Part shown: positions 1-64,000 of the stretch, one piece after another
How the letters are laid out: the number at the start of each line of letters is the position of its first letter
Position numbering within the stretch: the first letter of the stretch is position 1
Source: Caldicellulosiruptor acetigenus
GTDB lineage: Bacteria > Bacillota > Thermoanaerobacteria > Caldicellulosiruptorales > Caldicellulosiruptoraceae
Direction of reading: 5' to 3'
Assembly (NCBI RefSeq): GCF_026914305.1
Contig: NZ_CP113866.1
Span: 1,987,501-2,051,500, forward strand
DNA: 64,000 nt
The notes under the pieces: model-generated
Told to the model about the DNA's origin: nothing
The model's input: only the letters and a program-made list of their open reading frames with translations
Database searches by the model: none
Position numbers and translations under genes: made by a program

Positions 1-1499
1 CCGTATGAGATAAGTGTCGGGTCTGTGTAGAACTTGTCAAGCAGCGCTTCAAATATTGCGTCTCTGAGATTGAACACCTTTGCCTTTGGAACAGGTTTTC
101 CGTCAACAATTCCTACTCTTATTTTGTTCTTTATCTGTTTTACGCGCGGATTTTCTTCTTTTGGAATTAAAACCTCAGGAACTCTTTCTTCCATCTTCTC
201 AATCTTCTGGTTTGAGAACATATATCTTGCTATACCATCCGGGTCTTTCACAAGATTTATTCTTGGCGAAACATTTTCATCAACAGCAAGTGCACATATC
301 TTTGTTATAAGTTCTTTTACATAGCTTTGAATCTCCTCTATCTTTTCTTCTGTTACAATACCTGCTCTGATTAACTCATCCTTGTAAGTTACAATTGGTT
401 CTTGAGCAGCCCATGCCTCAATCTCCTCTTTTGTCCTGTAGGAAGACGAGTCAGATGGAGAGTGGCCTGTGAGCCTGTATGTGACAATATCCAAAAGCAC
501 TGGACCTTGTTTTTGTTCAAGCAGGTATTTCTTTCTCTTCATTGCATCAATTACAGCCAAAGTATTGTAACCGTCAACACGCTCAGCATGCATCTGCTCA
601 GGGTTAACACCTGCACCGACCCTTGCAAGCATATCATATCCCATTGTCTCGCCACGTGTCTGCCCGCCCATAGCATACTGATTGTCCATAAAATTGAAGA
701 TTATTGGAAGACCACCTCTGTACTCCTCATCCCACAGTTTTTTGTACTGGTCCATTGTAGCAAGACACATAGCCTCCCATACAGGTCCACACGCCATCGA
801 ACCATCGCCGATATTGACAACAACAATGCCATTTTTCTTATTGATTTTCTTAAACAAAGCTGCCCCTACTGCAATGTCAGCAGACCCGCCAACAATTGCA
901 TTGTTCGGGTAAATTCCAAACGGTGGGAAGAACACATGCATAGACCCGCCAAGACCTTTTTGAAACCCAGTCTCTCTTCCAAATATCTCGGCAAGCGTGC
1001 CATACAAGAAAAAGTTGACTGCAAGTTCTTTAATGCTTGAGATATTTTTTAGGTTTTCTTCCACAACTCTAAGTATTGCTCCATCAAAATAGCTCTCCAT
1101 GATTTTCAAAAGCTCATCGTCGTTGAGCTTTTCAATTGTTGAAAGACCTTTTGCAATAACCTCTCCATGACTTCTATGTGAACCAAATATAAAGTCATCT
1201 TTATCCAACACAAAAGCCTGGCCGACCGCCGCTGCTTCCTGACCAATCGACAGATGTGCCGGTCCCGGATAGTCATACTTTATCCCGTTGTACTCTCCAG
1301 TTGTTTTTATTAAAGAGAGCATTGTCTCAAATTCGCGGATTATAAGCATGTCTCTGTAAATTCTAATCAGCTGGTCATCTGAAAAGTTTTGTCTCTCCTC
1401 TTCTAAGGTTTTGTTATACTGGTTCACAGGAATATCATAGAATTTTATCCAGCCACTTTTTCTTATCTCGTTCGGGTCAATAAACTGTGATTTTGGCAT
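1..1499 (-). CDS. 2-oxoacid dehydrogenase E1 component, fused alpha/beta type (3' end outside window)
   Basis: Thiamine-diphosphate-dependent decarboxylase/acyl-transferring component of a lipoate-linked 2-oxoacid dehydrogenase complex. About 499 codons are visible, starting MPKSQFIDPNEIRKSGWIKF. The alpha part carries the ThDP/Mg motif (GDG near residue 225, then NFMDN about 30 residues on) and the phosphorylation-loop-like stretch TGHSPSDSSSYR. After about residue 400 the frame runs on without a stop into sequence typical of the start of a beta subunit (residues before the edge include LRDAIFEALLDKF), so alpha and beta are fused in one chain. The start is ATG at 1499, with GGAGGT 11 nt upstream. 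It is the last visible gene of the E2-E3-E1 operon, 27 nt after lpdA. Substrate (pyruvate, branched-chain 2-oxoacid or acetoin) cannot be told from the sequence. Confidence 0.85.
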   Translation of the reverse strand, partial: MPKSQFIDPNEIRKSGWIKFYDIPVNQYNKTLEEERQNFSDDQLIRIYRDMLIIREFETMLSLIKTTGEYNGIKYDYPGPAHLSIGQEAAAVGQAFVLDKDDFIFGSHRSHGEVIAKGLSTIEKLNDDELLKIMESYFDGAILRVVEENLKNISSIKELAVNFFLYGTLAEIFGRETGFQKGLGGSMHVFFPPFGIYPNNAIVGGSADIAVGAALFKKINKKNGIVVVNIGDGSMACGPVWEAMCLATMDQYKKLWDEEYRGGLPIIFNFMDNQYAMGGQTRGETMGYDMLARVGAGVNPEQMHAERVDGYNTLAVIDAMKRKKYLLEQKQGPVLLDIVTYRLTGHSPSDSSSYRTKEEIEAWAAQEPIVTYKDELIRAGIVTEEKIEEIQSYVKELITKICALAVDENVSPRINLVKDPDGIARYMFSNQKIEKMEERVPEVLIPKEENPRVKQIKNKIRVGIVDGKPVPKAKVFNLRDAIFEALLDKFYTDPTLISY

Positions 1500-1526
1500 C
1501 TTTAAAATCAACCTCCCCCACAAATT

Positions 1527-2891
1527 CTATAGTTCAAATATGACCTCTCTTATGATTTCGCTAACCGTCGGATGTGGAAATACAATATCCTTTATATCTT
1601 CAACTCTCAGTTGTGATTCAATCATCACACCAACACCGTAAATTATCTCTGAGCTGTAGTTTCCTATCATGTGACAGCCAAGTATTGTTCGTTTCCTTCT
1701 ATCAATCAATATTTTGCAAAGCCCGTCAAATTCTTCATTTTCAGCAACAAACCTCCCACTGTAAAGCATAGGAAGCTTTACAATTTCATATTCCAAGCCT
1801 TTTTCTTTTGCCGACTCTTCGCTCTCGCCCACCCATGCAACCTCCGGGTTTGTATATACAACAGAAGGAATAGAATTGTAGTTCACCTTCACCCTTCTTC
1901 CAAGCATATTCCATACAGCAACCTCTGCTTCTCTGTATGCTGTGTGAGCAAGCATGAGCTTGCCGTTTACATCCCCCGCAGCATACACCTCTTGGACATT
2001 GGTCTTCATTCTATCATCTGTTTTTACACACCCTTTTTCAACCTCAACTCCTATGTTTTCAAGTCCAAATCCTGTGATATTTGGTCTTCTTCCGACGCTC
2101 AGCAAAACTTTCTCTGTCTCTTTTTCAAAAAACTTTCCATCTTTTTCATACACCACTTTTCGGTCATCAATTTTAGTAACTCTTGCTGAAAGTTCAAACT
2201 CAATTCCCTTTTTTTTGTATGTTTCAAGTAGGATATTCGAAATTTCCCTATCCATGCTGCCGCCAATGTGGTCAAGCATTTCAACCACAGTCACTTTTGA
2301 GCCTGCCGAATTGAAATATGACGCCATCTCAAGCCCAACAATTCCCCCACCAATCACAACCAAAGAGGCTGGTACACTTTCAATCTCAAGAATTTCTCTG
2401 TTAGTCAACACAAATCCTCTTTCAAGCCCCTCTTTCACGCCCTCAATTGGTAGAATGAAAGGCGAAGAACCAGTGGCAATCAAGAGCCTATCTGTGACAA
2501 ATTCTTTATCGCCCACCGCTACAACATATCCTTTGCTGCTTCTTCCCAAAATCTCTCCATGGCCGCTGAGTATTTCAGCACCGTTTTTTCTGAGCTTACT
2601 TTTTATTCCTGTCACAAGAGTTTTTATTACTTTGTCTTTTCTTTCAAGTACCTTTTTGTGGTTTAACGCAATATTCTGTACTTCAACACCATATTTAAAA
2701 CCGTGCTTTGCTCCTTCTAAAATCTTTGCACTGTATAGTAGGGTTTTTGTAGGAATACACCCTTCGTTGAGACAAACACCGCCCAAATACCTTTCTTCTA
2801 TTAAGAGCGTTTTGAGTCCTCCTTTTGAAGCCCTCTCTGCTGCCAGATACCCCGCAGGTCCACCGCCTATGATTATCAGGTCGTATTTCAT
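1527..2891 (-). CDS. lpdA: dihydrolipoyl dehydrogenase (E3)
   Basis: FAD-dependent NAD+ oxidoreductase that reoxidises the dihydrolipoyl arm of E2. The 454 residues have the usual family length. Visible motifs are the FAD-binding GGGPAGY at residues 9-15, the redox disulfide Cys40/Cys45 in GGVCLNEGCIPTK, the NAD-binding GGGIVGLE near 180, the second FAD motif YAAGDVNGK near 310, and the C-terminal catalytic His-Glu in HPTVSE. It starts with ATG after GAGAGGGTG and lies between the E2 and E1 genes with 26-27 nt gaps, so it is almost certainly cotranscribed with them. It could also serve a glycine cleavage system encoded elsewhere. Confidence 0.95.
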   Translation of the reverse strand: MKYDLIIIGGGPAGYLAAERASKGGLKTLLIEERYLGGVCLNEGCIPTKTLLYSAKILEGAKHGFKYGVEVQNIALNHKKVLERKDKVIKTLVTGIKSKLRKNGAEILSGHGEILGRSSKGYVVAVGDKEFVTDRLLIATGSSPFILPIEGVKEGLERGFVLTNREILEIESVPASLVVIGGGIVGLEMASYFNSAGSKVTVVEMLDHIGGSMDREISNILLETYKKKGIEFELSARVTKIDDRKVVYEKDGKFFEKETEKVLLSVGRRPNITGFGLENIGVEVEKGCVKTDDRMKTNVQEVYAAGDVNGKLMLAHTAYREAEVAVWNMLGRRVKVNYNSIPSVVYTNPEVAWVGESEESAKEKGLEYEIVKLPMLYSGRFVAENEEFDGLCKILIDRRKRTILGCHMIGNYSSEIIYGVGVMIESQLRVEDIKDIVFPHPTVSEIIREVIFEL

Positions 2892-2917
2892 CTAAGTTTT
2901 CACCCTCTCTAAATAAA

Positions 2918-4279
2918 TCAGAGTGCCAAAAACAAATCAAAGTTTTCTAAAAGCTCCTTTAAATCTTTCAAAAACCTTGCTGCATCGGCTCCATCTAACG
3001 CTCTGTGGTCAAATGTTAGTGATAGCCCCATTGCAGGATAGAATTTTATATGTCCATCTTCTTCCTTAGGCCTTTGAACAATTGTATTTACACCTAAAAT
3101 CCCTGTTTGAGGAGGATTTAGGACAGGTGTAAAACTTTCTATGCCAAAGCTTTCTAAGTTAGTGACAGTGAATGTTGCTCCTTTTAAAAGGTCTGGTGAG
3201 ATTGTTCCTTTTTTGCAAAGGCTAATTAGCTCCTTTGCTTTTTTTGAGATTTGGCTCAAACTCTTTTGGTTACAATTGAATATTGTTGGCACCATAAGAC
3301 CACGCTCTGTGTCAACTGCAAACCCAAGATAAACATTCTTGAAATATCTCGTTTTGTCATCCAAAAAATGGCTATTGAGCAATTTGTGTTTTGGTAAAAC
3401 CCTTGAGACTGCAAAAAGGATTATATCGTTTATTGTGATATCCTCAAGTCCCAGTTTTTCTCTATTTTCTTTTACTTTTTTCCTAAACTCAGGAACTTTA
3501 GTTGCATCAAATGATGTATGTAATGTCAGCTGAGCTGTTGTGGTAAGTGATAGATACATAGCCTTTGCTATAGCCTTTCTGATATTCGAAAGAGGTACGT
3601 CTTCATATTCTCCATCTGGCACAGAAACCTCAGAAGTTTTTGAAACATAGCTTTCCTGCTTTGCTCTTTCAATGTCAAAAGTTGTAATTCTACCACCAAT
3701 GCCAGTTGGCTCTAAAATCTGAGCATCTTTAATTTCTTTTACTTTCTGCTTTGCCGCACTTGTAAATACCGGTCCTGACTCAAAAAGTTTTAAAATGTCT
3801 CTTTCAATTATTCTTCCATCTGGCCCTGAAGGTCTTGCAAACCTAAAGTCAACATTTAGCTTTTCAGCTAAGTTCTTTGCCCTGGGCGAAATTTTTAATT
3901 TTCCTTCAGTTTGTAAAGAAGTGTTTGGAATTTTTTCTTCAGTTTCTATCGGCGCCTCGTGGTCAGATGCCTGTAAATTCAAAACTTCATCTTTTTTAGA
4001 TTCCAAAGATGCCTTTGGATTGAATTTTTCTACATTCTCGCCAGGTTCACCAATCACACACACATTTGTCAAGACAGGAACCTCTTCACCCTCTTCAAAG
4101 AAAATGTCAAGAAGCACACCACTTACCTTTGCTTCCTCATCAAAGCTTGCCTTGTCGGTCTCGTAAGAAAATAAAAGGTCGCCAACCTCAACTTTATCAC
4201 CTTTTTTCTTGTGCCACTTTGTAATTATACAGCTTTCAACAGTCTGCCCCTGCTTGGGCATTATTACAGGCATTGCCAT
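2918..4279 (-). CDS. 2-oxoacid dehydrogenase E2, lipoyl acyltransferase
   Basis: Core acyltransferase of the complex, 453 aa. Order of domains: one lipoyl domain (residues 1-80, lipoyl lysine K43 in ETDKAS), a linker, a peripheral-subunit-binding domain at about 130-170 (PRAKNLAEKL to GPDGRIIERDI), a second similar segment at about 177-213 ending GIGGRITTFDI, then the catalytic domain with DHRALDG near the C terminus. A frame five codons longer (ATG at 4294) exists, but the sequence ATGGAGGTCATTAATATG shows that the first ATG overlaps the GGAGGT ribosome site of the second. Start at 4279 is therefore preferred. It is the first gene of the operon, downstream of a good promoter. The tandem binding-domain arrangement is unusual. 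Confidence 0.92.
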   Translation of the reverse strand: MAMPVIMPKQGQTVESCIITKWHKKKGDKVEVGDLLFSYETDKASFDEEAKVSGVLLDIFFEEGEEVPVLTNVCVIGEPGENVEKFNPKASLESKKDEVLNLQASDHEAPIETEEKIPNTSLQTEGKLKISPRAKNLAEKLNVDFRFARPSGPDGRIIERDILKLFESGPVFTSAAKQKVKEIKDAQILEPTGIGGRITTFDIERAKQESYVSKTSEVSVPDGEYEDVPLSNIRKAIAKAMYLSLTTTAQLTLHTSFDATKVPEFRKKVKENREKLGLEDITINDIILFAVSRVLPKHKLLNSHFLDDKTRYFKNVYLGFAVDTERGLMVPTIFNCNQKSLSQISKKAKELISLCKKGTISPDLLKGATFTVTNLESFGIESFTPVLNPPQTGILGVNTIVQRPKEEDGHIKFYPAMGLSLTFDHRALDGADAARFLKDLKELLENFDLFLAL

Positions 4280-4370
4280 ATTAATGACCTCCATTTGACC
4301 TGTTTATTTGCTTCAATAGATTTGATATATTTTTTCATCCATCATGTTAACTTTTTTCATCTTCAATTCA

Positions 4371-4399
4371 ATAGTATCATTTTGTTTGTTTTCTGTCAA
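4371..4399 (-). promoter_or_regulatory. sigma-A type promoter for the E2-E3-E1 operon
   Basis: On the minus strand TTGACA (4399-4394), a 17-nt spacer and TACTAT (4376-4371). It lies about 90 nt upstream of the E2 start, in the gap after lipA. The consensus -35 and exact spacing make it convincing; the -10 matches 4 of 6. Confidence 0.6.
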
Positions 4400-4427
4400 T
4401 GTTATTTTGATTTTTGTCTTTCTAATT

Positions 4428-5303
4428 TCATATTCTGCGGACATTTTCAATTATATCCTTTGCATTCTCTGCCATATATGAACTTCTCACAAGAGGACCT
4501 GACATAACAAACTTAAATCCAATTGAAATTGCAAATTCTTTGTACTCTTCAAAGACATCTGGATGAACAAATTCAACAACAGGATGGTGATTTTTGGAAG
4601 GAGATAGGTACTGTCCTATTGTTACAAAATCACACTCTGCTTTTCTTAAGTCTTCAAGCGCCTTTTTAACTTCATTTTTTGTCTCACCAAGTCCAACCAT
4701 GATACCCGATTTTGTAAATACACTTCTATCAATCTCTTTTACCATCCTCAAGATATCAAGCGACCTTCTATAACTTGCTAAAGGTCTTACGCAGGGATAT
4801 AACCTTTCGATGGTCTCTATATTGTGTGCAACAACATCAGGTGAAGCTTCTACAACCTTTGAAACTGATTCAAAACTACCTTTAAAGTCAGGAATTAGAA
4901 CCTCAATCTTAGTATGTTTACTTTTTCCTTTAATGCTTCTTATGCACTCTGCAAAGTGAGAAGCCCCTCCATCTGGCAAATCATCCCTTGTAACAGAGGT
5001 TATGACAACATACTCAAGCCCAAGTGCCTCTACAGCCTCAGCAACCATCCCCGGTTCATCTGTATTTAGCTCCTTTGGATTTCCTTTCTTTACATCACAA
5101 AATGTGCAGTTTCTTGTACATACATCGCCCATAATCAAAAAAGTGGCAGTTTTTTTTGAAAAGCACTCATAAATGTTTGGACACTGAGCTTGTTCACACA
5201 CCGTGTGAAGAGAAAACATTTTTAAAATTTCTATGACATCATCTATTTTTTGATCTGCCTTTACTCTTATCTTCAGCCAATCAGGCTTTTTTAGATAGCT
5301 CAT
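4428..5303 (-). CDS. lipA: lipoyl synthase
   Basis: Radical-SAM enzyme that inserts two sulfur atoms into protein-bound octanoyl groups. The 291 aa contain both iron-sulfur motifs: the auxiliary cluster C36-x4-C41-x5-C47 (CEQAQCPNIYEC) and the radical-SAM C62-x3-C66-x2-C69 (CTRNCTFC). The C-terminal RSSYMA supplies the conserved Arg-Ser-Ser-Tyr segment. Its start overlaps the lipB stop by 4 nt (ATGA), showing translational coupling. With lipB it provides the cofactor for the neighbouring E2. Confidence 0.96.
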   Translation of the reverse strand: MSYLKKPDWLKIRVKADQKIDDVIEILKMFSLHTVCEQAQCPNIYECFSKKTATFLIMGDVCTRNCTFCDVKKGNPKELNTDEPGMVAEAVEALGLEYVVITSVTRDDLPDGGASHFAECIRSIKGKSKHTKIEVLIPDFKGSFESVSKVVEASPDVVAHNIETIERLYPCVRPLASYRRSLDILRMVKEIDRSVFTKSGIMVGLGETKNEVKKALEDLRKAECDFVTIGQYLSPSKNHHPVVEFVHPDVFEEYKEFAISIGFKFVMSGPLVRSSYMAENAKDIIENVRRI

Positions 5304-6010
5304 CTTTCCATACCTTCTTGCGTTTGGATTTTCAGCAAATCTAAAAGCTCTTCTTTGCCCAAGATATCCAAACTCTTGCCGAAAACCTTTCCAAAATAAG
5401 ACTGAACCTTATCCACCACATCTTCAAATGGAATTGTTTTTTCAATCAGTCTTTCTAAGGATGTAACACCTCTATCTTTCAGTCCGCACGGGACAATCCA
5501 CGAAAAGTGTTCAAGATTTGTATTTACATTGAAAGCAAATCCGTGCATGGTTACCCACTTTTTAACTGCTATCCCTATAGCAACTATCTTGCTATTTTCA
5601 ACCCAAACACCGGTGTATTTGTCTTCATCCCTCTGCGCTTCAATTCCAAACTGGTCTTTTAAAAGCCTTATAAAAACCTCTTCTAAAAGATACACAAACT
5701 TTTTTATATCTCTATCTGTCAAAGCCAAATCAAAAATTGGGTATCCTACAAGCTGACCAGGACCGTGATATGTCACATCCCCGCCACGGCTTACTTCAAA
5801 TACCTTGACACCTAACTTCTCTAAAAACTCCTCTGACACAAGTATGTTTTTCTTACTGCCACGTCTTCCTATTGTGATAACAGGTGGATGTTCAAGCAGC
5901 AGCAGTGTGTCACCAATCTTCTTTTCAACCCTCAAAGACCAAATGCTCTCCTGAATAATAAGAGCTTCCTGATACTCTACCTCTCCCAAATAACAGACAT
6001 TTATACACAC
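5300..6010 (-). CDS. lipB: octanoyl-[ACP]:protein N-octanoyltransferase
   Basis: Transfers octanoate from acyl carrier protein to lipoyl domains, the step before LipA. The 236 aa have the family signature RGGDVTYHGPGQ (75-86), the catalytic lysine K141 in SKIVAIG and the catalytic cysteine C175 in IVPCGLKDRGVTSL. The start codon is GTG at 6010 with AAGGAAG nine bases upstream. The stop overlaps the lipA start. A weak TTGACA sits at the end of the preceding dehydrogenase gene, so lipBA may have its own promoter or be read through from upstream. Confidence 0.95.
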   Translation of the reverse strand: MCINVCYLGEVEYQEALIIQESIWSLRVEKKIGDTLLLLEHPPVITIGRRGSKKNILVSEEFLEKLGVKVFEVSRGGDVTYHGPGQLVGYPIFDLALTDRDIKKFVYLLEEVFIRLLKDQFGIEAQRDEDKYTGVWVENSKIVAIGIAVKKWVTMHGFAFNVNTNLEHFSWIVPCGLKDRGVTSLERLIEKTIPFEDVVDKVQSYFGKVFGKSLDILGKEELLDLLKIQTQEGMER

Positions 6011-6054
6011 TTTGCATATCTTCCTTTCATACTGTTAATACTCAATTTTAACTG

Positions 6055-7320
6055 TCAAATCTTTTTAGCATTCTCTAAAAGAAAATCTTCTGCCTCTTTG
6101 CACCAAAGACCATTATTTTTTTCAACAATCTTTGCAAGCTCTGCAAAAAGAGGGTCTTCTTTTCCCTTTTCCTTGAAATCTTCTATTGCTACAAGGTCAA
6201 GCTCTACGTTTGTGTATATAAGCTTTTTACCGCCAGGAATCTTGGGAAGATTTAAGGTTGTTTGCGCAACACAGTTAAGCCCCCCGATATGAGTAATCAT
6301 TGCAGCGGGGTTGACGATACCTTTTGCCATCAAATCAAGCGCTTCAATCATGTCATCGGTATTGCCACCACTTGTTCCAACAACGTGCGTTGAGTTGTAG
6401 TGTACATTGTAAAAGTTCAAAAGTGCTGAAAAATTAGGGTCGCTCGGTCCTGCAAAAAAGTTTAGGCACCCATCTCTTGCAAGAATTTTATCTGCAAGTT
6501 CAACAAGTTCTTTGACAGGGGCAAAGACAAAAACATCGTCAAAACCTCTACCATCAGTAAATGAAAGAAGATAATTCTCAACATTATCTACATTGGCAGT
6601 GTTGACATAATAAAGGTCAACCCCATGCTTTTTAGCATCTTCTTTAGTATATATTGAGGCTGCTCTTGCGAGCCTTTCCTGGTTTATATCTGTCACAACA
6701 AGCAGCTTTGGTGGCCTTGGACCGTGCACAGCATAGTCAATAGCCCCAAGCCCCATTGGACCAGCACCTGCTAAGATTGCCATAAAACCGTTTTTTAATG
6801 TACCCATTTTGTGTATATATTTGCCTGCCTGGGTGTGATAGCTTGCATGAAATGCGCCAATAATGCATGACATTGGCTCTGCCAGTGAGCCGTAAAAGAA
6901 AGCATCACCCTCATACTTTAAAAGACAGTTTTGCTCCATCACCTCATTCGGAATAATGATGTATGTCGCATCACCACCAATGTACTGGAACGAATATCCC
7001 GGTGCTGCATACGGATTGTCTTTGAGGTTCAGCGCAGGCTGTATGGTGAACTTGTCACCTGGCTTGAACTTATCCTGCCACTTTTTACCTACCTCTACTA
7101 TCTGCCCGCAAAATTCATGACCTATTATAACCGGGTTTTTGTCTATGTCTTTTGGTACTCTTTTGTGCTCACTTCCTTGAATTGCTGCCTTGTAAGAAGA
7201 CATGCAAAGACTATCAGAAATTACTTTTGCCAGGATTTCGTCTTCTCTTATTGGTGGAAGTTCAAATTCTTCAAGTCTCAAATCGTTTTTGCCATATAAT
7301 CTCACAGCTTTTGTCTTCAT
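6055..7320 (-). CDS. zinc-type alcohol dehydrogenase, sorbose-1-phosphate-reductase-like
   Basis: Medium-chain dehydrogenase of 421 aa. Catalytic-zinc residues are visible as C39 (DSLCMSS) and GHE at 67-69; a Rossmann glycine motif AGAGPMGLGA lies near residue 190. The four-cysteine structural zinc lobe of ordinary alcohol dehydrogenases is absent, as in the L-sorbose-1-phosphate reductase and related sugar-phosphate branch. The start ATG has AAAGGAGG upstream. It is divergent from the SDR gene at 7527, with about 200 nt between them. The likely substrate is a sugar or polyol phosphate, but the exact one is not readable from sequence. Confidence 0.75.
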   Translation of the reverse strand: MKTKAVRLYGKNDLRLEEFELPPIREDEILAKVISDSLCMSSYKAAIQGSEHKRVPKDIDKNPVIIGHEFCGQIVEVGKKWQDKFKPGDKFTIQPALNLKDNPYAAPGYSFQYIGGDATYIIIPNEVMEQNCLLKYEGDAFFYGSLAEPMSCIIGAFHASYHTQAGKYIHKMGTLKNGFMAILAGAGPMGLGAIDYAVHGPRPPKLLVVTDINQERLARAASIYTKEDAKKHGVDLYYVNTANVDNVENYLLSFTDGRGFDDVFVFAPVKELVELADKILARDGCLNFFAGPSDPNFSALLNFYNVHYNSTHVVGTSGGNTDDMIEALDLMAKGIVNPAAMITHIGGLNCVAQTTLNLPKIPGGKKLIYTNVELDLVAIEDFKEKGKEDPLFAELAKIVEKNNGLWCKEAEDFLLENAKKI

Positions 7321-7436
7321 TTTTATATCCTCCTTTACAAATCAAAATCTTATCTATAACATCAGGGTTGTTACAAGATAATGATAATACATCTTAGCCA
7401 AAAAATCAATAAAGTCAAAAATAAATCAAATTGATA

Positions 7437-7466
7437 TAGACATAAACACAACACATATTGTATAAT
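7437..7466 (+). promoter_or_regulatory. probable promoter of the SDR-PHP operon
   Basis: TAGACA (7437-7442), 18-nt spacer, perfect TATAAT (7461-7466), about 60 nt upstream of the SDR start. It lies in the divergent gap 7321-7526; no clear operator palindrome was recognised there. Confidence 0.5.
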
Positions 7467-7526
7467 TGATTTTAGATAGAACAAAAAGACAACATGTTAA
7501 AGCAATATCAAAGGGGGTTTTATAAT

Positions 7527-8306
7527 ATGAGCTGCAGGAGATTAGAAGGACAGGTTGCGATTGTTACAGGGGCTGCCCAGGGACTTGGCGAGGCGCTGGC
7601 AAGAAGACTTGACAAAGAAGGATGCAAGGTTGTTGTTGCGGATATAAACTTGGAAGGTGCTCAGAAAGTTGCAAGTGAGCTATCTGAAGCTATTGCTGTA
7701 AAGTGTGATGTTACAAACGAACAAGAGGTTGAGGCAATGGTCGACAAGACCATTGAAACTTTTGGCCAGCTTGATTTGATGGTTGCAAATGCTGGAATAC
7801 TAATTGCAAAGCCTATTACAGAATTTTCGCTTGCTGAGTGGAAAAAGGTAATCGATGTAAACCTCATTGGATATTTCTTGTGCGCAAGAGCCGCAGCAAG
7901 AGTGATGATTCCACGCCGAAAAGGAAATATAATCCAGATAAATAGTAAGTCCGGAAAGAAAGGGTCGTACAAAAACTCTGCATACTCTGCATCAAAGTTT
8001 GGTGGAATTGGTCTTACACAGAGCTTGGCACTTGAGCTTGCAGAGTATGGGATTAGAGTAAATGCTATATGCCCGGGAAATCTGCTTGACTCGCCTTTGT
8101 GGGTAAACAGCCTTTATGAGCAGTACGCCAAAAATCAAGGACTTACACCAGAACAGATAAGAGAAAAGTATTTGAGCCAAGTGCCACTCAGGCGCGCCTG
8201 CACATATGACGATGTTGCAAACGTGCTCGTATTTTTAGCATCTGATGAAGCAAGCTACATGACAGGGCAGGCTATAAATGTAACAGGTGGTCAGGAAATG
8301 AGATAA
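7527..8306 (+). CDS. short-chain dehydrogenase, sorbitol-6-phosphate 2-dehydrogenase-like
   Basis: NAD(P)-dependent SDR of 259 aa. Nucleotide motif TGAAQGLG at about 13-20, NAG at about 86, catalytic Ser (INSKSG), and Tyr-Lys in YSASK near 156-160. The overall sequence resembles sorbitol-6-phosphate dehydrogenases. A longer frame begins at 7494, but the ribosome site AAGGGGG at 7511-7517 lies inside it, nine bases before the ATG at 7527, so 7527 is the start. It is followed 28 nt later by a PHP protein and is divergent from a sorbose-1-P-reductase-like enzyme, which suggests interconversion of keto- and polyol-phosphates. Confidence 0.8.
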   Translation: MSCRRLEGQVAIVTGAAQGLGEALARRLDKEGCKVVVADINLEGAQKVASELSEAIAVKCDVTNEQEVEAMVDKTIETFGQLDLMVANAGILIAKPITEFSLAEWKKVIDVNLIGYFLCARAAARVMIPRRKGNIIQINSKSGKKGSYKNSAYSASKFGGIGLTQSLALELAEYGIRVNAICPGNLLDSPLWVNSLYEQYAKNQGLTPEQIREKYLSQVPLRRACTYDDVANVLVFLASDEASYMTGQAINVTGGQEMR

Positions 8307-8334
8307 ATCTTTAAAAAGGAGAAAGATTTGAAAC

Positions 8335-9636
8335 ATGGCACAAGTTGAGTTTGCTCTTGAAAAAGAACTAAATCATGAAGATAAGGAGAGAAGACTTGAA
8401 TCTCTTTTAAAGTTTTTTGAGCTTGTCAGGCAAGGCAAGATTTCATTGCCACCAAAAAGTAGCGTCATTAACAATCACATACATACATTTTACTCATTTT
8501 CACCATACTCTCCTTCAAAGGCAATTTACATGGCGGCAAAAAGCGGTCTTCCAACTGCAGGTATAATGGACCACGACACCATAGCAGGTAGCGATGAATT
8601 TATTCGTGCTGGCAAAATAGCAGGTATTGCAACAACCATTGGTGTTGAGTGCAGAGCTGACTTTTCAAAAACCTTGCTTTCTGGCAAGAAAATAAACAAT
8701 CCTGACCAGCATTCTATTGCCTATGTTGCAATTCATGGAATTCCACATAACCAAATTGAAACTGTAATGAACTTTTTTAAACCGTATATCGAAAGAAGGA
8801 TGAAAAGAAATAGGCTGATGGTGGAAAACATCAATAGTCTTCTTTCAAAGTACGAAATTGTTTTGGATTTTGAAAAGGATGTTGTGAGTATTTCAAAATA
8901 TAGTGAAGGTGGCACTGTTACAGAAAGACACATACTTTTTGCTCTGGCAAAAAAGCTCATTGAAAGAATTGGCAAGGGAAAAAGATTGATAAATTTTCTC
9001 AAAGATGAATTGAAGATTGAGATTAGTAAAAAAGTAGAAGGTTTTCTGAGCGATGAGCAAAACCCTTTTTATGAATATGACCTGTTAGGGCTACTTAAGA
9101 GCGATTTTACCCCCAAATTCTATATAAATGCCACAGATGAGTGCCCTGACATAAAAGAGGTTGTAGAGTTTTCAAAAAACATAGGTGCGATAATTGCATA
9201 CGCCTATCTTGGTGATGTTGTTGAATCTGTTACAGGCGATAAAAGAAGTGAAAAATTTGAAGATGAATATCTTGAGCTTTTGTTTGAGGTTTTGGATGAG
9301 CTTGGCATAAAAGCAGTGACATACATGCCATCAAGAAATACTCTCTCTCAGCTAAAAAGAGTCAAACACCTTTGTGAAAAGTATAATTTTCTTCAGATAA
9401 GTGGTGAAGACATAAACTCACCCCGCCAAAGTTTTATATGTGAAGCATTAAAACAGGATGAGTTCAAGCATTTGATAGATACTACATGGGCTTTGATTGG
9501 ACATGAGATAATGGCAACAGAAGACAAAGAACTTGGATTTTTTTCAGAAAAAATGCAAGAAAAGTTTCCAAATTTGAGGGACAGAATTGAATATTTTAAA
9601 AATATTGGTCTTAAAATGTGGTCAAAACCAGATTAA
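8335..9636 (+). CDS. PHP-domain metal-dependent hydrolase-like protein
   Basis: 433 aa with an N-terminal PHP (polymerase and histidinol phosphatase) domain: the metal-binding NNHIHTFYS near residue 46, MDHDTIAG near 79 and GVECRAD near 104. The middle and C-terminal parts are not recognised beyond likely completion of the PHP barrel (SGEDINSP near 362 and GHE near 389 may give further metal ligands). It probably hydrolyses a phosphoester, and its position behind an SDR suggests a sugar phosphate. The start ATG has AAGGAG 13 nt upstream, a slightly long spacing. A shared terminator follows. Confidence 0.7.
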   Translation: MAQVEFALEKELNHEDKERRLESLLKFFELVRQGKISLPPKSSVINNHIHTFYSFSPYSPSKAIYMAAKSGLPTAGIMDHDTIAGSDEFIRAGKIAGIATTIGVECRADFSKTLLSGKKINNPDQHSIAYVAIHGIPHNQIETVMNFFKPYIERRMKRNRLMVENINSLLSKYEIVLDFEKDVVSISKYSEGGTVTERHILFALAKKLIERIGKGKRLINFLKDELKIEISKKVEGFLSDEQNPFYEYDLLGLLKSDFTPKFYINATDECPDIKEVVEFSKNIGAIIAYAYLGDVVESVTGDKRSEKFEDEYLELLFEVLDELGIKAVTYMPSRNTLSQLKRVKHLCEKYNFLQISGEDINSPRQSFICEALKQDEFKHLIDTTWALIGHEIMATEDKELGFFSEKMQEKFPNLRDRIEYFKNIGLKMWSKPD

Positions 9637-9660
9637 AAGTGACACTTTTTACCATAACAA

Positions 9661-9694
9661 AAGGCAACAAGCGGTCAAGAACACTTGTTGCCTT
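9661..9694. terminator. bidirectional terminator between convergent PHP and aldolase genes
   Basis: An 11-bp perfect stem AAGGCAACAAG (9661-9671) / CTTGTTGCCTT (9684-9694) with a 12-nt loop in the 59-bp gap between convergent genes. It is flanked by T-rich sequence on the plus side. Confidence 0.75.
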
Positions 9695-9695
9695 C

Positions 9696-10745
9696 TTATT
9701 TTGCCATTTTCTTTAGTAGTTCTTTTCTATATTTTTCGCTCTCCCAGTTTTTGATATATTCCATTTCATCCTCTGACATAGTTTTTATAGTAAGACCAAA
9801 CTTGTTTATTTTGGTTATCACATAAAGATAAGCAAGCAAAGTCTCTTCAGTTGCAAGTGCCTCTGAATAGGCTGCATTGTATACAACTCTGCCTTTTTGC
9901 AAATCTATTTCTATCTTTGGATTTTCTGTGTACAGGTTTGAGTTTATATAAACAAGCTGGTCAGGATAAAGAGGATATTTTTCAAATAGTTCAACTTCAA
10001 ACTTTTCTGACTTTATAAAATCCAAGATAAACCTTGTTCTGCTCTGGTATTTGTTATCATCAATTTGTTTTAGCACAGCAGAAGGATATCGCCCTCTTAT
10101 TTTGAACCACCTTTTTATCAAAAGGTTAACCTTTTCGTGCACCTCATAGGCTTCTTTCAAATTATCTGAAGACACAATAAGTCCATGATTTTCCATGAAG
10201 ATTACCTTTGGTCTTTTATCTTCAGCTGGAAACTTTCTGAGCTGGTTTGCAATTTCAATGGTCAATGAAAAACCAGGATTGATATAAGGTATCCAGATAA
10301 AGTTAAAATTTCCATCTTTAAATATTTGGTAGCACAGCTGCTTGCCCTCACGTGAACAAGCCAAGATATTAGCATATACAGAATGAGAGTGGATGACGTA
10401 CCTGTCAAGGACTGAGTGAAACCCTACCTCCACCGATGGTCTTAAAACTTTCCCAGGAAAACTTAAAATGCTCTTTTGAGCAACTTCTAAACTCTCTTTT
10501 TCATAATCTTTATTCTGCGAAAGATTGACATTCTCATAAAAGCTTTTTATTTTTTGATAGTCTACAATCACATACCCGTCATCCTCTGTCACCTGGTCAA
10601 GCCTAAAACCAGACGCTTTTATCGCCATATACTGAGAATCAAGCTTTACAGAAATGTTTCCCCCGCCACCCTGAACATAGTCAATCTTTCTGCCAATCTT
10701 CTGGCACAGCCATACAAGCTCATGCAAGCTTTTACTTTTTTCCAT
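9696..10745 (-). CDS. class II aldolase/adducin-fold protein (RhaD-like), intact active site
   Basis: About 349 aa of the zinc-dependent class II aldolase fold, most like the aldolase part of rhamnulose-phosphate aldolases. Active-site elements are present: GGGGNIS, the catalytic Glu in RPSVEVGFH, HSH as two zinc ligands and MENHG as the third. A C-terminal extension of about 120 residues is not assigned. A GTG at 10775 would overlap the upstream stop (GTGA), but ATG at 10745 has AAAGGG eight bases before it and is preferred. It is cotranscribed with the tandem-aldolase gene upstream. Substrate unknown. Confidence 0.75.
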   Translation of the reverse strand: MEKSKSLHELVWLCQKIGRKIDYVQGGGGNISVKLDSQYMAIKASGFRLDQVTEDDGYVIVDYQKIKSFYENVNLSQNKDYEKESLEVAQKSILSFPGKVLRPSVEVGFHSVLDRYVIHSHSVYANILACSREGKQLCYQIFKDGNFNFIWIPYINPGFSLTIEIANQLRKFPAEDKRPKVIFMENHGLIVSSDNLKEAYEVHEKVNLLIKRWFKIRGRYPSAVLKQIDDNKYQSRTRFILDFIKSEKFEVELFEKYPLYPDQLVYINSNLYTENPKIEIDLQKGRVVYNAAYSEALATEETLLAYLYVITKINKFGLTIKTMSEDEMEYIKNWESEKYRKELLKKMAK

Positions 10746-10771
10746 CTCATCATCCCTTTCAAAATATTTTT

Positions 10772-12058
10772 TCACAGTTTAAATGCTCTTTCTATCTCTT
10801 CAATTTCCTCTTGGCTTATTAGCACAACATCACCCAACCTCTTTGCATCTATGATGGCCTTTGCAGTAAACTCCAGCACCTCAAGTTTGTCAAATGCATC
10901 TAAAAGGTCTTTACCAACAACAATTACACAGTCATTTTCTACAATCACAGCTGGAGTTTCTTTAGAAAACACATCTGCAGTCATTTTTGGCTGCATAAAC
11001 GATGAACCAAACGGAATCTTTTTAACGTTTCTGAGAGAAATATAAGTTTCGGGTATGGTTTTTGAATCAAACTCGTTTTCTGTCACAGCAAAAGCCATTA
11101 TGTTCGGCGGATGAGCAATGATTATCGCGTTGACATCAGGATGCTTTTCATAGATATACTTGTGCAACAGCACTGACCTGCTCGGCCTTTTCCCAGCCTC
11201 CTTGTACTCATTTTCTATCCTAACAATGTCTTCTGGCTGGATGTATTTTCTATCAACCATGTATGGTGTTATTATAAAGGAGTTATCACTGAGCCTCTGA
11301 GAAAATGTCCCTTGAGTGCTTGTAAAAAGTCTCTGGTCATATGCCCTATGGATAAGTTCACACATCTTCTTTCTTGACAGCCTTTCAAAACTCGAATATG
11401 CCTTTGGAATGAACTCATCCATTTTAATATCCTGTTTTGCTTTTGAAATCTCAATGTCTTTGGGCCTTAGAGGTTTTGGCTCACCAATAAGCCTTGCTCT
11501 TATCTCAAGCTGAGCACAAAAATCAAGCGTTTCAAACGCCATAAACGCTTTGAAAAGGTTTTCTGCACCTACAACAATACCGTGGTTTGCCAAGACGGCT
11601 GTTGATACTCCTCTTTTGAAGGTCTCAGCTATCTTCTGACCAAGCTCAGTGCTTCCCGGCAAAGCATAGCTTACTAACTCAACCTCGCCGCATATTAGAT
11701 GAACATTCGGAATCAGTTTTGTATTTGGAATTTTGCGTGCAAGCGAAAACGCCATAATCGCTGGCGGGTGCGCATGAATTATTGCTTTTATATCAGGCCG
11801 TGCGCGGTATATCATCTCGTGAAACGGAAGTTCAACAGAAGGCTTGTGCTTGCCAATGATTTCTCCATCTTCTTTTACCTGGACGATGTCGCTGCTCTTT
11901 AAACTTCCTTTGTCTATCCCAGAAGGTGTAATCCAGATATCGCCGTTGTCATCTTTAATTGATATATTCCCACCAGACGTTGTTGTCATACCATAGCCGT
12001 ATATCCTCTCCATTATCATAACTATCTGGTCGGCTGGATGTAGTAGTTCAAAATTCAT
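10772..12058 (-). CDS. tandem class II aldolase-fold protein, second domain degenerate
   Basis: 428 aa made of two successive class II aldolase domains. Domain 1 (about 1-200) has GGNIS, catalytic Glu in SVELPFHEM, zinc ligands in HAHPP and ANHG. Domain 2 (about 225-420) is recognisably related (PSRSVLLHKY, IAHPPNIMAF) but lacks the Glu, has only one His of HxH and has END where NHG should be. Domain 2 therefore looks catalytically dead and may be structural or substrate-sensing. The start ATG follows AAAGGAG. It is the first gene of the minus-strand pair with the intact RhaD-like protein. Confidence 0.8.
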   Translation of the reverse strand: MNFELLHPADQIVMIMERIYGYGMTTTSGGNISIKDDNGDIWITPSGIDKGSLKSSDIVQVKEDGEIIGKHKPSVELPFHEMIYRARPDIKAIIHAHPPAIMAFSLARKIPNTKLIPNVHLICGEVELVSYALPGSTELGQKIAETFKRGVSTAVLANHGIVVGAENLFKAFMAFETLDFCAQLEIRARLIGEPKPLRPKDIEISKAKQDIKMDEFIPKAYSSFERLSRKKMCELIHRAYDQRLFTSTQGTFSQRLSDNSFIITPYMVDRKYIQPEDIVRIENEYKEAGKRPSRSVLLHKYIYEKHPDVNAIIIAHPPNIMAFAVTENEFDSKTIPETYISLRNVKKIPFGSSFMQPKMTADVFSKETPAVIVENDCVIVVGKDLLDAFDKLEVLEFTAKAIIDAKRLGDVVLISQEEIEEIERAFKL

Positions 12059-12194
12059 AATTTATGCTCCTTTCCTCAACTGATATTTGTGCAATTTTGC
12101 TTTTATGTTTAATTGTGCCTGATTTTTGAAGCTGAAGTTAATTAGTTTTGTTTTTATGTGTTTTTATATTTGATTTTGATGTCTTTTATTAATT

Positions 12195-12223
12195 ATTATA
12201 ATACAACTCAGATATTTTGTCAC
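12195..12223 (-). promoter_or_regulatory. promoter for the aldolase pair
   Basis: On the minus strand GTGACA (12223-12218), 17-nt spacer, TATAAT (12200-12195). This leaves an untranslated leader of about 130 nt with no recognised riboswitch. Confidence 0.6.
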
Positions 12224-12354
12224 TATCGTTTATTTAAAATTTAAACTAACCAGATTGCTAATTTAATCTACAAATTGTTTATGAAACTATTAAAAGTATG
12301 CAAAAATCATTTCAAAACAAACCACTGCCGGAAAGCTTCACAACAATATTTCTC
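12224..12354. other. divergent intergenic stretch without recognised features
   Basis: The 388-bp gap between the divergent aldolase and permease genes is AT-rich. Apart from the two promoters described separately, no tRNA, riboswitch, repeat or credible small gene was recognised. Confidence 0.5.
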
Positions 12355-12383
12355 TTGCGCAAAGGTTTTTCGTGTGCTATATT
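12355..12383 (+). promoter_or_regulatory. promoter for the APC permease
   Basis: TTGCGC (12355-12360), 17-nt spacer, TATATT (12378-12383), about 60 nt upstream of the permease start. Confidence 0.55.
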
Positions 12384-12446
12384 TTTAGCTAAATGCGACA
12401 AAGCTTCTGCAGTTTTTGAAGCAACTTTTCTAAAAGGGGGCGCAAG

Positions 12447-13751
12447 ATGGAAAGCAATATTCTTCTTAAGAAAAATCTAAACATCTGGATGGCACTGTCC
12501 TTAGTTGTGGGAATGGTAATTGGTTCAGGGGTATTTTTTAAAGCAACACCTGTTGCAAAGCACTCTGGAAGTTTCACTTTTATTTTTTTGGCCTGGTTTT
12601 TGGGTGGAGTGATGTCACTGTGCGGTGCGCTTGTTGCTGCTGAGTTTTCAGCAAGATATCCTCACACAGGCGGGCTTTACGTCTATCTTGAAAAGATTTA
12701 TGGAAATGAAATCTCATTTTTGTTTGGCTGGATGAACACTTTAATTTATACACCTGCCATACTCTCTGCATTATCTGTGTTGTTTGCAGACCAAGTATCA
12801 AGTATGTTAAATGCAAATCAGATATTGCATGACATTTTAGCTTTAGGTATCTTGACAGCAATAGTTATCATCAACGTTATAGGCAACAAATATGGCGGAG
12901 CTCTTCAGCTTTTGGCAACAGTTTTGAAATTGATACCTATTTTTTTAATTATTTTCTTTGGATTAATAAAACCTGCAGCAGCTGGCAATTTTGATACTTA
13001 TTTTTATCATCCCCGAAACTTTGGTCTTGCCGTTTTATCTACATTATGGGCTTATGATGGCTGGCTTTCTGTACCAAATGTTGCTGGAGAGATGAAAAAT
13101 GCCAAAAAAAATTTGGTATTTGTATTGATATTCGGAATGAGTTTTGTTATGTTGGTTTATCTTCTTGTTAATATTGCTTACATCAATGTCATTGGAATTG
13201 AAAAGCTTGCAATGGCTGAAAATGCTATAAACATTATCTCTGAAAAGTTATTTGGTCAAATTGGAAAGGCTCTTATTTCACTTGGCATAATTATCTCCAT
13301 TGTTGGAACATTAAACGGCTTTGCCCTGACAGGTATAAGAATTCCATATGCTATGGCAGCAAACCAGAAATTTGTGGCAAACAATATATTTTCAAGACTT
13401 CATCCTCGCTTTGCAACACCTGTGAACTCAAGCATTCTTGTTTATGTTCTTTCTGTCTTGTATATATTTACACGAAGTTTCAATAGGCTCACAGACCTTG
13501 CCATGTTTTCAACGTGGATATTCTATGTTCTGTTCTTTATTGGGATATTTATCAAGCGAAAAAGAGAAGGTAAGAATGAGGATGGTTACAACACATTTTT
13601 GTATCCTATAACTCCACTTGTTGCAATCTTCAGCGGTCTGTACATTCTTGTAAACAACATATTTTCAAACCCTACAGATTCAATCTTTTCCATCTTAGTT
13701 ACTATTCTTGGTTTACCTGTGTATGTAATCTTTGTTAAAAAGAAAAACTAA
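12447..13751 (+). CDS. APC-superfamily amino acid permease
   Basis: Integral membrane transporter of 434 aa with about 12 hydrophobic segments. The first segment carries the APC signature VVGMVIGSGVFF, and TGGLYVYLEKIYG follows helix 2-3, as in the LAT/SerT-like amino acid exchanger branch. The substrate is not predictable. The start ATG has AAAGGGGG six bases upstream. It forms a single-gene unit between its own promoter and a strong terminator. Confidence 0.85.
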   Translation: MESNILLKKNLNIWMALSLVVGMVIGSGVFFKATPVAKHSGSFTFIFLAWFLGGVMSLCGALVAAEFSARYPHTGGLYVYLEKIYGNEISFLFGWMNTLIYTPAILSALSVLFADQVSSMLNANQILHDILALGILTAIVIINVIGNKYGGALQLLATVLKLIPIFLIIFFGLIKPAAAGNFDTYFYHPRNFGLAVLSTLWAYDGWLSVPNVAGEMKNAKKNLVFVLIFGMSFVMLVYLLVNIAYINVIGIEKLAMAENAINIISEKLFGQIGKALISLGIIISIVGTLNGFALTGIRIPYAMAANQKFVANNIFSRLHPRFATPVNSSILVYVLSVLYIFTRSFNRLTDLAMFSTWIFYVLFFIGIFIKRKREGKNEDGYNTFLYPITPLVAIFSGLYILVNNIFSNPTDSIFSILVTILGLPVYVIFVKKKN

Positions 13752-13753
13752 AA

Positions 13754-13784
13754 AGGCTCTTTGGGGTTTTCCCACAAAGAGCCT
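13754..13784. terminator. bidirectional terminator between permease and UPF0182
   Basis: Stem AGGCTCTTTG (13754-13763) / CAAAGAGCCT (13775-13784), extended by GGG/CCC with one bulged A, loop TTTT. T-rich sequence follows on the plus side and TTTTTAG on the minus side. Confidence 0.8.
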
Positions 13785-13790
13785 CTCATG

Positions 13791-16523
13791 TTATTTTATA
13801 TTTTTCATCATCTCATCAAGTTCTTTGAACTTCCTCCCAAATTCTTCCCAGTTACCTTCTTTCAAAGCTTTCTTAGCATCCTCAAATATACCTTTTAACT
13901 TTGAAAGCTGCTCAGAAAAGCTTTGATTTTCCTGAGCGCCTTGTTGCTGTTGAGGCGTTTGCACCTCTTGGGTAGTTTGTGCAAACTGCTGTCCAATGAG
14001 CTGCGAAAGAGCATCATTTAAGCTGCTTCCCATTACAACTTTGCCGTTGCAGGCAGCAATCACTCTTTTTACCTCTGGCAAAGCTGATGCGTTGTCAGAT
14101 GCAATATATATTGGTTCGATGTACAAAATCTTTTGGTTTATTGGCAATGCCAACAAATTGCCTCTTATTACCTTAGAGCCTCCCTGGTTCCAAAGAGACA
14201 AATCTTTTGATATCTGCGGGTCTTGGTCAATCATATTTTCCACCTGCAGCGGGCCATACACAGTTGAGCCTTTCGGGAACTTGTAGAGTACAAGCTTGCC
14301 ATAATTTTCTTGGCTACTTTTTGCTGCAAGCCATGCAATCATTGTATTGTATTTTAGCGGGGTAAATGGCACCATCAAAATCATTTCTTCTTTTTGCGAA
14401 TCTGGAAGTTTCATTACACTGTAGTACGGCGGAATGTAGTCAATAGACCCGTCAGGCGTTTTGTGCTTGCCAAAGTCCCACAGGTCTTCTTTGTTGTAGA
14501 ATACATTTGGATTTGTCATGTGATATCTTTTCAAGATGTTTGCCTGGACAGTAAAGATATACTCGGGATACCTTATGTGCTCGGCAATATCTTCTGGAAT
14601 GTCTCCTTTTTCAAAAAGCTGAGGATATATGCTCCTGTAGACATTTACAATGGGGTCGTTTTTGTCCACAACGTAGAACTTCAAGGTACCATTGTACGCA
14701 TCAATCAAAACCTTTACAGAGTTTCGGATGTAATTAAAACCTTCTTCGGTTGGCTCTGAATATGGAAAATAACCTGTCTTTGTGTACGCATCCAAAACCC
14801 ACACTAAACGACCCTTCCCATCAATCAGGATATACGGGTCAGGGTCAAACTCCAAAAACGGTGCAACCCTTTTTGCCCTTTGAACAATGTTTCTGTTTAT
14901 AAGGATTTTGCTGTTTGAATTTATGGCAGAAGAAATAAGAAGCCTAAAATCTTTGTATACATATGAAAATATCAGCCTATTAAGCGGTGTAAGTTTTATT
15001 CCTCCATTACCAGTGTATCTGTAGAGCTTGTTTGAATCACCTTCCGGGTAATCTATCTCATCAACCTTTGTGTTGACTATTACATACGGGTCTGTCTTTT
15101 CGCCATAGTAGATACGTGGCTGGGTAACCTTGGGTGCACCATCTAAGCTTTTTACTGGGATGTCCTTTATAATGAACTTTGGCTGACCCTCTGGTGTCAC
15201 CTCTGTCATAAGACTCATAACAACGCCGTAACCATGGGTATACTGGAATTTCTGATTTATATATGTCTTTGTAGGAATGCCATCGTAGTTTATCTCTCTT
15301 GCAGAGATAAACACAGATTTTATCCTGCCGTTTATGGTATATTTTGCTATGTCTGCATCATTGAAGATATAATACTGTTTAAATCGCTGAATCTGGTTTT
15401 GAATGTCTAAAGTGGTTGGAAAATCTGTTATTCTTATATTTTCCACTGTCGCCCTGTTTTGCTCCAAGTCTTTTGCAGTTATGTTGTTGGATGTGTCAAC
15501 AGGGAAATATTTTTCTTCTATGTTTTCTAAATTGTAAGCAAGCCGTGTAAACTTTATATTCTTTTCTAAAAACGGTCTCTCATACACCTGCTCGTTTGGA
15601 GATACAACAAAATACTGAAAAGCCGTAGCAACTAATGTCCCCAAAATTCCCCAAACAATATATGAAAGCATGACTTTCCCAACAGTTGAATATTTTCCTT
15701 TTATAAAAAAGTAAATGCTAAGCGCAATAATCACAGCCAAAACTATATAAGATAGCTTAAAGTAATTCATTCTAATATAATAATCTGTATATCCAACTCC
15801 CACAACTTCTCCAAAGAAAGAGTACAAAAGTCCTTCCATTTCGTACTTTAAAGTAAATATTTTTACAACAAATATGAGTATGAGGTTGAAAAATATATGG
15901 AACCTGACCTTTTTATCAGATAGAATATTCCATGAACTTGTTCTGCTAACAAATGAAACTGTATAGAGCACTAAATATAATACCACTGTGTATACACATA
16001 CGAATATCATCAAGAAAAAGAGGAAATTCACCACAGTCAGATAAAATGGTCTTTCGAACACATAGTAACCTATGTCTTTTTTAAAGATTGGGTCTTTGAT
16101 ATTAAAAGGTTTAGAATGTGTCAATGTTAAAAACTTTATATAGAGATTATTTTCTAAATACTTGCTTGTAATAAGTGCTAAGAAAAGAGAAAGAATAATA
16201 TTGAGGATGTTTTTCTTCAAAAAGCCAATTTTCCCTACAATTCTTTCTACATTCTTTTTCACAATTGCGTTGTTTGTAAAGAACACAAAAAACAATATAA
16301 TAAAAGAAATTATTTGTACGGAAAGTTTTACATAGAAATTTTTCCAGAATACACTGACAAAATTCTTACCAATCTCTCTTATCTGGATTAGCTCTAAAAA
16401 CAAATCAAACGCGATCGAAAATGCAATGGCAATCAAAATCAGCAGCGCCAAAACAAATCCTACTCTTTTCAAAACTCTTTTGGTCTTTTCCTTTTTGTAA
16501 TCATAAATTATTCTATCTGCCAT
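13791..16523 (-). CDS. UPF0182 family membrane protein
   Basis: 910 aa. The first 320 residues hold about seven transmembrane segments; the rest is a large, presumably extracytoplasmic domain ending in a Gln-rich stretch (about 855-875) and a charged helix. The sequence matches my recollection of UPF0182 proteins of actinobacteria, clostridia and cyanobacteria (for example YERPFLEKNIKFTRLAYNL and PPYYSVMKLP), whose biochemical role is unknown. ATG start after GAGGGG. It precedes the ylbF-like, SPFH and nfeD genes in reverse order on the same strand, with short gaps. Confidence 0.8.
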   Translation of the reverse strand: MADRIIYDYKKEKTKRVLKRVGFVLALLILIAIAFSIAFDLFLELIQIREIGKNFVSVFWKNFYVKLSVQIISFIILFFVFFTNNAIVKKNVERIVGKIGFLKKNILNIILSLFLALITSKYLENNLYIKFLTLTHSKPFNIKDPIFKKDIGYYVFERPFYLTVVNFLFFLMIFVCVYTVVLYLVLYTVSFVSRTSSWNILSDKKVRFHIFFNLILIFVVKIFTLKYEMEGLLYSFFGEVVGVGYTDYYIRMNYFKLSYIVLAVIIALSIYFFIKGKYSTVGKVMLSYIVWGILGTLVATAFQYFVVSPNEQVYERPFLEKNIKFTRLAYNLENIEEKYFPVDTSNNITAKDLEQNRATVENIRITDFPTTLDIQNQIQRFKQYYIFNDADIAKYTINGRIKSVFISAREINYDGIPTKTYINQKFQYTHGYGVVMSLMTEVTPEGQPKFIIKDIPVKSLDGAPKVTQPRIYYGEKTDPYVIVNTKVDEIDYPEGDSNKLYRYTGNGGIKLTPLNRLIFSYVYKDFRLLISSAINSNSKILINRNIVQRAKRVAPFLEFDPDPYILIDGKGRLVWVLDAYTKTGYFPYSEPTEEGFNYIRNSVKVLIDAYNGTLKFYVVDKNDPIVNVYRSIYPQLFEKGDIPEDIAEHIRYPEYIFTVQANILKRYHMTNPNVFYNKEDLWDFGKHKTPDGSIDYIPPYYSVMKLPDSQKEEMILMVPFTPLKYNTMIAWLAAKSSQENYGKLVLYKFPKGSTVYGPLQVENMIDQDPQISKDLSLWNQGGSKVIRGNLLALPINQKILYIEPIYIASDNASALPEVKRVIAACNGKVVMGSSLNDALSQLIGQQFAQTTQEVQTPQQQQGAQENQSFSEQLSKLKGIFEDAKKALKEGNWEEFGRKFKELDEMMKNIK

Positions 16524-16553
16524 CTTTGAGCAAATCCCCTCATTTTTGTTTTT

Positions 16554-16916
16554 TTATTTATTCTCGCTAAATCCCCAAATTTCGTCTTTCAGCTCAATAC
16601 TGTCAGCAATGATTTTTGAAATGTCAGCAATTATCTTTGCCAGCATCATCTCAGCAGAAAGGTACTCTTCTATATCTGGATTTAGAGATATTATCTGATA
16701 AAGCTGCTGCAAGGAATACACATCAGAGCTCGTAACTTCTTCACCTTTTAGGCGTTTTTGTTCAAGTTCGAACTGTTTCTTTTTAAAATCAGAAATCATC
16801 TGTTTTAACTTTTCATCCTTTTCAATCTTTTCTTTTGCAGCTTTAAACCTCTTAAATTCGTTCGACTCCTTCAAAGCAGTGGCAAGTTCATATGCAATGT
16901 CATATACATTCCTCAT
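16554..16916 (-). CDS. YlbF/YmcA family regulator
   Basis: About 120 aa, almost entirely helical, with the start MRNVYDIAYELATALKES and the family-typical EFKRFKAAKEKI. In Bacillus YlbF, YmcA and YaaT form the Y-complex that steers RNase Y and affects competence, sporulation and biofilm; here only the family membership is seen. A GTG five codons earlier (16931) overlaps the AGAGGTGG ribosome site, so ATG at 16916 is chosen. Confidence 0.8.
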   Translation of the reverse strand: MRNVYDIAYELATALKESNEFKRFKAAKEKIEKDEKLKQMISDFKKKQFELEQKRLKGEEVTSSDVYSLQQLYQIISLNPDIEEYLSAEMMLAKIIADISKIIADSIELKDEIWGFSENK

Positions 16917-16944
16917 CTTTCGTTTTGCCACCTCTCATCATTTT

Positions 16945-17880
16945 TTATTGTGATGATGGTTGAGAGTTTGTATTATCATTTGTTCTTATTAGCTCAGACG
17001 CACCAATGAGAGTTCCAAGATTTTTGAACGCATCTGTTGGGATATACACCTTATTTGCTGGATTTTTAGCAATCTCAATTGCAGCTTCAATCTGTCTCAT
17101 CGCAAGGACAACCGCATCTGTTCCACTTTCTTTTATTGCCCTGTTGACATACGCAATAGCATTTGCCTGAGCCTTAGCTACCATCTCTATTGCCTGAGCC
17201 TGACCTTCTGCCTGCAAAATCTTTTGTTGCTTTTCACCCTCAGCTCTCTTTATAAGCGCCTGCTTATACCCTTCTGCCTTTGCAATCTCACTTTCTCTTA
17301 CACCTTCTGCTTCCAAAATCATGGCTCTTTTGTCTCGCTCTGCTTTCATTTGCTTTTCCATTGCTTGTGTAATTTCTGCTGGTGGAATAATATCTTTTAT
17401 TTCAACCCTTTTAACTTTAACACCATAGTTATCTGTTATCTGGTCCAAAACAGATGTGAGTCTTGAGTTAATTACTTCTCTTGATGAAAATATCTCGTCA
17501 AGTGTCATGTTACCAACAACATCTCTAAGGTTTGTGAGCACTGAATACATAATCGCCGCCTGATAGTTTTGAATGTTGTAAGTGCACATCTTTGCATCAA
17601 ATACCTCAAAAAACACAACAGAGTCAATCTTTATTCTCACATTGTCTTTTGTAATAACATCCTGTGGCGGAACATCAAGAATTCGTTCCTGCATATTTAC
17701 CTTTGCTCTGACGTTATCAATAAACGGAATGATGATGTGAACACCAGGTTCTAAAACCCTGTGAAACTGGCCAATCCTTTCAACAACATAGCAGTATTTT
17801 GTTCTGACAACCTTGATGCTTGAGAAGAAGAATATTAAAAAGAGTCCCACAACAAGTATTACCCAGCCAATTGTAGGCAT
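16945..17880 (-). CDS. SPFH/band-7 membrane protein (stomatin/QmcA-like)
   Basis: 311 aa with one N-terminal membrane segment (residues 3-22), an SPFH domain (about 27-190, with RIGQFHRVLEPGVH and VNMQERILDVPPQDV) and a coiled-coil rich in Ala, Glu and Lys (190-250) expected to drive oligomerisation. Such proteins form membrane microdomain scaffolds and sit with NfeD partners, as here. ATG start after GGAGGGG; the nfeD stop is 14 nt upstream. Confidence 0.9.
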   Translation of the reverse strand: MPTIGWVILVVGLFLIFFFSSIKVVRTKYCYVVERIGQFHRVLEPGVHIIIPFIDNVRAKVNMQERILDVPPQDVITKDNVRIKIDSVVFFEVFDAKMCTYNIQNYQAAIMYSVLTNLRDVVGNMTLDEIFSSREVINSRLTSVLDQITDNYGVKVKRVEIKDIIPPAEITQAMEKQMKAERDKRAMILEAEGVRESEIAKAEGYKQALIKRAEGEKQQKILQAEGQAQAIEMVAKAQANAIAYVNRAIKESGTDAVVLAMRQIEAAIEIAKNPANKVYIPTDAFKNLGTLIGASELIRTNDNTNSQPSSQ

Positions 17881-17894
17881 TTACTTTCCCCTCC

Positions 17895-18335
17895 TTATAC
17901 CTTATCCTCAATTTTTTCAACAAAGATTTTTAGCCCTTCTACCCTTGTAACCCTGACTTTGTCCCCTATTTGAAGCTTCTTTTGGCTGTAGATATTATAA
18001 AATATCCCGTCTTTTTTTATCTTACCAAAATATCCATCCTCAGATACTTCCTCAACAAAAAATTCATCGCCAACAGATACAAAACTTTTATTTTCTATCC
18101 TGGGCATGTTTTGAAGAAACCTTTTTATCTTGGGCTTGAAAATTAAGAAAATACTAACTGCCAGAACAATAAATATCCCTACTTCAAGTGCAATATTGTT
18201 GATAAACAGGTCAAGAATAAATACTACAAAGGCTGATATATAAATTGGGAACAAAACAAAGCCTATAAACGTATCAGCAATCAAAAACGCAAGAGCAATC
18301 CCAAGCCATATAAAGTCATAAACGCCTACATTCAA
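17895..18335 (-). CDS. NfeD-like membrane protein
   Basis: About 146 aa: three or four hydrophobic segments in the first 85 residues, then a C-terminal OB-fold (about 95-146) of the NfeD type. It is the customary partner of the SPFH protein encoded next. An ATG exists at 18353, but AAAGGGGGAG directly follows it and lies 5 nt before TTG at 18335, so a TTG start is most likely (TTG at 18338 is also possible). Confidence 0.82.
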   Translation of the reverse strand: MNVGVYDFIWLGIALAFLIADTFIGFVLFPIYISAFVVFILDLFINNIALEVGIFIVLAVSIFLIFKPKIKRFLQNMPRIENKSFVSVGDEFFVEEVSEDGYFGKIKKDGIFYNIYSQKKLQIGDKVRVTRVEGLKIFVEKIEDKV

Positions 18336-18356
18336 CAAAACTCCCCCTTTCATCTT

Positions 18357-20753
18357 TTATTCTTTTAAAGTTTTGTAAAAGCTGTATACCTTTGTAGATT
18401 TTAGGTTCACCTTTTCTTGTGCCTTTAAAAACTCTTTTACCTCAATTCCCTCGTGAGTAACCTCTGCTAAAATGAGACCCGCCTCTTCAAACATTTGGAC
18501 AATAAAAAGCAGTTTTACTACCTTCAAAAATGGGTCTGATTCATATATACCCGAAAAATTGTAAGATATAAACTCACACGTTCTGAAGGTTTTGTAGACG
18601 TTCACACATTCTTCATTAATTTGTAACGCAAATTCATCAAATTTGTTATCCAAGTTAATCATAACTACATCAACATCTGGGTAGAAGTTCTTTATAAACT
18701 GATATGAAGGTACATCAAGCGCAACAATCAAATCTGCTTCATCATTTAAAAGATTTAACTTATCAAGCCTTGTTGCAAAGATATCGTCAAAATACACCTC
18801 TTTGAGGCTACTTTGATGCTGAATTATTCTACCTTGCATATTCAAAAACTCAAAAAACTCGCCCTCCACATCTTCTCCTTTCAAGAATTTGAGAAAATTG
18901 AGAACAATATGCGGATAAAATGCTACATAGACACATTTTTTATTTTCAATATCTTGCAAGCTGGCTCTGTGCAGTTCATACTTTTTAAAGTTTAAGTTAC
19001 ACTCCCTTATGGCTTTTAGATTATTGTAAAGGTCTTTTATTACTCCAAAACTAACATTTTCACAAATATCAATAATATTGAACTGATTTTTTCTCACAGA
19101 GTTAAAAAGATTTCTCTCAAGCTTGCAAACAATATCAACCTTTTTCATTGAAATTAGCTCATCCTCATCTTCTAAGTTTGAAAAGCACACAACATCATAT
19201 TTTGTCGAGTTGCCAGTAAAAAACTTATAGTACTTGTTGTCCTCACCCATAAACCTAAAATTTTCGACAACAAGATTTTTGATCAAAAATGTTGGTTCAG
19301 GATTTCCAACCCCAAACGGCTCTAACAGATAAACCTGGTCAACCAACTCATCATCAATCTCATTTAAAGAGAGCACAAGGTCAACCTCAATTGCTGGCTT
19401 GAATATCATAAAATGGTAGTCCTGTGCAATAGAATTTAAAATCTCATCAAGTTTTTCGACATTGTCAACAGGTAGGGAAAGACCTGCTGCATATTCATGG
19501 CTACCAAATTTTAGTAAGATCTCGGAACAGCTCTTCAAAGCCTCAAACAGGTTAAACCCTTTAATTGACCTTCCAGAACCTTTTAAAATACCCTGGTCAG
19601 CAACTGTTAGCAAAAGCGACGGTCTGTAATACTTTTCTGTTATCTTAGAAGAAGCTATCCCAACAACTCCAGCATGCCATGAACCATTGCTAAGAACAAA
19701 TATCTTCTTCTTTAAAATACTTTTGTTTTTGGCAATCAAGCTCTGGGCTTCTTTGATTGTCTTTTCCTCTATCTCCTGACGCTTTCTATTCTCCTCATCA
19801 AGTCTTTTTGCGATACTCTCTGCTTTTATAGCATCCTTCTCTAAAAGAAGTGACACAGCCAAATTCGCATCAGAAATTCGCCCAGCGGCGTTCAGTCTCG
19901 GACCGATTATGAACGACACATCATACGGCTTTAGCTCCTCTTTTGACGAAAGTCCAGCTACTTCTATAAGCTTCTTGAGTCCAACGTTTCTCGTATTTTT
20001 TAAAACCTTAAGCCCGAACTTTGCAAAAATCCTGTTTTCATCAACAAGAGGCATAACATCTGCAATTGTACCAATTGCAACAACATCAAGATACTCAGAA
20101 AGTTTAAGATTTAGCCCAGAGCTTTTGAGTGCGTGTAAAAGCTTAAACGCCACCCCAACACCCGCCAAATCCCTGAAAGGATAAACGCTATCTTTTCTTT
20201 TAGGATTTATCACAGCATCAGCATCTGGCAAAACTTCTTTCGGTTCATGATGGTCTGTGATTATGACCTTTTTCCCTTTTTCTTTAAGATACTTTACCTC
20301 ATTTTGTGCGCTAATCCCTGTGTCAACAGTAATAAGCAGGTCAAACTTATCCTCCAGTTTCTTTAAAACATCAAGATTGAGTCCATATCCATCTTTAAAT
20401 CTATTGGGAATGTAATAGCTTGTGGGCAAGAAATTTCTCAAAGTGGAATAGAGTAGATATGTACTTGTGACTCCATCGCAGTCATAATCACCATATATTA
20501 ATACCCTGCTTTTGTGCAAAATAGCCTCGTGTATTATTTTAACCGCCTCTTTCATGTCACTCAAAAGAAAGGGATTGTGAAGATTCTTCAGTGAAGGATT
20601 TAAAAATCTCTCTATTTCTTCTTTCTCCTGTACACCTCTATTGTTCAAAACCTTTATAATTTGAGGCTTTATTTTTCTACCATCAATTTCAATATCCATA
20701 TTTTCAAAGTTGTTATTATCTTTCAAAATCCATCTCTTCTTCTGAAAAATCAT
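18357..20753 (-). CDS. recJ: single-stranded-DNA-specific exonuclease
   Basis: 798 aa DHH-superfamily nuclease used in recombination and repair. Typical N terminus KKRWILK, then motifs YGDYDCDGVTST (about 82-93), VDTGIS, DHHEP (about 160), GPRLNAAGRI (about 285) and the DHHA1 region with GSGRSIKGFNL and HEYAAGLSL near 410. The C-terminal 230 residues extend beyond the Escherichia coli length and are not assigned, as in clostridial RecJ. ATG start with GGGGGA 11 nt upstream. Confidence 0.93.
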   Translation of the reverse strand: MIFQKKRWILKDNNNFENMDIEIDGRKIKPQIIKVLNNRGVQEKEEIERFLNPSLKNLHNPFLLSDMKEAVKIIHEAILHKSRVLIYGDYDCDGVTSTYLLYSTLRNFLPTSYYIPNRFKDGYGLNLDVLKKLEDKFDLLITVDTGISAQNEVKYLKEKGKKVIITDHHEPKEVLPDADAVINPKRKDSVYPFRDLAGVGVAFKLLHALKSSGLNLKLSEYLDVVAIGTIADVMPLVDENRIFAKFGLKVLKNTRNVGLKKLIEVAGLSSKEELKPYDVSFIIGPRLNAAGRISDANLAVSLLLEKDAIKAESIAKRLDEENRKRQEIEEKTIKEAQSLIAKNKSILKKKIFVLSNGSWHAGVVGIASSKITEKYYRPSLLLTVADQGILKGSGRSIKGFNLFEALKSCSEILLKFGSHEYAAGLSLPVDNVEKLDEILNSIAQDYHFMIFKPAIEVDLVLSLNEIDDELVDQVYLLEPFGVGNPEPTFLIKNLVVENFRFMGEDNKYYKFFTGNSTKYDVVCFSNLEDEDELISMKKVDIVCKLERNLFNSVRKNQFNIIDICENVSFGVIKDLYNNLKAIRECNLNFKKYELHRASLQDIENKKCVYVAFYPHIVLNFLKFLKGEDVEGEFFEFLNMQGRIIQHQSSLKEVYFDDIFATRLDKLNLLNDEADLIVALDVPSYQFIKNFYPDVDVVMINLDNKFDEFALQINEECVNVYKTFRTCEFISYNFSGIYESDPFLKVVKLLFIVQMFEEAGLILAEVTHEGIEVKEFLKAQEKVNLKSTKVYSFYKTLKE

Positions 20754-20802
20754 ACTTCAAAAAATCCCCCTCAAACGCAGAAAATAACTTAATTTAAGAA
20801 CC

Positions 20803-21390
20803 TCAGTATATCCAAATCATTATTATGAGCGTGACAAAAAATGAAGTGGCAGCACCTGCTAAAAGCTGTTTTGTATCATGTCTTTTTAGCACAAGTCTTG
20901 ACCACATGACAAGAGGAATGAGCAATGCCAAATATAGCATCTTTATTCCCGCAATAAAGTTTATTGCAACAATCGGACCGGTTATTCCACATGCATGACC
21001 ACTCGCTTTGAACCTCAAGACCTTATTCACAAACGCCAAAATCAAGGCTGAGATAAGATATGATAAATAAAGTCCTATCATAGCCTTTGTTGGTTTTTTC
21101 ATAAACACAAGACTTATATTTCCAAGTACATACCCGACTATTCCAAATATAAATGCAAGTTTTCTTTCGGCTTCTCTTCCTCCAGCCTTAAACTTAGGAA
21201 TGGTCCTTGCAACAATATAGGCACAAAGAGGAATTATAGTGAAAAATAATACTGAATTCAGATAGTAATATAAATTATTGTTAAAGTTTGCTTTACTATT
21301 ATCAAACCACATGATAGTAAAAACAAGTAATGCTACCATGGGAACTGTAAAAAGACTGCTGACTAGATATGCAATCCTCTGTTTCATCAT
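20803..21390 (-). CDS. membrane protein, possibly PAP2-related
   Basis: About 195 aa with five or six transmembrane segments. The second half contains KASGHACGITGP and, about 35 residues on, SRLVLKRHDTKQLLAG. These match the spacing and character of PAP2 phosphatase motifs (PSGH, and SRxxxxxHxxxD, with Gln in place of Asp). The first PAP2 motif (KxxxxxxRP) is not clear. The fold call is therefore tentative and catalysis doubtful. GGGGG precedes two adjacent ATGs (21390 and 21387); a longer TTG frame from 21402 would contain that ribosome site. Confidence 0.55.
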   Translation of the reverse strand: MMKQRIAYLVSSLFTVPMVALLVFTIMWFDNSKANFNNNLYYYLNSVLFFTIIPLCAYIVARTIPKFKAGGREAERKLAFIFGIVGYVLGNISLVFMKKPTKAMIGLYLSYLISALILAFVNKVLRFKASGHACGITGPIVAINFIAGIKMLYLALLIPLVMWSRLVLKRHDTKQLLAGAATSFFVTLIIMIWIY

Positions 21391-21464
21391 CTTTTCCCCC
21401 AAAAAGATTAATTTTTTCCTTGAGATTATTATATATCATAAGTGGCTCAAAAGCAAAAAAATAA

Positions 21465-21492
21465 ACCCCTTTGCTTTTTGAAAGCAAAAGGG
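21465..21492 (-). terminator. terminator downstream of the small membrane protein gene
   Basis: CCCC-TTT-GC-TTT pairs with AAA-GC-AAAA-GGGG with one bulge. On the minus strand a T-rich tail TTTATTTTTTTG follows. Confidence 0.7.
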
Positions 21493-21515
21493 GAAAATGC
21501 ATTTATTTAAAAACT

Positions 21516-21920
21516 CTATCTTCTTTTTGTTCTTGGTCTTTTTGCCTTACTTGAATTGAGTGCACCTGCCAAAAACCCTATAATCGGTCCAAACAGAAGG
21601 ATATATAATTGGTATTTTGAAACATTAAAATCTTTTTTAAATACGATGCTCAAGACAAAAAGTATGACTGTAACAAAAACTGAAACCAAAAACGCTGCCA
21701 CTTTTTTTCTGTTGGGTGACATAGCTGCTGCCTCATACCCAGAAAATGCTATCCCCACAAACATAGAAAATAGCGTGAGAAAAAGAGCAATCTTGTCTGG
21801 CATAGAAAAATACATCACAAAAATGGATATAACAAATATCAGCAAGCAAACCATGAACAGAGACTTTACTATAACCCATATATATTGATAAAGGGACACA
21901 TCTGGATTCTTTCTATCCAT
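21516..21920 (-). CDS. small four-helix membrane protein of unknown function
   Basis: 134 aa with four predicted transmembrane segments and a basic C-terminal tail (SSKAKRPRTKRR). The arrangement and the closing GFLAGAL resemble the clostridial TIGR04086-type membrane proteins, but this is a weak match from memory. It has its own terminator and no informative neighbour. Confidence 0.6.
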   Translation of the reverse strand: MDRKNPDVSLYQYIWVIVKSLFMVCLLIFVISIFVMYFSMPDKIALFLTLFSMFVGIAFSGYEAAAMSPNRKKVAAFLVSVFVTVILFVLSIVFKKDFNVSKYQLYILLFGPIIGFLAGALNSSKAKRPRTKRR

Positions 21921-22005
21921 TTACTTGCCATAAATTTTATCCAAAACAAGCTCTAATAAACATTATTAAAGGCTTGAATAAGTTAGAACTATTCTTTCGA
22001 GAATT

Positions 22006-23196
22006 TTAAATATTCTGAGCTTCTTTGAGTATTATATCAACCTTATCAGTTCTCTCCCATGGAAGGTCCAAATCTTCTCTTCCAAAATGCCCATATGCTG
22101 CTACCTGCTTGTAGATAGGACGTCTCAAGTCCAAGTCTCTGATTATTGCAGCAGGTCGCAAATCAAATACCCTCTTTACAATCTCAGCAATCTTTTCATC
22201 GCTAATTTTACCCGTGCCAAATGTGTCAACCCTGATTGAAAGTGGTCTTGCAACACCTATTGCATATGAAACTTGTACCTCACACTTTTTAGCAAGTCCT
22301 GATGCAACAATGTTCTTTGCAACATACCTTGCAGCATATGTTGCAGAGCGGTCAACCTTTGTCGGGTCCTTACCAGAAAAAGCTCCACCGCCGTGGCGTG
22401 CATATCCACCGTATGTGTCAACAATAATCTTTCTTCCTGTAAGCCCTGAGTCGCCTTGAGGTCCACCAATCACAAATCTTCCTGTAGGATTTACAAAAAT
22501 CTTTGTGTTCTTGTCAAGCATACCCTCTGGAATCACAGGTTTTATAACATGCTCAATAACATCTGCCTCTATCTGAGCATGTGTAACCTCTGGGCTGTGC
22601 TGTGTGGATACAACCACCGTGTCAACTCGAACAGGTCTGTCATCTTCATACTCAACTGTGACCTGAGTTTTGCCATCTGGACGAAGATAAGGCAAAATAC
22701 CTTCTTTCCTCACATAAGCAAGTCTTCTTGCGAGCTTGTGCGCAAGATAGATTGGCATTGGCATTAAAACCGGAGTCTCATCGCAAGCAAAGCCAAACAT
22801 CATACCCTGGTCGCCTGCACCAATTGCCTCTATCTCATCTTCTGTCATCTCACCAAGTTTTGCCTCCAACGCCTTGTCAACGCCCATTGCAATATCAGGC
22901 GACTGTTCGTCAATTGATGTTATAACAGCACATGTGTCAGCATCAAATCCATACTTTGCACGTGTATAGCCAATCTCTCTTATTGTATCCCTTGCTATCT
23001 TTGGTATGTCTACATAGCATTTTGTTGTTATCTCACCCATAACCAGAACAAGACCTGTTGTTACTGCAACCTCACATGCTACCCTTGCGTATGGGTCTTT
23101 TTCCAATATTGCATCCAAAACAGCATCTGAAATCTGGTCACAGATCTTGTCAGGATGACCCTCTGTTACTGACTCTGACGTAAATAGCTTTCTCAT
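22006..23196 (-). CDS. metK: S-adenosylmethionine synthetase
   Basis: Makes S-adenosylmethionine from methionine and ATP. 396 aa, standard length, with N-terminal [30 protein letters not shown] (about 120-130) and the P-loop-like [17 protein letters not shown] (about 268-284), all hallmarks of MetK. ATG start with AAGGAGG. Expression is evidently controlled by the SAM-I riboswitch upstream, so high SAM should terminate the transcript. Confidence 0.98.
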
Positions 23197-23263
23197 CTGT
23201 CTTTTTACCTCCTTTTAAGTAAAATAAAAACTCTTTGTTTTTTAAAAATACCAAAAAATTTAA

Positions 23264-23285
23264 GCCCCTTCTGAAAAGAAGAGGC
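23264..23285 (-). terminator. riboswitch-controlled intrinsic terminator before metK
   Basis: Stem GCCTCTTC / GAAGGGGC with a 6-nt loop, followed on the minus strand by TTAAATTTTTT. It lies between the SAM-I aptamer and the metK start, as expected for the OFF state. Confidence 0.85.
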
Positions 23286-23307
23286 AAAACTTTCTTTTGC
23301 AAAAGTT

Positions 23308-23438
23308 TTATCCTCATCTCTCAGAAAGCCAAATTATTTTGCTTTCTGACGGAGTTGGCACCATTGCAAAGCCAAAAGCTTTGCCGGTTGCCGGGTTTCA
23401 TCGGGCCTTTTTCCCTCCACCTCTCTTGATAAGGATAA
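23308..23438 (-). promoter_or_regulatory. SAM-I (S-box) riboswitch aptamer
   Basis: Minus strand reads TTATCCTTATCAAGAGAGGT at the 5' side, then GGCCCGATGAAACCCGGCAA, GGTGCCAACTCC, and closes with GATGAGGATAA. P1 pairs TTATCCTTATC with GATGAGGATAA (one G-T pair). These are the conserved core blocks of the S-box. It sits about 110 nt upstream of metK. Confidence 0.95.
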
Positions 23439-23483
23439 CCTTATCATTGTTTACCATATTCAATTTTTAAATTTGCCTCATTA

Positions 23484-23512
23484 ATATTAACAAAACAAAA
23501 GGGTATTGTCAA
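23484..23512 (-). promoter_or_regulatory. metK promoter
   Basis: TTGACA (23512-23507), 17-nt spacer, TAATAT (23489-23484) on the minus strand, placing the transcription start about 40 nt before the SAM-I aptamer. Confidence 0.75.
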
Positions 23513-23530
23513 CCGGAAATGTTATTACAT

Positions 23531-23929
23531 TTAATATTCTTTTAATCTATTATCAATCTCTGCAATTTTAGAATAATCTCTGTCGTTGTGGAGCAAATAA
23601 AGATTATTTTCAATAGCTATCTGGGCTATTATCACATCTATAGTGCTTCTGAGATTTATGCCCCGTTTCTTGCACTTTAAGTAGAGTAGCGCTACTTCTT
23701 CATACGATTTTTTTCCTTTTTTCAATTCATAAAATGGTTGAGTGCTCAAATATTCCTTCAACAGCTCAAACTCTTTTTCATCTTTAGCACCTTGTAAAAT
23801 TTCCTGGTAAATTAAATGAGTAATCCCAAATGGTATCTTATTTTTCAATATCCATTCAAACTTTTCTACCTTTTCGTTTGTGTTCCCCTTAAAAAAATCT
23901 ATCAACACAGAAGTGTCAACTAAAATCAT
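23531..23929 (-). CDS. vapC: VapC-type PIN-domain toxin
   Basis: 132 aa PIN-domain ribonuclease. Acidic metal-binding residues are all visible: D5 in LVDTSVLIDF, E in IYQEILQG (about 43), D in STIDVIIA (about 99) and D in HNDRDY (about 117). Its ATG overlaps the stop of the antitoxin gene by 4 nt, the standard coupled arrangement. Target RNA is unknown. Confidence 0.9.
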   Translation of the reverse strand: MILVDTSVLIDFFKGNTNEKVEKFEWILKNKIPFGITHLIYQEILQGAKDEKEFELLKEYLSTQPFYELKKGKKSYEEVALLYLKCKKRGINLRSTIDVIIAQIAIENNLYLLHNDRDYSKIAEIDNRLKEY

Positions 23930-24126
23930 TGTTCTGCCCTCATCCTTTTATAATCATAATTTTCATCAAACATTATTTTACCTTTTAACTCTAACAAATT
24001 CTTCCGTGTGTGATTTTCTAAGTACTCCCTCAAGGCAATCTCAACTGCTTCTTTTTTTGTCTTCACTCCAGCAATTTCCATTACTTTCTTTAATAAATTT
24101 TCATCTATAAAAATATTGGTCCTCAT
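23926..24126 (-). CDS. vapB: VapB-type antitoxin
   Basis: 66 aa. The N-terminal half (MRTNIFIDENLLKKVMEIAG, then TKKEAVEIALREYLE) is a ribbon-helix-helix DNA-binding domain; the C-terminal tail should wrap the toxin. A GTG three codons upstream (24135) overlaps the GGGAGG ribosome site, so ATG at 24126 is the start. The promoter and a perfect palindrome lie immediately upstream, consistent with autoregulation by the VapBC complex. Confidence 0.88.
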   Translation of the reverse strand: MRTNIFIDENLLKKVMEIAGVKTKKEAVEIALREYLENHTRKNLLELKGKIMFDENYDYKRMRAEQ

Positions 24127-24138
24127 TTTATACACCTC

Positions 24139-24164
24139 CCTATGTGTATCTTAATACACATAGG
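24139..24164. promoter_or_regulatory. perfect 26-bp palindrome, probable VapB operator
   Basis: Arms CCTATGTGTAT and ATACACATAGG (11 bp each, perfect) around a 4-nt centre. It covers the -10 box and touches the ribosome binding site of vapB, so a bound repressor would block the promoter. Operator function is inferred from position and the RHH fold of the antitoxin. Confidence 0.75.
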
Positions 24165-24176
24165 AATAATTGTCAA
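24148..24176 (-). promoter_or_regulatory. vapBC promoter
   Basis: TTGACA (24176-24171), 17-nt spacer, TAAGAT (24153-24148) on the minus strand. The -10 lies at the centre of the palindrome; the leader would be only about 15 nt. Confidence 0.7.
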
Positions 24177-24417
24177 TCTCTCACCCTCCCACAATGGTGT
24201 CAAGAGTTTGTAGAAAACTTTTTTCGTTAAATAATTTTTAGGAAAACATGTAAAATAAGTGTATAACTAATTAAAATAGGTTGGGCGAAATTATCAGCTG
24301 ACTTTCTATTTTTTTACTAAATAACTTAACGTTAATATGCAATTGCATTAAATGATTGTTTTTGCGCGACCATTTTATTTTTTCACGTGTTTCAATAAAT
24401 ATTTAAAGGTATACCTG

Positions 24418-26115
24418 CTATACTTTAAACTTTTCAATCAGACTTCTTATCTGCTCCACCGAGCTTGAGAGTAGAGAAATCTGCTTAGATAAATCATTAG
24501 CCTGACTCAGATTGTACTCCGTGGAAGAAATTATTTTTTCAGAAAATTCGCTAATTTCCGAGATACTATCAGCTATCTCTTTGGTTGCCGAAGCTATTTC
24601 TGCTACAGAAGCACCTTCTTCTTCAGAATGTGCCGAAAGATTATCGACAAGAGAAGTTAAATCCTTGATTCTCTGAATTATGTCAATAAAAATTTCTGAA
24701 AGTTCAGCATATTTCTTCTTGTTCTCTTCTACATCACGGTATAGAGCCGCTATTTGCTCTTCGAGTTGTTTAGAATATAAATCTACAGCCGAAATTGTTC
24801 GATTTATAACAGCTGTCGATTCTTTAGTCTGCTCGGCTAATTTCCTAATTTCATATGCAACAACAGCAAATCCTTTCCCAGTTTCTCCTGCCTTTGCAGC
24901 CTCAATTGCTGCATTTAACGCTAATAGATTTGTTTGCTCTGCAATCTGCCTAACAAATTTCACAACATCGCCAATGTTTTGGGTTGTTTGTGCCAGTTGC
25001 TGTACTCCATCTCTCAACTGGCTGTATTTTTTAACGAGTATTTCGCTCGTTTCTAGTATAGTTTCCACCGCTACTTGACCTAATTCTGATTTTTCTGATA
25101 GTGCCTGAAAAGTTGAAAGTACAGTAGATGCTAAATCACTGAGACTTTGGGCTTGAGCAGCCAATTCTTCAATGTTGGCATTAATCTCTTCAACTGAAGC
25201 TGCTACTCGCTGAATATCGGATTGTTGCTTTTCAATTGCTTTAGCGTTTTCAAAAGAATCCATATTTAGTTTTTCGAAAACTTCCCGTGCATTTTCGAAT
25301 GTTTTAATAGAACTAATTACCGTACTTTTTACACCCGTTATAAGATTTTTGAGAGATTCTATAGTCTCAATTAATTTGTTGTTAATTGTACCAAATTCAT
25401 CGTTTGAATGAACAACACTCTTAAAGGTTAGGTCCCCCTGCGCTAATTTCGAAAATGTCTCAGAAATTGCAGGTACTACTGACAAGATCTTTCTATTTAT
25501 TAGCCACAAAACAAAAGCAAGTATTATGTTCGCAAAAACACTTATTAAGACAAGATTCATCTTTGTAGCATTGTCAAGGTTAATTCGAATTGTTATATAT
25601 TTCAATAAAACTGGACCAACCCAAAGAGTAACAGATAAAACCCCAACTGTTAATTTTGTGGAAATCGAAATCTTAGTCTTTTCGGCATATTTTGTGAATT
25701 CCTCCTGAGTTAGAACTTTAGAATATATAAAAAGCAAAAGAGCAATAATATTCATATTTATAGCTATTGCTCCGCTTACCCTTAATGCAAGTACATCTTC
25801 TGGAAGAGGCTTTATTTTTGATGCAATAACACCTACTAAAGTTGCAGCAAGAACGTTTGCGAAAAAGATAAGAAAAGATAAAAATACAGGCAAGTTGTAC
25901 CCTGAACCAAGTTCCACTTTTCTTGCACTCAGTCTTGCGATAAAGACAACAGGAATACCTATGATCAAAACACAGATAATGTATCCCACAAGAATGTTTA
26001 CAATTGGATAATTTCCCAAGCCAGCAAAAATATAATATGAAAATAGCAATAGCAGCGGATCAACAACCAAAAGTATGACTAAGGAAATTTTAGTTATTTT
26101 AGATGACAAGTTCAT
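24418..26115 (-). CDS. methyl-accepting chemotaxis protein with membrane-embedded sensor region
   Basis: 565 aa. The N-terminal 215 residues contain about six transmembrane segments with short loops and no sizeable extracellular ligand domain. A HAMP-like linker follows (about 210-265), then the cytoplasmic signalling coiled coil with the conserved hairpin tip ([20 protein letters not shown] near 395-415) that contacts CheA/CheW. ATG start after GAGGGAGGAG. It is a single-gene unit; no chemotaxis genes adjoin it, so it presumably feeds a Che array encoded elsewhere. Confidence 0.92.
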
Positions 26116-26328
26116 AGCAACTCCTCCCTCAAAAAAGTTTGTTTAAACTGTATTTTTCGAAATTCAAAATTCAATTCCTATTTGTTTTTGCTTATGCATT
26201 AAATTTTACTGAGATATTTCTATACTTCTTCAATTTGTAATCTGAAAGTTATCTCAACTTTTAATGGATTTTACTAACAAAACAACGCAGTATTTATGCA
26301 CCAACTGTGATCAAAACATGACATTGCC

Positions 26329-26745
26329 TTACTCTCCTATAATCTTCACAAGCACCCTCTTTTTTCTTTTGCCATCAAACTCACCATAAAACACCTGTTC
26401 CCATGGACCCAAGTCAAGTTTGCCATTTGTGATAGCAATCACAACTTCTCTTCCCATGATAGTTCTTTTAAGGTGGGCATCTGCATTGTCTTCACCAACG
26501 TTGTGGTGATACTGAGAATAGGGTTTTTCAGGTGCCAGCTTTTCAAGCCAGATTTCAAAATCTTTATGAAGACCTGGCTCATCGTCGTTTATAAATACAC
26601 TTGCTGTTATGTGCATAGCATTGCAAAGTAAAAGTCCTTCTTTTATACCACTTTCGTCCACACACTTTTGAAGTGTATCTGTGATGTTCACAAAAGCCCT
26701 TCTTGTTGGAATTTCAAACCAGAGTTCTTTTCTATATGACTTCAT
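26329..26745 (-). CDS. YjbQ/UPF0047 family protein
   Basis: 138 aa, full family length. Conserved residues include [38 protein letters not shown], and the C-terminal [14 protein letters not shown]. Members show weak thiamine-phosphate synthase activity in Escherichia coli and are often annotated so; the physiological role is unsettled. No thiamine genes are nearby. Confidence 0.92.
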
Positions 26746-26787
26746 TTTAAAAAATCACCCCCGCTAAATTATTGATTTTCTTTTTTC

Positions 26788-26816
26788 TTGACAGATTTTT
26801 AAAAATATTTTAATAA
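26788..26816 (+). promoter_or_regulatory. promoter for the GH130 gene
   Basis: Consensus TTGACA (26788-26793), 17-nt spacer, TAATAA (26811-26816), about 75 nt upstream of the start codon. Confidence 0.6.
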
Positions 26817-26891
26817 TTTTTTTGTAATTATTCAACAGCAAATGTGGTATATTTCAATGTATAGATAATTTATTTGTGGGGGGATTTTATT

Positions 26892-27842
26892 ATGAAAAAG
26901 GTCTTTGCAAAAAAGGATATATTCACACGCTACAGTGGAAATCCAATAATCACAGTATATGACATACCATATTCAGCAAATGCTGTGTTCAACGCTGGCG
27001 CAATAAAATATAAAAATGAGTACTTATTACTTTTGAGAGTTGAGGACAGACAGGGAAAGTCTCATTTGACTGTCGCACGAAGCAGTGATGGCAAAACCAA
27101 TTGGAAGATTGAAAAATCACCTCTCATTTATCCCCAACCTACAGTATTCATATATGAAGAATTTGGCTGTGAAGACCCCAGAATAACATATATACCTGAA
27201 GATGATTGTTATTATATAACCTATACTGCATACTCTCGTTATGGTCCTGCGGTTGCACTTGCAAGAACAAAGAACTTTAAAAAAGTTGAAAAAATGGGAT
27301 TAATTTATCCTCCCAACAACAAAGATGCAGTTTTGTTCCCTGAAAAAATTAACGGTAGGTACGCCATGCTTCATAGACCTGTTGCAGGGGACATCGAACA
27401 CATCTGGATTGCATATTCGTCAGACCTCATTCACTGGGGAAACCATGAGGTTGTGCTTGTTGAAAAAGGAGGACCTTGGTGGGACGGCTTTAAAGTTGGT
27501 GCAGGAGCTGTGCCAATAAAAACATCTGAAGGCTGGCTAATAATCTATCACGGCGTGAAGATGATGCCCTCAGGACCAATCTACAGACTTGGTGCTGCAC
27601 TTTTGGATTTAGAAAATCCGGCAAAGGTCAAGAAAAGATGTCCTGAGTGGCTTCTATCACCCCAGGAAGTATATGAACGAATTGGGGATGTCAACAATGT
27701 GGTATTCACCTGCGGAGCAATTGTTGAAGACAACCAAATCTATCTTTACTATGGAGCTGCTGATTCCTGTATTGCTCTTGCTTTTGCTGAGATTGACCAG
27801 ATTTTGTCTATTCTGATTGAGGGGGATTTGCAAACAAAATAG
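26892..27842 (+). CDS. GH130 family glycoside phosphorylase (beta-mannoside phosphorylase-like)
   Basis: 316 aa with the five-bladed propeller signature of family GH130: RYSGNPIIT near 11, NAGAIKYKNEYLLLLRVED at about 38-56, the catalytic-Asp region CEDPRITYI near 95, and FKVGAGAVPI and GWLIIYHGV further on. Such enzymes reversibly phosphorolyse beta-mannosyl linkages to give mannose 1-phosphate. Subfamily and acceptor sugar are not determined. A longer TTG frame from 26874 contains the GGGGGGA ribosome site, so ATG at 26892 is the start. Transport or other mannan genes are not adjacent. No signal peptide, so it is cytoplasmic. Confidence 0.85.
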   Translation: MKKVFAKKDIFTRYSGNPIITVYDIPYSANAVFNAGAIKYKNEYLLLLRVEDRQGKSHLTVARSSDGKTNWKIEKSPLIYPQPTVFIYEEFGCEDPRITYIPEDDCYYITYTAYSRYGPAVALARTKNFKKVEKMGLIYPPNNKDAVLFPEKINGRYAMLHRPVAGDIEHIWIAYSSDLIHWGNHEVVLVEKGGPWWDGFKVGAGAVPIKTSEGWLIIYHGVKMMPSGPIYRLGAALLDLENPAKVKKRCPEWLLSPQEVYERIGDVNNVVFTCGAIVEDNQIYLYYGAADSCIALAFAEIDQILSILIEGDLQTK

Positions 27843-27852
27843 AAAATAAAAT

Positions 27853-27885
27853 GGGGCTCTCACTTAAAATTTTTGTGAGAGCCCC
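27853..27885. terminator. bidirectional terminator between GH130 and WG-repeat genes
   Basis: Perfect 11-bp stem GGGGCTCTCAC (27853-27863) / GTGAGAGCCCC (27875-27885). The T-rich tail is stronger on the minus side (ATTTTATTTTC). Confidence 0.8.
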
Positions 27886-27909
27886 TCAGTGTAATAAATG
27901 TTGAAAACT

Positions 27910-30390
27910 TTATTTTGTTTCAATCAATAAACCCCATTTTTCTTTTCCACTCTTGTCTTTTTGAACAACGCCTACAGCCCACTTCCAACAAAGAATTCTA
28001 ATACCGTCAAATTGAGGCTGGAGTAACAGCTTACCTGTTTTCCTATCTACAAAACCATAACTGCCATCTGTTTTTTGAACCACAGCCAAGTTATTGGACA
28101 CTCTGACAATATCAAAAAACTGGGGCTTTATTATGATATTCCCTTTCGTATTTATAATCCCCCATAATCCATTTAATTTAACTTCAGCAACACCATCTAC
28201 AAATGGCTTAGCATCTTCAAACTGTGGTTTTATAATAACCTTGCCAGTCCTATCTATAAATCCCCATTTGTTGTTTTTCCTAAATTTAGCCAGCCCACAC
28301 GAAAATTCCCCAACCAAATCATACTGATTCTTTATTATCGTTCTTCCACTTTTATCTATAAATCCCCACTTGCCATTTTGCTTAACTGCTGTCAATCCCT
28401 CTGAAAATACTCTGACATCATCAAACTGAGGTTTTATTACTAAATTTCCTTTCTCATCAATAAATCCCCACTTGTCATACTCTTTTACTGCTGCCAAACC
28501 GTCAGAAAAAATACCTACTTGATGAAATCGTGGTGGTATCATTATCTTACCAGATATTTTATTTATAACTCCATATTTAGGTAATTCCTTTACTTTTGCA
28601 ACTTTTCTTGAGAAACTCGTAACTTCAGAAAATTGAGGCATAATAACCATTCTCCCTTTTTTATCAACAAATCCCCATAAATAATTTCTTGACACTGCTG
28701 CTAAACCTTGTGAAAAATCCTTCACATTATCAAACTGAGGTTCTATAACTATTTTGCCGCTTTTATCTATAAATCCCCATTTATTTTTTATTAATACAGC
28801 CGCCATTCCTTCTGAAAATCTTGAAACATCATCGTACTGGGGTTTTATAACTATCCTACCCTTCTTATCTATAAAACCCCACTTATTTTTTATCCTTACT
28901 GGAGCTAAACCTTCGGAAAAACTAATACATGAATCAAACTGTGGTTGTATAACAAATTTCCCACTCTTATCGATAAATCCAGCTTTGTTATTTATCCAAA
29001 CTGCAGCTAATCCCTCAGAAAAATCGCTAACATAGCTATATATTGGTCTTATAACAACCTTACCTGTTTTATCTATAAAACCAAATCCTCCACCTTCACA
29101 TATTGCAGCCAATCCTTCTGAGAAATCTCTAACTAAGCGAAGACTATTAAACTTTACTACAACTTTGCCTGTTTTATCTATAAAACATGTTTTCCCATCT
29201 TTTATAACTACTGCTATTCCATCAGAAAATTTTAGAGGTCTGCGAAATGTTACAGTGTCATAACCTTCAAAAGAATCAAATTCAGGCTCTACTACCACAT
29301 TTCCAGTTTTATCGATAAATCCATATTTTCCATTTTGTCTAACTGCAGCTAATCCTTCTGAAAAATCTTCTACCCATTCAAACTTAGGTTTTACTATTAT
29401 CTTTCCCGTCTCATCAATAAAACCCCATCTTCCCTTATATACATACGCTGCTACACCTTCTGAAAAACTCTTTACATAATCAAATTGTAATTTTATTGTT
29501 TGTTTACCTGTCTTGTTTATCAAGCAATAGTTTTCTTTTTTAACTATTAAATCTAATGAATCAGTTGTACTATTTGTAATCTCCTTAATCTCATCTCCCA
29601 AATCCACAACTATTCTACCAGTCTTATTTATATAATACCATCTTCCCCCCTTTTCAACCACTGCTAATCCTTTTGAAAAATCTCTATACCAATCATATTG
29701 AAAATCAATTATCACCTTTCCTGTCTTATCAATAAACCCCCATTTACCATCTTTTTCAGCCGCAGCCAAACCTTCGCGGAATTCTCCTATTCTCTCAAAG
29801 GGAAGTTTATCAGCTAATAGGTTTCCTTTATCATCAATAATACTCCATGTCAAATCTTGATATTTCCTACACGCTATTAATCCTTCTGAAAAAACACCAA
29901 CCATTTCGTACATCGGCTCAATCACTAATTTTCCTGTTTTTATGTTTACAAACCCGTATTTATTATTTAACTTTACTGTAACTAAATTACCAGAATAACT
30001 TGAAACCTCTTCGTACAGCGTATCAACTACCAGTTTGCCTGTTTTGTCTACACATCCCCACTTTCCATTCATTTGAACTGCTACTAAACCACTCTGTAAA
30101 CCTGGCACAGTGTACTCCCAATCAAACTTTGGCTCAGTCACTATATTGCCATTTTTGTCGATAAAACCCCACTTGTTATTTATCTTATATGCTAACAAAT
30201 CTTCTGTGACTTCCTTTACCTCGTCAAACTGAACCGGCACATACACATACTTGCCACCGAACAACTTCACAGCTGATTGAAATTGTTGGCTTGAAGAGGC
30301 CCTAACTTGTTTATCAGCATATGAAGTCAAAAAAGTAGAACACAATGTTAATAATATACAGAATAAGATTTTTACTCTTTTGTTTTTCAT
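27910..30390 (-). CDS. secreted WG-repeat protein (about 21 repeats)
   Basis: 826 aa. An N-terminal signal peptide (basic MKNKRVK, hydrophobic core to about 22, likely cleavage near Ala25) directs export. From about residue 55 to the end the protein consists of about 21-22 tandem units of 33-40 residues on the pattern FSEGLAAV...KWGFIDKTGKVVI.P.F, the WG beta-repeat. Units at about 90-270 and 520-600 are more divergent; unit 10 has an insertion. No catalytic domain is visible. Such proteins are thought to form extended beta-solenoid or propeller-like surfaces; the ligand is unknown. It has its own promoter and terminator. Confidence 0.9.
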   Translation of the reverse strand: MKNKRVKILFCILLTLCSTFLTSYADKQVRASSSQQFQSAVKLFGGKYVYVPVQFDEVKEVTEDLLAYKINNKWGFIDKNGNIVTEPKFDWEYTVPGLQSGLVAVQMNGKWGCVDKTGKLVVDTLYEEVSSYSGNLVTVKLNNKYGFVNIKTGKLVIEPMYEMVGVFSEGLIACRKYQDLTWSIIDDKGNLLADKLPFERIGEFREGLAAAEKDGKWGFIDKTGKVIIDFQYDWYRDFSKGLAVVEKGGRWYYINKTGRIVVDLGDEIKEITNSTTDSLDLIVKKENYCLINKTGKQTIKLQFDYVKSFSEGVAAYVYKGRWGFIDETGKIIVKPKFEWVEDFSEGLAAVRQNGKYGFIDKTGNVVVEPEFDSFEGYDTVTFRRPLKFSDGIAVVIKDGKTCFIDKTGKVVVKFNSLRLVRDFSEGLAAICEGGGFGFIDKTGKVVIRPIYSYVSDFSEGLAAVWINNKAGFIDKSGKFVIQPQFDSCISFSEGLAPVRIKNKWGFIDKKGRIVIKPQYDDVSRFSEGMAAVLIKNKWGFIDKSGKIVIEPQFDNVKDFSQGLAAVSRNYLWGFVDKKGRMVIMPQFSEVTSFSRKVAKVKELPKYGVINKISGKIMIPPRFHQVGIFSDGLAAVKEYDKWGFIDEKGNLVIKPQFDDVRVFSEGLTAVKQNGKWGFIDKSGRTIIKNQYDLVGEFSCGLAKFRKNNKWGFIDRTGKVIIKPQFEDAKPFVDGVAEVKLNGLWGIINTKGNIIIKPQFFDIVRVSNNLAVVQKTDGSYGFVDRKTGKLLLQPQFDGIRILCWKWAVGVVQKDKSGKEKWGLLIETK

Positions 30391-30429
30391 TCATCTACAC
30401 CTTTCGTAAAAATAGTTTCTCTGGTACTG

Positions 30430-30458
30430 ATTATATAATATGTATTCAAACTAATCAA
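30430..30458 (-). promoter_or_regulatory. promoter for the WG-repeat gene
   Basis: TTGATT (30458-30453), 17-nt spacer, TATAAT (30435-30430) on the minus strand, about 40 nt before the start codon. Confidence 0.65.
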
Positions 30459-30575
30459 CTGTATACAAAATTTACTTTCATTTTCATGACATTTAAAAGA
30501 AATTTCTTATATAGAGGTAATCTTTTGACTCGGAACAGATTTAGCAATTGAAGATTACTCAGTAAAAAACAAGAA

Positions 30576-30604
30576 GAGGCTGTTTACTTTTTTGTAACAG
30601 CCTC
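30576..30604 (-). terminator. terminator of the ilvEDB operon
   Basis: GAGGCTGTTTAC (30576-30587) pairs with GTAACAGCCTC (30594-30604) with one bulged T; on the minus strand TTCTTGTTTTTT follows. Confidence 0.75.
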
Positions 30605-30638
30605 TCAAGTTTTCTCAATTTTGTTAATCTGCAATATT

Positions 30639-32297
30639 TTAATCAATAATCTCATCAATAGGAGCGCCGGGTGGAACAATTGGTAGTGCTTTTTCGTCTT
30701 TGTCAATTACAAAGTCAATCACAGTTGGCCTTCCTGCTTCTAACGCCTTTAAAATAGCACTGTCAACCTCATCTGGTGATGTAACCCTTATACCAAGTGC
30801 GCCGTAAGCCTCTGCAAGCTTTACAAAATCTGGCGGCCTGTCAAGCGTTGTCTGTGAAAATCTCTTGCCATAGAAAAGGTCCTGCCACTGGCGAACCATT
30901 CCCAAAACGCCATTGTTCAAAAGCGCAACTATCACAGGTATATTGTAGTGCACAGCTGTTGCAAGCTCACCACAGTTCATTCTAAAGCTTCCATCACCTG
31001 CAATGTCAATTACAACCTTGTCTGGCCGTGCAATTTTTGCTCCAATTGCCGCACCAAAACCATAACCCATTGTGCCAAGACCGCCGGATGAGATGAACTG
31101 TCTTGGTCTTTGGTATTTGTAAAATTGTGCTGCCCAAATCTGGTTTTGCCCAACCTCTGTTGTAATTATTGCATCGTTGTTGGTAAGAGCAGAAATTCTC
31201 TCAACAACATACTGTGGGTGAAGCTTGCCATCCTGAGGATAGCTCAAAGGATAGTTTCTCTTCCATTCGTAAATCATCTCTATCCATTCTGTGCTGGTCT
31301 TCTTCTGTACATTCTCAATCAATATTTTTAATATCTGCTTTACATCGCCCACAAGTGCAATGTCTGTGCTCACGTTTTTGTCAATCTCAGCCGGGTCAAT
31401 ATCAATGTGAATAATCTTTGCATTTGGTGCAAACCTGTCAACCTTGCTGATTACTCTGTCTGAAAATCTTGCACCAACAGCAATCAAAAGGTCACAGTGT
31501 GAAACCGCATAGTTAGAAGCACGTGTACCGTGCATTCCAACAAGTCCTGTATAGTTCGGATGGGTGGAAGGAAAACCTCCAACACCCATGAGCGTTGTTG
31601 CAACAGGTGCGTTTATTTTTTCCACAAATTCAATGAGCTCTTCAGATGCCTCTGATGAAATAACACCGCCACCTGAACAGATAAAAGGTCTTTGGCTTGA
31701 ATTTATAAGCTCAATTGCCTTTTCTATCTCTTCTTGTGTTGCTAAAACCTTCTTTTTTATCTTCTTTGGCTTTTTTCTTTCATACTCAGCATACTGCGCA
31801 GTAACATCCTTGCACACATCAACCAAAACAGGTCCCGGCCTTCCACTTTGTGCGATTTCAAACGCGCGTCTGATGGTATCTGCAAGTGTATTGACATCCT
31901 TGACAATGAAATTGTGCTTTGTAATTGGCATGGTAATACCTGTAATATCAACCTCTTGGAAAGAGTCTTTACCAAGCAAATTAGTTGGTACTTGCCCTGT
32001 GATTGCAACAACCGGCACAGAGTCCATATACGCTGTTGCAATACCTGTCACAATGTTTGTTGCACCAGGTCCTGAAGTGGTAAAGACCACGCCAACCTTG
32101 CCGGACGCTCTTGAATATCCGTCTGCAGCGTGGGATGCGTGCTGTTCATGCGATGTTAGATAATGTTTTATCTCATTTTGATGTTTGTAAAGAGCATCAT
32201 AAATATTTAAAGCAGCACCGCCCGGATACCCAAAAACAACATTTACTCCCTGTTCTTTTAAACACTCAATTATAATCTCTGCTCCTGTCAATTTCAA
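30639..32297 (-). CDS. ilvB: acetolactate synthase large subunit
   Basis: ThDP-dependent enzyme of valine, leucine and isoleucine synthesis, 552 aa. Conserved sites: GYPGGAALNIYDAL near 20-33, the catalytic Glu in TSHEQHASHAADGYSRAS (about 50), GPGATN, and the ThDP/Mg motif GDGSFRMNCGEL to NNGVLGMVRQWQ (about 437-475). It is the last gene of ilvE-ilvD-ilvB. The regulatory subunit gene ilvN, which usually follows ilvB, is not present before the terminator. Confidence 0.95.
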   Translation of the reverse strand: MKLTGAEIIIECLKEQGVNVVFGYPGGAALNIYDALYKHQNEIKHYLTSHEQHASHAADGYSRASGKVGVVFTTSGPGATNIVTGIATAYMDSVPVVAITGQVPTNLLGKDSFQEVDITGITMPITKHNFIVKDVNTLADTIRRAFEIAQSGRPGPVLVDVCKDVTAQYAEYERKKPKKIKKKVLATQEEIEKAIELINSSQRPFICSGGGVISSEASEELIEFVEKINAPVATTLMGVGGFPSTHPNYTGLVGMHGTRASNYAVSHCDLLIAVGARFSDRVISKVDRFAPNAKIIHIDIDPAEIDKNVSTDIALVGDVKQILKILIENVQKKTSTEWIEMIYEWKRNYPLSYPQDGKLHPQYVVERISALTNNDAIITTEVGQNQIWAAQFYKYQRPRQFISSGGLGTMGYGFGAAIGAKIARPDKVVIDIAGDGSFRMNCGELATAVHYNIPVIVALLNNGVLGMVRQWQDLFYGKRFSQTTLDRPPDFVKLAEAYGALGIRVTSPDEVDSAILKALEAGRPTVIDFVIDKDEKALPIVPPGAPIDEIID

Positions 32298-32324
32298 AAC
32301 CCAACAACCCCCAAATAAGATTTT

Positions 32325-33983
32325 TTACTCAAGTATAGCACCAGTTGACGCAGACCTGACAAGTTTTGAGTATCTGTAAAGATACCCTTTTTTCACCTTT
32401 GGCTCAAACGGTGGTAAGATTTCAAGTCTTCTTTTGATTTCTTCTTCTGGCACTTCTAACGTAAGAGTCTTGTTTTCTATGTCAATTGAAATCATATCGC
32501 CATCCTGAACTGCTGCAATCGGTCCTCTTTCTGCTGCCTCCGGCGATACATGACCAAAACATGCACCTCTTGTTGCACCGGAAAACCTTCCATCGGTTAT
32601 CAGCGCAACATCTTCAATTAGCCCAACTCCTGCCAGTGCCGATGTAGGAGAGAGCATTTCTCTCATACCAGGTCCGCCTTTTGGCCCTTCATATCTTATG
32701 ACAATAACATCTCCTTTTTGAATCTTTCCTTTCAAGATTGCCTCAAACACCTCTTCACCGCTTTCAAACACGCGCGCAGGTCCTCTGTGCTTCATTAGGT
32801 TTGGCGGCACAGCACTTTTCTTGACAACAGCACCATCTGGTGCAAGGTTACCCCTCACAATCACAAGCCCGCCTGTCTCAGAATATGGATTGTCGATTGG
32901 TCTTATGACATTGTAATCTTTAACTTTCGTATCTTTGATATTTTCTCCTACAGTTTTTCCTGTGACTGTTAAAAGGTTAAGATGAATTAAACCTTTTTTG
33001 GACAGCTCATTCATAACAGCCTGAACGCCGCCTGCAAAGTACAAATCCTCAATATGATGTTGCCCTGCTGGTGAGAGCTTGCAAAGATTTGGTGTTCTGT
33101 CGCTTATAGCATTTATGATATCAAGGTTTAATTTTATTCCAACTTCATTTGCAATAGCAGGAAGATGCAAGATGGTGTTTGTTGAACCCCCAAGCGCCAT
33201 GTCAACAGTTAAGGCATTTTCAAAAGCCTCAATAGTTAAAATATCAGACGGTTTTATGTCCTTTTCAACAAGCTCAACAATCTTCATACCTGCCATTTTA
33301 GCAAGACGAATTCGTGCTGCCATGACAGCTGGAATTGTTCCATTTCCAGGAAGAGCAAGCCCCAAAGCCTCGCTCAAACAGTTCATTGTGTTTGCAGTGA
33401 ACATCCCAGAGCATGAACCACAGCCAGGACATGCATTTTCTTCTAAGGCATACAAATCCTCTTCAGAAATCTTGCCTGCAGAGTATGCGCCCACACCTTC
33501 GAATACAGAGTTAAGGTCGCATACCTTATCGCCAATTTTTCCTGCAAGCATAGGTCCACCGCTTATCAAAATAGCTGGGATGTTCACCCTTGCTGCTGCC
33601 ATGAGCATTCCAGGAACGATTTTGTCGCAGTTTGGAATCAAGACCATGCCATCAAACTGGTGTGCCATTACCATTGCCTCAATTGAATCTGCAATGAGCT
33701 CTCTTGTGATGAGCGAATACTTCATGCCAATGTGACCCATCGCAATACCATCACACACACCAATGACGTTAAACTCCATTGGAGTTGCCCCGGCCAGCCT
33801 GATACCTGCTTTTACTGCCTCTGCAATCCTGTCAAGATGAATGTGCCCTGGAACAACCTCGTTCCACGAATTTACAACTGCAATAAGTGGTCTTCTTATC
33901 TCTTCATCAGTGTATCCCATTGCTTTGAAAAGCGAACGCTGAGGAGCCTTTTCAAATCCTTTCTTGACAATATCACTTCTCAT
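32325..33983 (-). CDS. ilvD: dihydroxy-acid dehydratase
   Basis: Iron-sulfur dehydratase of branched-chain amino acid synthesis, 552 aa. Cluster cysteines are in [11 protein letters not shown] (about 117) and [20 protein letters not shown] (about 185-204). [17 protein letters not shown] lies near 470. ATG start. It lies 27 nt upstream of ilvB and downstream of ilvE. Confidence 0.97.
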
Positions 33984-34000
33984 CTTATGCTTTCATCTCC

Positions 34001-34882
34001 TTATTCGTATATGTCAACACCATCAACAAGTGTAAGCTTTTTGAATTCTTCCATGAGCTTTTTGGTTATTGGTCCAACCTCTCCATTTCCAATCTTTCTA
34101 CCGTCAACCTCGGTCACTGCAATAACCTCTGCCGCAGTACCTGTAAAGAAACACTCATCAGCATTGTAAAGATTGTAAAGTGTAAATACCTTTTCATACA
34201 CAGGTATTCCCAAATCTTTTGCCAAAGTCATAACCGTTCTTCTTGTAATCCCATCCAAAGCTCCAAGATACACAGGTGGAGTGATAAGCTCACCGTCCTT
34301 GACAATGAAGATGTTGTCTCCTGTACATTCTGTGACATACCCATCCTGTGTAAGCATTATAGCCTCAGGCACTCCGGCCCTGTTTGCTTCAATCTTTGCC
34401 AAGATGTTGTTTAGGTAATTTAGCGACTTTATCTGCGGGTCAACACACTGAGGACTATTTCTTCTTGTGGATGCTGTTATTACCTTCATTCCCTTTTCAT
34501 ACATTTCTTGTGGATATAAAACAATTGAATCAGCAATTATTACAATTGTTGGTTTTGGACACTTTGTTGGAGAAAGGCCCAAATCCCCAACTCCTCGCGA
34601 TACAACAAGCCTGATATATCCTTCCCTGATATTGTTTATCCTGCATGTCTTCTTTAGCGCTTCAATCATTTCTTCTTTTGAGATTGGAATTTCCATGTAG
34701 ATGGCCTTTGCAGCCTGGTACAGCCTGTCCACATGTTCTTTGCACTTAAAAATCTTGCCATTATACACTCTTATTCCTTCAAACACGCCATCTCCATACA
34801 AAAAACCATGGTCAAAAACTGAAATTTTAGCTTCTGATTTTTTGTAAAACTCTCCGTCGATGTATATTAGTTTTTCTTCCAT
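34001..34882 (-). CDS. ilvE: branched-chain amino acid aminotransferase
   Basis: Fold-type IV PLP aminotransferase, 293 aa. Signature residues: DHGFLYGDGVFEGIRVYNG (about 20-38), the PLP lysine in IKSLNYLNN (about 158) and EVTEVDGRKIGNGEVGP near 260-275. The frame extends 30 codons further upstream, but that part covers the promoter and AGGGGG lies ten bases before ATG at 34882, so this is the start. First gene of ilvE-ilvD-ilvB. The product acts last in the pathway; ilvC and leu genes are outside the window or elsewhere. Confidence 0.95.
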   Translation of the reverse strand: MEEKLIYIDGEFYKKSEAKISVFDHGFLYGDGVFEGIRVYNGKIFKCKEHVDRLYQAAKAIYMEIPISKEEMIEALKKTCRINNIREGYIRLVVSRGVGDLGLSPTKCPKPTIVIIADSIVLYPQEMYEKGMKVITASTRRNSPQCVDPQIKSLNYLNNILAKIEANRAGVPEAIMLTQDGYVTECTGDNIFIVKDGELITPPVYLGALDGITRRTVMTLAKDLGIPVYEKVFTLYNLYNADECFFTGTAAEVIAVTEVDGRKIGNGEVGPITKKLMEEFKKLTLVDGVDIYE

Positions 34883-34957
34883 TGAAACATTTCCCCCTAT
34901 GTGTATAGTTTGAGATGTTCGAAAAGAGAAAAATGCATAAATAATCATTTTTAATAC

Positions 34958-34986
34958 ATTATACTTGAGCAAAGGAAAAATTACAA
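34958..34986 (-). promoter_or_regulatory. ilvEDB promoter
   Basis: TTGTAA (34986-34981), 17-nt spacer, TATAAT (34963-34958) on the minus strand. The leader is only about 70 nt and shows no T-box elements. Confidence 0.65.
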
Positions 34987-34996
34987 TAACAAAAAA

Positions 34997-35015
34997 GGAC
35001 CTTTTTAAAAGGCCC
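34997..35015 (-). terminator. terminator downstream of the metallopeptidase gene
   Basis: Compact hairpin GGGCCTTTT / AAAAGGTCC followed on the minus strand by TTTTTTG. It sits just upstream of the ilv promoter. Confidence 0.65.
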
Positions 35016-35045
35016 TTGTGAAAAGCTATTCAAAGGCATTTTCTT

Positions 35046-35768
35046 TCATTGCACACACTCCAAGATTTTGCACATCCATTCATAGGTCTTCACAACCTCA
35101 TTCAAAACAGCATACTCAGAGGTTGTGTGAGGATTGTAATATCCCACAGAAAGACAAAAACTACTAATTCCGAACTTGTCTGCAATAAACCTTATATCAG
35201 CAACGTGGGGACTTTTTTCTTTCTTAGCAGGAATTCCTAAGGATTTTCCAATTTCTATCACCTTGTCAATACACTCATTCTTAAAGCACACGTCTTTTCC
35301 GCCATAGCTGCACACAACATCCCCAAACCCTCTTCTGTCAAGACCAATCACAAGGTTTACGCCCTTGAAAAATTCTGGATGATTTTCAATGAAGAACTTT
35401 ACACCCTGGTGTTCATCTTCACAGGATGTGGTGAAAAGAAACTTGAATTGGTAGTCAGTAAACCTCAGAAGAGCCAAGATAATAGCAATACCGCATCTGT
35501 CGTCAGCACCTATAGGCCGTACGCCATTTCCTTTTATCCTTCCTGTTTTTTCATCAAAAACTACTTCAAACATCCAGTTTTTACCCACATGTTCTGCTCC
35601 GTATGAGTCAAGATGAGCATTCAAAAGCACCTTTGGATTTTTGCCTCTTTCGCCAAAGAGGTTGTTTTTAACGTCATCGTCGTAAAAGATGAGCATCTCA
35701 GAAAGTTCGTTTTCTACAAATTCTTTTAGTTCCTCCTCCTTTCCAGGATACGACTCCAAAGCACACAT
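35046..35768 (-). CDS. M20/M28/M42-type zinc peptidase, 5' end probably frameshifted
   Basis: The open frame gives 240 aa with a full set of di-zinc peptidase residues: His in NAHLDS (about 51), Asp in GADDRCG (about 87), Glu in SCEDEHQG (about 115), Asp in GLDRRG (about 142) and His in NPHTTSE (about 218). Compared with relatives the N terminus is short. Upstream in the same frame codons for DYIRSIILK continue naturally but end without a start codon. An ATG at 35812 with AAGAAGG eight bases before it is one base out of frame across a GGGG run (35801-35804). Either a one-base deletion or sequencing error broke the start, or translation begins at 35768 without an obvious ribosome site. Confidence 0.7.
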   Translation of the reverse strand: MCALESYPGKEEELKEFVENELSEMLIFYDDDVKNNLFGERGKNPKVLLNAHLDSYGAEHVGKNWMFEVVFDEKTGRIKGNGVRPIGADDRCGIAIILALLRFTDYQFKFLFTTSCEDEHQGVKFFIENHPEFFKGVNLVIGLDRRGFGDVVCSYGGKDVCFKNECIDKVIEIGKSLGIPAKKEKSPHVADIRFIADKFGISSFCLSVGYYNPHTTSEYAVLNEVVKTYEWMCKILECVQ

Positions 35769-35909
35769 TTTTAAAATAATTGACCTTATATAATCCTTTA
35801 CCCCTCTGACATGATTAAAACCTTCTTATTGTGAAAAATCTTATTCTAGTTTTTATTATATCACTTTTTTCAAAAGAATAGTAAAACAACTACAAGAAAA
35901 ATTAAAAAA

Positions 35910-35934
35910 GCCATGGATCGAAAGCTTCCATGGC
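35910..35934 (-). terminator. terminator of the dehydratase-like operon
   Basis: Stem GCCATGGA (35910-35917) / TCCATGGC (35927-35934), followed on the minus strand by TTTTTTAATTTTTC. Confidence 0.8.
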
Positions 35935-35950
35935 ATTTACAATTTCAAAC

Positions 35951-36910
35951 TTAAAGTGAATTTGTCCACTTGCCACACCTGTCACCCCACATTGCAATGA
36001 CCTTGCCTTCCATTGACACTTTCACAACCTCGCACCTGTTCGAACAACCCTTGCATTCAAAAGATGATGTTGAAAAATCAATGTCAGCAGCGTCAAACCC
36101 CCTGAAATTTGTTCTTGCCTTTGTCTTTTCAATGTAATCTTTTGCTAAAATGGCGCTACCTATTGCCCCCATGACATTGAAATGTTCAGGTACAATAATC
36201 TTGCTTTGAAGTTCTCTTTCGAATGCTGCTCTGATACCCTTGTTCGCTGCAACACCGCCCTGAAAAACAAATGGCGGTTCTAAATTCTTGCCTCTTCCAA
36301 CATTGTTCAAATAATTTCTCACAAGAGCATCGCAAAGCCCTCTTATTATCTCAGCTTTTGAAAAGCCAAACTGCTGCTTTGCAATCATGTCAGACTCTGC
36401 AAAAACTGTGCACCTTCCCGCAATTCGAACTGGTCTTGTTGCAGATAGTGCCAAATCACCAAACTGTTCAATAGGAATTTTGAGCCTTTCTGCCTGATGG
36501 TCCAAAAACGAACCTGTGCCTGCAGCACATACAGTGTTCATTGCAAAATCCACAACCATCTGGTCTTTTATAATTATTATCTTAGAGTCCTGGCCGCCTA
36601 TTTCAAAAATAGTTCTCACATCCGGTACAAAATGAATTGTGGCTGTTGCATGGGCTGTAATTTCGTTCTTCACAACGTCAGCACCCAAGATAGCACCTGC
36701 AAGCTGTCTGCCCGACCCGGTTGTGCCTACCCCTAAAACTTTTACATCTCCAAGTGTCTCTTTTAACTGCTTTACACCTTCTTTGACAGAATCTATAGGC
36801 TGTCCGTTTGTTCTTATATACGTCTTAAAAAGCACCTTCACATTTCTATCAATGGCAACAACGTTAGTTGAAACAGAACCCACGTCAACCCCTATGTAGA
36901 TTTCCTTCAT
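35951..36910 (-). CDS. BadF/BcrA/HgdC-type ATPase, activator of a 2-hydroxyacyl-CoA-dehydratase-like enzyme
   Basis: 319 aa ASKHA-fold ATPase that delivers energised electrons to its partner. Phosphate motifs GVDVGSVSTNVVAID (7-21) and GVGTTGSGR (about 60). The dimer-interface [4Fe-4S] cysteines are those in NTVCAAGTGSF (about 128) and AGRCTVFAESD (about 167). Beyond the usual 260-residue activator there is a C-terminal extension with CKGCSNRC and DRCGKW, four more cysteines that could bind a metal or cluster. Its start overlaps the preceding gene's stop by 4 nt (ATGA). Confidence 0.87.
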   Translation of the reverse strand: MKEIYIGVDVGSVSTNVVAIDRNVKVLFKTYIRTNGQPIDSVKEGVKQLKETLGDVKVLGVGTTGSGRQLAGAILGADVVKNEITAHATATIHFVPDVRTIFEIGGQDSKIIIIKDQMVVDFAMNTVCAAGTGSFLDHQAERLKIPIEQFGDLALSATRPVRIAGRCTVFAESDMIAKQQFGFSKAEIIRGLCDALVRNYLNNVGRGKNLEPPFVFQGGVAANKGIRAAFERELQSKIIVPEHFNVMGAIGSAILAKDYIEKTKARTNFRGFDAADIDFSTSSFECKGCSNRCEVVKVSMEGKVIAMWGDRCGKWTNSL

Positions 36911-38058
36911 ACCATTACAACCCTTTCTTCCTGAACATGTTCTTGTATGTTGTCAATAAAGACCTCTTTTGTTTTTCCTCTTTTCCTATTTCTCAAAAGG
37001 TCAATGAAAGCTTCTATCCTGGTGAGCATATTTGCCTTCCCTGTCTGCTCATCTATTGGAAGCGATAGAATTGGAATGTCAACCTCTTTTGATATCTTTG
37101 GAATTAAACTCTGGGTCACAAGTTCTGGCAAACATGCAAAAGGCATAAGATGAACAATTCCGTCAAATCCTCTCTCTTTAAAGTCTATAATATGCCCCAC
37201 AGTCTCAACCGCATGACCACCAATTAAAATCTTGATATATTTTTGACCCTTTTTTATAATCTCTTTAAACCTCTTGGGTCTTAAAATCCATGGAACCAGA
37301 TTGTCGTTTATCCACTCAAAAAGATACAAGCTTCTTTCTACCTCAACACCAAGATTGCCCAAAATCTCTTCTATCCCAAAGTTAATAGAGCTTTCCATCA
37401 CAACATAAATCTCTCCCACAATTCCAACCCTTATTCTGTCTTTTTCATCAACCTTCTTTGTTGGGATGCTAAGAAGCATCTGCTTGCACTCTTCATAAAC
37501 CTTATACAGTTCTTTTCTTGTCTTTATTTTGTCAAACTTTTCTTGGATTTGATTCCAAACCTGAGTTGTCTGGCCTTTGTTGACCTCATACGGTCTTATC
37601 TTTTGAACCATCTTCTCAAGCTCATCAAGCTTCTGGACAAATCTGTATAACGTGTACATCCTGTTTATAACCTTATGCCAAGGAACTCCATTTCGGATTT
37701 TTTGAACGTTCCTGAAAAATGCCCTCCAGTTATCCTGTGGAGCATCAAAGATTATAAGTTCGACATCGTCATAACCAAGAGATTTTAATATGTTCCTGTG
37801 AGTGTCACCATAAAAACCTGCCCTGCACGGACCATGTCCACCAGATGTCACAAGCACTTTTGCACCTTTTTCAATGGCCTCTAAATATGTTCCCATGACC
37901 ATTTTAAGAGGAATGCAAGCAAACTCTGGTGAATATTTGACACCAAGGTCCATGGTCCTCTGTGTTGGTTTTGGCGGCATTATCACTTCATGTTCCAAAA
38001 ACTCAAAAAGTTTTTTATACACTATGGCAGAGCCCATGTAAGGAAATGATACTTTCAT
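36907..38058 (-). CDS. 2-hydroxyacyl-CoA-dehydratase-like (DUF2229-related) cysteine-rich subunit B
   Basis: 383 aa, related to the HgdB/BcrC iron-sulfur subunits. Cysteines in probable cluster-binding positions: PEFACIPLKM, GGHGPCRAGFYG and MPFACLPELV. The C-terminal segment DEQTGKANMLTRIEAFIDLL is closely paralogous to DEHTGEGHMITRIEAFVDML of the preceding gene. A longer frame from 38088 contains GGAGG, which lies ten bases before ATG at 38058; the protein then starts MKVSFPYMGSA, two bases after the previous stop. No CoA-ligand gene is nearby, so the substrate is open. Confidence 0.78.
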   Translation of the reverse strand: MKVSFPYMGSAIVYKKLFEFLEHEVIMPPKPTQRTMDLGVKYSPEFACIPLKMVMGTYLEAIEKGAKVLVTSGGHGPCRAGFYGDTHRNILKSLGYDDVELIIFDAPQDNWRAFFRNVQKIRNGVPWHKVINRMYTLYRFVQKLDELEKMVQKIRPYEVNKGQTTQVWNQIQEKFDKIKTRKELYKVYEECKQMLLSIPTKKVDEKDRIRVGIVGEIYVVMESSINFGIEEILGNLGVEVERSLYLFEWINDNLVPWILRPKRFKEIIKKGQKYIKILIGGHAVETVGHIIDFKERGFDGIVHLMPFACLPELVTQSLIPKISKEVDIPILSLPIDEQTGKANMLTRIEAFIDLLRNRKRGKTKEVFIDNIQEHVQEERVVMV

Positions 38059-38060
38059 TT

Positions 38061-39062
38061 TTATAATACCTCCGACAATTTTGCCCACTTTTTTCGCTTG
38101 AGCATGTCAACAAAGGCTTCAATCCTTGTTATCATGTGTCCCTCGCCTGTATGTTCATCCACTCTCAAAGTGGTAAATGGCTTTCCTGCAACATCGCTCT
38201 CATATTGCAAAAACCTTCCAACAATTGCATCAGGTCCGCATCCAAAAGCTGTCACATGGATTATACCATCTACCTCTGGGTCTTTAAGATAATGAAGACC
38301 TGCACCAAGTACCCTGTTTGAGAACGTCCAGAAAAGTCTTTTCCTGTAGTGTTTTAAATTGTCATATGCAACCTCTTGGGGTACCATCTCAAATGTTTTT
38401 ATATTTACACCTAAGGCTTCAAGTTTTTTTACAACATCCATGCTTATGAAAGAATCATACACATCATACACATATCCTAAAACAGCAATTGTCACATCGA
38501 CATCTTTTTTTACTCTTCTTAAGTCCTCTTCCCATCTACCCGTTTTGTAGCTATCAAGTGCTTTGTCGCAAGAAAGTCCTTTGTGCATCAGTTTTTTAAA
38601 CCTTTCAAAAACCTCTTCTGCTCTTTTTATCGCAAGTCGTATCTCCCTGTGAGAAAATCCAAACATCTCAATAAGGATTTCATAAACCTTCGGCGAGCTT
38701 ATATTCTCGTTGTTTTTTTCATTTATTATGGGTGAGATAACTCTTCCTTTACTTTCTTCTACCGTTCCCTCAATTATATCTGGAAGCCCCATAAACTTTG
38801 GACAAAAATATTCTGGCTTTTTTATCCTCGCAAACCTTGGAACAAAAACATAATCAGCCTTCTCAAGTCCCTCAATAACATGCCCTGTAAAGATTTTGAT
38901 GGGTGCACAGATGTCGGCAACAGCCGCCTTTGAACCTTTGTCAAGAATATCTTTTGTTGTTGGTCCTGTGTCTACCACCTCAAACCCGAGCTCTTTGAAA
39001 AATGTATCCCATAAAGGAAAATAGTAATAATACAAAAGCGAATGCGGAATAGCAATTTTCAT
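38061..39062 (-). CDS. 2-hydroxyacyl-CoA-dehydratase-like (DUF2229) cysteine-rich subunit A
   Basis: 333 aa, beginning MKIAIPHSLLYYYYFPLW, the typical DUF2229 opening. Cysteines in ADICAPIKIF (about 55), YFCPKFMG (about 88) and AFGCGPDAIV (about 268) are likely cluster ligands. It is paralogous to the next gene. ATG at 39062 has AAGGAG 12 nt upstream; an alternative ATG at 39089 with GGAAGG is also plausible and would add nine residues. In many Firmicutes the three products of this operon occur as parts of one protein of about 1400 residues; here they are separate. Confidence 0.78.
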   Translation of the reverse strand: MKIAIPHSLLYYYYFPLWDTFFKELGFEVVDTGPTTKDILDKGSKAAVADICAPIKIFTGHVIEGLEKADYVFVPRFARIKKPEYFCPKFMGLPDIIEGTVEESKGRVISPIINEKNNENISSPKVYEILIEMFGFSHREIRLAIKRAEEVFERFKKLMHKGLSCDKALDSYKTGRWEEDLRRVKKDVDVTIAVLGYVYDVYDSFISMDVVKKLEALGVNIKTFEMVPQEVAYDNLKHYRKRLFWTFSNRVLGAGLHYLKDPEVDGIIHVTAFGCGPDAIVGRFLQYESDVAGKPFTTLRVDEHTGEGHMITRIEAFVDMLKRKKWAKLSEVL

Positions 39063-39105
39063 GCTATTTAAAATCTCCTTCTTTTCCATTTTACCTTCCC
39101 TTACT

Positions 39106-39111
39106 ATTATA
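39106..39111 (-). promoter_or_regulatory. extended -10 element of the dehydratase-like operon
   Basis: TGTGC-TATAAT on the minus strand, a TGn-extended -10 about 20 nt before ATG 39089; no good -35 at 17 nt. A second TATAAT lies about 20 nt upstream. Confidence 0.45.
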
Positions 39112-39142
39112 GCACAATTAAAAGATTATAGTATTCTAAAAA

Positions 39143-39182
39143 AAGGGGCAGCTTTTTCAAAAAATAAACAAAACTGCCCCTT
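39143..39182 (-). terminator. terminator of greA-lysS
   Basis: AAGGGGCAG (39143-39151) pairs with CTGCCCCTT (39174-39182); TTTTTTT follows on the minus strand. Confidence 0.8.
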
Positions 39183-39191
39183 CCTCTTTTT

Positions 39192-40685
<1,494 letters not shown>

Positions 40686-40702
40686 TCACCAACTCCGTCT
40701 TT

Positions 40703-41191
40703 TTATTTTGATATCTCAAGTATCTTATATCTGAACTTTCCTGCAGGTACACTCACTTCAACAACATCTCCAACTTTTTTACCCATCAAAGCTTTGCCAA
40801 CAGGCGACTCATCAGAAATCTTAAAATTCAAAGGGTCTGCTTCCTTTGACCCAACTATTGAATATTCAAATACATCCCCAGTATCTAAATTCTGAATTTT
40901 TACATTTGTACCAATCCCAACAAAATCAGTTGAGACTTCATCCTTATCAATAATCTTGGCATTATTTATAAGTTGCTCTAAATATGCAATTCTTTCCTCT
41001 AAAGCTGCCTGTTCTGCCTTTGCCTCATCATACTCAGAGTTTTCTGAAAGGTCACCAAATGAACGAGCAACCTTTATCTTTTCTGCAACTTCTTTCCTCT
41101 TAACTGTTTTTAAATTTTCGAGCTCTTTTAAGTACTTTTCATATGCTTCACGAGAAAGTTGATATTTTGCTGTATCCATTTCTCTTGCCAT
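40703..41191 (-). CDS. greA: transcription elongation factor
   Basis: 162 aa. N-terminal antiparallel coiled coil (about 10-80) with the acidic tip [14 protein letters not shown] (about 45-58) that enters the RNA polymerase secondary channel, then the FKBP-like C-terminal domain with [17 protein letters not shown] start after GGGGAGG. First gene of greA-lysS. Confidence 0.96.
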
Positions 41192-41339
41192 TTTTTCCTC
41201 CCCTTTTTCAAAAAGAAAATAGACTTTATTTTTTTATGATTAATTTTAATTCAAACCACTTCAATTTATGCTTGTACATTTTAACTTTTGTCAATTATAA
41301 ACCAAAGATGCGCTTCATGTCAAGTGAAGAAAAAGAAAA

Positions 41340-41377
41340 GCCGCAAGAATAGTCTTTTGATGAAAACCATCTGCGGC
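41340..41377 (-). terminator. terminator of the magnesium transport operon
   Basis: GCCGCA (41340-41345) / TGCGGC (41372-41377), extended imperfectly, with an inner GATG/CATC hairpin; TTTTCTTTTTCTTC follows on the minus strand. Confidence 0.6.
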
Positions 41378-41445
41378 TAAACTCATCATAATAGTTTAAA
41401 ACTTTCTCTCTAAAAAGCAAACGTAAAAAACAGGCCCAGGAAGGT

Positions 41446-42693
41446 CTATATATTCAAAAATGGCTGTACAAGCAAAATCAATGTTAAAATTATTATGAAC
41501 ACAACTGTCACCCATGCAATTACATTAAATAGTTTTGAATTCACATACTCACCCATGATTTCTTTATCGTTTGTGAGCTTGAGCATGTAAATGAGAATTA
41601 TTGGAAGCAAAATTCCATTTATCTCCTGAGCTATTATCATAAGTTTAATTAGTGGTATATTCGGAAGTAAAATTATTCCCGCACCTATTACAATAAAAAG
41701 AAGTATTATTCCATAAAATATAGGTGCTTCTTTGAATTTCTTGTCAAGTCCATTTTCAAAACCAAATGCCTCCGTTATAGCATACGCTGTTGAAAGTGGC
41801 AGAATATGCGCACCTAAAAGTGATGCACCAAAAAGCCCTATCGCAAAAAGGCTTGATGCATATTTTCCTGCAAACGGCTGAAGCGCCTTTGCCGCATCTT
41901 CTGCTGTTTCAATGTTAATGCCATGTTTGTAAAGTGTCGCCGCTGTTGCAACAACTATGAAAAAGGCAATAAAGTCTGTCCAGAAGGCACCCAAAAACAC
42001 ATCCCATCGCTGGTACTTAAGGTTCTTAACATCAACCCCTTTATCCACAACAGATGACTGCAAGTAAAACTGCATCCATGGCGTTATCGTGGTCCCTATC
42101 ATGGCAATAAAAATCAATACAAAACTGGGCTCAAAGCTAAATGAGGGCACAAATGTGTTTTTGAACACCTCTTTCCAGTCTGGTTTGGCCAAAAATCCTG
42201 AAATTATATAGCTAACATAAATTACCATAAGACCTAAAAAGAACTTCTCTGTTTTTCTATACGAACCTTTATTGATAATATACCATACAAAAATGGCAGT
42301 AAGAGGAACAGAGATATATTTTGATATACCAAATATCTCAAGGCTTGCTGCAATTCCTGCAAATTCGCCAACTGTTGTTGTAAAGTTAGCAATCAAAAGG
42401 GTCACCATTGCAAAAAATGTCATTTTCACACCAAAGTTTTCCCTGATAAGGTCAGAAAGTCCCTTGCCAGTTACAACGCCCATTCTTGCCGCCATCTCTT
42501 GAATTACTGCCAAGCTTATGGTTATCAGAAAAAGTCCCCACAGCATCTTGTAACCAAACATGGAACCTACCATTGCATATGTTGCGATACCCGATGCATC
42601 ATTGTCAGCTGTTGCAGTCACAAGCCCTGGCCCAATTACACTTAAAATTAAAAGAATATTTCTTAGTCTGGTGCTTCTTGTTGTCTGTGCCAT
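41446..42693 (-). CDS. NRAMP-fold divalent metal transporter, atypical metal site
   Basis: 415 aa with about 11 transmembrane segments and NRAMP/SLC11 fold landmarks such as IGPGLVTATADNDASG in helix 1 and MIGTTITPWMQFYLQSSVV in helix 6. The classical metal motifs are DPGN in helix 1 and MPH in helix 6; here they read DNDAS and TPW, so the manganese/iron site is not conserved. Atypical members of this kind are known to include magnesium transporters. It is cotranscribed, 33 nt downstream, with an MgtE-like sensor gene behind an M-box riboswitch. Magnesium uptake is therefore the best inference. ATG start after AGAGGTG. Confidence 0.82.
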   Translation of the reverse strand: MAQTTRSTRLRNILLILSVIGPGLVTATADNDASGIATYAMVGSMFGYKMLWGLFLITISLAVIQEMAARMGVVTGKGLSDLIRENFGVKMTFFAMVTLLIANFTTTVGEFAGIAASLEIFGISKYISVPLTAIFVWYIINKGSYRKTEKFFLGLMVIYVSYIISGFLAKPDWKEVFKNTFVPSFSFEPSFVLIFIAMIGTTITPWMQFYLQSSVVDKGVDVKNLKYQRWDVFLGAFWTDFIAFFIVVATAATLYKHGINIETAEDAAKALQPFAGKYASSLFAIGLFGASLLGAHILPLSTAYAITEAFGFENGLDKKFKEAPIFYGIILLFIVIGAGIILLPNIPLIKLMIIAQEINGILLPIILIYMLKLTNDKEIMGEYVNSKLFNVIAWVTVVFIIILTLILLVQPFLNI

Positions 42694-42726
42694 CTTTATA
42701 TCACCTCTTTCGTATCAACCTATTAT

Positions 42727-43980
42727 CTACAGCAGCAGCTTTCTTTTCATCTTCAACAGTTCGTATACAATGTCGTTTATAATGACAACTCCAATGAGTT
42801 TCTTGCTTTCGTCCACAACAGGCACAGCAAGAAGGCTATATTTTGAAATAATCTCAACAAGGGAATTAACATTGTCAGTGTCTTTGACACAAACCACGTC
42901 TCTGTTCATAATCTCATAAAGCGGTGTTTGAGGCTCAGAGATTACCAAATCACGCAAAGACACAACCCCGCAAAGCCTTTCATCATTGTCAACAACATAC
43001 AGGTAATAAATTTCATCTGGTTCAGGTTTTAAGCGTCTTAGCTCCTCTATTGTCTGCTCAACTGTGAAATGTGTCTTGAATGAGATAAAATCGGTTGTCA
43101 TTATCGCACCAACACTGTTTTCGGGATACTCCATAAGTTCTTTGACTTCTTCTGATGCTTCTTTCTCCATGCTGTTTAAAAGCTCTTCTGCTCTTTCTTC
43201 TTTTATCTCGTCAAGAATATCTGCAACTTCATCAGCCGGCATCTTCTCAAGTGCATCCGCCGCCTTTTCAACAGGAAGACTCTCTAAAACATTTCTCTGT
43301 GCTTCAACTTCAAGCTCTTCCAAAACATCTGCAGCCTTTTCATCATCCAGGGTAGAAAAGATATAAGCCTGCGTCTTTTTGTCAAGCTCTTCAATAATGT
43401 CTGCCAAATCCGAAGGATGCAAGGTAGCAAGCTTTGAATATGTGGTTGAAAGCTTTAAATCAAGCCTCGGAGATGCAAGCGGCTGTACATCATCCCACAA
43501 AATCAAACGCGAAGGAATGTTTTTACCAAGCGGTTTTAACACCTTTTTCAGCGGCTTTGCAAGACCAAGCCTTCTCAAAAGCCCTTCAAGACCGATATCT
43601 ACAGCTATTACATAAACACCTGTAGAAAGTACTGCAAGTCTTATATCATTTACCCTTACAACTTTTCTGCCGTTCATATCAACAATCTGCTTGTCAAGTA
43701 TATGACGAACAAGCATAATGGTGTCTTCTTTTTTCACATCGATTGGCTTTAAGTTCCTTGTTTCAATCACGTACTGACCTTTTTCCTTGTAGATTATGAA
43801 AAACGAAAAGTCCACAATTTGAGTTCGACCGCCACTTTTTACCTTTGCAGCAATTACTTTTGGTCTTATATAACTTGCATCAACAACCAAGTCTAAAAGC
43901 CTTCCTACAACCTTCTTTTCTTCTGAAAAGACCTTGTTGCCGATTACTCTGCTAAGATAAAAGCTTGTGACATTTGGCAT
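42727..43980 (-). CDS. free-standing MgtE-like Mg2+ sensor: PRC-like, MgtE_N and CBS-pair domains
   Basis: 417 aa, soluble. About 1-170 resembles two PRC-barrel-like modules (SRVIGNKVFSEEKKVVGRLL; VDMNGRKVVRVNDI). About 180-285 is an MgtE_N superhelix of acidic repeats (LHPSDLADIIEEL, LDDEKAADVLEEL, LPVEKAADALEKM, MPADEVADILDEI). About 290-417 is a CBS pair (GAIMTTDFISF, EIMNRDVVCV, AVPVVDESKKLIGVV). In MgtE these domains gate the channel according to cytoplasmic Mg2+. The MgtE membrane domain is missing and the next gene is an NRAMP-like transporter, so I infer a regulatory subunit. The start ATG has GGAGGGG seven bases upstream, within the repeat copy described below. Confidence 0.85.
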   Translation of the reverse strand: MPNVTSFYLSRVIGNKVFSEEKKVVGRLLDLVVDASYIRPKVIAAKVKSGGRTQIVDFSFFIIYKEKGQYVIETRNLKPIDVKKEDTIMLVRHILDKQIVDMNGRKVVRVNDIRLAVLSTGVYVIAVDIGLEGLLRRLGLAKPLKKVLKPLGKNIPSRLILWDDVQPLASPRLDLKLSTTYSKLATLHPSDLADIIEELDKKTQAYIFSTLDDEKAADVLEELEVEAQRNVLESLPVEKAADALEKMPADEVADILDEIKEERAEELLNSMEKEASEEVKELMEYPENSVGAIMTTDFISFKTHFTVEQTIEELRRLKPEPDEIYYLYVVDNDERLCGVVSLRDLVISEPQTPLYEIMNRDVVCVKDTDNVNSLVEIISKYSLLAVPVVDESKKLIGVVIINDIVYELLKMKRKLLL

Positions 43981-44113
43981 TTTAGCACCCCTCCTTTTTT
44001 GAATTTTTTGTAACCTCGTGGAGGGGTGCTAAAAGCCTTTAAAATCTATTTGCAAAAGGGTGTATCCATCCCTTTATTTGCTTCAAAGCAGGTAAAAATT
44101 AGCACCCCTCCAC
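43980..44113 (-). promoter_or_regulatory. three-copy complementary element around the mgtE-like ribosome site (possible translational switch)
   Basis: Reading the minus strand: copy 1 GTGGAGGGGTGCTAA (44113-44099), copy 2 in inverse sense TTTTAGCACCCCTCCAC (44034-44018), copy 3 GGAGGGGTGCTAAAA (43994-43980). Copy 3 holds the ribosome site and the A of the ATG. Copy 2 can pair perfectly over 15 bp with copy 1 (66-nt loop) or over 15 bp with copy 3 (25-nt loop), but not with both. Pairing 2:3 would hide the ribosome site; pairing 1:2 would free it. The sequence relations are exact; the switching role is inference. Confidence 0.75.
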
Positions 44114-44174
44114 ATTCCAAAGTACAATTGCTTTTTGTTGTCCAATCCTGCTTACTCACAGGACCAGAATCCAT
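44046..44174 (-). CDS. putative 42-codon Cys-rich leader ORF
   Basis: ATG (44174) to TAG (44046), 42 aa with four cysteines (positions 17, 21, 29, 41). AAGGAG lies 12 nt upstream, a long spacing, within a weak hairpin with TTCTT. The frame reads through copy 1 of the complementary element (encoding CGGVL) and stops between copies 1 and 2. A translating ribosome would thus mask copy 1 and let copy 2 pair with the ribosome site of the next gene. It may be a regulatory leader peptide, or a chance frame; no homologue is recognised. Confidence 0.35.
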   Translation of the reverse strand: MDSGPVSKQDWTTKSNCTLECGGVLIFTCFEANKGMDTPFCK

Positions 44175-44240
44175 CTTTTCTCTCAACTCCTTCTTTAAGA
44201 AGAATTTTCGCAATACCAAAATTTTTATACATTGCTATTA

Positions 44241-44288
44241 GAAACAAAAAGTGCTTTCACCCAAAGCTTAAAAACGAGGTGAAAGCAC
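44241..44288 (-). terminator. M-box controlled intrinsic terminator
   Basis: Stem GTGCTTTCACC / GGTGAAAGCAC (44251-44261 with 44278-44288), then TTTTTGTTTC on the minus strand. The 5' arm contains ACCTCG, complementary to CGAGGT in the 3' strand of the aptamer's P1, giving a clear antiterminator alternative. Confidence 0.88.
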
Positions 44289-44308
44289 ACTTCTGCCCTT
44301 TTCAAAGC

Positions 44309-44457
44309 TACCTCGTACAAGCTTTGGCACTACACGGCATAAAAAGCTGCATTAGGTTATGCCTTGGTTTCGGCAAAACCTGTTCACCAGCTCAGATTGT
44401 CTCCAATCTTTCGCGGCAGCAGCCTATATCCCTGTAGGAGCCTCGCCTACCGAGATA
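44309..44457 (-). promoter_or_regulatory. M-box (ykoK) Mg2+ riboswitch aptamer
   Basis: The minus strand shows the conserved blocks GGTAGGCGAGGCTCCTACA, GGCTGCTGCCGCG, ACCAAGGCATAACC and GTGCCAAAGC. P1 pairs TATCTCG (44457-44451) with CGAGGTA (44315-44309). With the terminator just downstream, high Mg2+ should switch off the sensor and transporter genes. Confidence 0.93.
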
Positions 44458-44485
44458 TCTTGCAATATTCATTTTTTCAACTTCT

Positions 44486-44513
44486 ATTTTAGCACAATTT
44501 TTTCATTTTTCAA
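44486..44513 (-). promoter_or_regulatory. promoter of the M-box transcript
   Basis: TTGAAA (44513-44508), 16-nt spacer, TAAAAT (44491-44486) preceded by TGTGC (TG-extended) on the minus strand. Confidence 0.6.
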
Positions 44514-44564
44514 CCCTTTTTCGGCAAAATTTTTATGTTTTCCGGATATTTTTTTTAAATTTCT

Positions 44565-46046
44565 TTAATTATCTCTTATTTTCTCTAATATAAAATCAAA
44601 CATCTTGTCTTTTTCTATCACGTCAGGATGCAAAATTGGCTTTGAAAGAAGACTTTTAATCCCCTCCGGGACCTCAACACCTGTCTTTGCATACAAAATC
44701 TCTAGTGCTTCAAACGGGTCAATATTATTATATTCACCATCAAACAAAGCGTTCAAAACATCTTTTGCAAACTTGTAAGGATTTGCAGTCTGAAGTACAA
44801 CCGTTTTTGTGTTATCAGAGGTCTGCTTTTGGTACTTGGTGTAAACATCAAACCCAACAGCAGAGTGCGGGTCAACAAGATAACCATATTCGCGGTAAAT
44901 AGTCTTTATGCTATTTCTTGTCTGGTCATCTGTGGAAAAATCGCCCCAGAAACTTTCCTGAATATCTTTTAAAACTTCTTCCTCAACTTTGAAATACCCC
45001 TCAGTTTTCAAATCTAACATGTATTTTTTTACTCTTTCTGAATCTCTTGTTACCAAATACAATAACCTTTCCAAATTACTTGCAACAAGAATATCCATTG
45101 AAGGTGAGATTGTTTTGTAAAACTTTCTTCTTCTGTCATATAAGCCCGTCCTGACAAAATCGGCAACCACACTGTTTATGTTCGAAGCAACAATCAGCTT
45201 ATTTATAGGAATTCCCATAAGTTTTGCGATAAAACCTGCCAATATATTGCCAAAATTGCCCGTCGGAACAACAAAGTTTATCTTTTCACCTTCAGATATA
45301 TCTCCAGCCTTTAAAAGCACCAGATAACTCCAGATATAGTATACAATCTGTGGAAGAAGCCTACCAAAATTTATTGAGTTTGCGGAGGTAAAGAAAAACC
45401 CCAGATTTTCGATTGTATCTATGCATTTTTTGCTTGTGAAAATCTCCTTCACACCAGATTGGGCATCATCAAAATTGCCTTTTATCCCGGCAACAAAAGT
45501 GTTTCTGCCTTCCTGGGTTGTCATCTGTCTTTTCTGAACATCTGACACACCCTCAGATGGATAAAACACAACTATCTTTGTTCTCTCCACATCCTTAAAC
45601 CCTTCCAAGGCAGCTTTGCCAGTATCGCCTGATGTTGCAACAAGTATTAGCGCCTGTTTGTAAAAACTCGGCATTGATTTTAACAAAAGATGAGGCAGAA
45701 CCTGCAACGCAACGTCTTTAAAAGCGTACGTCGGCCCGTGCCACAGCTCAAGTGCAAAAAGACCAGGACTGAGCTTTTTGATACCCACAATATCTTTTGT
45801 GTCAAACCTGCCACGGCTATATGCCCTGTCAATGCAATCAGCAATCTCTTCTTTTGTAAAATCTGTAAGGTAAAGCTCAAATATATATTTTGCAAGATTT
45901 GCGTAAGAGTCTATGTTTTTTATCTCTTCTGTGTCAAGAGATGGAATTGAAACAGGGGTGTAAAGCCCACCATCTTCAGCTATTCCCCTGTAAATAGCCT
46001 CTTTTGCCTGCACCTCTTTGCTCCCTCTTGTGCTTATATATCGCAT
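44565..46046 (-). CDS. threC: threonine synthase
   Basis: The usual gene symbol is thrC. PLP enzyme converting O-phosphohomoserine to threonine, 493 aa, of the long class with the N-terminal MRYISTRG and GIAEDGGLYTP (about 23-33). The PLP lysine is in HGPTYAFKDVALQ (about 110); the phosphate loop is PTGNFGNILAG near 265. A GTG three codons earlier (46055) overlaps the GAGGTG ribosome site, so ATG at 46046 is chosen. It lies 17 nt downstream of rex and is probably cotranscribed. Confidence 0.95.
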   Translation of the reverse strand: MRYISTRGSKEVQAKEAIYRGIAEDGGLYTPVSIPSLDTEEIKNIDSYANLAKYIFELYLTDFTKEEIADCIDRAYSRGRFDTKDIVGIKKLSPGLFALELWHGPTYAFKDVALQVLPHLLLKSMPSFYKQALILVATSGDTGKAALEGFKDVERTKIVVFYPSEGVSDVQKRQMTTQEGRNTFVAGIKGNFDDAQSGVKEIFTSKKCIDTIENLGFFFTSANSINFGRLLPQIVYYIWSYLVLLKAGDISEGEKINFVVPTGNFGNILAGFIAKLMGIPINKLIVASNINSVVADFVRTGLYDRRRKFYKTISPSMDILVASNLERLLYLVTRDSERVKKYMLDLKTEGYFKVEEEVLKDIQESFWGDFSTDDQTRNSIKTIYREYGYLVDPHSAVGFDVYTKYQKQTSDNTKTVVLQTANPYKFAKDVLNALFDGEYNNIDPFEALEILYAKTGVEVPEGIKSLLSKPILHPDVIEKDKMFDFILEKIRDN

Positions 46047-46063
46047 CCATTTCACCTCAAGTC

Positions 46064-46717
46064 TTACTTTATTCTCTCTTTTTCAAGAAGTTTTTCATTT
46101 AGCTTGTACGACAGCACCATCAGACTGTCAATCAGATGCACATTCTCAACAACCACATCACCTTTTACCTCAATCTCCTTTGCAGTAAAATTCCAAATAC
46201 CCTTTATGCCACCTTCAACCATTATATCTGCAACCTCTTGCGCAACATCTGCTGGCACACACAGAACACCAATGTCAACATCATTCTTTTTGATAAAATC
46301 TTTAAGCTTGTCAACGTGTTCAATCTTTATATCGCGGATAGTTTTCCCTACCTTTTGAGGGTCAATATCAAATAGTCCGATGAGCCTGAAACCCTTTTTA
46401 TAAAAGTTAGCATAATTTGCCAATGCCTGACCAAGGTTACCTACTCCTACAATGACCATTTTAAAATTCCTGTCAAGCCCCAAAATTTTTACAAGATTCT
46501 CATAAAGAACCTGTGTGCTGTAACCATATCCTTGCTGTCCAAACCCGCCAAAATTGTTAAAGTCTTGCCTTACCTGGGAAGCCGTATAACCCATTCTCTG
46601 GCTCAGCTCTGACGAGGATATTCTCATAATATCATGGTTTAAAAGGTCTTCAACATACCGAAGATACCTCGGCAACCTTCTTATAACCGCAAGTGAGATG
46701 TTCTTTTTTTTGAACAA
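46064..46717 (-). CDS. rex: redox-sensing transcriptional repressor
   Basis: 217 aa. N-terminal winged helix (about 1-80; RRLPRYLRYVEDLL, SSELSQRMGYTASQVRQDF) binds DNA, and the Rossmann domain (GVGNLGQALANY near 92) senses NADH/NAD+. The C-terminal helix swaps between subunits. The start is TTG at 46717 with AGGGGGAG five bases upstream. Rex typically controls fermentation genes in anaerobes; no clear Rex operator was seen in this window. Confidence 0.95.
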   Translation of the reverse strand: MFKKKNISLAVIRRLPRYLRYVEDLLNHDIMRISSSELSQRMGYTASQVRQDFNNFGGFGQQGYGYSTQVLYENLVKILGLDRNFKMVIVGVGNLGQALANYANFYKKGFRLIGLFDIDPQKVGKTIRDIKIEHVDKLKDFIKKNDVDIGVLCVPADVAQEVADIMVEGGIKGIWNFTAKEIEVKGDVVVENVHLIDSLMVLSYKLNEKLLEKERIK

Positions 46718-46774
46718 CTTTTCTCCCCCTTATTTTCTTTTGATATTTTTTTGACATACTTCTTCTAAATTAAA

Positions 46775-46800
46775 AGCCTGTTTCAAACTCAAAACAGGCT
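46775..46800 (-). terminator. terminator downstream of yabR
   Basis: AGCCTGTTT / AAACAGGCT hairpin, followed on the minus strand by TTTTAATTT. Confidence 0.75.
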
Positions 46801-46801
46801 G

Positions 46802-47164
46802 TTATCTTCTTTTCCCGTCAAATCTCTTGTTGTACTCTACTATCTTTTGATTGCTATCTTTTAAAAACTTTGAAAGTTTTGCTTCAAAATCATCTTTTGT
46901 TCTTTTCCTCTCATTTTCTCTTTTCATTGCTTCATTTGCTCTCTTTATCGATAGGCTGATTTTACCATCTTCTTTTACATTGATAACCTTTACCTTAACA
47001 GTTTGATTTTCTTTTAAATATTTTTTTATATCCTCAACAAACTCATCTGCCACTTCTGAGATGTGAACAAGCCCAACTTTGCCGTCTGGAAGTTCAACAA
47101 ACGCACCAAACTGTGTTATGCCCTTTACAATACCTTCTAATATCTGACCTCTTTTGATTGACAC
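46802..47164 (-). CDS. yabR: S1-domain RNA-binding protein (YabR-like)
   Basis: 120 aa: one S1 domain (residues 3-73; GQILEGIVKGITQFGAFVEL, GLVHISEVAD, VKVKVINV) and a basic, probably unstructured tail. The position after divIC matches yabR of Bacillus. Expected to associate with ribosomes or RNA; precise role unclear. Confidence 0.88.
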   Translation of the reverse strand: MSIKRGQILEGIVKGITQFGAFVELPDGKVGLVHISEVADEFVEDIKKYLKENQTVKVKVINVKEDGKISLSIKRANEAMKRENERKRTKDDFEAKLSKFLKDSNQKIVEYNKRFDGKRR

Positions 47165-47177
47165 AAAATAGCCTCCT

Positions 47178-47477
47178 CTACTCTTTTTTCTTTTTGTTCT
47201 TATCTATAAACACAATCTCATCCTTGCCAACAAGCCCAAGCTTTTCCCTCGCTACTTGCTGAATGTAGTCTTTTGTCCCAACATACTGCGCAAGCCTTTT
47301 TAGATATTCATTTTCTTTTTTGATTCTTTCTATCTGGACAATGACTTCCCGCTGCTGAGCTTTTACCTGTTTTAAAATCATCTGCTGTTTGAAAACTGTT
47401 GTGGCTGAATATATAAAAAAGGTTATTACAAATGCAAGTACTATAATTCTTTTCAGCGCTTTAAAAAATTTCTTCAT
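47178..47477 (-). CDS. divIC: septum formation initiator (FtsB/DivIC family)
   Basis: About 99 aa: one transmembrane helix (about 10-30), then a coiled coil (about 35-65) and the family-typical segment YVGTKDYIQQVAREKLGLVG. Part of the FtsL-DivIB division subcomplex. The frame extends 17 codons upstream to 47528, but GGAAG lies seven bases before ATG 47477, inside that longer frame. Confidence 0.85.
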   Translation of the reverse strand: MKKFFKALKRIIVLAFVITFFIYSATTVFKQQMILKQVKAQQREVIVQIERIKKENEYLKRLAQYVGTKDYIQQVAREKLGLVGKDEIVFIDKNKKKKE

Positions 47478-47531
47478 AGCTTGTCTTCCTTTTTGGAAAC
47501 TCTCAAAAGTGTAGTTATATTCTATCACAAT

Positions 47532-47852
47532 TCATCTTTTATTAAAAGATAAAACTTTGTTCACCTTTTTTAAAAATCCTTTATAGAGTGGCGAAATGGT
47601 ATTTTTATAAACATAAATACCGCAAGCTATTGCCAAAAAGGTGTACCATTTGAGTGTATAAAAATTTATAAACATAAGACCCGCTATCAATATTGCTGTG
47701 GATAAAATTGAAGATGCAAAAAATAAAAGTTCTTTTGTTCGGCGCTTTAATATCCTTTTGAAAAAGAATGAATCAAATACAACTCCTACTACAAATCCAA
47801 GAAAAAAACAGCTTGTAAAATCCGTAATCTGCTCAAATACGCTTGCCGGCAA
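47532..47852 (-). CDS. yabQ: spore cortex biosynthesis protein YabQ-like
   Basis: About 106 aa with three or four membrane segments and the typical early motif FFLGFVVGVVFDSFF. In Bacillus it is needed for spore cortex formation. The frame runs back into yabP, but the position of GAGAGGCG seven bases before TTG at 47852 indicates a TTG start 13 nt after the yabP stop. Confidence 0.72.
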   Translation of the reverse strand: MPASVFEQITDFTSCFFLGFVVGVVFDSFFFKRILKRRTKELLFFASSILSTAILIAGLMFINFYTLKWYTFLAIACGIYVYKNTISPLYKGFLKKVNKVLSFNKR

Positions 47853-47865
47853 TCTTTTTCGCCTC

Positions 47866-48147
47866 TCATTTAAAAAGTCGTGACAGCAAACCTTTTTTAG
47901 GACTTTCACCATACTCAAGCGAATAAATCTGTCCTTCTATGAATACTTCACCTGTCTCTGTGTTTATTTTATTTATTCTAAGGTCAAACCCTTTTATTAC
48001 AAGCAATTCATCATTGACAATCAAGATGATATTGTTCTCATCAAAGCTCTCAACATCATCAACACCATTTATTGTTATCTTTTCCCTGCTTTCGATAAGC
48101 ACACTGTGAATTTTAGATTTTAGATTTTTTCTTTCATCCATTACCAT
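47866..48147 (-). CDS. yabP: sporulation protein YabP-like
   Basis: 93 aa of the YabP/YqfC fold, with REKITINGVDDVESFDENNI and the closing FIEGQIYSLEYG. ATG at 48147 follows GAAGGATG; a second in-frame ATG two codons later is also possible. The order rqcP-yabP-yabQ-divIC-yabR follows Bacillus. Confidence 0.85.
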   Translation of the reverse strand: MVMDERKNLKSKIHSVLIESREKITINGVDDVESFDENNIILIVNDELLVIKGFDLRINKINTETGEVFIEGQIYSLEYGESPKKGLLSRLFK

Positions 48148-48235
48148 GTGGCATCCTTCAAAAATATTCTCAGCATCACAATAATAACTATATTTATTCT
48201 GACAGAAAATTATGTCAAAACCTATTCAGAAAACC

Positions 48236-48478
48236 TTACTCCATCACCTCATACATTGAACTTGCCAGATTCTTTTGGACCTTTTCATCAACACTTGTCA
48301 CTTTGCATTTAAAGACTCTGTCACCAAAGTGCACCTCAATGACATCTCCAACTTTGACATCTGTTGATGGTTTTGCTACTTTTCCGTTCACAAATACTCT
48401 TCCCGCTTCGCACGCTTCCTGTGCCAAAGTCCTTCTTTTGATAATTCTCGACACTTTTAGATACTTGTCTATTCGCAT
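48236..48478 (-). CDS. rqcP: S4-domain RNA-binding protein, RqcP/YabO-like
   Basis: 80 aa, essentially one S4 domain: MRIDKYLKVSRIIKRRTLAQ, CEAGRVFVNGKVAKPS, and DVIEVHFGDR. RqcP works with RqcH in alanine tailing of stalled nascent chains on 50S subunits. The gene order matches yabO of Bacillus. Confidence 0.9.
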   Translation of the reverse strand: MRIDKYLKVSRIIKRRTLAQEACEAGRVFVNGKVAKPSTDVKVGDVIEVHFGDRVFKCKVTSVDEKVQKNLASSMYEVME

Positions 48479-48541
48479 TTTTTAAAGTCCCCACCTTCTT
48501 TGAGCCTTCTAAAAAAATCATAAAAGCGACGAAAAATTTAT

Positions 48542-48568
48542 GGCTGCAGCTAAAAACTGGCTGCAGCC
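48542..48568 (-). terminator. terminator downstream of hup
   Basis: Perfect GGCTGCAG / CTGCAGCC stem; ATAAATTTTTCG follows on the minus strand. Confidence 0.75.
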
Positions 48569-48631
48569 GAGTTAACATTAAAGCAAAGTTTTGCCCCTCT
48601 TTTTAAAAAACCTCTATATCGACCAAAAAAC

Positions 48632-48907
48632 CTATTTTGCAACAGCATCTTTCAACATTTTGCCTGCTTTGAACACAGGTACCTTTGTTGCTGGAATCTT
48701 TATCTCTTCTTGAGTTTGAGGATTTCTGCCAACTCTTTCTGCCCTCTCTCTTACCTCAAATGAACCAAAACCAACAAGCTGAACCTTTTCCCCCTTAGAG
48801 AGTGCCTCTGTTACTGCATCTACGAACGCATTTAGTGCCTTTTCAGCATCCTTCTTTGTAAGACCACTCTTCTCTGCCATTGCCGAAATCAAATCTGTTT
48901 TGTTCAT
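48632..48907 (-). CDS. hup: HU-family DNA-binding protein
   Basis: 91 aa, canonical HU length. Start [20 protein letters not shown], then the core [20 protein letters not shown] and the DNA-binding arm with [15 protein letters not shown] start after GAGGAGG. Own promoter in the gap to mazG. Confidence 0.97.
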
Positions 48908-48960
48908 TCTTTCTTACCTCCTCGCGTATTTTGTGATATTCTAAATATTTCTATTCTATA

Positions 48961-48988
48961 TTTATATCAAAAATCCTTCTTTTTTCAA
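48961..48988 (-). promoter_or_regulatory. hup promoter
   Basis: TTGAAA (48988-48983), 16-nt spacer, TATAAA (48966-48961) on the minus strand; about 55 nt before the start. Confidence 0.55.
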
Positions 48989-48995
48989 GCCTTTT

Positions 48996-49766
48996 CTAAA
49001 CTTTTTTTGCCTCTTCCCAAAATTTGTCCATATCTTCAAGGCTCATTTCGTTCAATTTTTTACCTTGTTTCGAGGCACTTTCCTCTACATGTGAAAATCT
49101 GGTTATGAACTTCTTAACTGTTCTGTGCAAGGCTTCTTCAGGGTCAACATCAAAAAACCTTGCTATATTCACAACTGCAAAAAGAAGGTCGCCAATTTCT
49201 TCTTCAATTTTCTCTTTTTTATCATTTTTCGACAAACACTCCTTTAACTCTTCAAGTTCTTCATATGCTTTATTTAGAGCACCTTCATAACTTTCCCAAT
49301 CAAATCCCACTTTAGCTGCTTTTTCTTGAACCTTATAACTTCTCATAAGAGCTGGAAGATGTTTTGGAATTCTTTTCATGCTCTCTGTAACCGTTTCAAC
49401 TTCTTTTTCATTGTTTTTAATTTTATCCCAGTTTTGAAGAACCTCTTCAGCGGTTGAAAAGTTGTCGCTACCAAATACATGTGTATGCCTTCTCTTCATC
49501 TTCTGACAGATGTCATAAATAACCTCGTAGATATCAAATCTACCGTTTTCCTGAGCAATTTTGGCATGAAATACTACTTGTAAAAGCAGGTCTCCAAGTT
49601 CTTCTTTAAGTTTTGTAAAGTCTTTCTCGTCTATGGCTTCAATAACCTCATATGTCTCTTCGATGAGGTACTTTTTAAGACTTTCATGTGTCTGCTGTCT
49701 ATCCCACGGACATTTGCTCCTGAGTATGTCCATTATTTCTACAAGTTCCTCAAAGCTTGCTTTCAT
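48996..49766 (-). CDS. mazG: nucleoside triphosphate pyrophosphohydrolase
   Basis: 256 aa with two MazG repeats. N-terminal CPWDRQQTHESLKKYLIEE and the metal-binding EELGDLLLQVVFHA (about 55-68); C-terminal repeat EEEIGDLLFAVVNIARF (about 190). Hydrolyses NTPs to NMP and PPi, thought to clean non-canonical nucleotides. It is the shorter form, without the SAM-methyltransferase part of Bacillus YabN. Confidence 0.93.
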   Translation of the reverse strand: MKASFEELVEIMDILRSKCPWDRQQTHESLKKYLIEETYEVIEAIDEKDFTKLKEELGDLLLQVVFHAKIAQENGRFDIYEVIYDICQKMKRRHTHVFGSDNFSTAEEVLQNWDKIKNNEKEVETVTESMKRIPKHLPALMRSYKVQEKAAKVGFDWESYEGALNKAYEELEELKECLSKNDKKEKIEEEIGDLLFAVVNIARFFDVDPEEALHRTVKKFITRFSHVEESASKQGKKLNEMSLEDMDKFWEEAKKV

Positions 49767-49799
49767 CTTCTGACCTCTCCTGCACCAGATTTTTATAAG

Positions 49800-50084
49800 C
49801 TATATTATACCACTATTTTTAGAAAGAAGCTGTGATTTTTTGATAAGGTACTTTCTCTTGGTTGCAAGCCCTCCTCTTATGTGCCTCTCTTGCTTATTTC
49901 TTTCCAATATAGCTCTTACCTGCCTGTAAAGTCCTTTGTCAATGTACAAAAGCCTTTCTGTAAGGTCATTGTGAATTGTGGACTTTGACACACCCAAAAT
50001 CCTTGCAACCTTCCTCACAGTTGCATTGTACTTAATCATAATTTCTGCTGCCAAAATCACTCTTTTTTCAATATCCTCCTTCAA
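49800..50084 (-). CDS. spoIIID: sporulation transcriptional regulator SpoIIID
   Basis: 94 aa. Helix-turn-helix at about 18-45 (NATVRKVARILGVSKSTIHNDL) followed by the family-specific basic C terminus (ERHIRGGLATKRKY). In spore formers it adjusts mother-cell gene expression under sigma-E and sigma-K. ATG after AAGGAGG. It is divergent from nfnA. Confidence 0.94.
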   Translation of the reverse strand: MKEDIEKRVILAAEIMIKYNATVRKVARILGVSKSTIHNDLTERLLYIDKGLYRQVRAILERNKQERHIRGGLATKRKYLIKKSQLLSKNSGII

Positions 50085-50176
50085 TGTCTTGTCCTCCAGA
50101 ACATTTCTCTTACTTAGGATTATATGCTACATCTCAAAGAAGCTTTCCCTACAAAAGAGTAATAGTCAAGTTTTTG

Positions 50177-50193
50177 TCAAACTTTATGTTTGA
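50177..50193. repeat. small inverted repeat over the nfnAB -35 region
   Basis: TCAAAC (50177-50182), TTTAT, GTTTGA (50188-50193). It overlaps the -35 box and could be an operator; six-base arms are also possible by chance in AT-rich DNA. Confidence 0.4.
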
Positions 50194-50218
50194 ATTTTCA
50201 GAGCTTTTTTGATACTAT
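50190..50218 (+). promoter_or_regulatory. nfnAB promoter
   Basis: TTGAAT (50190-50195), 17-nt spacer, TACTAT (50213-50218), about 36 nt before the nfnA start. Confidence 0.5.
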
Positions 50219-50253
50219 ATATTAAAATCTGTGTTTATGCAGGTGAGAAAAAA

Positions 50254-52496
<2,243 letters not shown>

Positions 52497-52514
52497 TCCT
52501 TACACTAAAATACA

Positions 52515-52556
52515 AATAAAGGCTGCCTTCTCTCTTTTGAGATGGCAGCCTTTATT
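52515..52556. terminator. bidirectional terminator between nfnB and glnA
   Basis: 13-bp arms AATAAAGGCTGCC (52515-52527) / GGCAGCCTTTATT (52544-52556); U-rich on both sides. Confidence 0.85.
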
Positions 52557-52562
52557 GTTAAA

Positions 52563-53900
52563 TTAGTACTTTGTAAGATATGAGTCAATCTCCCATTGAT
52601 GTACTTTTGTTCTGTAATCGTCCCATTCAAGCTTCTTTGCTTCTAAGTACTTTTCAAAGATGTGGTCTCCAAGTGTCTCTCTCATAAGAGCGCTGTTTTC
52701 AAACTCTTTGATTGCCTCTTCTAAGCTTCCTGGCAAGCTTCCAATTCCACGTTTTGCCCTTTCCTCTTCGCTCATTATGAAGATGTTTTCTTCAACTGGT
52801 TCTGGCGGCTCAATTTTGTTCTTAATGCCATCAAGCCCAGCTGCCAAAACAGCTGCAAATGCAAGGTATGGATTTGCTGATGGGTCTGGGCATCTTAGCT
52901 CAACTCTTGTTGCCTGACCTCTTTTAGCTGGAACTCTTATAAGCGGGCTTCTGTTCCTTGGTGACCATGCGATGTAAACTGGTGCTTCATACCCTGGCAC
53001 TAATCTCTTGTATGAGTTTACAAGCGGATTTGTAACAAGTGCAAACTCTCTTGCGTGCTTCATAAGACCACCAATGAAGTAATATGCCTCTTTTGAAAGC
53101 TGGAGCTTGTCATTTGGGTCTAAAAATGCATTCTTGCCATCAGATACCCTTGCAAGAGACATATTTGTATGCATTCCAGAACCATTGATTCCATATATTG
53201 GTTTTGGCATGAATGTTGCATGCAGGCCATGTCTTTGTGCAATTGTCTTTACAACAAGCTTGAATGTCACAACATTGTCAGCTGTATAGAGTGCATCGTC
53301 GTATTTAAAGTCAATCTCATGCTGACCAGGTGCAACCTCATGGTGAGATGCTTCTATCTCAAATCCCATCTCCTCTAAAGTCAATACCATGTCTCTTCTT
53401 GCATCCTCGCCCAAATCAACAGGTGCTAAATCAAAATATCCACCCTGGTCATGTGTCTGCAAAGTTGGATTGCCATTTTCGTCTGTGAGGAACAAGAAAA
53501 ATTCTATCTCTGGTCCAACAAAAAACTTATATCCCATCTCTTCAGCCTTTTTGAGCATCTTCTTTAACACACCACGTGGACAGCCAGGGAACGGTGTTCC
53601 ATCTGGAAGGTAAACGTCACAAATCAGTCTTGCTACTTTGTTTGGTGACGGTCTCCATGGGAAGATTGTGAATGTGTTAAGGTCTGGTCTTAAATACATG
53701 TCTGACTCCTGAATTCTTACAAACCCTTCGATTGACGAACCATCAAACATAATCTCATTGTTCAACACTGCTTCAAGCTGCTCAACAGGAACAGCAACAT
53801 TCTTTAAAATTCCGAAAATGTCCACAAACTGGAGTCTTATAAATTTTACATCCTGCTCCTTGCATATGCGAATGATGTCTTCCTTGGTGTAATTCTTCAT
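52563..53900 (-). CDS. glnA: glutamine synthetase, type I
   Basis: 445 aa, the length of the Firmicute GSI-alpha class. Conserved parts: [10 protein letters not shown] near 48, metal ligand GPEIEFFLF near 128, [14 protein letters not shown] near 184, HATFMPKP near 235, [11 protein letters not shown] near 246, and [19 protein letters not shown] near 300. It lacks the adenylylation-site region of the beta class. A longer frame from 53918 includes GGAGGGG; ATG at 53900 lies nine bases after it. Confidence 0.97.
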
Positions 53901-53949
53901 TACAAAATTCCCCTCCATTCAAAGATTTTTGATATTATGAGTAAACAAA

Positions 53950-53996
53950 AAAGGACAAAGACGCCCACTTTAAACTTCAGGACGCCTTTGTCCTTT
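53950..53996 (-). terminator. terminator downstream of ftsH
   Basis: AAAGGACAAAGRCG-type stem: AAAGGACAAAG at one end pairs with CTTTGTCCTTT at the other (one G-T pair inside), and TTTTTTG follows on the minus strand. Confidence 0.8.
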
Positions 53997-54060
53997 CAAT
54001 TTTATTATATTATATTCTTCGAAAAAATGCAACTACATTTTTATAATCTTTCATACCTTT

Positions 54061-55911
54061 TTAAGCCGGCTGAGGTTGAGCATCTTCAAAAACAAGTTTT
54101 CTAAACTCTTCGCCCGTGAGCTTTTCTTTTTCTAAAAGTGCATTTGCCACCTTGTGAAGCTTATCAATGTTCGCTTTAAGTATCTCTTCAGCCTTTTTAT
54201 AAGCTTCTTCAATAATGCTCTTTATTTCTCTGTCTATCTCAGCAGCAACCTCTTCTGAGTAGTTCCTTGCAAGTGCAAGGTCCCTTCCCAAGAACACTTC
54301 TTCCTGCTCTGTTCCAAAGGTCATAGGACCAAGTTTATCAGACATTCCATATTTTGTTACCATGTCCCTTGCAATCTTGGTTGCTCTTTTTATATCAGAT
54401 GCTGCACCTGTTGATACATCTTCCAAAACAAGCTTTTCTGCAACTCTTCCGCCAAGAAGGGTCACAATCTCTCGCATCATATCAGATTTTGATGCATAGA
54501 ACTTGTCTTCCTTTGGAAGATACATAGTGTACCCGCCGGCATACCCTCTTGGTATAATTGAAACCTCATGGACAGGTTCAGAATCAGGAATCATGGTACG
54601 AACAATTGCATGACCTGCTTCATGGTATGCTGTAAGTTTCTTTTCTTTTTCAGTGTAAACTCTGCTCCTTTTTTCGGGCCCCATCAACACTTTAGCCACA
54701 GCTTCCTGAACCTCTTCCATGTTAATCTGTCTTTTGCCCTTTCTTGCTGCTAAAAGTGCAGCCTCATTCAAAAGATTTTCAAGGTCAGCACCAGTAAACC
54801 CAGCTGTTATCTTTGCTATTTGAGACAAGTCAACATCTTCACCAAGAGGCTTGTTACGTGCATGGACTTTTAAAATCTCTTCTCTTGCCTTTGCGTCTGG
54901 AACATTTACAACAATCTGCCTGTCAAATCTGCCAGGTCGCAAAAGTGCAGGGTCCAATATGTCAGGTCTGTTTGTTGCCGCCATTACAATTATTCCTTCA
55001 TTTGTTCCAAACCCGTCCATCTCAACAAGAAGTTGGTTTAAAGTCTGTTCTCTTTCGTCATGACCTCCGCCAAGCCCTGCTCCCCTGTGACGGCCAACTG
55101 CGTCTATCTCGTCTATGAACACAACACATGGAGCATTTCTCTTTGCTTGGTCAAAAAGGTCTCTCACTCTTGCTGCACCAACACCAACAAACATCTCAAC
55201 AAAGTCAGAACCCGATATGCTGAAAAATGGAACTCCTGCCTCGCCTGCAACTGCTTTTGCTAAAAGGGTTTTACCTGTTCCAGGCGGTCCGACAAGCAAA
55301 ATCCCTTTTGGAATTCTCGCACCAAGTTCGATATACTTTCTTGGATTTTTGAGAAAATCAATAACCTCTTTGAGTTCTTCTTTTTCTTCATCTGCACCTG
55401 CAACGTCTGCAAATGTGACTTTCTTTTTAAGGTCCTGAATTGTCTTTGCACGCGATTTTGTAAACGACATTATCTTGCTGCCGCCACCTTGGGTCTGCTG
55501 CAGCATGAATATCCATACAAAAATCATCAAGCCAGCAAAGATTAGCATTGGCAAAAAGGTCGAAAGCCACCATGGTACTTGCGGCGGTTCTTTTGTCACT
55601 ATTTGAATCTTCTTTGCCTGAATGGCTGGCTGTATCTGGTCCAAAAACTTGTCTGGAGACGGTACAAACACATTGTCAAACTTGGTGCCGTCTGCATACT
55701 GTCCAGACACATTGTTATAGCTCAAAACAATCCTTGTCACCTTGCCATCGTTTATATCGTTTATGAGTTCTGAATAAATTACCTCTCTTCTTTCGCTCAA
55801 ATTTGAAAAGAGCTGATTGTACGAAAGCCCTCCACTTAAAATATCTACAAGTAACAAAATTACAAGGGCTATCAGAATATAAATTGTTGCAGTTTTAAAT
55901 AGGTTCCTCAA
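54061..55911 (-). CDS. ftsH: ATP-dependent zinc metalloprotease
   Basis: 616 aa membrane-anchored AAA+ protease. Two transmembrane helices (about 8-25 and 115-137) flank a small extracytoplasmic domain. The AAA module has Walker A GPPGTGKT near 207, Walker [12 protein letters not shown] near 262 and the second region of homology RPGRFDR; the protease zinc site is HEAGH near 430. Last gene of tilS-hpt-ftsH. Confidence 0.98.
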
Positions 55912-55957
55912 TTGTAAATAGGCACTCCCTTCAAGTATTCTAAAATTAAATTTTATT

Positions 55958-56497
55958 CTATTCCAAAACGCCTATATAAGGCAGGTTCCTGTAAAGTCCT
56001 GCATAATCAAGCCCATAACCAATTACAAACTTATCTGGTATCTCAAACCCCTTGTAATGTATCTCCACATCCACTTTTCGTCTGCTGGGTTTGTCAAGCA
56101 TGGTACAAATTTTAAGAGTTCTCGGTTTTCTTCCTCTCAAATACTCGGTTATATACCTTAAAGTCAGACCTGTGTCAACAATGTCCTCAACAAGCAAAAC
56201 ATCCTTGCCTTCTATGCTTGTGTCAAGGTCTTTTAGAATTCTTACAATTCCTGATGAAGATGTTGAGTTTCCATAACTTGACACTGCCATAAACTCTATC
56301 TTAACAGGAATTGTTATCTGTCTTAAGAGGTCTGCCATGAAAATTACCCCACCTTTTAAAATACATACCATTAAAAAATCGTCACTATCTTTATAATCTT
56401 CAGAAATTTTTTGTCCAAGCTCTTTTACTTTTTGTTTTATCTGCTCCTCAGTGATTAAAATCTCTTTTACTTTGAGCGATATGTCTTTCACTGTCAC
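55958..56497 (-). CDS. hpt: hypoxanthine phosphoribosyltransferase
   Basis: 179 aa. PRPP-binding loop [16 protein letters not shown] (about 99-114), the flexible-loop region [11 protein letters not shown] near 74 and [20 protein letters not shown] at the end. Purine salvage. GTG start, overlapping the tilS stop by 4 nt (GTGA). Confidence 0.96.
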
Positions 56498-57864
56498 TCT
56501 TCTCCTTTCACTTTTGCAAATTGTATTTCTAAGAAAATATTTGTATCTGGTTTGATTTTATACTTATGGTTTATAGTAACTATATTTGAATAAATATCAA
56601 ATATTACAATCACTTCACTGCCTTTTGCAAGAAGTAAAATGGAACTTCGTCTTCGTTTGGGAATTTTTTTGTCAATGAACCATTCTTTTAATTTTTTCTT
56701 ACCCGTTTTGAAATAGATAAAATCACCATCTCTTCTCGTTCGAAGATAAAGCTTTTCCTGCGTAATATGCTGTGCATCAATGTATATATTCTTTGGGTTT
56801 TCTATCCTGTAAGTAGGCTTAACATTGAACTTAAAACTTTTATAAAATACATGGTTTTCTTTGTCTAAAGATATTTCAAAACAAAAAGAACTCTCTTCCG
56901 ATTTTCTATAAAATACCAGCTCGTCATTTTGTCTTTCAACAACTAATTCATTGTATACCTTTTTCTTACCTGATGAAAGAGAAGCAAGCTCTTCAATCTC
57001 TTTTAAGATATCATACGAAATTGGAGCGTTAAAATATTCAAGTATCATTTTTATAATTCTTCTTCGCAAAAAGACTGGAAGATTTTTTGTCTTTTCAATA
57101 TTTAAAACATAGTAAATATCCTCTTTTTGAACACATTCCTCAAAAGACTTTTGAGCAAGCTCTTCTATCTGGTCACTCTCTTCTCTTATTATTTCGACTG
57201 TGCGAAAAATGGTATTTAACACACTTTCCCCAAATTTTTCTTTTATTAGTGGTAAAATCTCGTTTCTCACTATGTTTCTTTTATATTTAAGACTGAAGTT
57301 TGTCTTATCGACAACAAATGGGATGTTGTTAACTCTTGCAAACTCCTCAATCTCTTCTCTTGAAATATTTATAAGAGGTCTTGCAATAATATCACGCACA
57401 GGCGGCACAGATGCAAGACCTTCCAAGCCACTTCCTCTGAACAGGTTCAAAAAGAAGGTTTCAACCACATCGTTTTTGTTGTGCCCCAGAAGTATTCTGT
57501 CAATGTTCAGCTCTTCTGCTACTTCATAAAAAAAACTATATCTTGCGCTTCTTCCTGCTTCCTCTTCAGAAAGTCCTTTTTCTTTTTTTAGTTTTGCAAC
57601 ATCAACTTTTCGTGTAATACATTTAATATTATACCTCTTGCACATCTCAATTACAAATTTCTCATCATCATCTGCCTCTGGTCTTAGCATATGATTAAGG
57701 TGCGCAACTGTTATGTCTAAGCTGTACTCATCTTTTAGCCTGCAGATGCAATCAAGCAGTACCATTGAGTCAACGCCGCCAGAACATCCTATTAGTACCT
57801 TAAAACCTTTTTTTAGCATTCCATATTTCTCTATGTTACTCTTTACCTTCTCCAAAAAATCCAC
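56494..57864 (-). CDS. tilS: tRNA(Ile)-lysidine synthase
   Basis: 456 aa. PP-loop ATPase motif GCSGGVDSMVLLD (about 26-38), then HLNHMLRPEADDDE and LLGHNKNDVVETFFLN near 130-146; the C-terminal TilS domains follow (YLRTRRDGDFIYF near 390). Modifies the wobble cytidine of the AUA-decoding tRNA. A TTG frame from 57882 contains the GAGGTG ribosome site, so GTG at 57864 is preferred. Confidence 0.95.
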   Translation of the reverse strand: MDFLEKVKSNIEKYGMLKKGFKVLIGCSGGVDSMVLLDCICRLKDEYSLDITVAHLNHMLRPEADDDEKFVIEMCKRYNIKCITRKVDVAKLKKEKGLSEEEAGRSARYSFFYEVAEELNIDRILLGHNKNDVVETFFLNLFRGSGLEGLASVPPVRDIIARPLINISREEIEEFARVNNIPFVVDKTNFSLKYKRNIVRNEILPLIKEKFGESVLNTIFRTVEIIREESDQIEELAQKSFEECVQKEDIYYVLNIEKTKNLPVFLRRRIIKMILEYFNAPISYDILKEIEELASLSSGKKKVYNELVVERQNDELVFYRKSEESSFCFEISLDKENHVFYKSFKFNVKPTYRIENPKNIYIDAQHITQEKLYLRTRRDGDFIYFKTGKKKLKEWFIDKKIPKRRRSSILLLAKGSEVIVIFDIYSNIVTINHKYKIKPDTNIFLEIQFAKVKGEE

Positions 57865-57901
57865 TTTAAATTCACACCTCAAGGTTAAAAGCTAAAAACT
57901 A

Positions 57902-58921
57902 TTATATCGATACGCTTTTTAGAACATCTTCAAACTTCTTTATCTTTGCTTCCTTTTTCCACTTCTCAAGTAAGCTCTGATAATACTCTTCTTTCTTCTG
58001 GCTCTCAATTGTTGATTTTATCTCATCTTTCACATCGCTGAGCAGAAGCTGTTTTCTATCTGTCACCTTTATAATATGAAACCCATCATTTGTTTGAACA
58101 ATATTGCTTATCTCTCCAATCCCAAGCGAAAATACGGCATTACCAAATTCATTTCCATAATATTGAATAATTATATTTTTCCTCAAATATCCCATATCGC
58201 CACCTTTTTGTTTTGTTGTCTCATCTTCAGAATACTTTTGTGCGAGCTTTTCAAAGTTCTGCCCGTCTTTTATCATCTGCAAAATCTCTTCAGCCTTCTT
58301 CTTTTTTGTAGCTTCCTCTTTTGAGTCATTTACCTTAAACAAAATATGGCTTGCTTTTACCTCAACAAAGTCTGATTTATGTGAATTATAATAGCTTTCT
58401 ATCTCAGCATCTGACGCCTTTTGGTTTTTAGTTACCTCATCATACAGCTTTGAAACAATCTGGGATTTTATAACCTGGTCCTTATATTCATTCTCGGTTG
58501 CACCAATTGTCTGAAGATACTGCTTGAACTCAGTACCCGATTGAGAGTTTGATTTGTACTGCTCAATTTGCTGGTCTATTGCTTTCTTTTCTGCTGAAGA
58601 CAAAGTAATGTTTCTCTTTCTTGCCTGCTGAAGTTCAATCTGTCTCATTATAAGACCATCCAAAACATTTTCTTTTATCTGCTGCTCATATGTCTTGTCT
58701 CCAACTTTTTGGGATAAAAATGCTTTGTCAAGTCCATAGTAATTTATCTGAGACCTATAGTTGATGGCAAACTCCTTTTTTGTTATTTTCTCGCCATTTA
58801 CTATGGCAACTGCCCTGTTTTCATCTACATACCTTACTATCTCAGGTGTTACAGCAATGAGAATTATCAGAAGCACAACTGCTGCAATAGAAAAAAGCAC
58901 AATTTTAGTTCTTTTATCCAT
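57902..58921 (-). CDS. membrane-anchored parvulin-type peptidyl-prolyl isomerase (SurA/PrsA-like)
   Basis: 339 aa. An N-terminal hydrophobic segment (about 8-27) anchors or exports the protein; no lipobox cysteine follows, unlike Bacillus PrsA. The SurA-N-like helical region spans about 35-185, and the parvulin domain about 195-290 (KASHILFKVND, GGDMGYLRK, DGFHIIKVTD). Likely an extracytoplasmic foldase. A longer frame from 58975 is rejected because GGAGAAGGG precedes ATG 58921. The site between mfd and tilS is a Firmicute-specific context. Confidence 0.87.
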   Translation of the reverse strand: MDKRTKIVLFSIAAVVLLIILIAVTPEIVRYVDENRAVAIVNGEKITKKEFAINYRSQINYYGLDKAFLSQKVGDKTYEQQIKENVLDGLIMRQIELQQARKRNITLSSAEKKAIDQQIEQYKSNSQSGTEFKQYLQTIGATENEYKDQVIKSQIVSKLYDEVTKNQKASDAEIESYYNSHKSDFVEVKASHILFKVNDSKEEATKKKKAEEILQMIKDGQNFEKLAQKYSEDETTKQKGGDMGYLRKNIIIQYYGNEFGNAVFSLGIGEISNIVQTNDGFHIIKVTDRKQLLLSDVKDEIKSTIESQKKEEYYQSLLEKWKKEAKIKKFEDVLKSVSI

Positions 58922-59015
58922 ACATCCCTTCTCCTTTGTTAAAAGTATTTTGATAATATTAATATTATAAATCAATAAACGACTAATTTAAAGCACCCCA
59001 ATTGTAAAAACTTTT

Positions 59016-62000
59016 TTAACTTTCTTGTAAATCTTCTAAAATAGCTATCAGGGTATCAAGCCAGTTATTCTCTATAAAGAGCTGTAAGCAGTCGTCCTTG
59101 TTTTGCGAACATGAAAGTCCTTGCTGCAAAAACTTGTTCATTGCTTTTAAAAGCATTTCACTGTTAAAAAATTGAAGTTTAAAAAGACATTCTTGAAGCT
59201 GTAAAATGCTTATTATCCCTGCCTTTTTACACAAACATTTCAAGTATGCAACCTTTATTAAATTGTCAACCTCTTTGGGCACATCCCCAAACCTGTCTAT
59301 CAGCTCATCATAAATATCGTTTACATCATCTTTTGACTCGATTGACGAAATCTTTTTGTACATATTAATTCTCTCTTTTTCATCGTCAATGTAACTGCTG
59401 CTAATAAACGCGCTTACCTTTACATCTATCTGAGGTTCAATCTCCGGCTGTATATTTTCGCCTTTAAGCCTCCTTATCTCTTCCGAAAGAAGTCTTATAT
59501 ACATATCATACCCAACACTGTTTATATGACCGTGCTGAAGCTTTCCAAGCACAGACCCCGCACCTCTTATCTCAAGGTCCCTCATGGCAATTTTAAAACC
59601 CGACCCAAGTTCTGTAAACTCCTTTATTGCAGCAAGTCTCTTCTGTGCCTGTTCGGACAGCACCTTGTCTTTTCTAAATGTAAAATATGCATATGCCAGC
59701 CTGTTAGACCGACCCACTCTTCCTCTTAGCTGATAAAGCTGGGCAAGACCAAGTCTGTCGCTGTCTTCGACAATAAGTGTATTGACGTTTGGCATGTCAA
59801 CCCCAGACTCTATGATTGTTGTGCACACAAGCACATCGTACCTGCCTTCAATAAAATCAAGTAACACTCTCTCCAACTCTTCTTCGGGCATTTGCCCGTG
59901 AGCGCATGCAACTTTTATACTGTCGCCCACAAGGTTTTGAAGTTTGGCAGCCACCTCTTGTATATCTTTTATCCTATTGTAAAGATAAAATACCTGACCT
60001 CCTCTTGAAATTTCTCTTAAAATAGCTTCTTTTATTATCCTTTCATTGTACTCAAGCACAAATGTCTGTACAGGATACCTATCTTCAGGCGGGTCTTCAA
60101 TCACGCTCAAATCCCTGATTCCTAAAAGTGCCATGTTAAGTGTCCTTGGTATAGGTGTTGCGGTGAGGGTCAGAACATCAACATTTGTTTTTAGCTTTTT
60201 TATCTTCTCTTTTGCTTCCACGCCAAACTTGTGTTCTTCATCAATAATCAAAAGACCAAGGTCTTTGAACTTAACATCGCTCGAAAGTAGCCTGTGCGTA
60301 CCAATCACAATGTCAATTGTACCTTCTTTTAAACCTTTTATTATCTTCTTTTGTTGTGTCTCATTTTTTAAACGTGAGAGAACCTCAATTGTTACTGGAA
60401 AATCTTTCATTCGTGCAGAAAATGTCATGTAATGCTGCTGTGCAAGAATTGTTGTGGGAACAAGTACTGCCACCTGTTTTGAATCCATCACAGCTTTGAA
60501 TGCTGCTCTCATTGCAACCTCAGTTTTGCCATAACCAACATCGCCGCAAAGTATCCTGTCCATCGGTTTTTCACTTTCCATATCCCTTTTTATCTCTTCA
60601 ATTGCCTGAAGCTGTCCTTCTGTCTCTGTATACGGAAACTTTTCTTCAAACTCTTTCTGCCAAAGCGTATCTTTTGAAAATTTAAAACCTTTGTGAAGCT
60701 GTCTTTTTGCATAAAGCTCAACCAGGTCTTTTGCTACAATCTCAAGAGATTTTCTTACCTTTTGTTTTTGCTTTTGCCACTCTTGTGACCCAAGCTTAGA
60801 TAGTTTTGGCTGTACATCGTCTGTTCCAATATACTTTTCAATCACATCCAAGTTTGTGGTTGGAACATATAGATAAGAAGAGTTAGCATATTCAAGTTTT
60901 ACATATTCTTTTGTTGTACTCTCAACTGTAATCTTTTCAAATCCCAAGAATTTGCCAATACCATGTGTTCTGTGAACGACAAAATCACCTGGTTTTAAAT
61001 CCTCAATTGTATAAAAAGCATCCTTTTTAGATTTTGCCCTCTTTTTTGCTTCTGTTTCCTTTTTCTTTTCAAGATGGAAAAATGAAAGGCAAACCCATTT
61101 GATATCATGTATCTCAATGCCCTTTTCGGCAGACTTGGCTATTAGATATACTCCTGGTTTTTCTATTTCTGGCTCATCAAGCTCAAAAAACTGTATATTT
61201 TCTTTTAAAAGTGCCTCTTCTAAATCTTCAAGGGATGTTCGACTTCCTGTAAAGATGTTTATGGTATAGTCTTTTGACATATAATACTTCAAATCATCAA
61301 TTAAAACCTCTTTCTGAGCATTGTAGGTGGGAAGTTCTCGAAAGAAGTTGAAAGATATAATCTCTCTCAGTTCAATCTCTTTAATAGAAGATGCAAATGT
61401 TTGAAGAATTATGGTGCTTGAGAACTTTTGCAAAATCTCATTGACAGTATAATAACAGTCTGCCATCTTCGGAAGCACAAACCCTTTTTCTAAAAGGTCT
61501 GAAAACATCTCTTGCATCTCTTGTTCAAAAGCTTTCAAGCTGTTGTAGACTTGATTATACTCGTCAACAAAAATAAGGCATTCACTAAAAATATCAATAA
61601 CTGATAAAAATTGCTGATAGTAATATGGATACAGCCTTTCAACATCCAGCCGAATTCCTTCTACCACTTCTTTGAAAGTCTCTTCTAAATTCTTTCTGCT
61701 CTCTTCTTTCAGCTTAGATTTCATTTTTTTATAGTCATCTTTTATATGTTTTAAGCCCTCTGAAAAGTCTTCTTGCAAATCCCACTCAATTGCCTTGTAA
61801 ATTTTAATACTATCTATTTTTTCAAAAGATTTTTGGGTTTCAACATCAAAAAGTCTAATTGTATCTATGGTATCTCCAAAAAACTCAATCCTCACAGGAT
61901 ATGTGCTTGCCACAGGATATATATCAACTATGCCACCTTTTTGAGAAAACTGTCCTTTCTTTTCCACAGTTTTTACTCTTTCATACCCGAATGTTAAAAG

Positions 62001-62441
62001 CTTTTCTATAAGGGTTTCAAGCTGAATGTCAAGACCTTCTGTGAGAAGAATGCAATCAAACTTCAAATCTGTGTACTTTTCAAAAAGGTTCTGGGCAGTT
62101 AATATGAGAACATCAAAACCATCCTCAAAAATCTTTACAAACTGCTCTATCCTGGTAATTTCAGAATCCCTGCTCTTTGCAAAAGATGCAACATATGGAT
62201 TTTCTCTTTCCTGCAGGCTCACTACACTACTAAAAAGGTTTTTAAACCTTCTTTCCCACTCAAGTTTTGCTCTTTGAGTTGTTATAAACAACGCCTTTTT
62301 GTTAAATTTTTCACATAAAGACTTGACCACAAGTGCCTTCCCCATCTCACCAACGCCTGTGACAACAACAGGAAGGCTTTTTTTGGCAACAATCTCTTCA
62401 AGAGTTTTAAAGCCATCAAGCCTTTCTAAAACCTTTAACAA
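59016..62441 (-). CDS. mfd: transcription-repair coupling factor
   Basis: 1141 aa. A UvrB-like N-terminal region (about 1-330), the RNA-polymerase-interacting domain (LKPGDFVVHRTHGIGKFLGF near 480), the RecG-like translocase with Walker A GDVGYGKTEVAM near 625, DEEHKFG near 725, TATPIPRTLNMAL and QLYQLRGRVGRSNR near 910, and the C-terminal TRCF domain. Removes stalled RNA polymerase and recruits UvrA. The TTG start lies just after the pth stop. Confidence 0.97.
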   Translation of the reverse strand: MLKVLERLDGFKTLEEIVAKKSLPVVVTGVGEMGKALVVKSLCEKFNKKALFITTQRAKLEWERRFKNLFSSVVSLQERENPYVASFAKSRDSEITRIEQFVKIFEDGFDVLILTAQNLFEKYTDLKFDCILLTEGLDIQLETLIEKLLTFGYERVKTVEKKGQFSQKGGIVDIYPVASTYPVRIEFFGDTIDTIRLFDVETQKSFEKIDSIKIYKAIEWDLQEDFSEGLKHIKDDYKKMKSKLKEESRKNLEETFKEVVEGIRLDVERLYPYYYQQFLSVIDIFSECLIFVDEYNQVYNSLKAFEQEMQEMFSDLLEKGFVLPKMADCYYTVNEILQKFSSTIILQTFASSIKEIELREIISFNFFRELPTYNAQKEVLIDDLKYYMSKDYTINIFTGSRTSLEDLEEALLKENIQFFELDEPEIEKPGVYLIAKSAEKGIEIHDIKWVCLSFFHLEKKKETEAKKRAKSKKDAFYTIEDLKPGDFVVHRTHGIGKFLGFEKITVESTTKEYVKLEYANSSYLYVPTTNLDVIEKYIGTDDVQPKLSKLGSQEWQKQKQKVRKSLEIVAKDLVELYAKRQLHKGFKFSKDTLWQKEFEEKFPYTETEGQLQAIEEIKRDMESEKPMDRILCGDVGYGKTEVAMRAAFKAVMDSKQVAVLVPTTILAQQHYMTFSARMKDFPVTIEVLSRLKNETQQKKIIKGLKEGTIDIVIGTHRLLSSDVKFKDLGLLIIDEEHKFGVEAKEKIKKLKTNVDVLTLTATPIPRTLNMALLGIRDLSVIEDPPEDRYPVQTFVLEYNERIIKEAILREISRGGQVFYLYNRIKDIQEVAAKLQNLVGDSIKVACAHGQMPEEELERVLLDFIEGRYDVLVCTTIIESGVDMPNVNTLIVEDSDRLGLAQLYQLRGRVGRSNRLAYAYFTFRKDKVLSEQAQKRLAAIKEFTELGSGFKIAMRDLEIRGAGSVLGKLQHGHINSVGYDMYIRLLSEEIRRLKGENIQPEIEPQIDVKVSAFISSSYIDDEKERINMYKKISSIESKDDVNDIYDELIDRFGDVPKEVDNLIKVAYLKCLCKKAGIISILQLQECLFKLQFFNSEMLLKAMNKFLQQGLSCSQNKDDCLQLFIENNWLDTLIAILEDLQES

Positions 62442-62444
62442 AGC

Positions 62445-63014
62445 CTACACCACCACATCCCCGTTTATATAGTTCATTGCTCTGTCTATGTCACTTTCAA
62501 GCAAGATTTTTATCCCGTTTGCTGCTTTTTCAATTGCTTTGAATATCTTTTCTTTTTCACCGTCTTCAAACTCAGATAAAACATATTTTACCATATCATA
62601 CTTTGGAACACCAATACCTATTCTGATTCTGGGAAACTCTTCTGTCCCCAGGCGCTGTATTATTGATTTTACGCCATTGTGCCCTCCATCAGACCCTTTT
62701 TTTCTCATCTTCACAACTCCAACATCAAATGCTATGTCGTCGTAAATCACAATGAGCTTTTCAGGTTTTATTTTATAAAAGTTCACAGCTTCTATGATAC
62801 TATCACCACTTGCGTTCATATACGTCATTGGTTTTAAAAGCAAAACTTTTTTACCGGAATATTCAAAGCTGCCAACCAAACCTTTGAACTTTATTTTGTC
62901 AACTTTGGTGTTAAAAAACTGTGCTAAATAGTCAATCGCTAAAAAACCTGCATTGTGTCTTGTAAATGTGTATCTCTCACCAGGATTACCAAGCCCTGCA
63001 ATGATATAGTCCAA
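62445..63014 (-). CDS. pth: peptidyl-tRNA hydrolase
   Basis: 189 aa. Catalytic region AGLGNPGERYTFTRHNAGFL (residues 6-25, with Asn10 and His20), PMTYMNASG near 62 and YDDIAFDVG near 91. The start is TTG with AAGGAG ten bases upstream. Equivalent to spoVC in Bacillus, between prs and mfd. Confidence 0.97.
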   Translation of the reverse strand: MDYIIAGLGNPGERYTFTRHNAGFLAIDYLAQFFNTKVDKIKFKGLVGSFEYSGKKVLLLKPMTYMNASGDSIIEAVNFYKIKPEKLIVIYDDIAFDVGVVKMRKKGSDGGHNGVKSIIQRLGTEEFPRIRIGIGVPKYDMVKYVLSEFEDGEKEKIFKAIEKAANGIKILLESDIDRAMNYINGDVVV

Positions 63015-63046
63015 CTTTTTCTCACTCCTTTTTTATTTACAAAAAC

Positions 63047-63080
63047 AGGCTGCCTTTTAAACCATGTCAAAAGACAGCCT
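63047..63080 (-). terminator. terminator of prs
   Basis: AGGCTGCCTTTT (63047-63058) pairs with AAAAGACAGCCT (63069-63080) with one mismatch; GTTTTTG follows on the minus strand. Confidence 0.75.
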
Positions 63081-63106
63081 TTATTTATCTTCTTTGAAAG
63101 CAATTT

Positions 63107-64000
63107 TTATCTGTTCCCTTTTGTGCTTATATATTCATCAAAAAGGGTAGAAATAGCCACATCCTCGTATATTCTTGTTATTGCTTCAGCAAAAAGGCTT
63201 GCAACAGACAACACCTTTATCTTATCTATCCTCTTTTCAGGCGGAAGAGGAATTGTATTTAGAACAACAAGCTCTTTTATTGGTGACTCTTTTATCCTCT
63301 CAACAGCAGGTCCGGATAAAACCGGGTGCGTACAGCACGCGTAAACTTCTTTTGCACCATAATCCATAAGAGCCTGAGCTGCAGCAACAATTGTACCTGC
63401 CGTATCTATCATGTCATCAACCATCAAACATGTCTTGTCTTTCACATCACCAATTATGTTCATAATCTCGGCAACATTTGCTTTGGGTCTTCTCTTGTCA
63501 ACTATGGCAAGCGGCAGGTCAAGCTTTGTTGCAAAGTTACGTGCACGTGTCACACTTCCAAGGTCTGGCGATACAACAACAGCATTCTCTAAGTTTACAT
63601 TTTCCATAAAATATTTTGCTAAAATTGGAACACCAATTAGATGGTCAAGTGGTATGTCAAAAAACCCTTGAATCTGAGGTGCATGAAGGTCCATTGTCAG
63701 GACTCTGTCTGCCCCTGCAGATGTTATCAAATTTGCAACAAGCTTTGCTGTGATTGGGTCGCGAGCCCGTGCTTTTCTGTCCTGTCTTGCATATCCATAG
63801 TATGGTATCACAGCTGTAATTCTTCCTGCCGAGGCTCTTTTGAAAGCGTCAATCATGATTAAAAGTTCCATCAGATTTTCATTTACAGGATGACAGGTAG
63901 ACTGGACCACAAAAACATCTGCACCGCGCACAGTTTCGTTTATTCTAACTGATATCTCACCGTCTGAAAACCTGCCAATCTCTGCATCACCAAGTTTTTT
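63107..64000 (-). CDS. prs: ribose-phosphate pyrophosphokinase (5' end outside window)
   Basis: 298 codons visible; about 20 N-terminal residues are missing. The frame runs open to the edge, beginning [20 protein letters not shown]. Also visible: [20 protein letters not shown] near 90, the PRPP-binding [20 protein letters not shown] near 205 and GKKEV-type flexible region equivalents. Makes PRPP from ribose 5-phosphate and ATP. ORF-internal methionines are not the start. Confidence 0.97.

Follow-up and report, generated by a model that had tools for sequence, protein, structure and literature searches.

In ermC-type translational attenuators, the position of the ribosome on a leader ORF selects among RNA pairings that mask or free the ribosome binding site (RBS), and antibiotic-induced stalling opens it. 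The mgtQ attenuator of mgtB in Salmonella is also translational: a short upstream ORF (uORF) carries early acidic residues, Asp2 and Glu5, which destabilise the ribosome, and alternative stems determine whether the RBS of a Mg2+ importer gene is accessible (PMC8092293). In the mgtL leader of mgtA in Salmonella and E. coli, the acidic/proline N-terminus EPDP destabilises the ribosome (PMC11282234), Mg2+ counters this destabilisation (PMC11552253), and two mutually exclusive folds are formed. Full translation of mgtL at high Mg2+ corresponds to the OFF state and drop-off at low Mg2+ to the ON state, the output being Rho-dependent transcription termination (PMC11282234, PMC11552253). Translation of the corL uORF likewise represses a Mg2+ transporter gene, corA of E. 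coli, through Rho-dependent transcription control (PMC11552253). Sensing of Mg2+ by ribosome stability is so far known from these few enterobacterial leaders (mgtL, mgtQ, and probably corL). In the leader of M. tuberculosis pe20, an M-box is followed by short uORFs and controls the translation of uORF2 (PMC12810186). An M-box also precedes the nrmT operons, which combine a gene for an MgtE-like fragment with one for an Nramp-related Mg2+ importer, as described in the main text of the corresponding report, where neither a leader ORF nor a second switch is mentioned (PMC4072509).

The window, i.e. the whole 64,000-nt stretch of Caldicellulosiruptor acetigenus DNA that was analysed, contains an operon of the nrmT type behind an M-box, with a leader that may combine several of these features. 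Similar to mgtL, full translation of its uORF at high Mg2+ is predicted to be the OFF state, and drop-off at low Mg2+ the ON state. However, the output here would be masking of the RBS, whereas mgtL acts on transcription and has no M-box. The mgtQ leader has four segments, and a ribosome on its region 1 opens the RBS, whereas the present leader has three, and by pairing logic a ribosome on the first should close the RBS. In addition, mgtQ sits inside an operon without a riboswitch, the importer family and the phylum differ, and no sequence shared with mgtQ was found. Stalling opens the RBS in ermC-type leaders, whereas here the RBS should open when the ribosome is lost early or pauses. The corL leader has no three-copy RBS switch, and in pe20, control of the following gene by the uORF via alternative RBS pairing was not demonstrated. 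The original prediction described a two-layer Mg2+ leader of this design as new. This is too broad, as Mg2+ leaders with a uORF and alternative structures (mgtL, corL, mgtQ) and an M-box followed by uORFs in M. tuberculosis (PMC12810186) are known. Nonetheless, a search of the open-access literature, with subscription papers outside its reach, revealed no description of these leader ORFs, of the combination or of its spread. The joining of MgtL-like polarity, MgtQ-like output and a three-copy RBS switch, as well as its distribution, is thus apparently new.

Organisation of the operon and its leader

The Nramp-family gene of the operon adjoins the MgtE-N/CBS gene, with the M-box upstream, which is the layout of the nrmT operons (Table 1). 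The predicted specificity of the Nramp-family protein is that of the NrmT type, and it is probably a Mg2+ importer. The M-box aptamer reached 127.5 bits (cut-off, 44), and is the single match to this family in its genome. The expression platform consists of a 12-bp hairpin with a T run after it (z -3.6), which was overlooked by a pattern scan because its loop exceeds 8 nt. This is in agreement with the complete M-box with its own terminator that had been proposed originally. An ordinary S-box SAM riboswitch (RF00162, 83 bits) is also present in the window, at positions 23311-23435 of the minus strand.

Table 1. Coordinates of the regulated genes and of the leader elements in the window.
Feature	Position	Strand	Remarks
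M-box Mg2+ riboswitch aptamer (layer 1)	44305..44461	minus	RF00380, 127.5 bits, E 3e-28
Intrinsic terminator of the M-box	44242..44291	minus	GUGCUUUCACC/GGGUGAAAGCAC stem, then T run; fold z -3.6
Shine-Dalgarno sequence of the leader ORF	44187..44190	minus	AAGGAG, 12 nt 5' of ATG; GGAG invariant in 13/13 family leaders
Leader ORF	44046..44174	minus	MDSGPVSKQDWTTKSNCTLECGGVLIFTCFEANKGMDTPFCK; 42 codons, begins MDSGPVS; ATG at 44174, stop 44048-44046
Copy 1 (anti-anti-RBS)	44113-44099	minus	GTGGAGGGGTGCTAA; inside leader ORF, +62..+76 from ORF start
Copy 2 (anti-RBS)	44032-44018	minus	TTAGCACCCCTCCAC; exact reverse complement of copy 1, 13 nt past leader ORF stop
Copy 3	43994-43980	minus	GGAGGGGTGCTAAAA; RBS of first operon gene, reaching into ATG at 43980
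Regulated gene 1, PRC-barrel + MgtE_N + CBS protein, 417 aa	42727..43980	minus	Pfam MgtE_N 7.6e-28, CBS 7.9e-20, PRC 2.4e-6
Regulated gene 2, Nramp-family transporter, 415 aa	41446..42693	minus	Pfam Nramp 4.6e-106

The three 15-nt copies on which the original prediction was built were confirmed in the sequence, on the minus strand and with the last one running into the ATG of the first gene. The 13-mer common to them, GGAGGGGTGCTAA, has three sites only, in the window as well as in the whole 2.74-Mb genome; the chance expectation for the window is 0.03 sites, even allowing one mismatch. The middle copy was claimed to pair over 15 bp with either outer copy. This holds fully for copy 1, whereas the pairing with copy 3 has a perfect core of 13-15 bp and continues in the predicted fold with GGC/GCC past a one-base bulge. 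The resulting helix has 18 pairs, and therefore also encloses the start codon. Folding of the leader exceeds that of its shuffles (z -5.4).

Copy 1 is contained within a leader ORF that possesses its own Shine-Dalgarno sequence, a feature absent from the original prediction. The N-terminus encoded in the window, MDSGPVS, has one acidic residue and is in this respect weaker than EPDP or MDDDPA.

Conservation in the family and in distant relatives

The family set comprised 12 genomes of the genus and one of a sister genus, in which the protein of the first gene is 75% identical. The original prediction had expected relatives with the gene pair to keep the copies and to show compensated changes in them. 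The aligned leaders largely agree with this, as each of the 13 family members has retained the gene pair together with the three copies. Copies 1 and 2 pair in 98.3% of cells, with three pairs changed on both sides, a level reached by 3 out of 500 shuffles. Copies 2 and 3 pair in 98.1% of cells, with one two-sided change, and compensation is weak here (67 out of 500 shuffles). In L008, GTGGAGGAGTGCTAA occurs together with TTAGCACTCCTCCAC, and in L013, CTGGAGAGGTGCTT together with AAGCACCTCTCT; G-U pairs keep the RBS copy pairable.

Copies 1 and 2 are better conserved than the frame of the leader ORF, in which conservation is confined to the N-terminus MDSGPV. The ORF start ATGGAYTCTGGYCCTGTG is invariant in the 13 genomes save for synonymous changes, which in codons 1-6 are GAT/GAC and GGT/GGC, and this start element occurs once per genome, at this site only. 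Past about codon 7-11 the frame drifts via indels, and all 13 ORFs still end in or beyond copy 1. A conserved start with a drifting frame is expected if nothing in the ORF counts other than its first residues and the ribosome's movement across copy 1. Two other ideas, a larger leader peptide and a bacteriocin-like function, were dropped given that the C-terminal frame is not conserved.

The comparison was extended to the upstream regions of 93 relatives of the first gene outside the genus, from Bacillota, Bacteroidota, a Kapabacteria MAG, a spirochaete MAG and others. A uORF starting with ATG and encoding M-D-x-x-P, or close to it, was found 90-215 nt upstream of the gene in 73 of these loci, and the strict uORF was missing at 20. 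Shuffled upstream regions contained a mean of 1.0 such uORFs (maximum 6), and elsewhere in these loci 8 out of 685 windows had one. The consensus of the uORF is M-D-[D/S]-[G/D]-P-[A/Y], with starts such as MDSGPY, MDTDPDG, MDGDPN, MDPEPA, MDDGPA, MDDDPA, and MDAGPG. Asp2 and Pro5 are each present in 70 out of the 73 uORFs, and Asp is often found at positions 3 and 4. The search with an 18-nt uORF pattern gave 28 matches in 26 operon-bearing genomes of the Bacteroidota type, twenty-six of which correspond to this uORF. When other Bacteroidota genes marked by the pattern were sought in 296 random genomes, the matches that were examined proved to be HsdR-like coding sequence or chance. The M-box is present in the Bacillota leaders, and was not found in the tested leaders of Bacteroidota and of the Kapabacteria and spirochaete MAGs.

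Desulfosporosinus acididurans harbours two copies of the operon, one (L035) with an M-box and an MDTDPDG uORF, and a second (L037) without a recognisable uORF, so that nature itself provides the comparison within one genome. A NiCo riboswitch (L039:5108-5193) follows the M-box of an MgtE-N gene at a distance of about 2.7 kb.

The three copies recur in distant leaders with different letters, for instance as CGTGGGGGGAATTTTGACT / TCAAAAATCCCTCCATA / ATGGAGGGATTTATT in Desulfosporosinus and as AGGAAGGATGTATGTCCA / GGCCATGCATCCTT / GGAGGATGCATT in L015. Among 47 non-redundant loci, the pairing of copies 2 and 3 (2:3) is individually significant against dinucleotide shuffles in 31, that of copies 1 and 2 (1:2) in 29, and both in 20. 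When segments were swapped between these loci, own segments paired more strongly than swapped ones, both for 1:2 (-18.2 vs -11.6 kcal/mol, z -13.9) and for 2:3 (-16.8 vs -12.4 kcal/mol, z -11.4), in windows that were set post hoc from the geometry already seen in the same loci. The swap test was significant separately within Bacillota and within the remaining loci; in an earlier swap test with another window placement, 1:2 was not significant outside Bacillota. In loci with significant 1:2 pairing, the first nucleotide of copy 1 is at +34..+61 from the start of the uORF. The uORF stop lies no more than 10 nt from copy 1 in 25 out of these 29 loci and past the end of copy 1 in seven, the two counts overlapping.

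What the comparison shows is an MDxxP uORF that carries copy 1 in its body or at its stop, and a copy 2 with two alternative predicted partners, copy 1 and the RBS of the first gene in the importer operon. The conserved Shine-Dalgarno sequence and MDxxP start, together with a copy 1 that overlaps or abuts the ORF end, are the features of a putative leader-peptide attenuator.

Folding and proposed mechanism

Swap tests, covariation, and shuffles argue for two mutually exclusive structures, one of which masks the RBS, and the translation-attenuation logic of the original prediction is supported by the family comparison and the swap tests. Folding with copy 1 masked had been suggested as a check. 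At 37 °C equilibrium the closed hairpin is favoured with or without the mask in all genus members but L010. Masking of the uORF in all loci had a small effect in the predicted direction (+0.03 vs -0.04 in shuffles, p 3e-10). The idea of a switch driven by thermodynamics only was dropped, as uORF masking gave no large opening or closing of the RBS at equilibrium in the genus. Caldicellulosiruptor grows near 70 °C, and at this temperature 1:2 and 2:3 have equal energies in the window (-23.0 and -22.4).

Since the equilibrium at 37 °C favours the closed state, the switch has to work kinetically or during transcription. As long as copy 3 has not been made, the predicted fold of the window transcript is 1:2, and in the pairing model a ribosome on the uORF leaves 2:3 as the sole option. 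A U run is absent after the 2:3 hairpin, which points to a translational output.

We consider that the locus probably carries a translational attenuator run by a Mg2+-responsive, MgtL-like leader peptide, which would act after the transcription control by the M-box. The leader ORF is likely the driver that sets the switch. When Mg2+ is sufficient, ribosomes would read the entire uORF and cover copy 1, copy 2 would pair with the RBS and the start codon, and the operon would remain untranslated (OFF). When Mg2+ is low, the weakened ribosome would drop off or pause at the acidic/proline MDxxP, at least 35 nt before copy 1. Copy 1 would then be free, 1:2 would pair once copy 2 is transcribed, and the RBS would emerge open (ON), a state that at 37 °C would be reached co-transcriptionally. 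Both layers would turn the importer on at low Mg2+, the M-box at transcription and the uORF switch at translation. Mg2+ is the suggested signal because the genes downstream encode Mg2+ importers and follow Mg2+ riboswitches, and because early acidic/proline residues destabilise ribosomes in MgtL and MgtQ. That it is sensed by ribosome drop-off we infer from MgtL, MgtQ, and CorL.

It is conceivable, although unlikely, that the same switch responds to another signal, with MDxxP acting as a regulated arrest peptide, or reporting on EF-P or charged tRNA-Pro, instead of sensing Mg2+ by drop-off. Copy 1 starts at +34 or later, so that a ribosome held at codons 3-6 would not reach it; copy 1 would stay free, with the same ON state as the result. 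Proline is kept at position 5 in 70 out of 73 uORFs, and proline charging is a signal for mgtP and mgtL (PMC3641672). However, the uORFs mostly have a single Pro, with acidic residues alongside and no Pro-Pro, and the importers downstream, as well as the position of the Bacillota copies behind Mg2+ riboswitches, point to Mg2+.

We regard it as improbable that copies 1-3 form an RNA-only switch, ligand- or temperature-driven or purely kinetic, to which the ORF is incidental. Such a switch would fit the equal energies of 1:2 and 2:3 at 70 °C and the conservation of copies 1 and 2, which is better than that of the ORF frame. Nevertheless, the amino acids of MDxxP are the same from phylum to phylum although the codons differ, and only synonymous change is seen within the family, while copy 1 overlaps the uORF or is in reach of a terminating ribosome. 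Furthermore, no conserved aptamer-like structure was found, the M-box was the sole Rfam family matched in the leaders tested, and a relaxed-threshold Rfam search of the leader returned chance microRNA-like matches only. That the 2:3 hairpin just holds translation low, with copy 1 as a remnant of local duplication, is hardly credible, since all three copies vary between lineages with complementarity retained and the 13-mer is found nowhere else in the genome, despite the dominance of the closed hairpin at 37 °C in all genus members except L010.

Spread of the leader ORF and other M-box genes

Under the Mg2+-responsive attenuator, these leaders could represent a cross-phylum class of Mg2+ sensors, a view to which we incline slightly. 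The ribosome would be the sensing element, and a uORF of the MDxxP consensus would govern translation of the importer via the three-copy RBS switch. This device would stand alone in Bacteroidota and in the spirochaete and Kapabacteria MAGs, and behind an M-box in Bacillota (NrmT, some corA, mgtE), as a Gram-positive and Bacteroidota counterpart of MgtL/MgtQ with two independent Mg2+ readings per transcript, one by the RNA aptamer and one by ribosome stability. If this is true, the use of ribosome stability for sensing dates back much further, or it arose more than once. Such sensing would have a recognisable N-terminal signature and guard a fourth importer class (NrmT). Bacillota would pair an aptamer with ribosome sensing of one ion, so that both could be compared on one mRNA, and the many natural MDxxP variants would be material for studying the N-termini that destabilise ribosomes and the counteracting effect of Mg2+.

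The ysgD gene of E. coli K-12 (L183:5219-5275, upstream of corA), which we take to be probably corL, is annotated with 18 aa and a TTG start, and its product MDTPSRYW... has the M-D-(x)-P start in common with these uORFs. The N-terminal likeness to mgtL, mgtQ, and corL is short and likely convergent.

Strict MDxxP-type uORFs were found at five out of 25 sampled M-box loci of the phylum with an identifiable gene, compared with a mean of 0.4 (maximum 3) in shuffles. These five include a further NrmT operon (L209). Three loci of one Bacillota family (L202, L204, and L210) possess a MDDPDAD or MDDPEAD uORF between the M-box and corA. Anti-RBS and anti-anti-RBS segments are clear in L202 and L210, and less so in L204. 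As judged from their sequences, these corA loci carry this device ahead of another kind of importer gene. The search for MDDPDAD in 299 Bacillota gave four matches, corresponding to the three known corA family members and L217. A METDPG uORF is located after the M-box ahead of one mgtE gene. In L189, the M-box is followed by the uORF MDADPEPQMDHPY (MDADPEP) and then by an ABC-transporter permease gene (Pfam BPD_transp_1), which is an unusual gene for an M-box.
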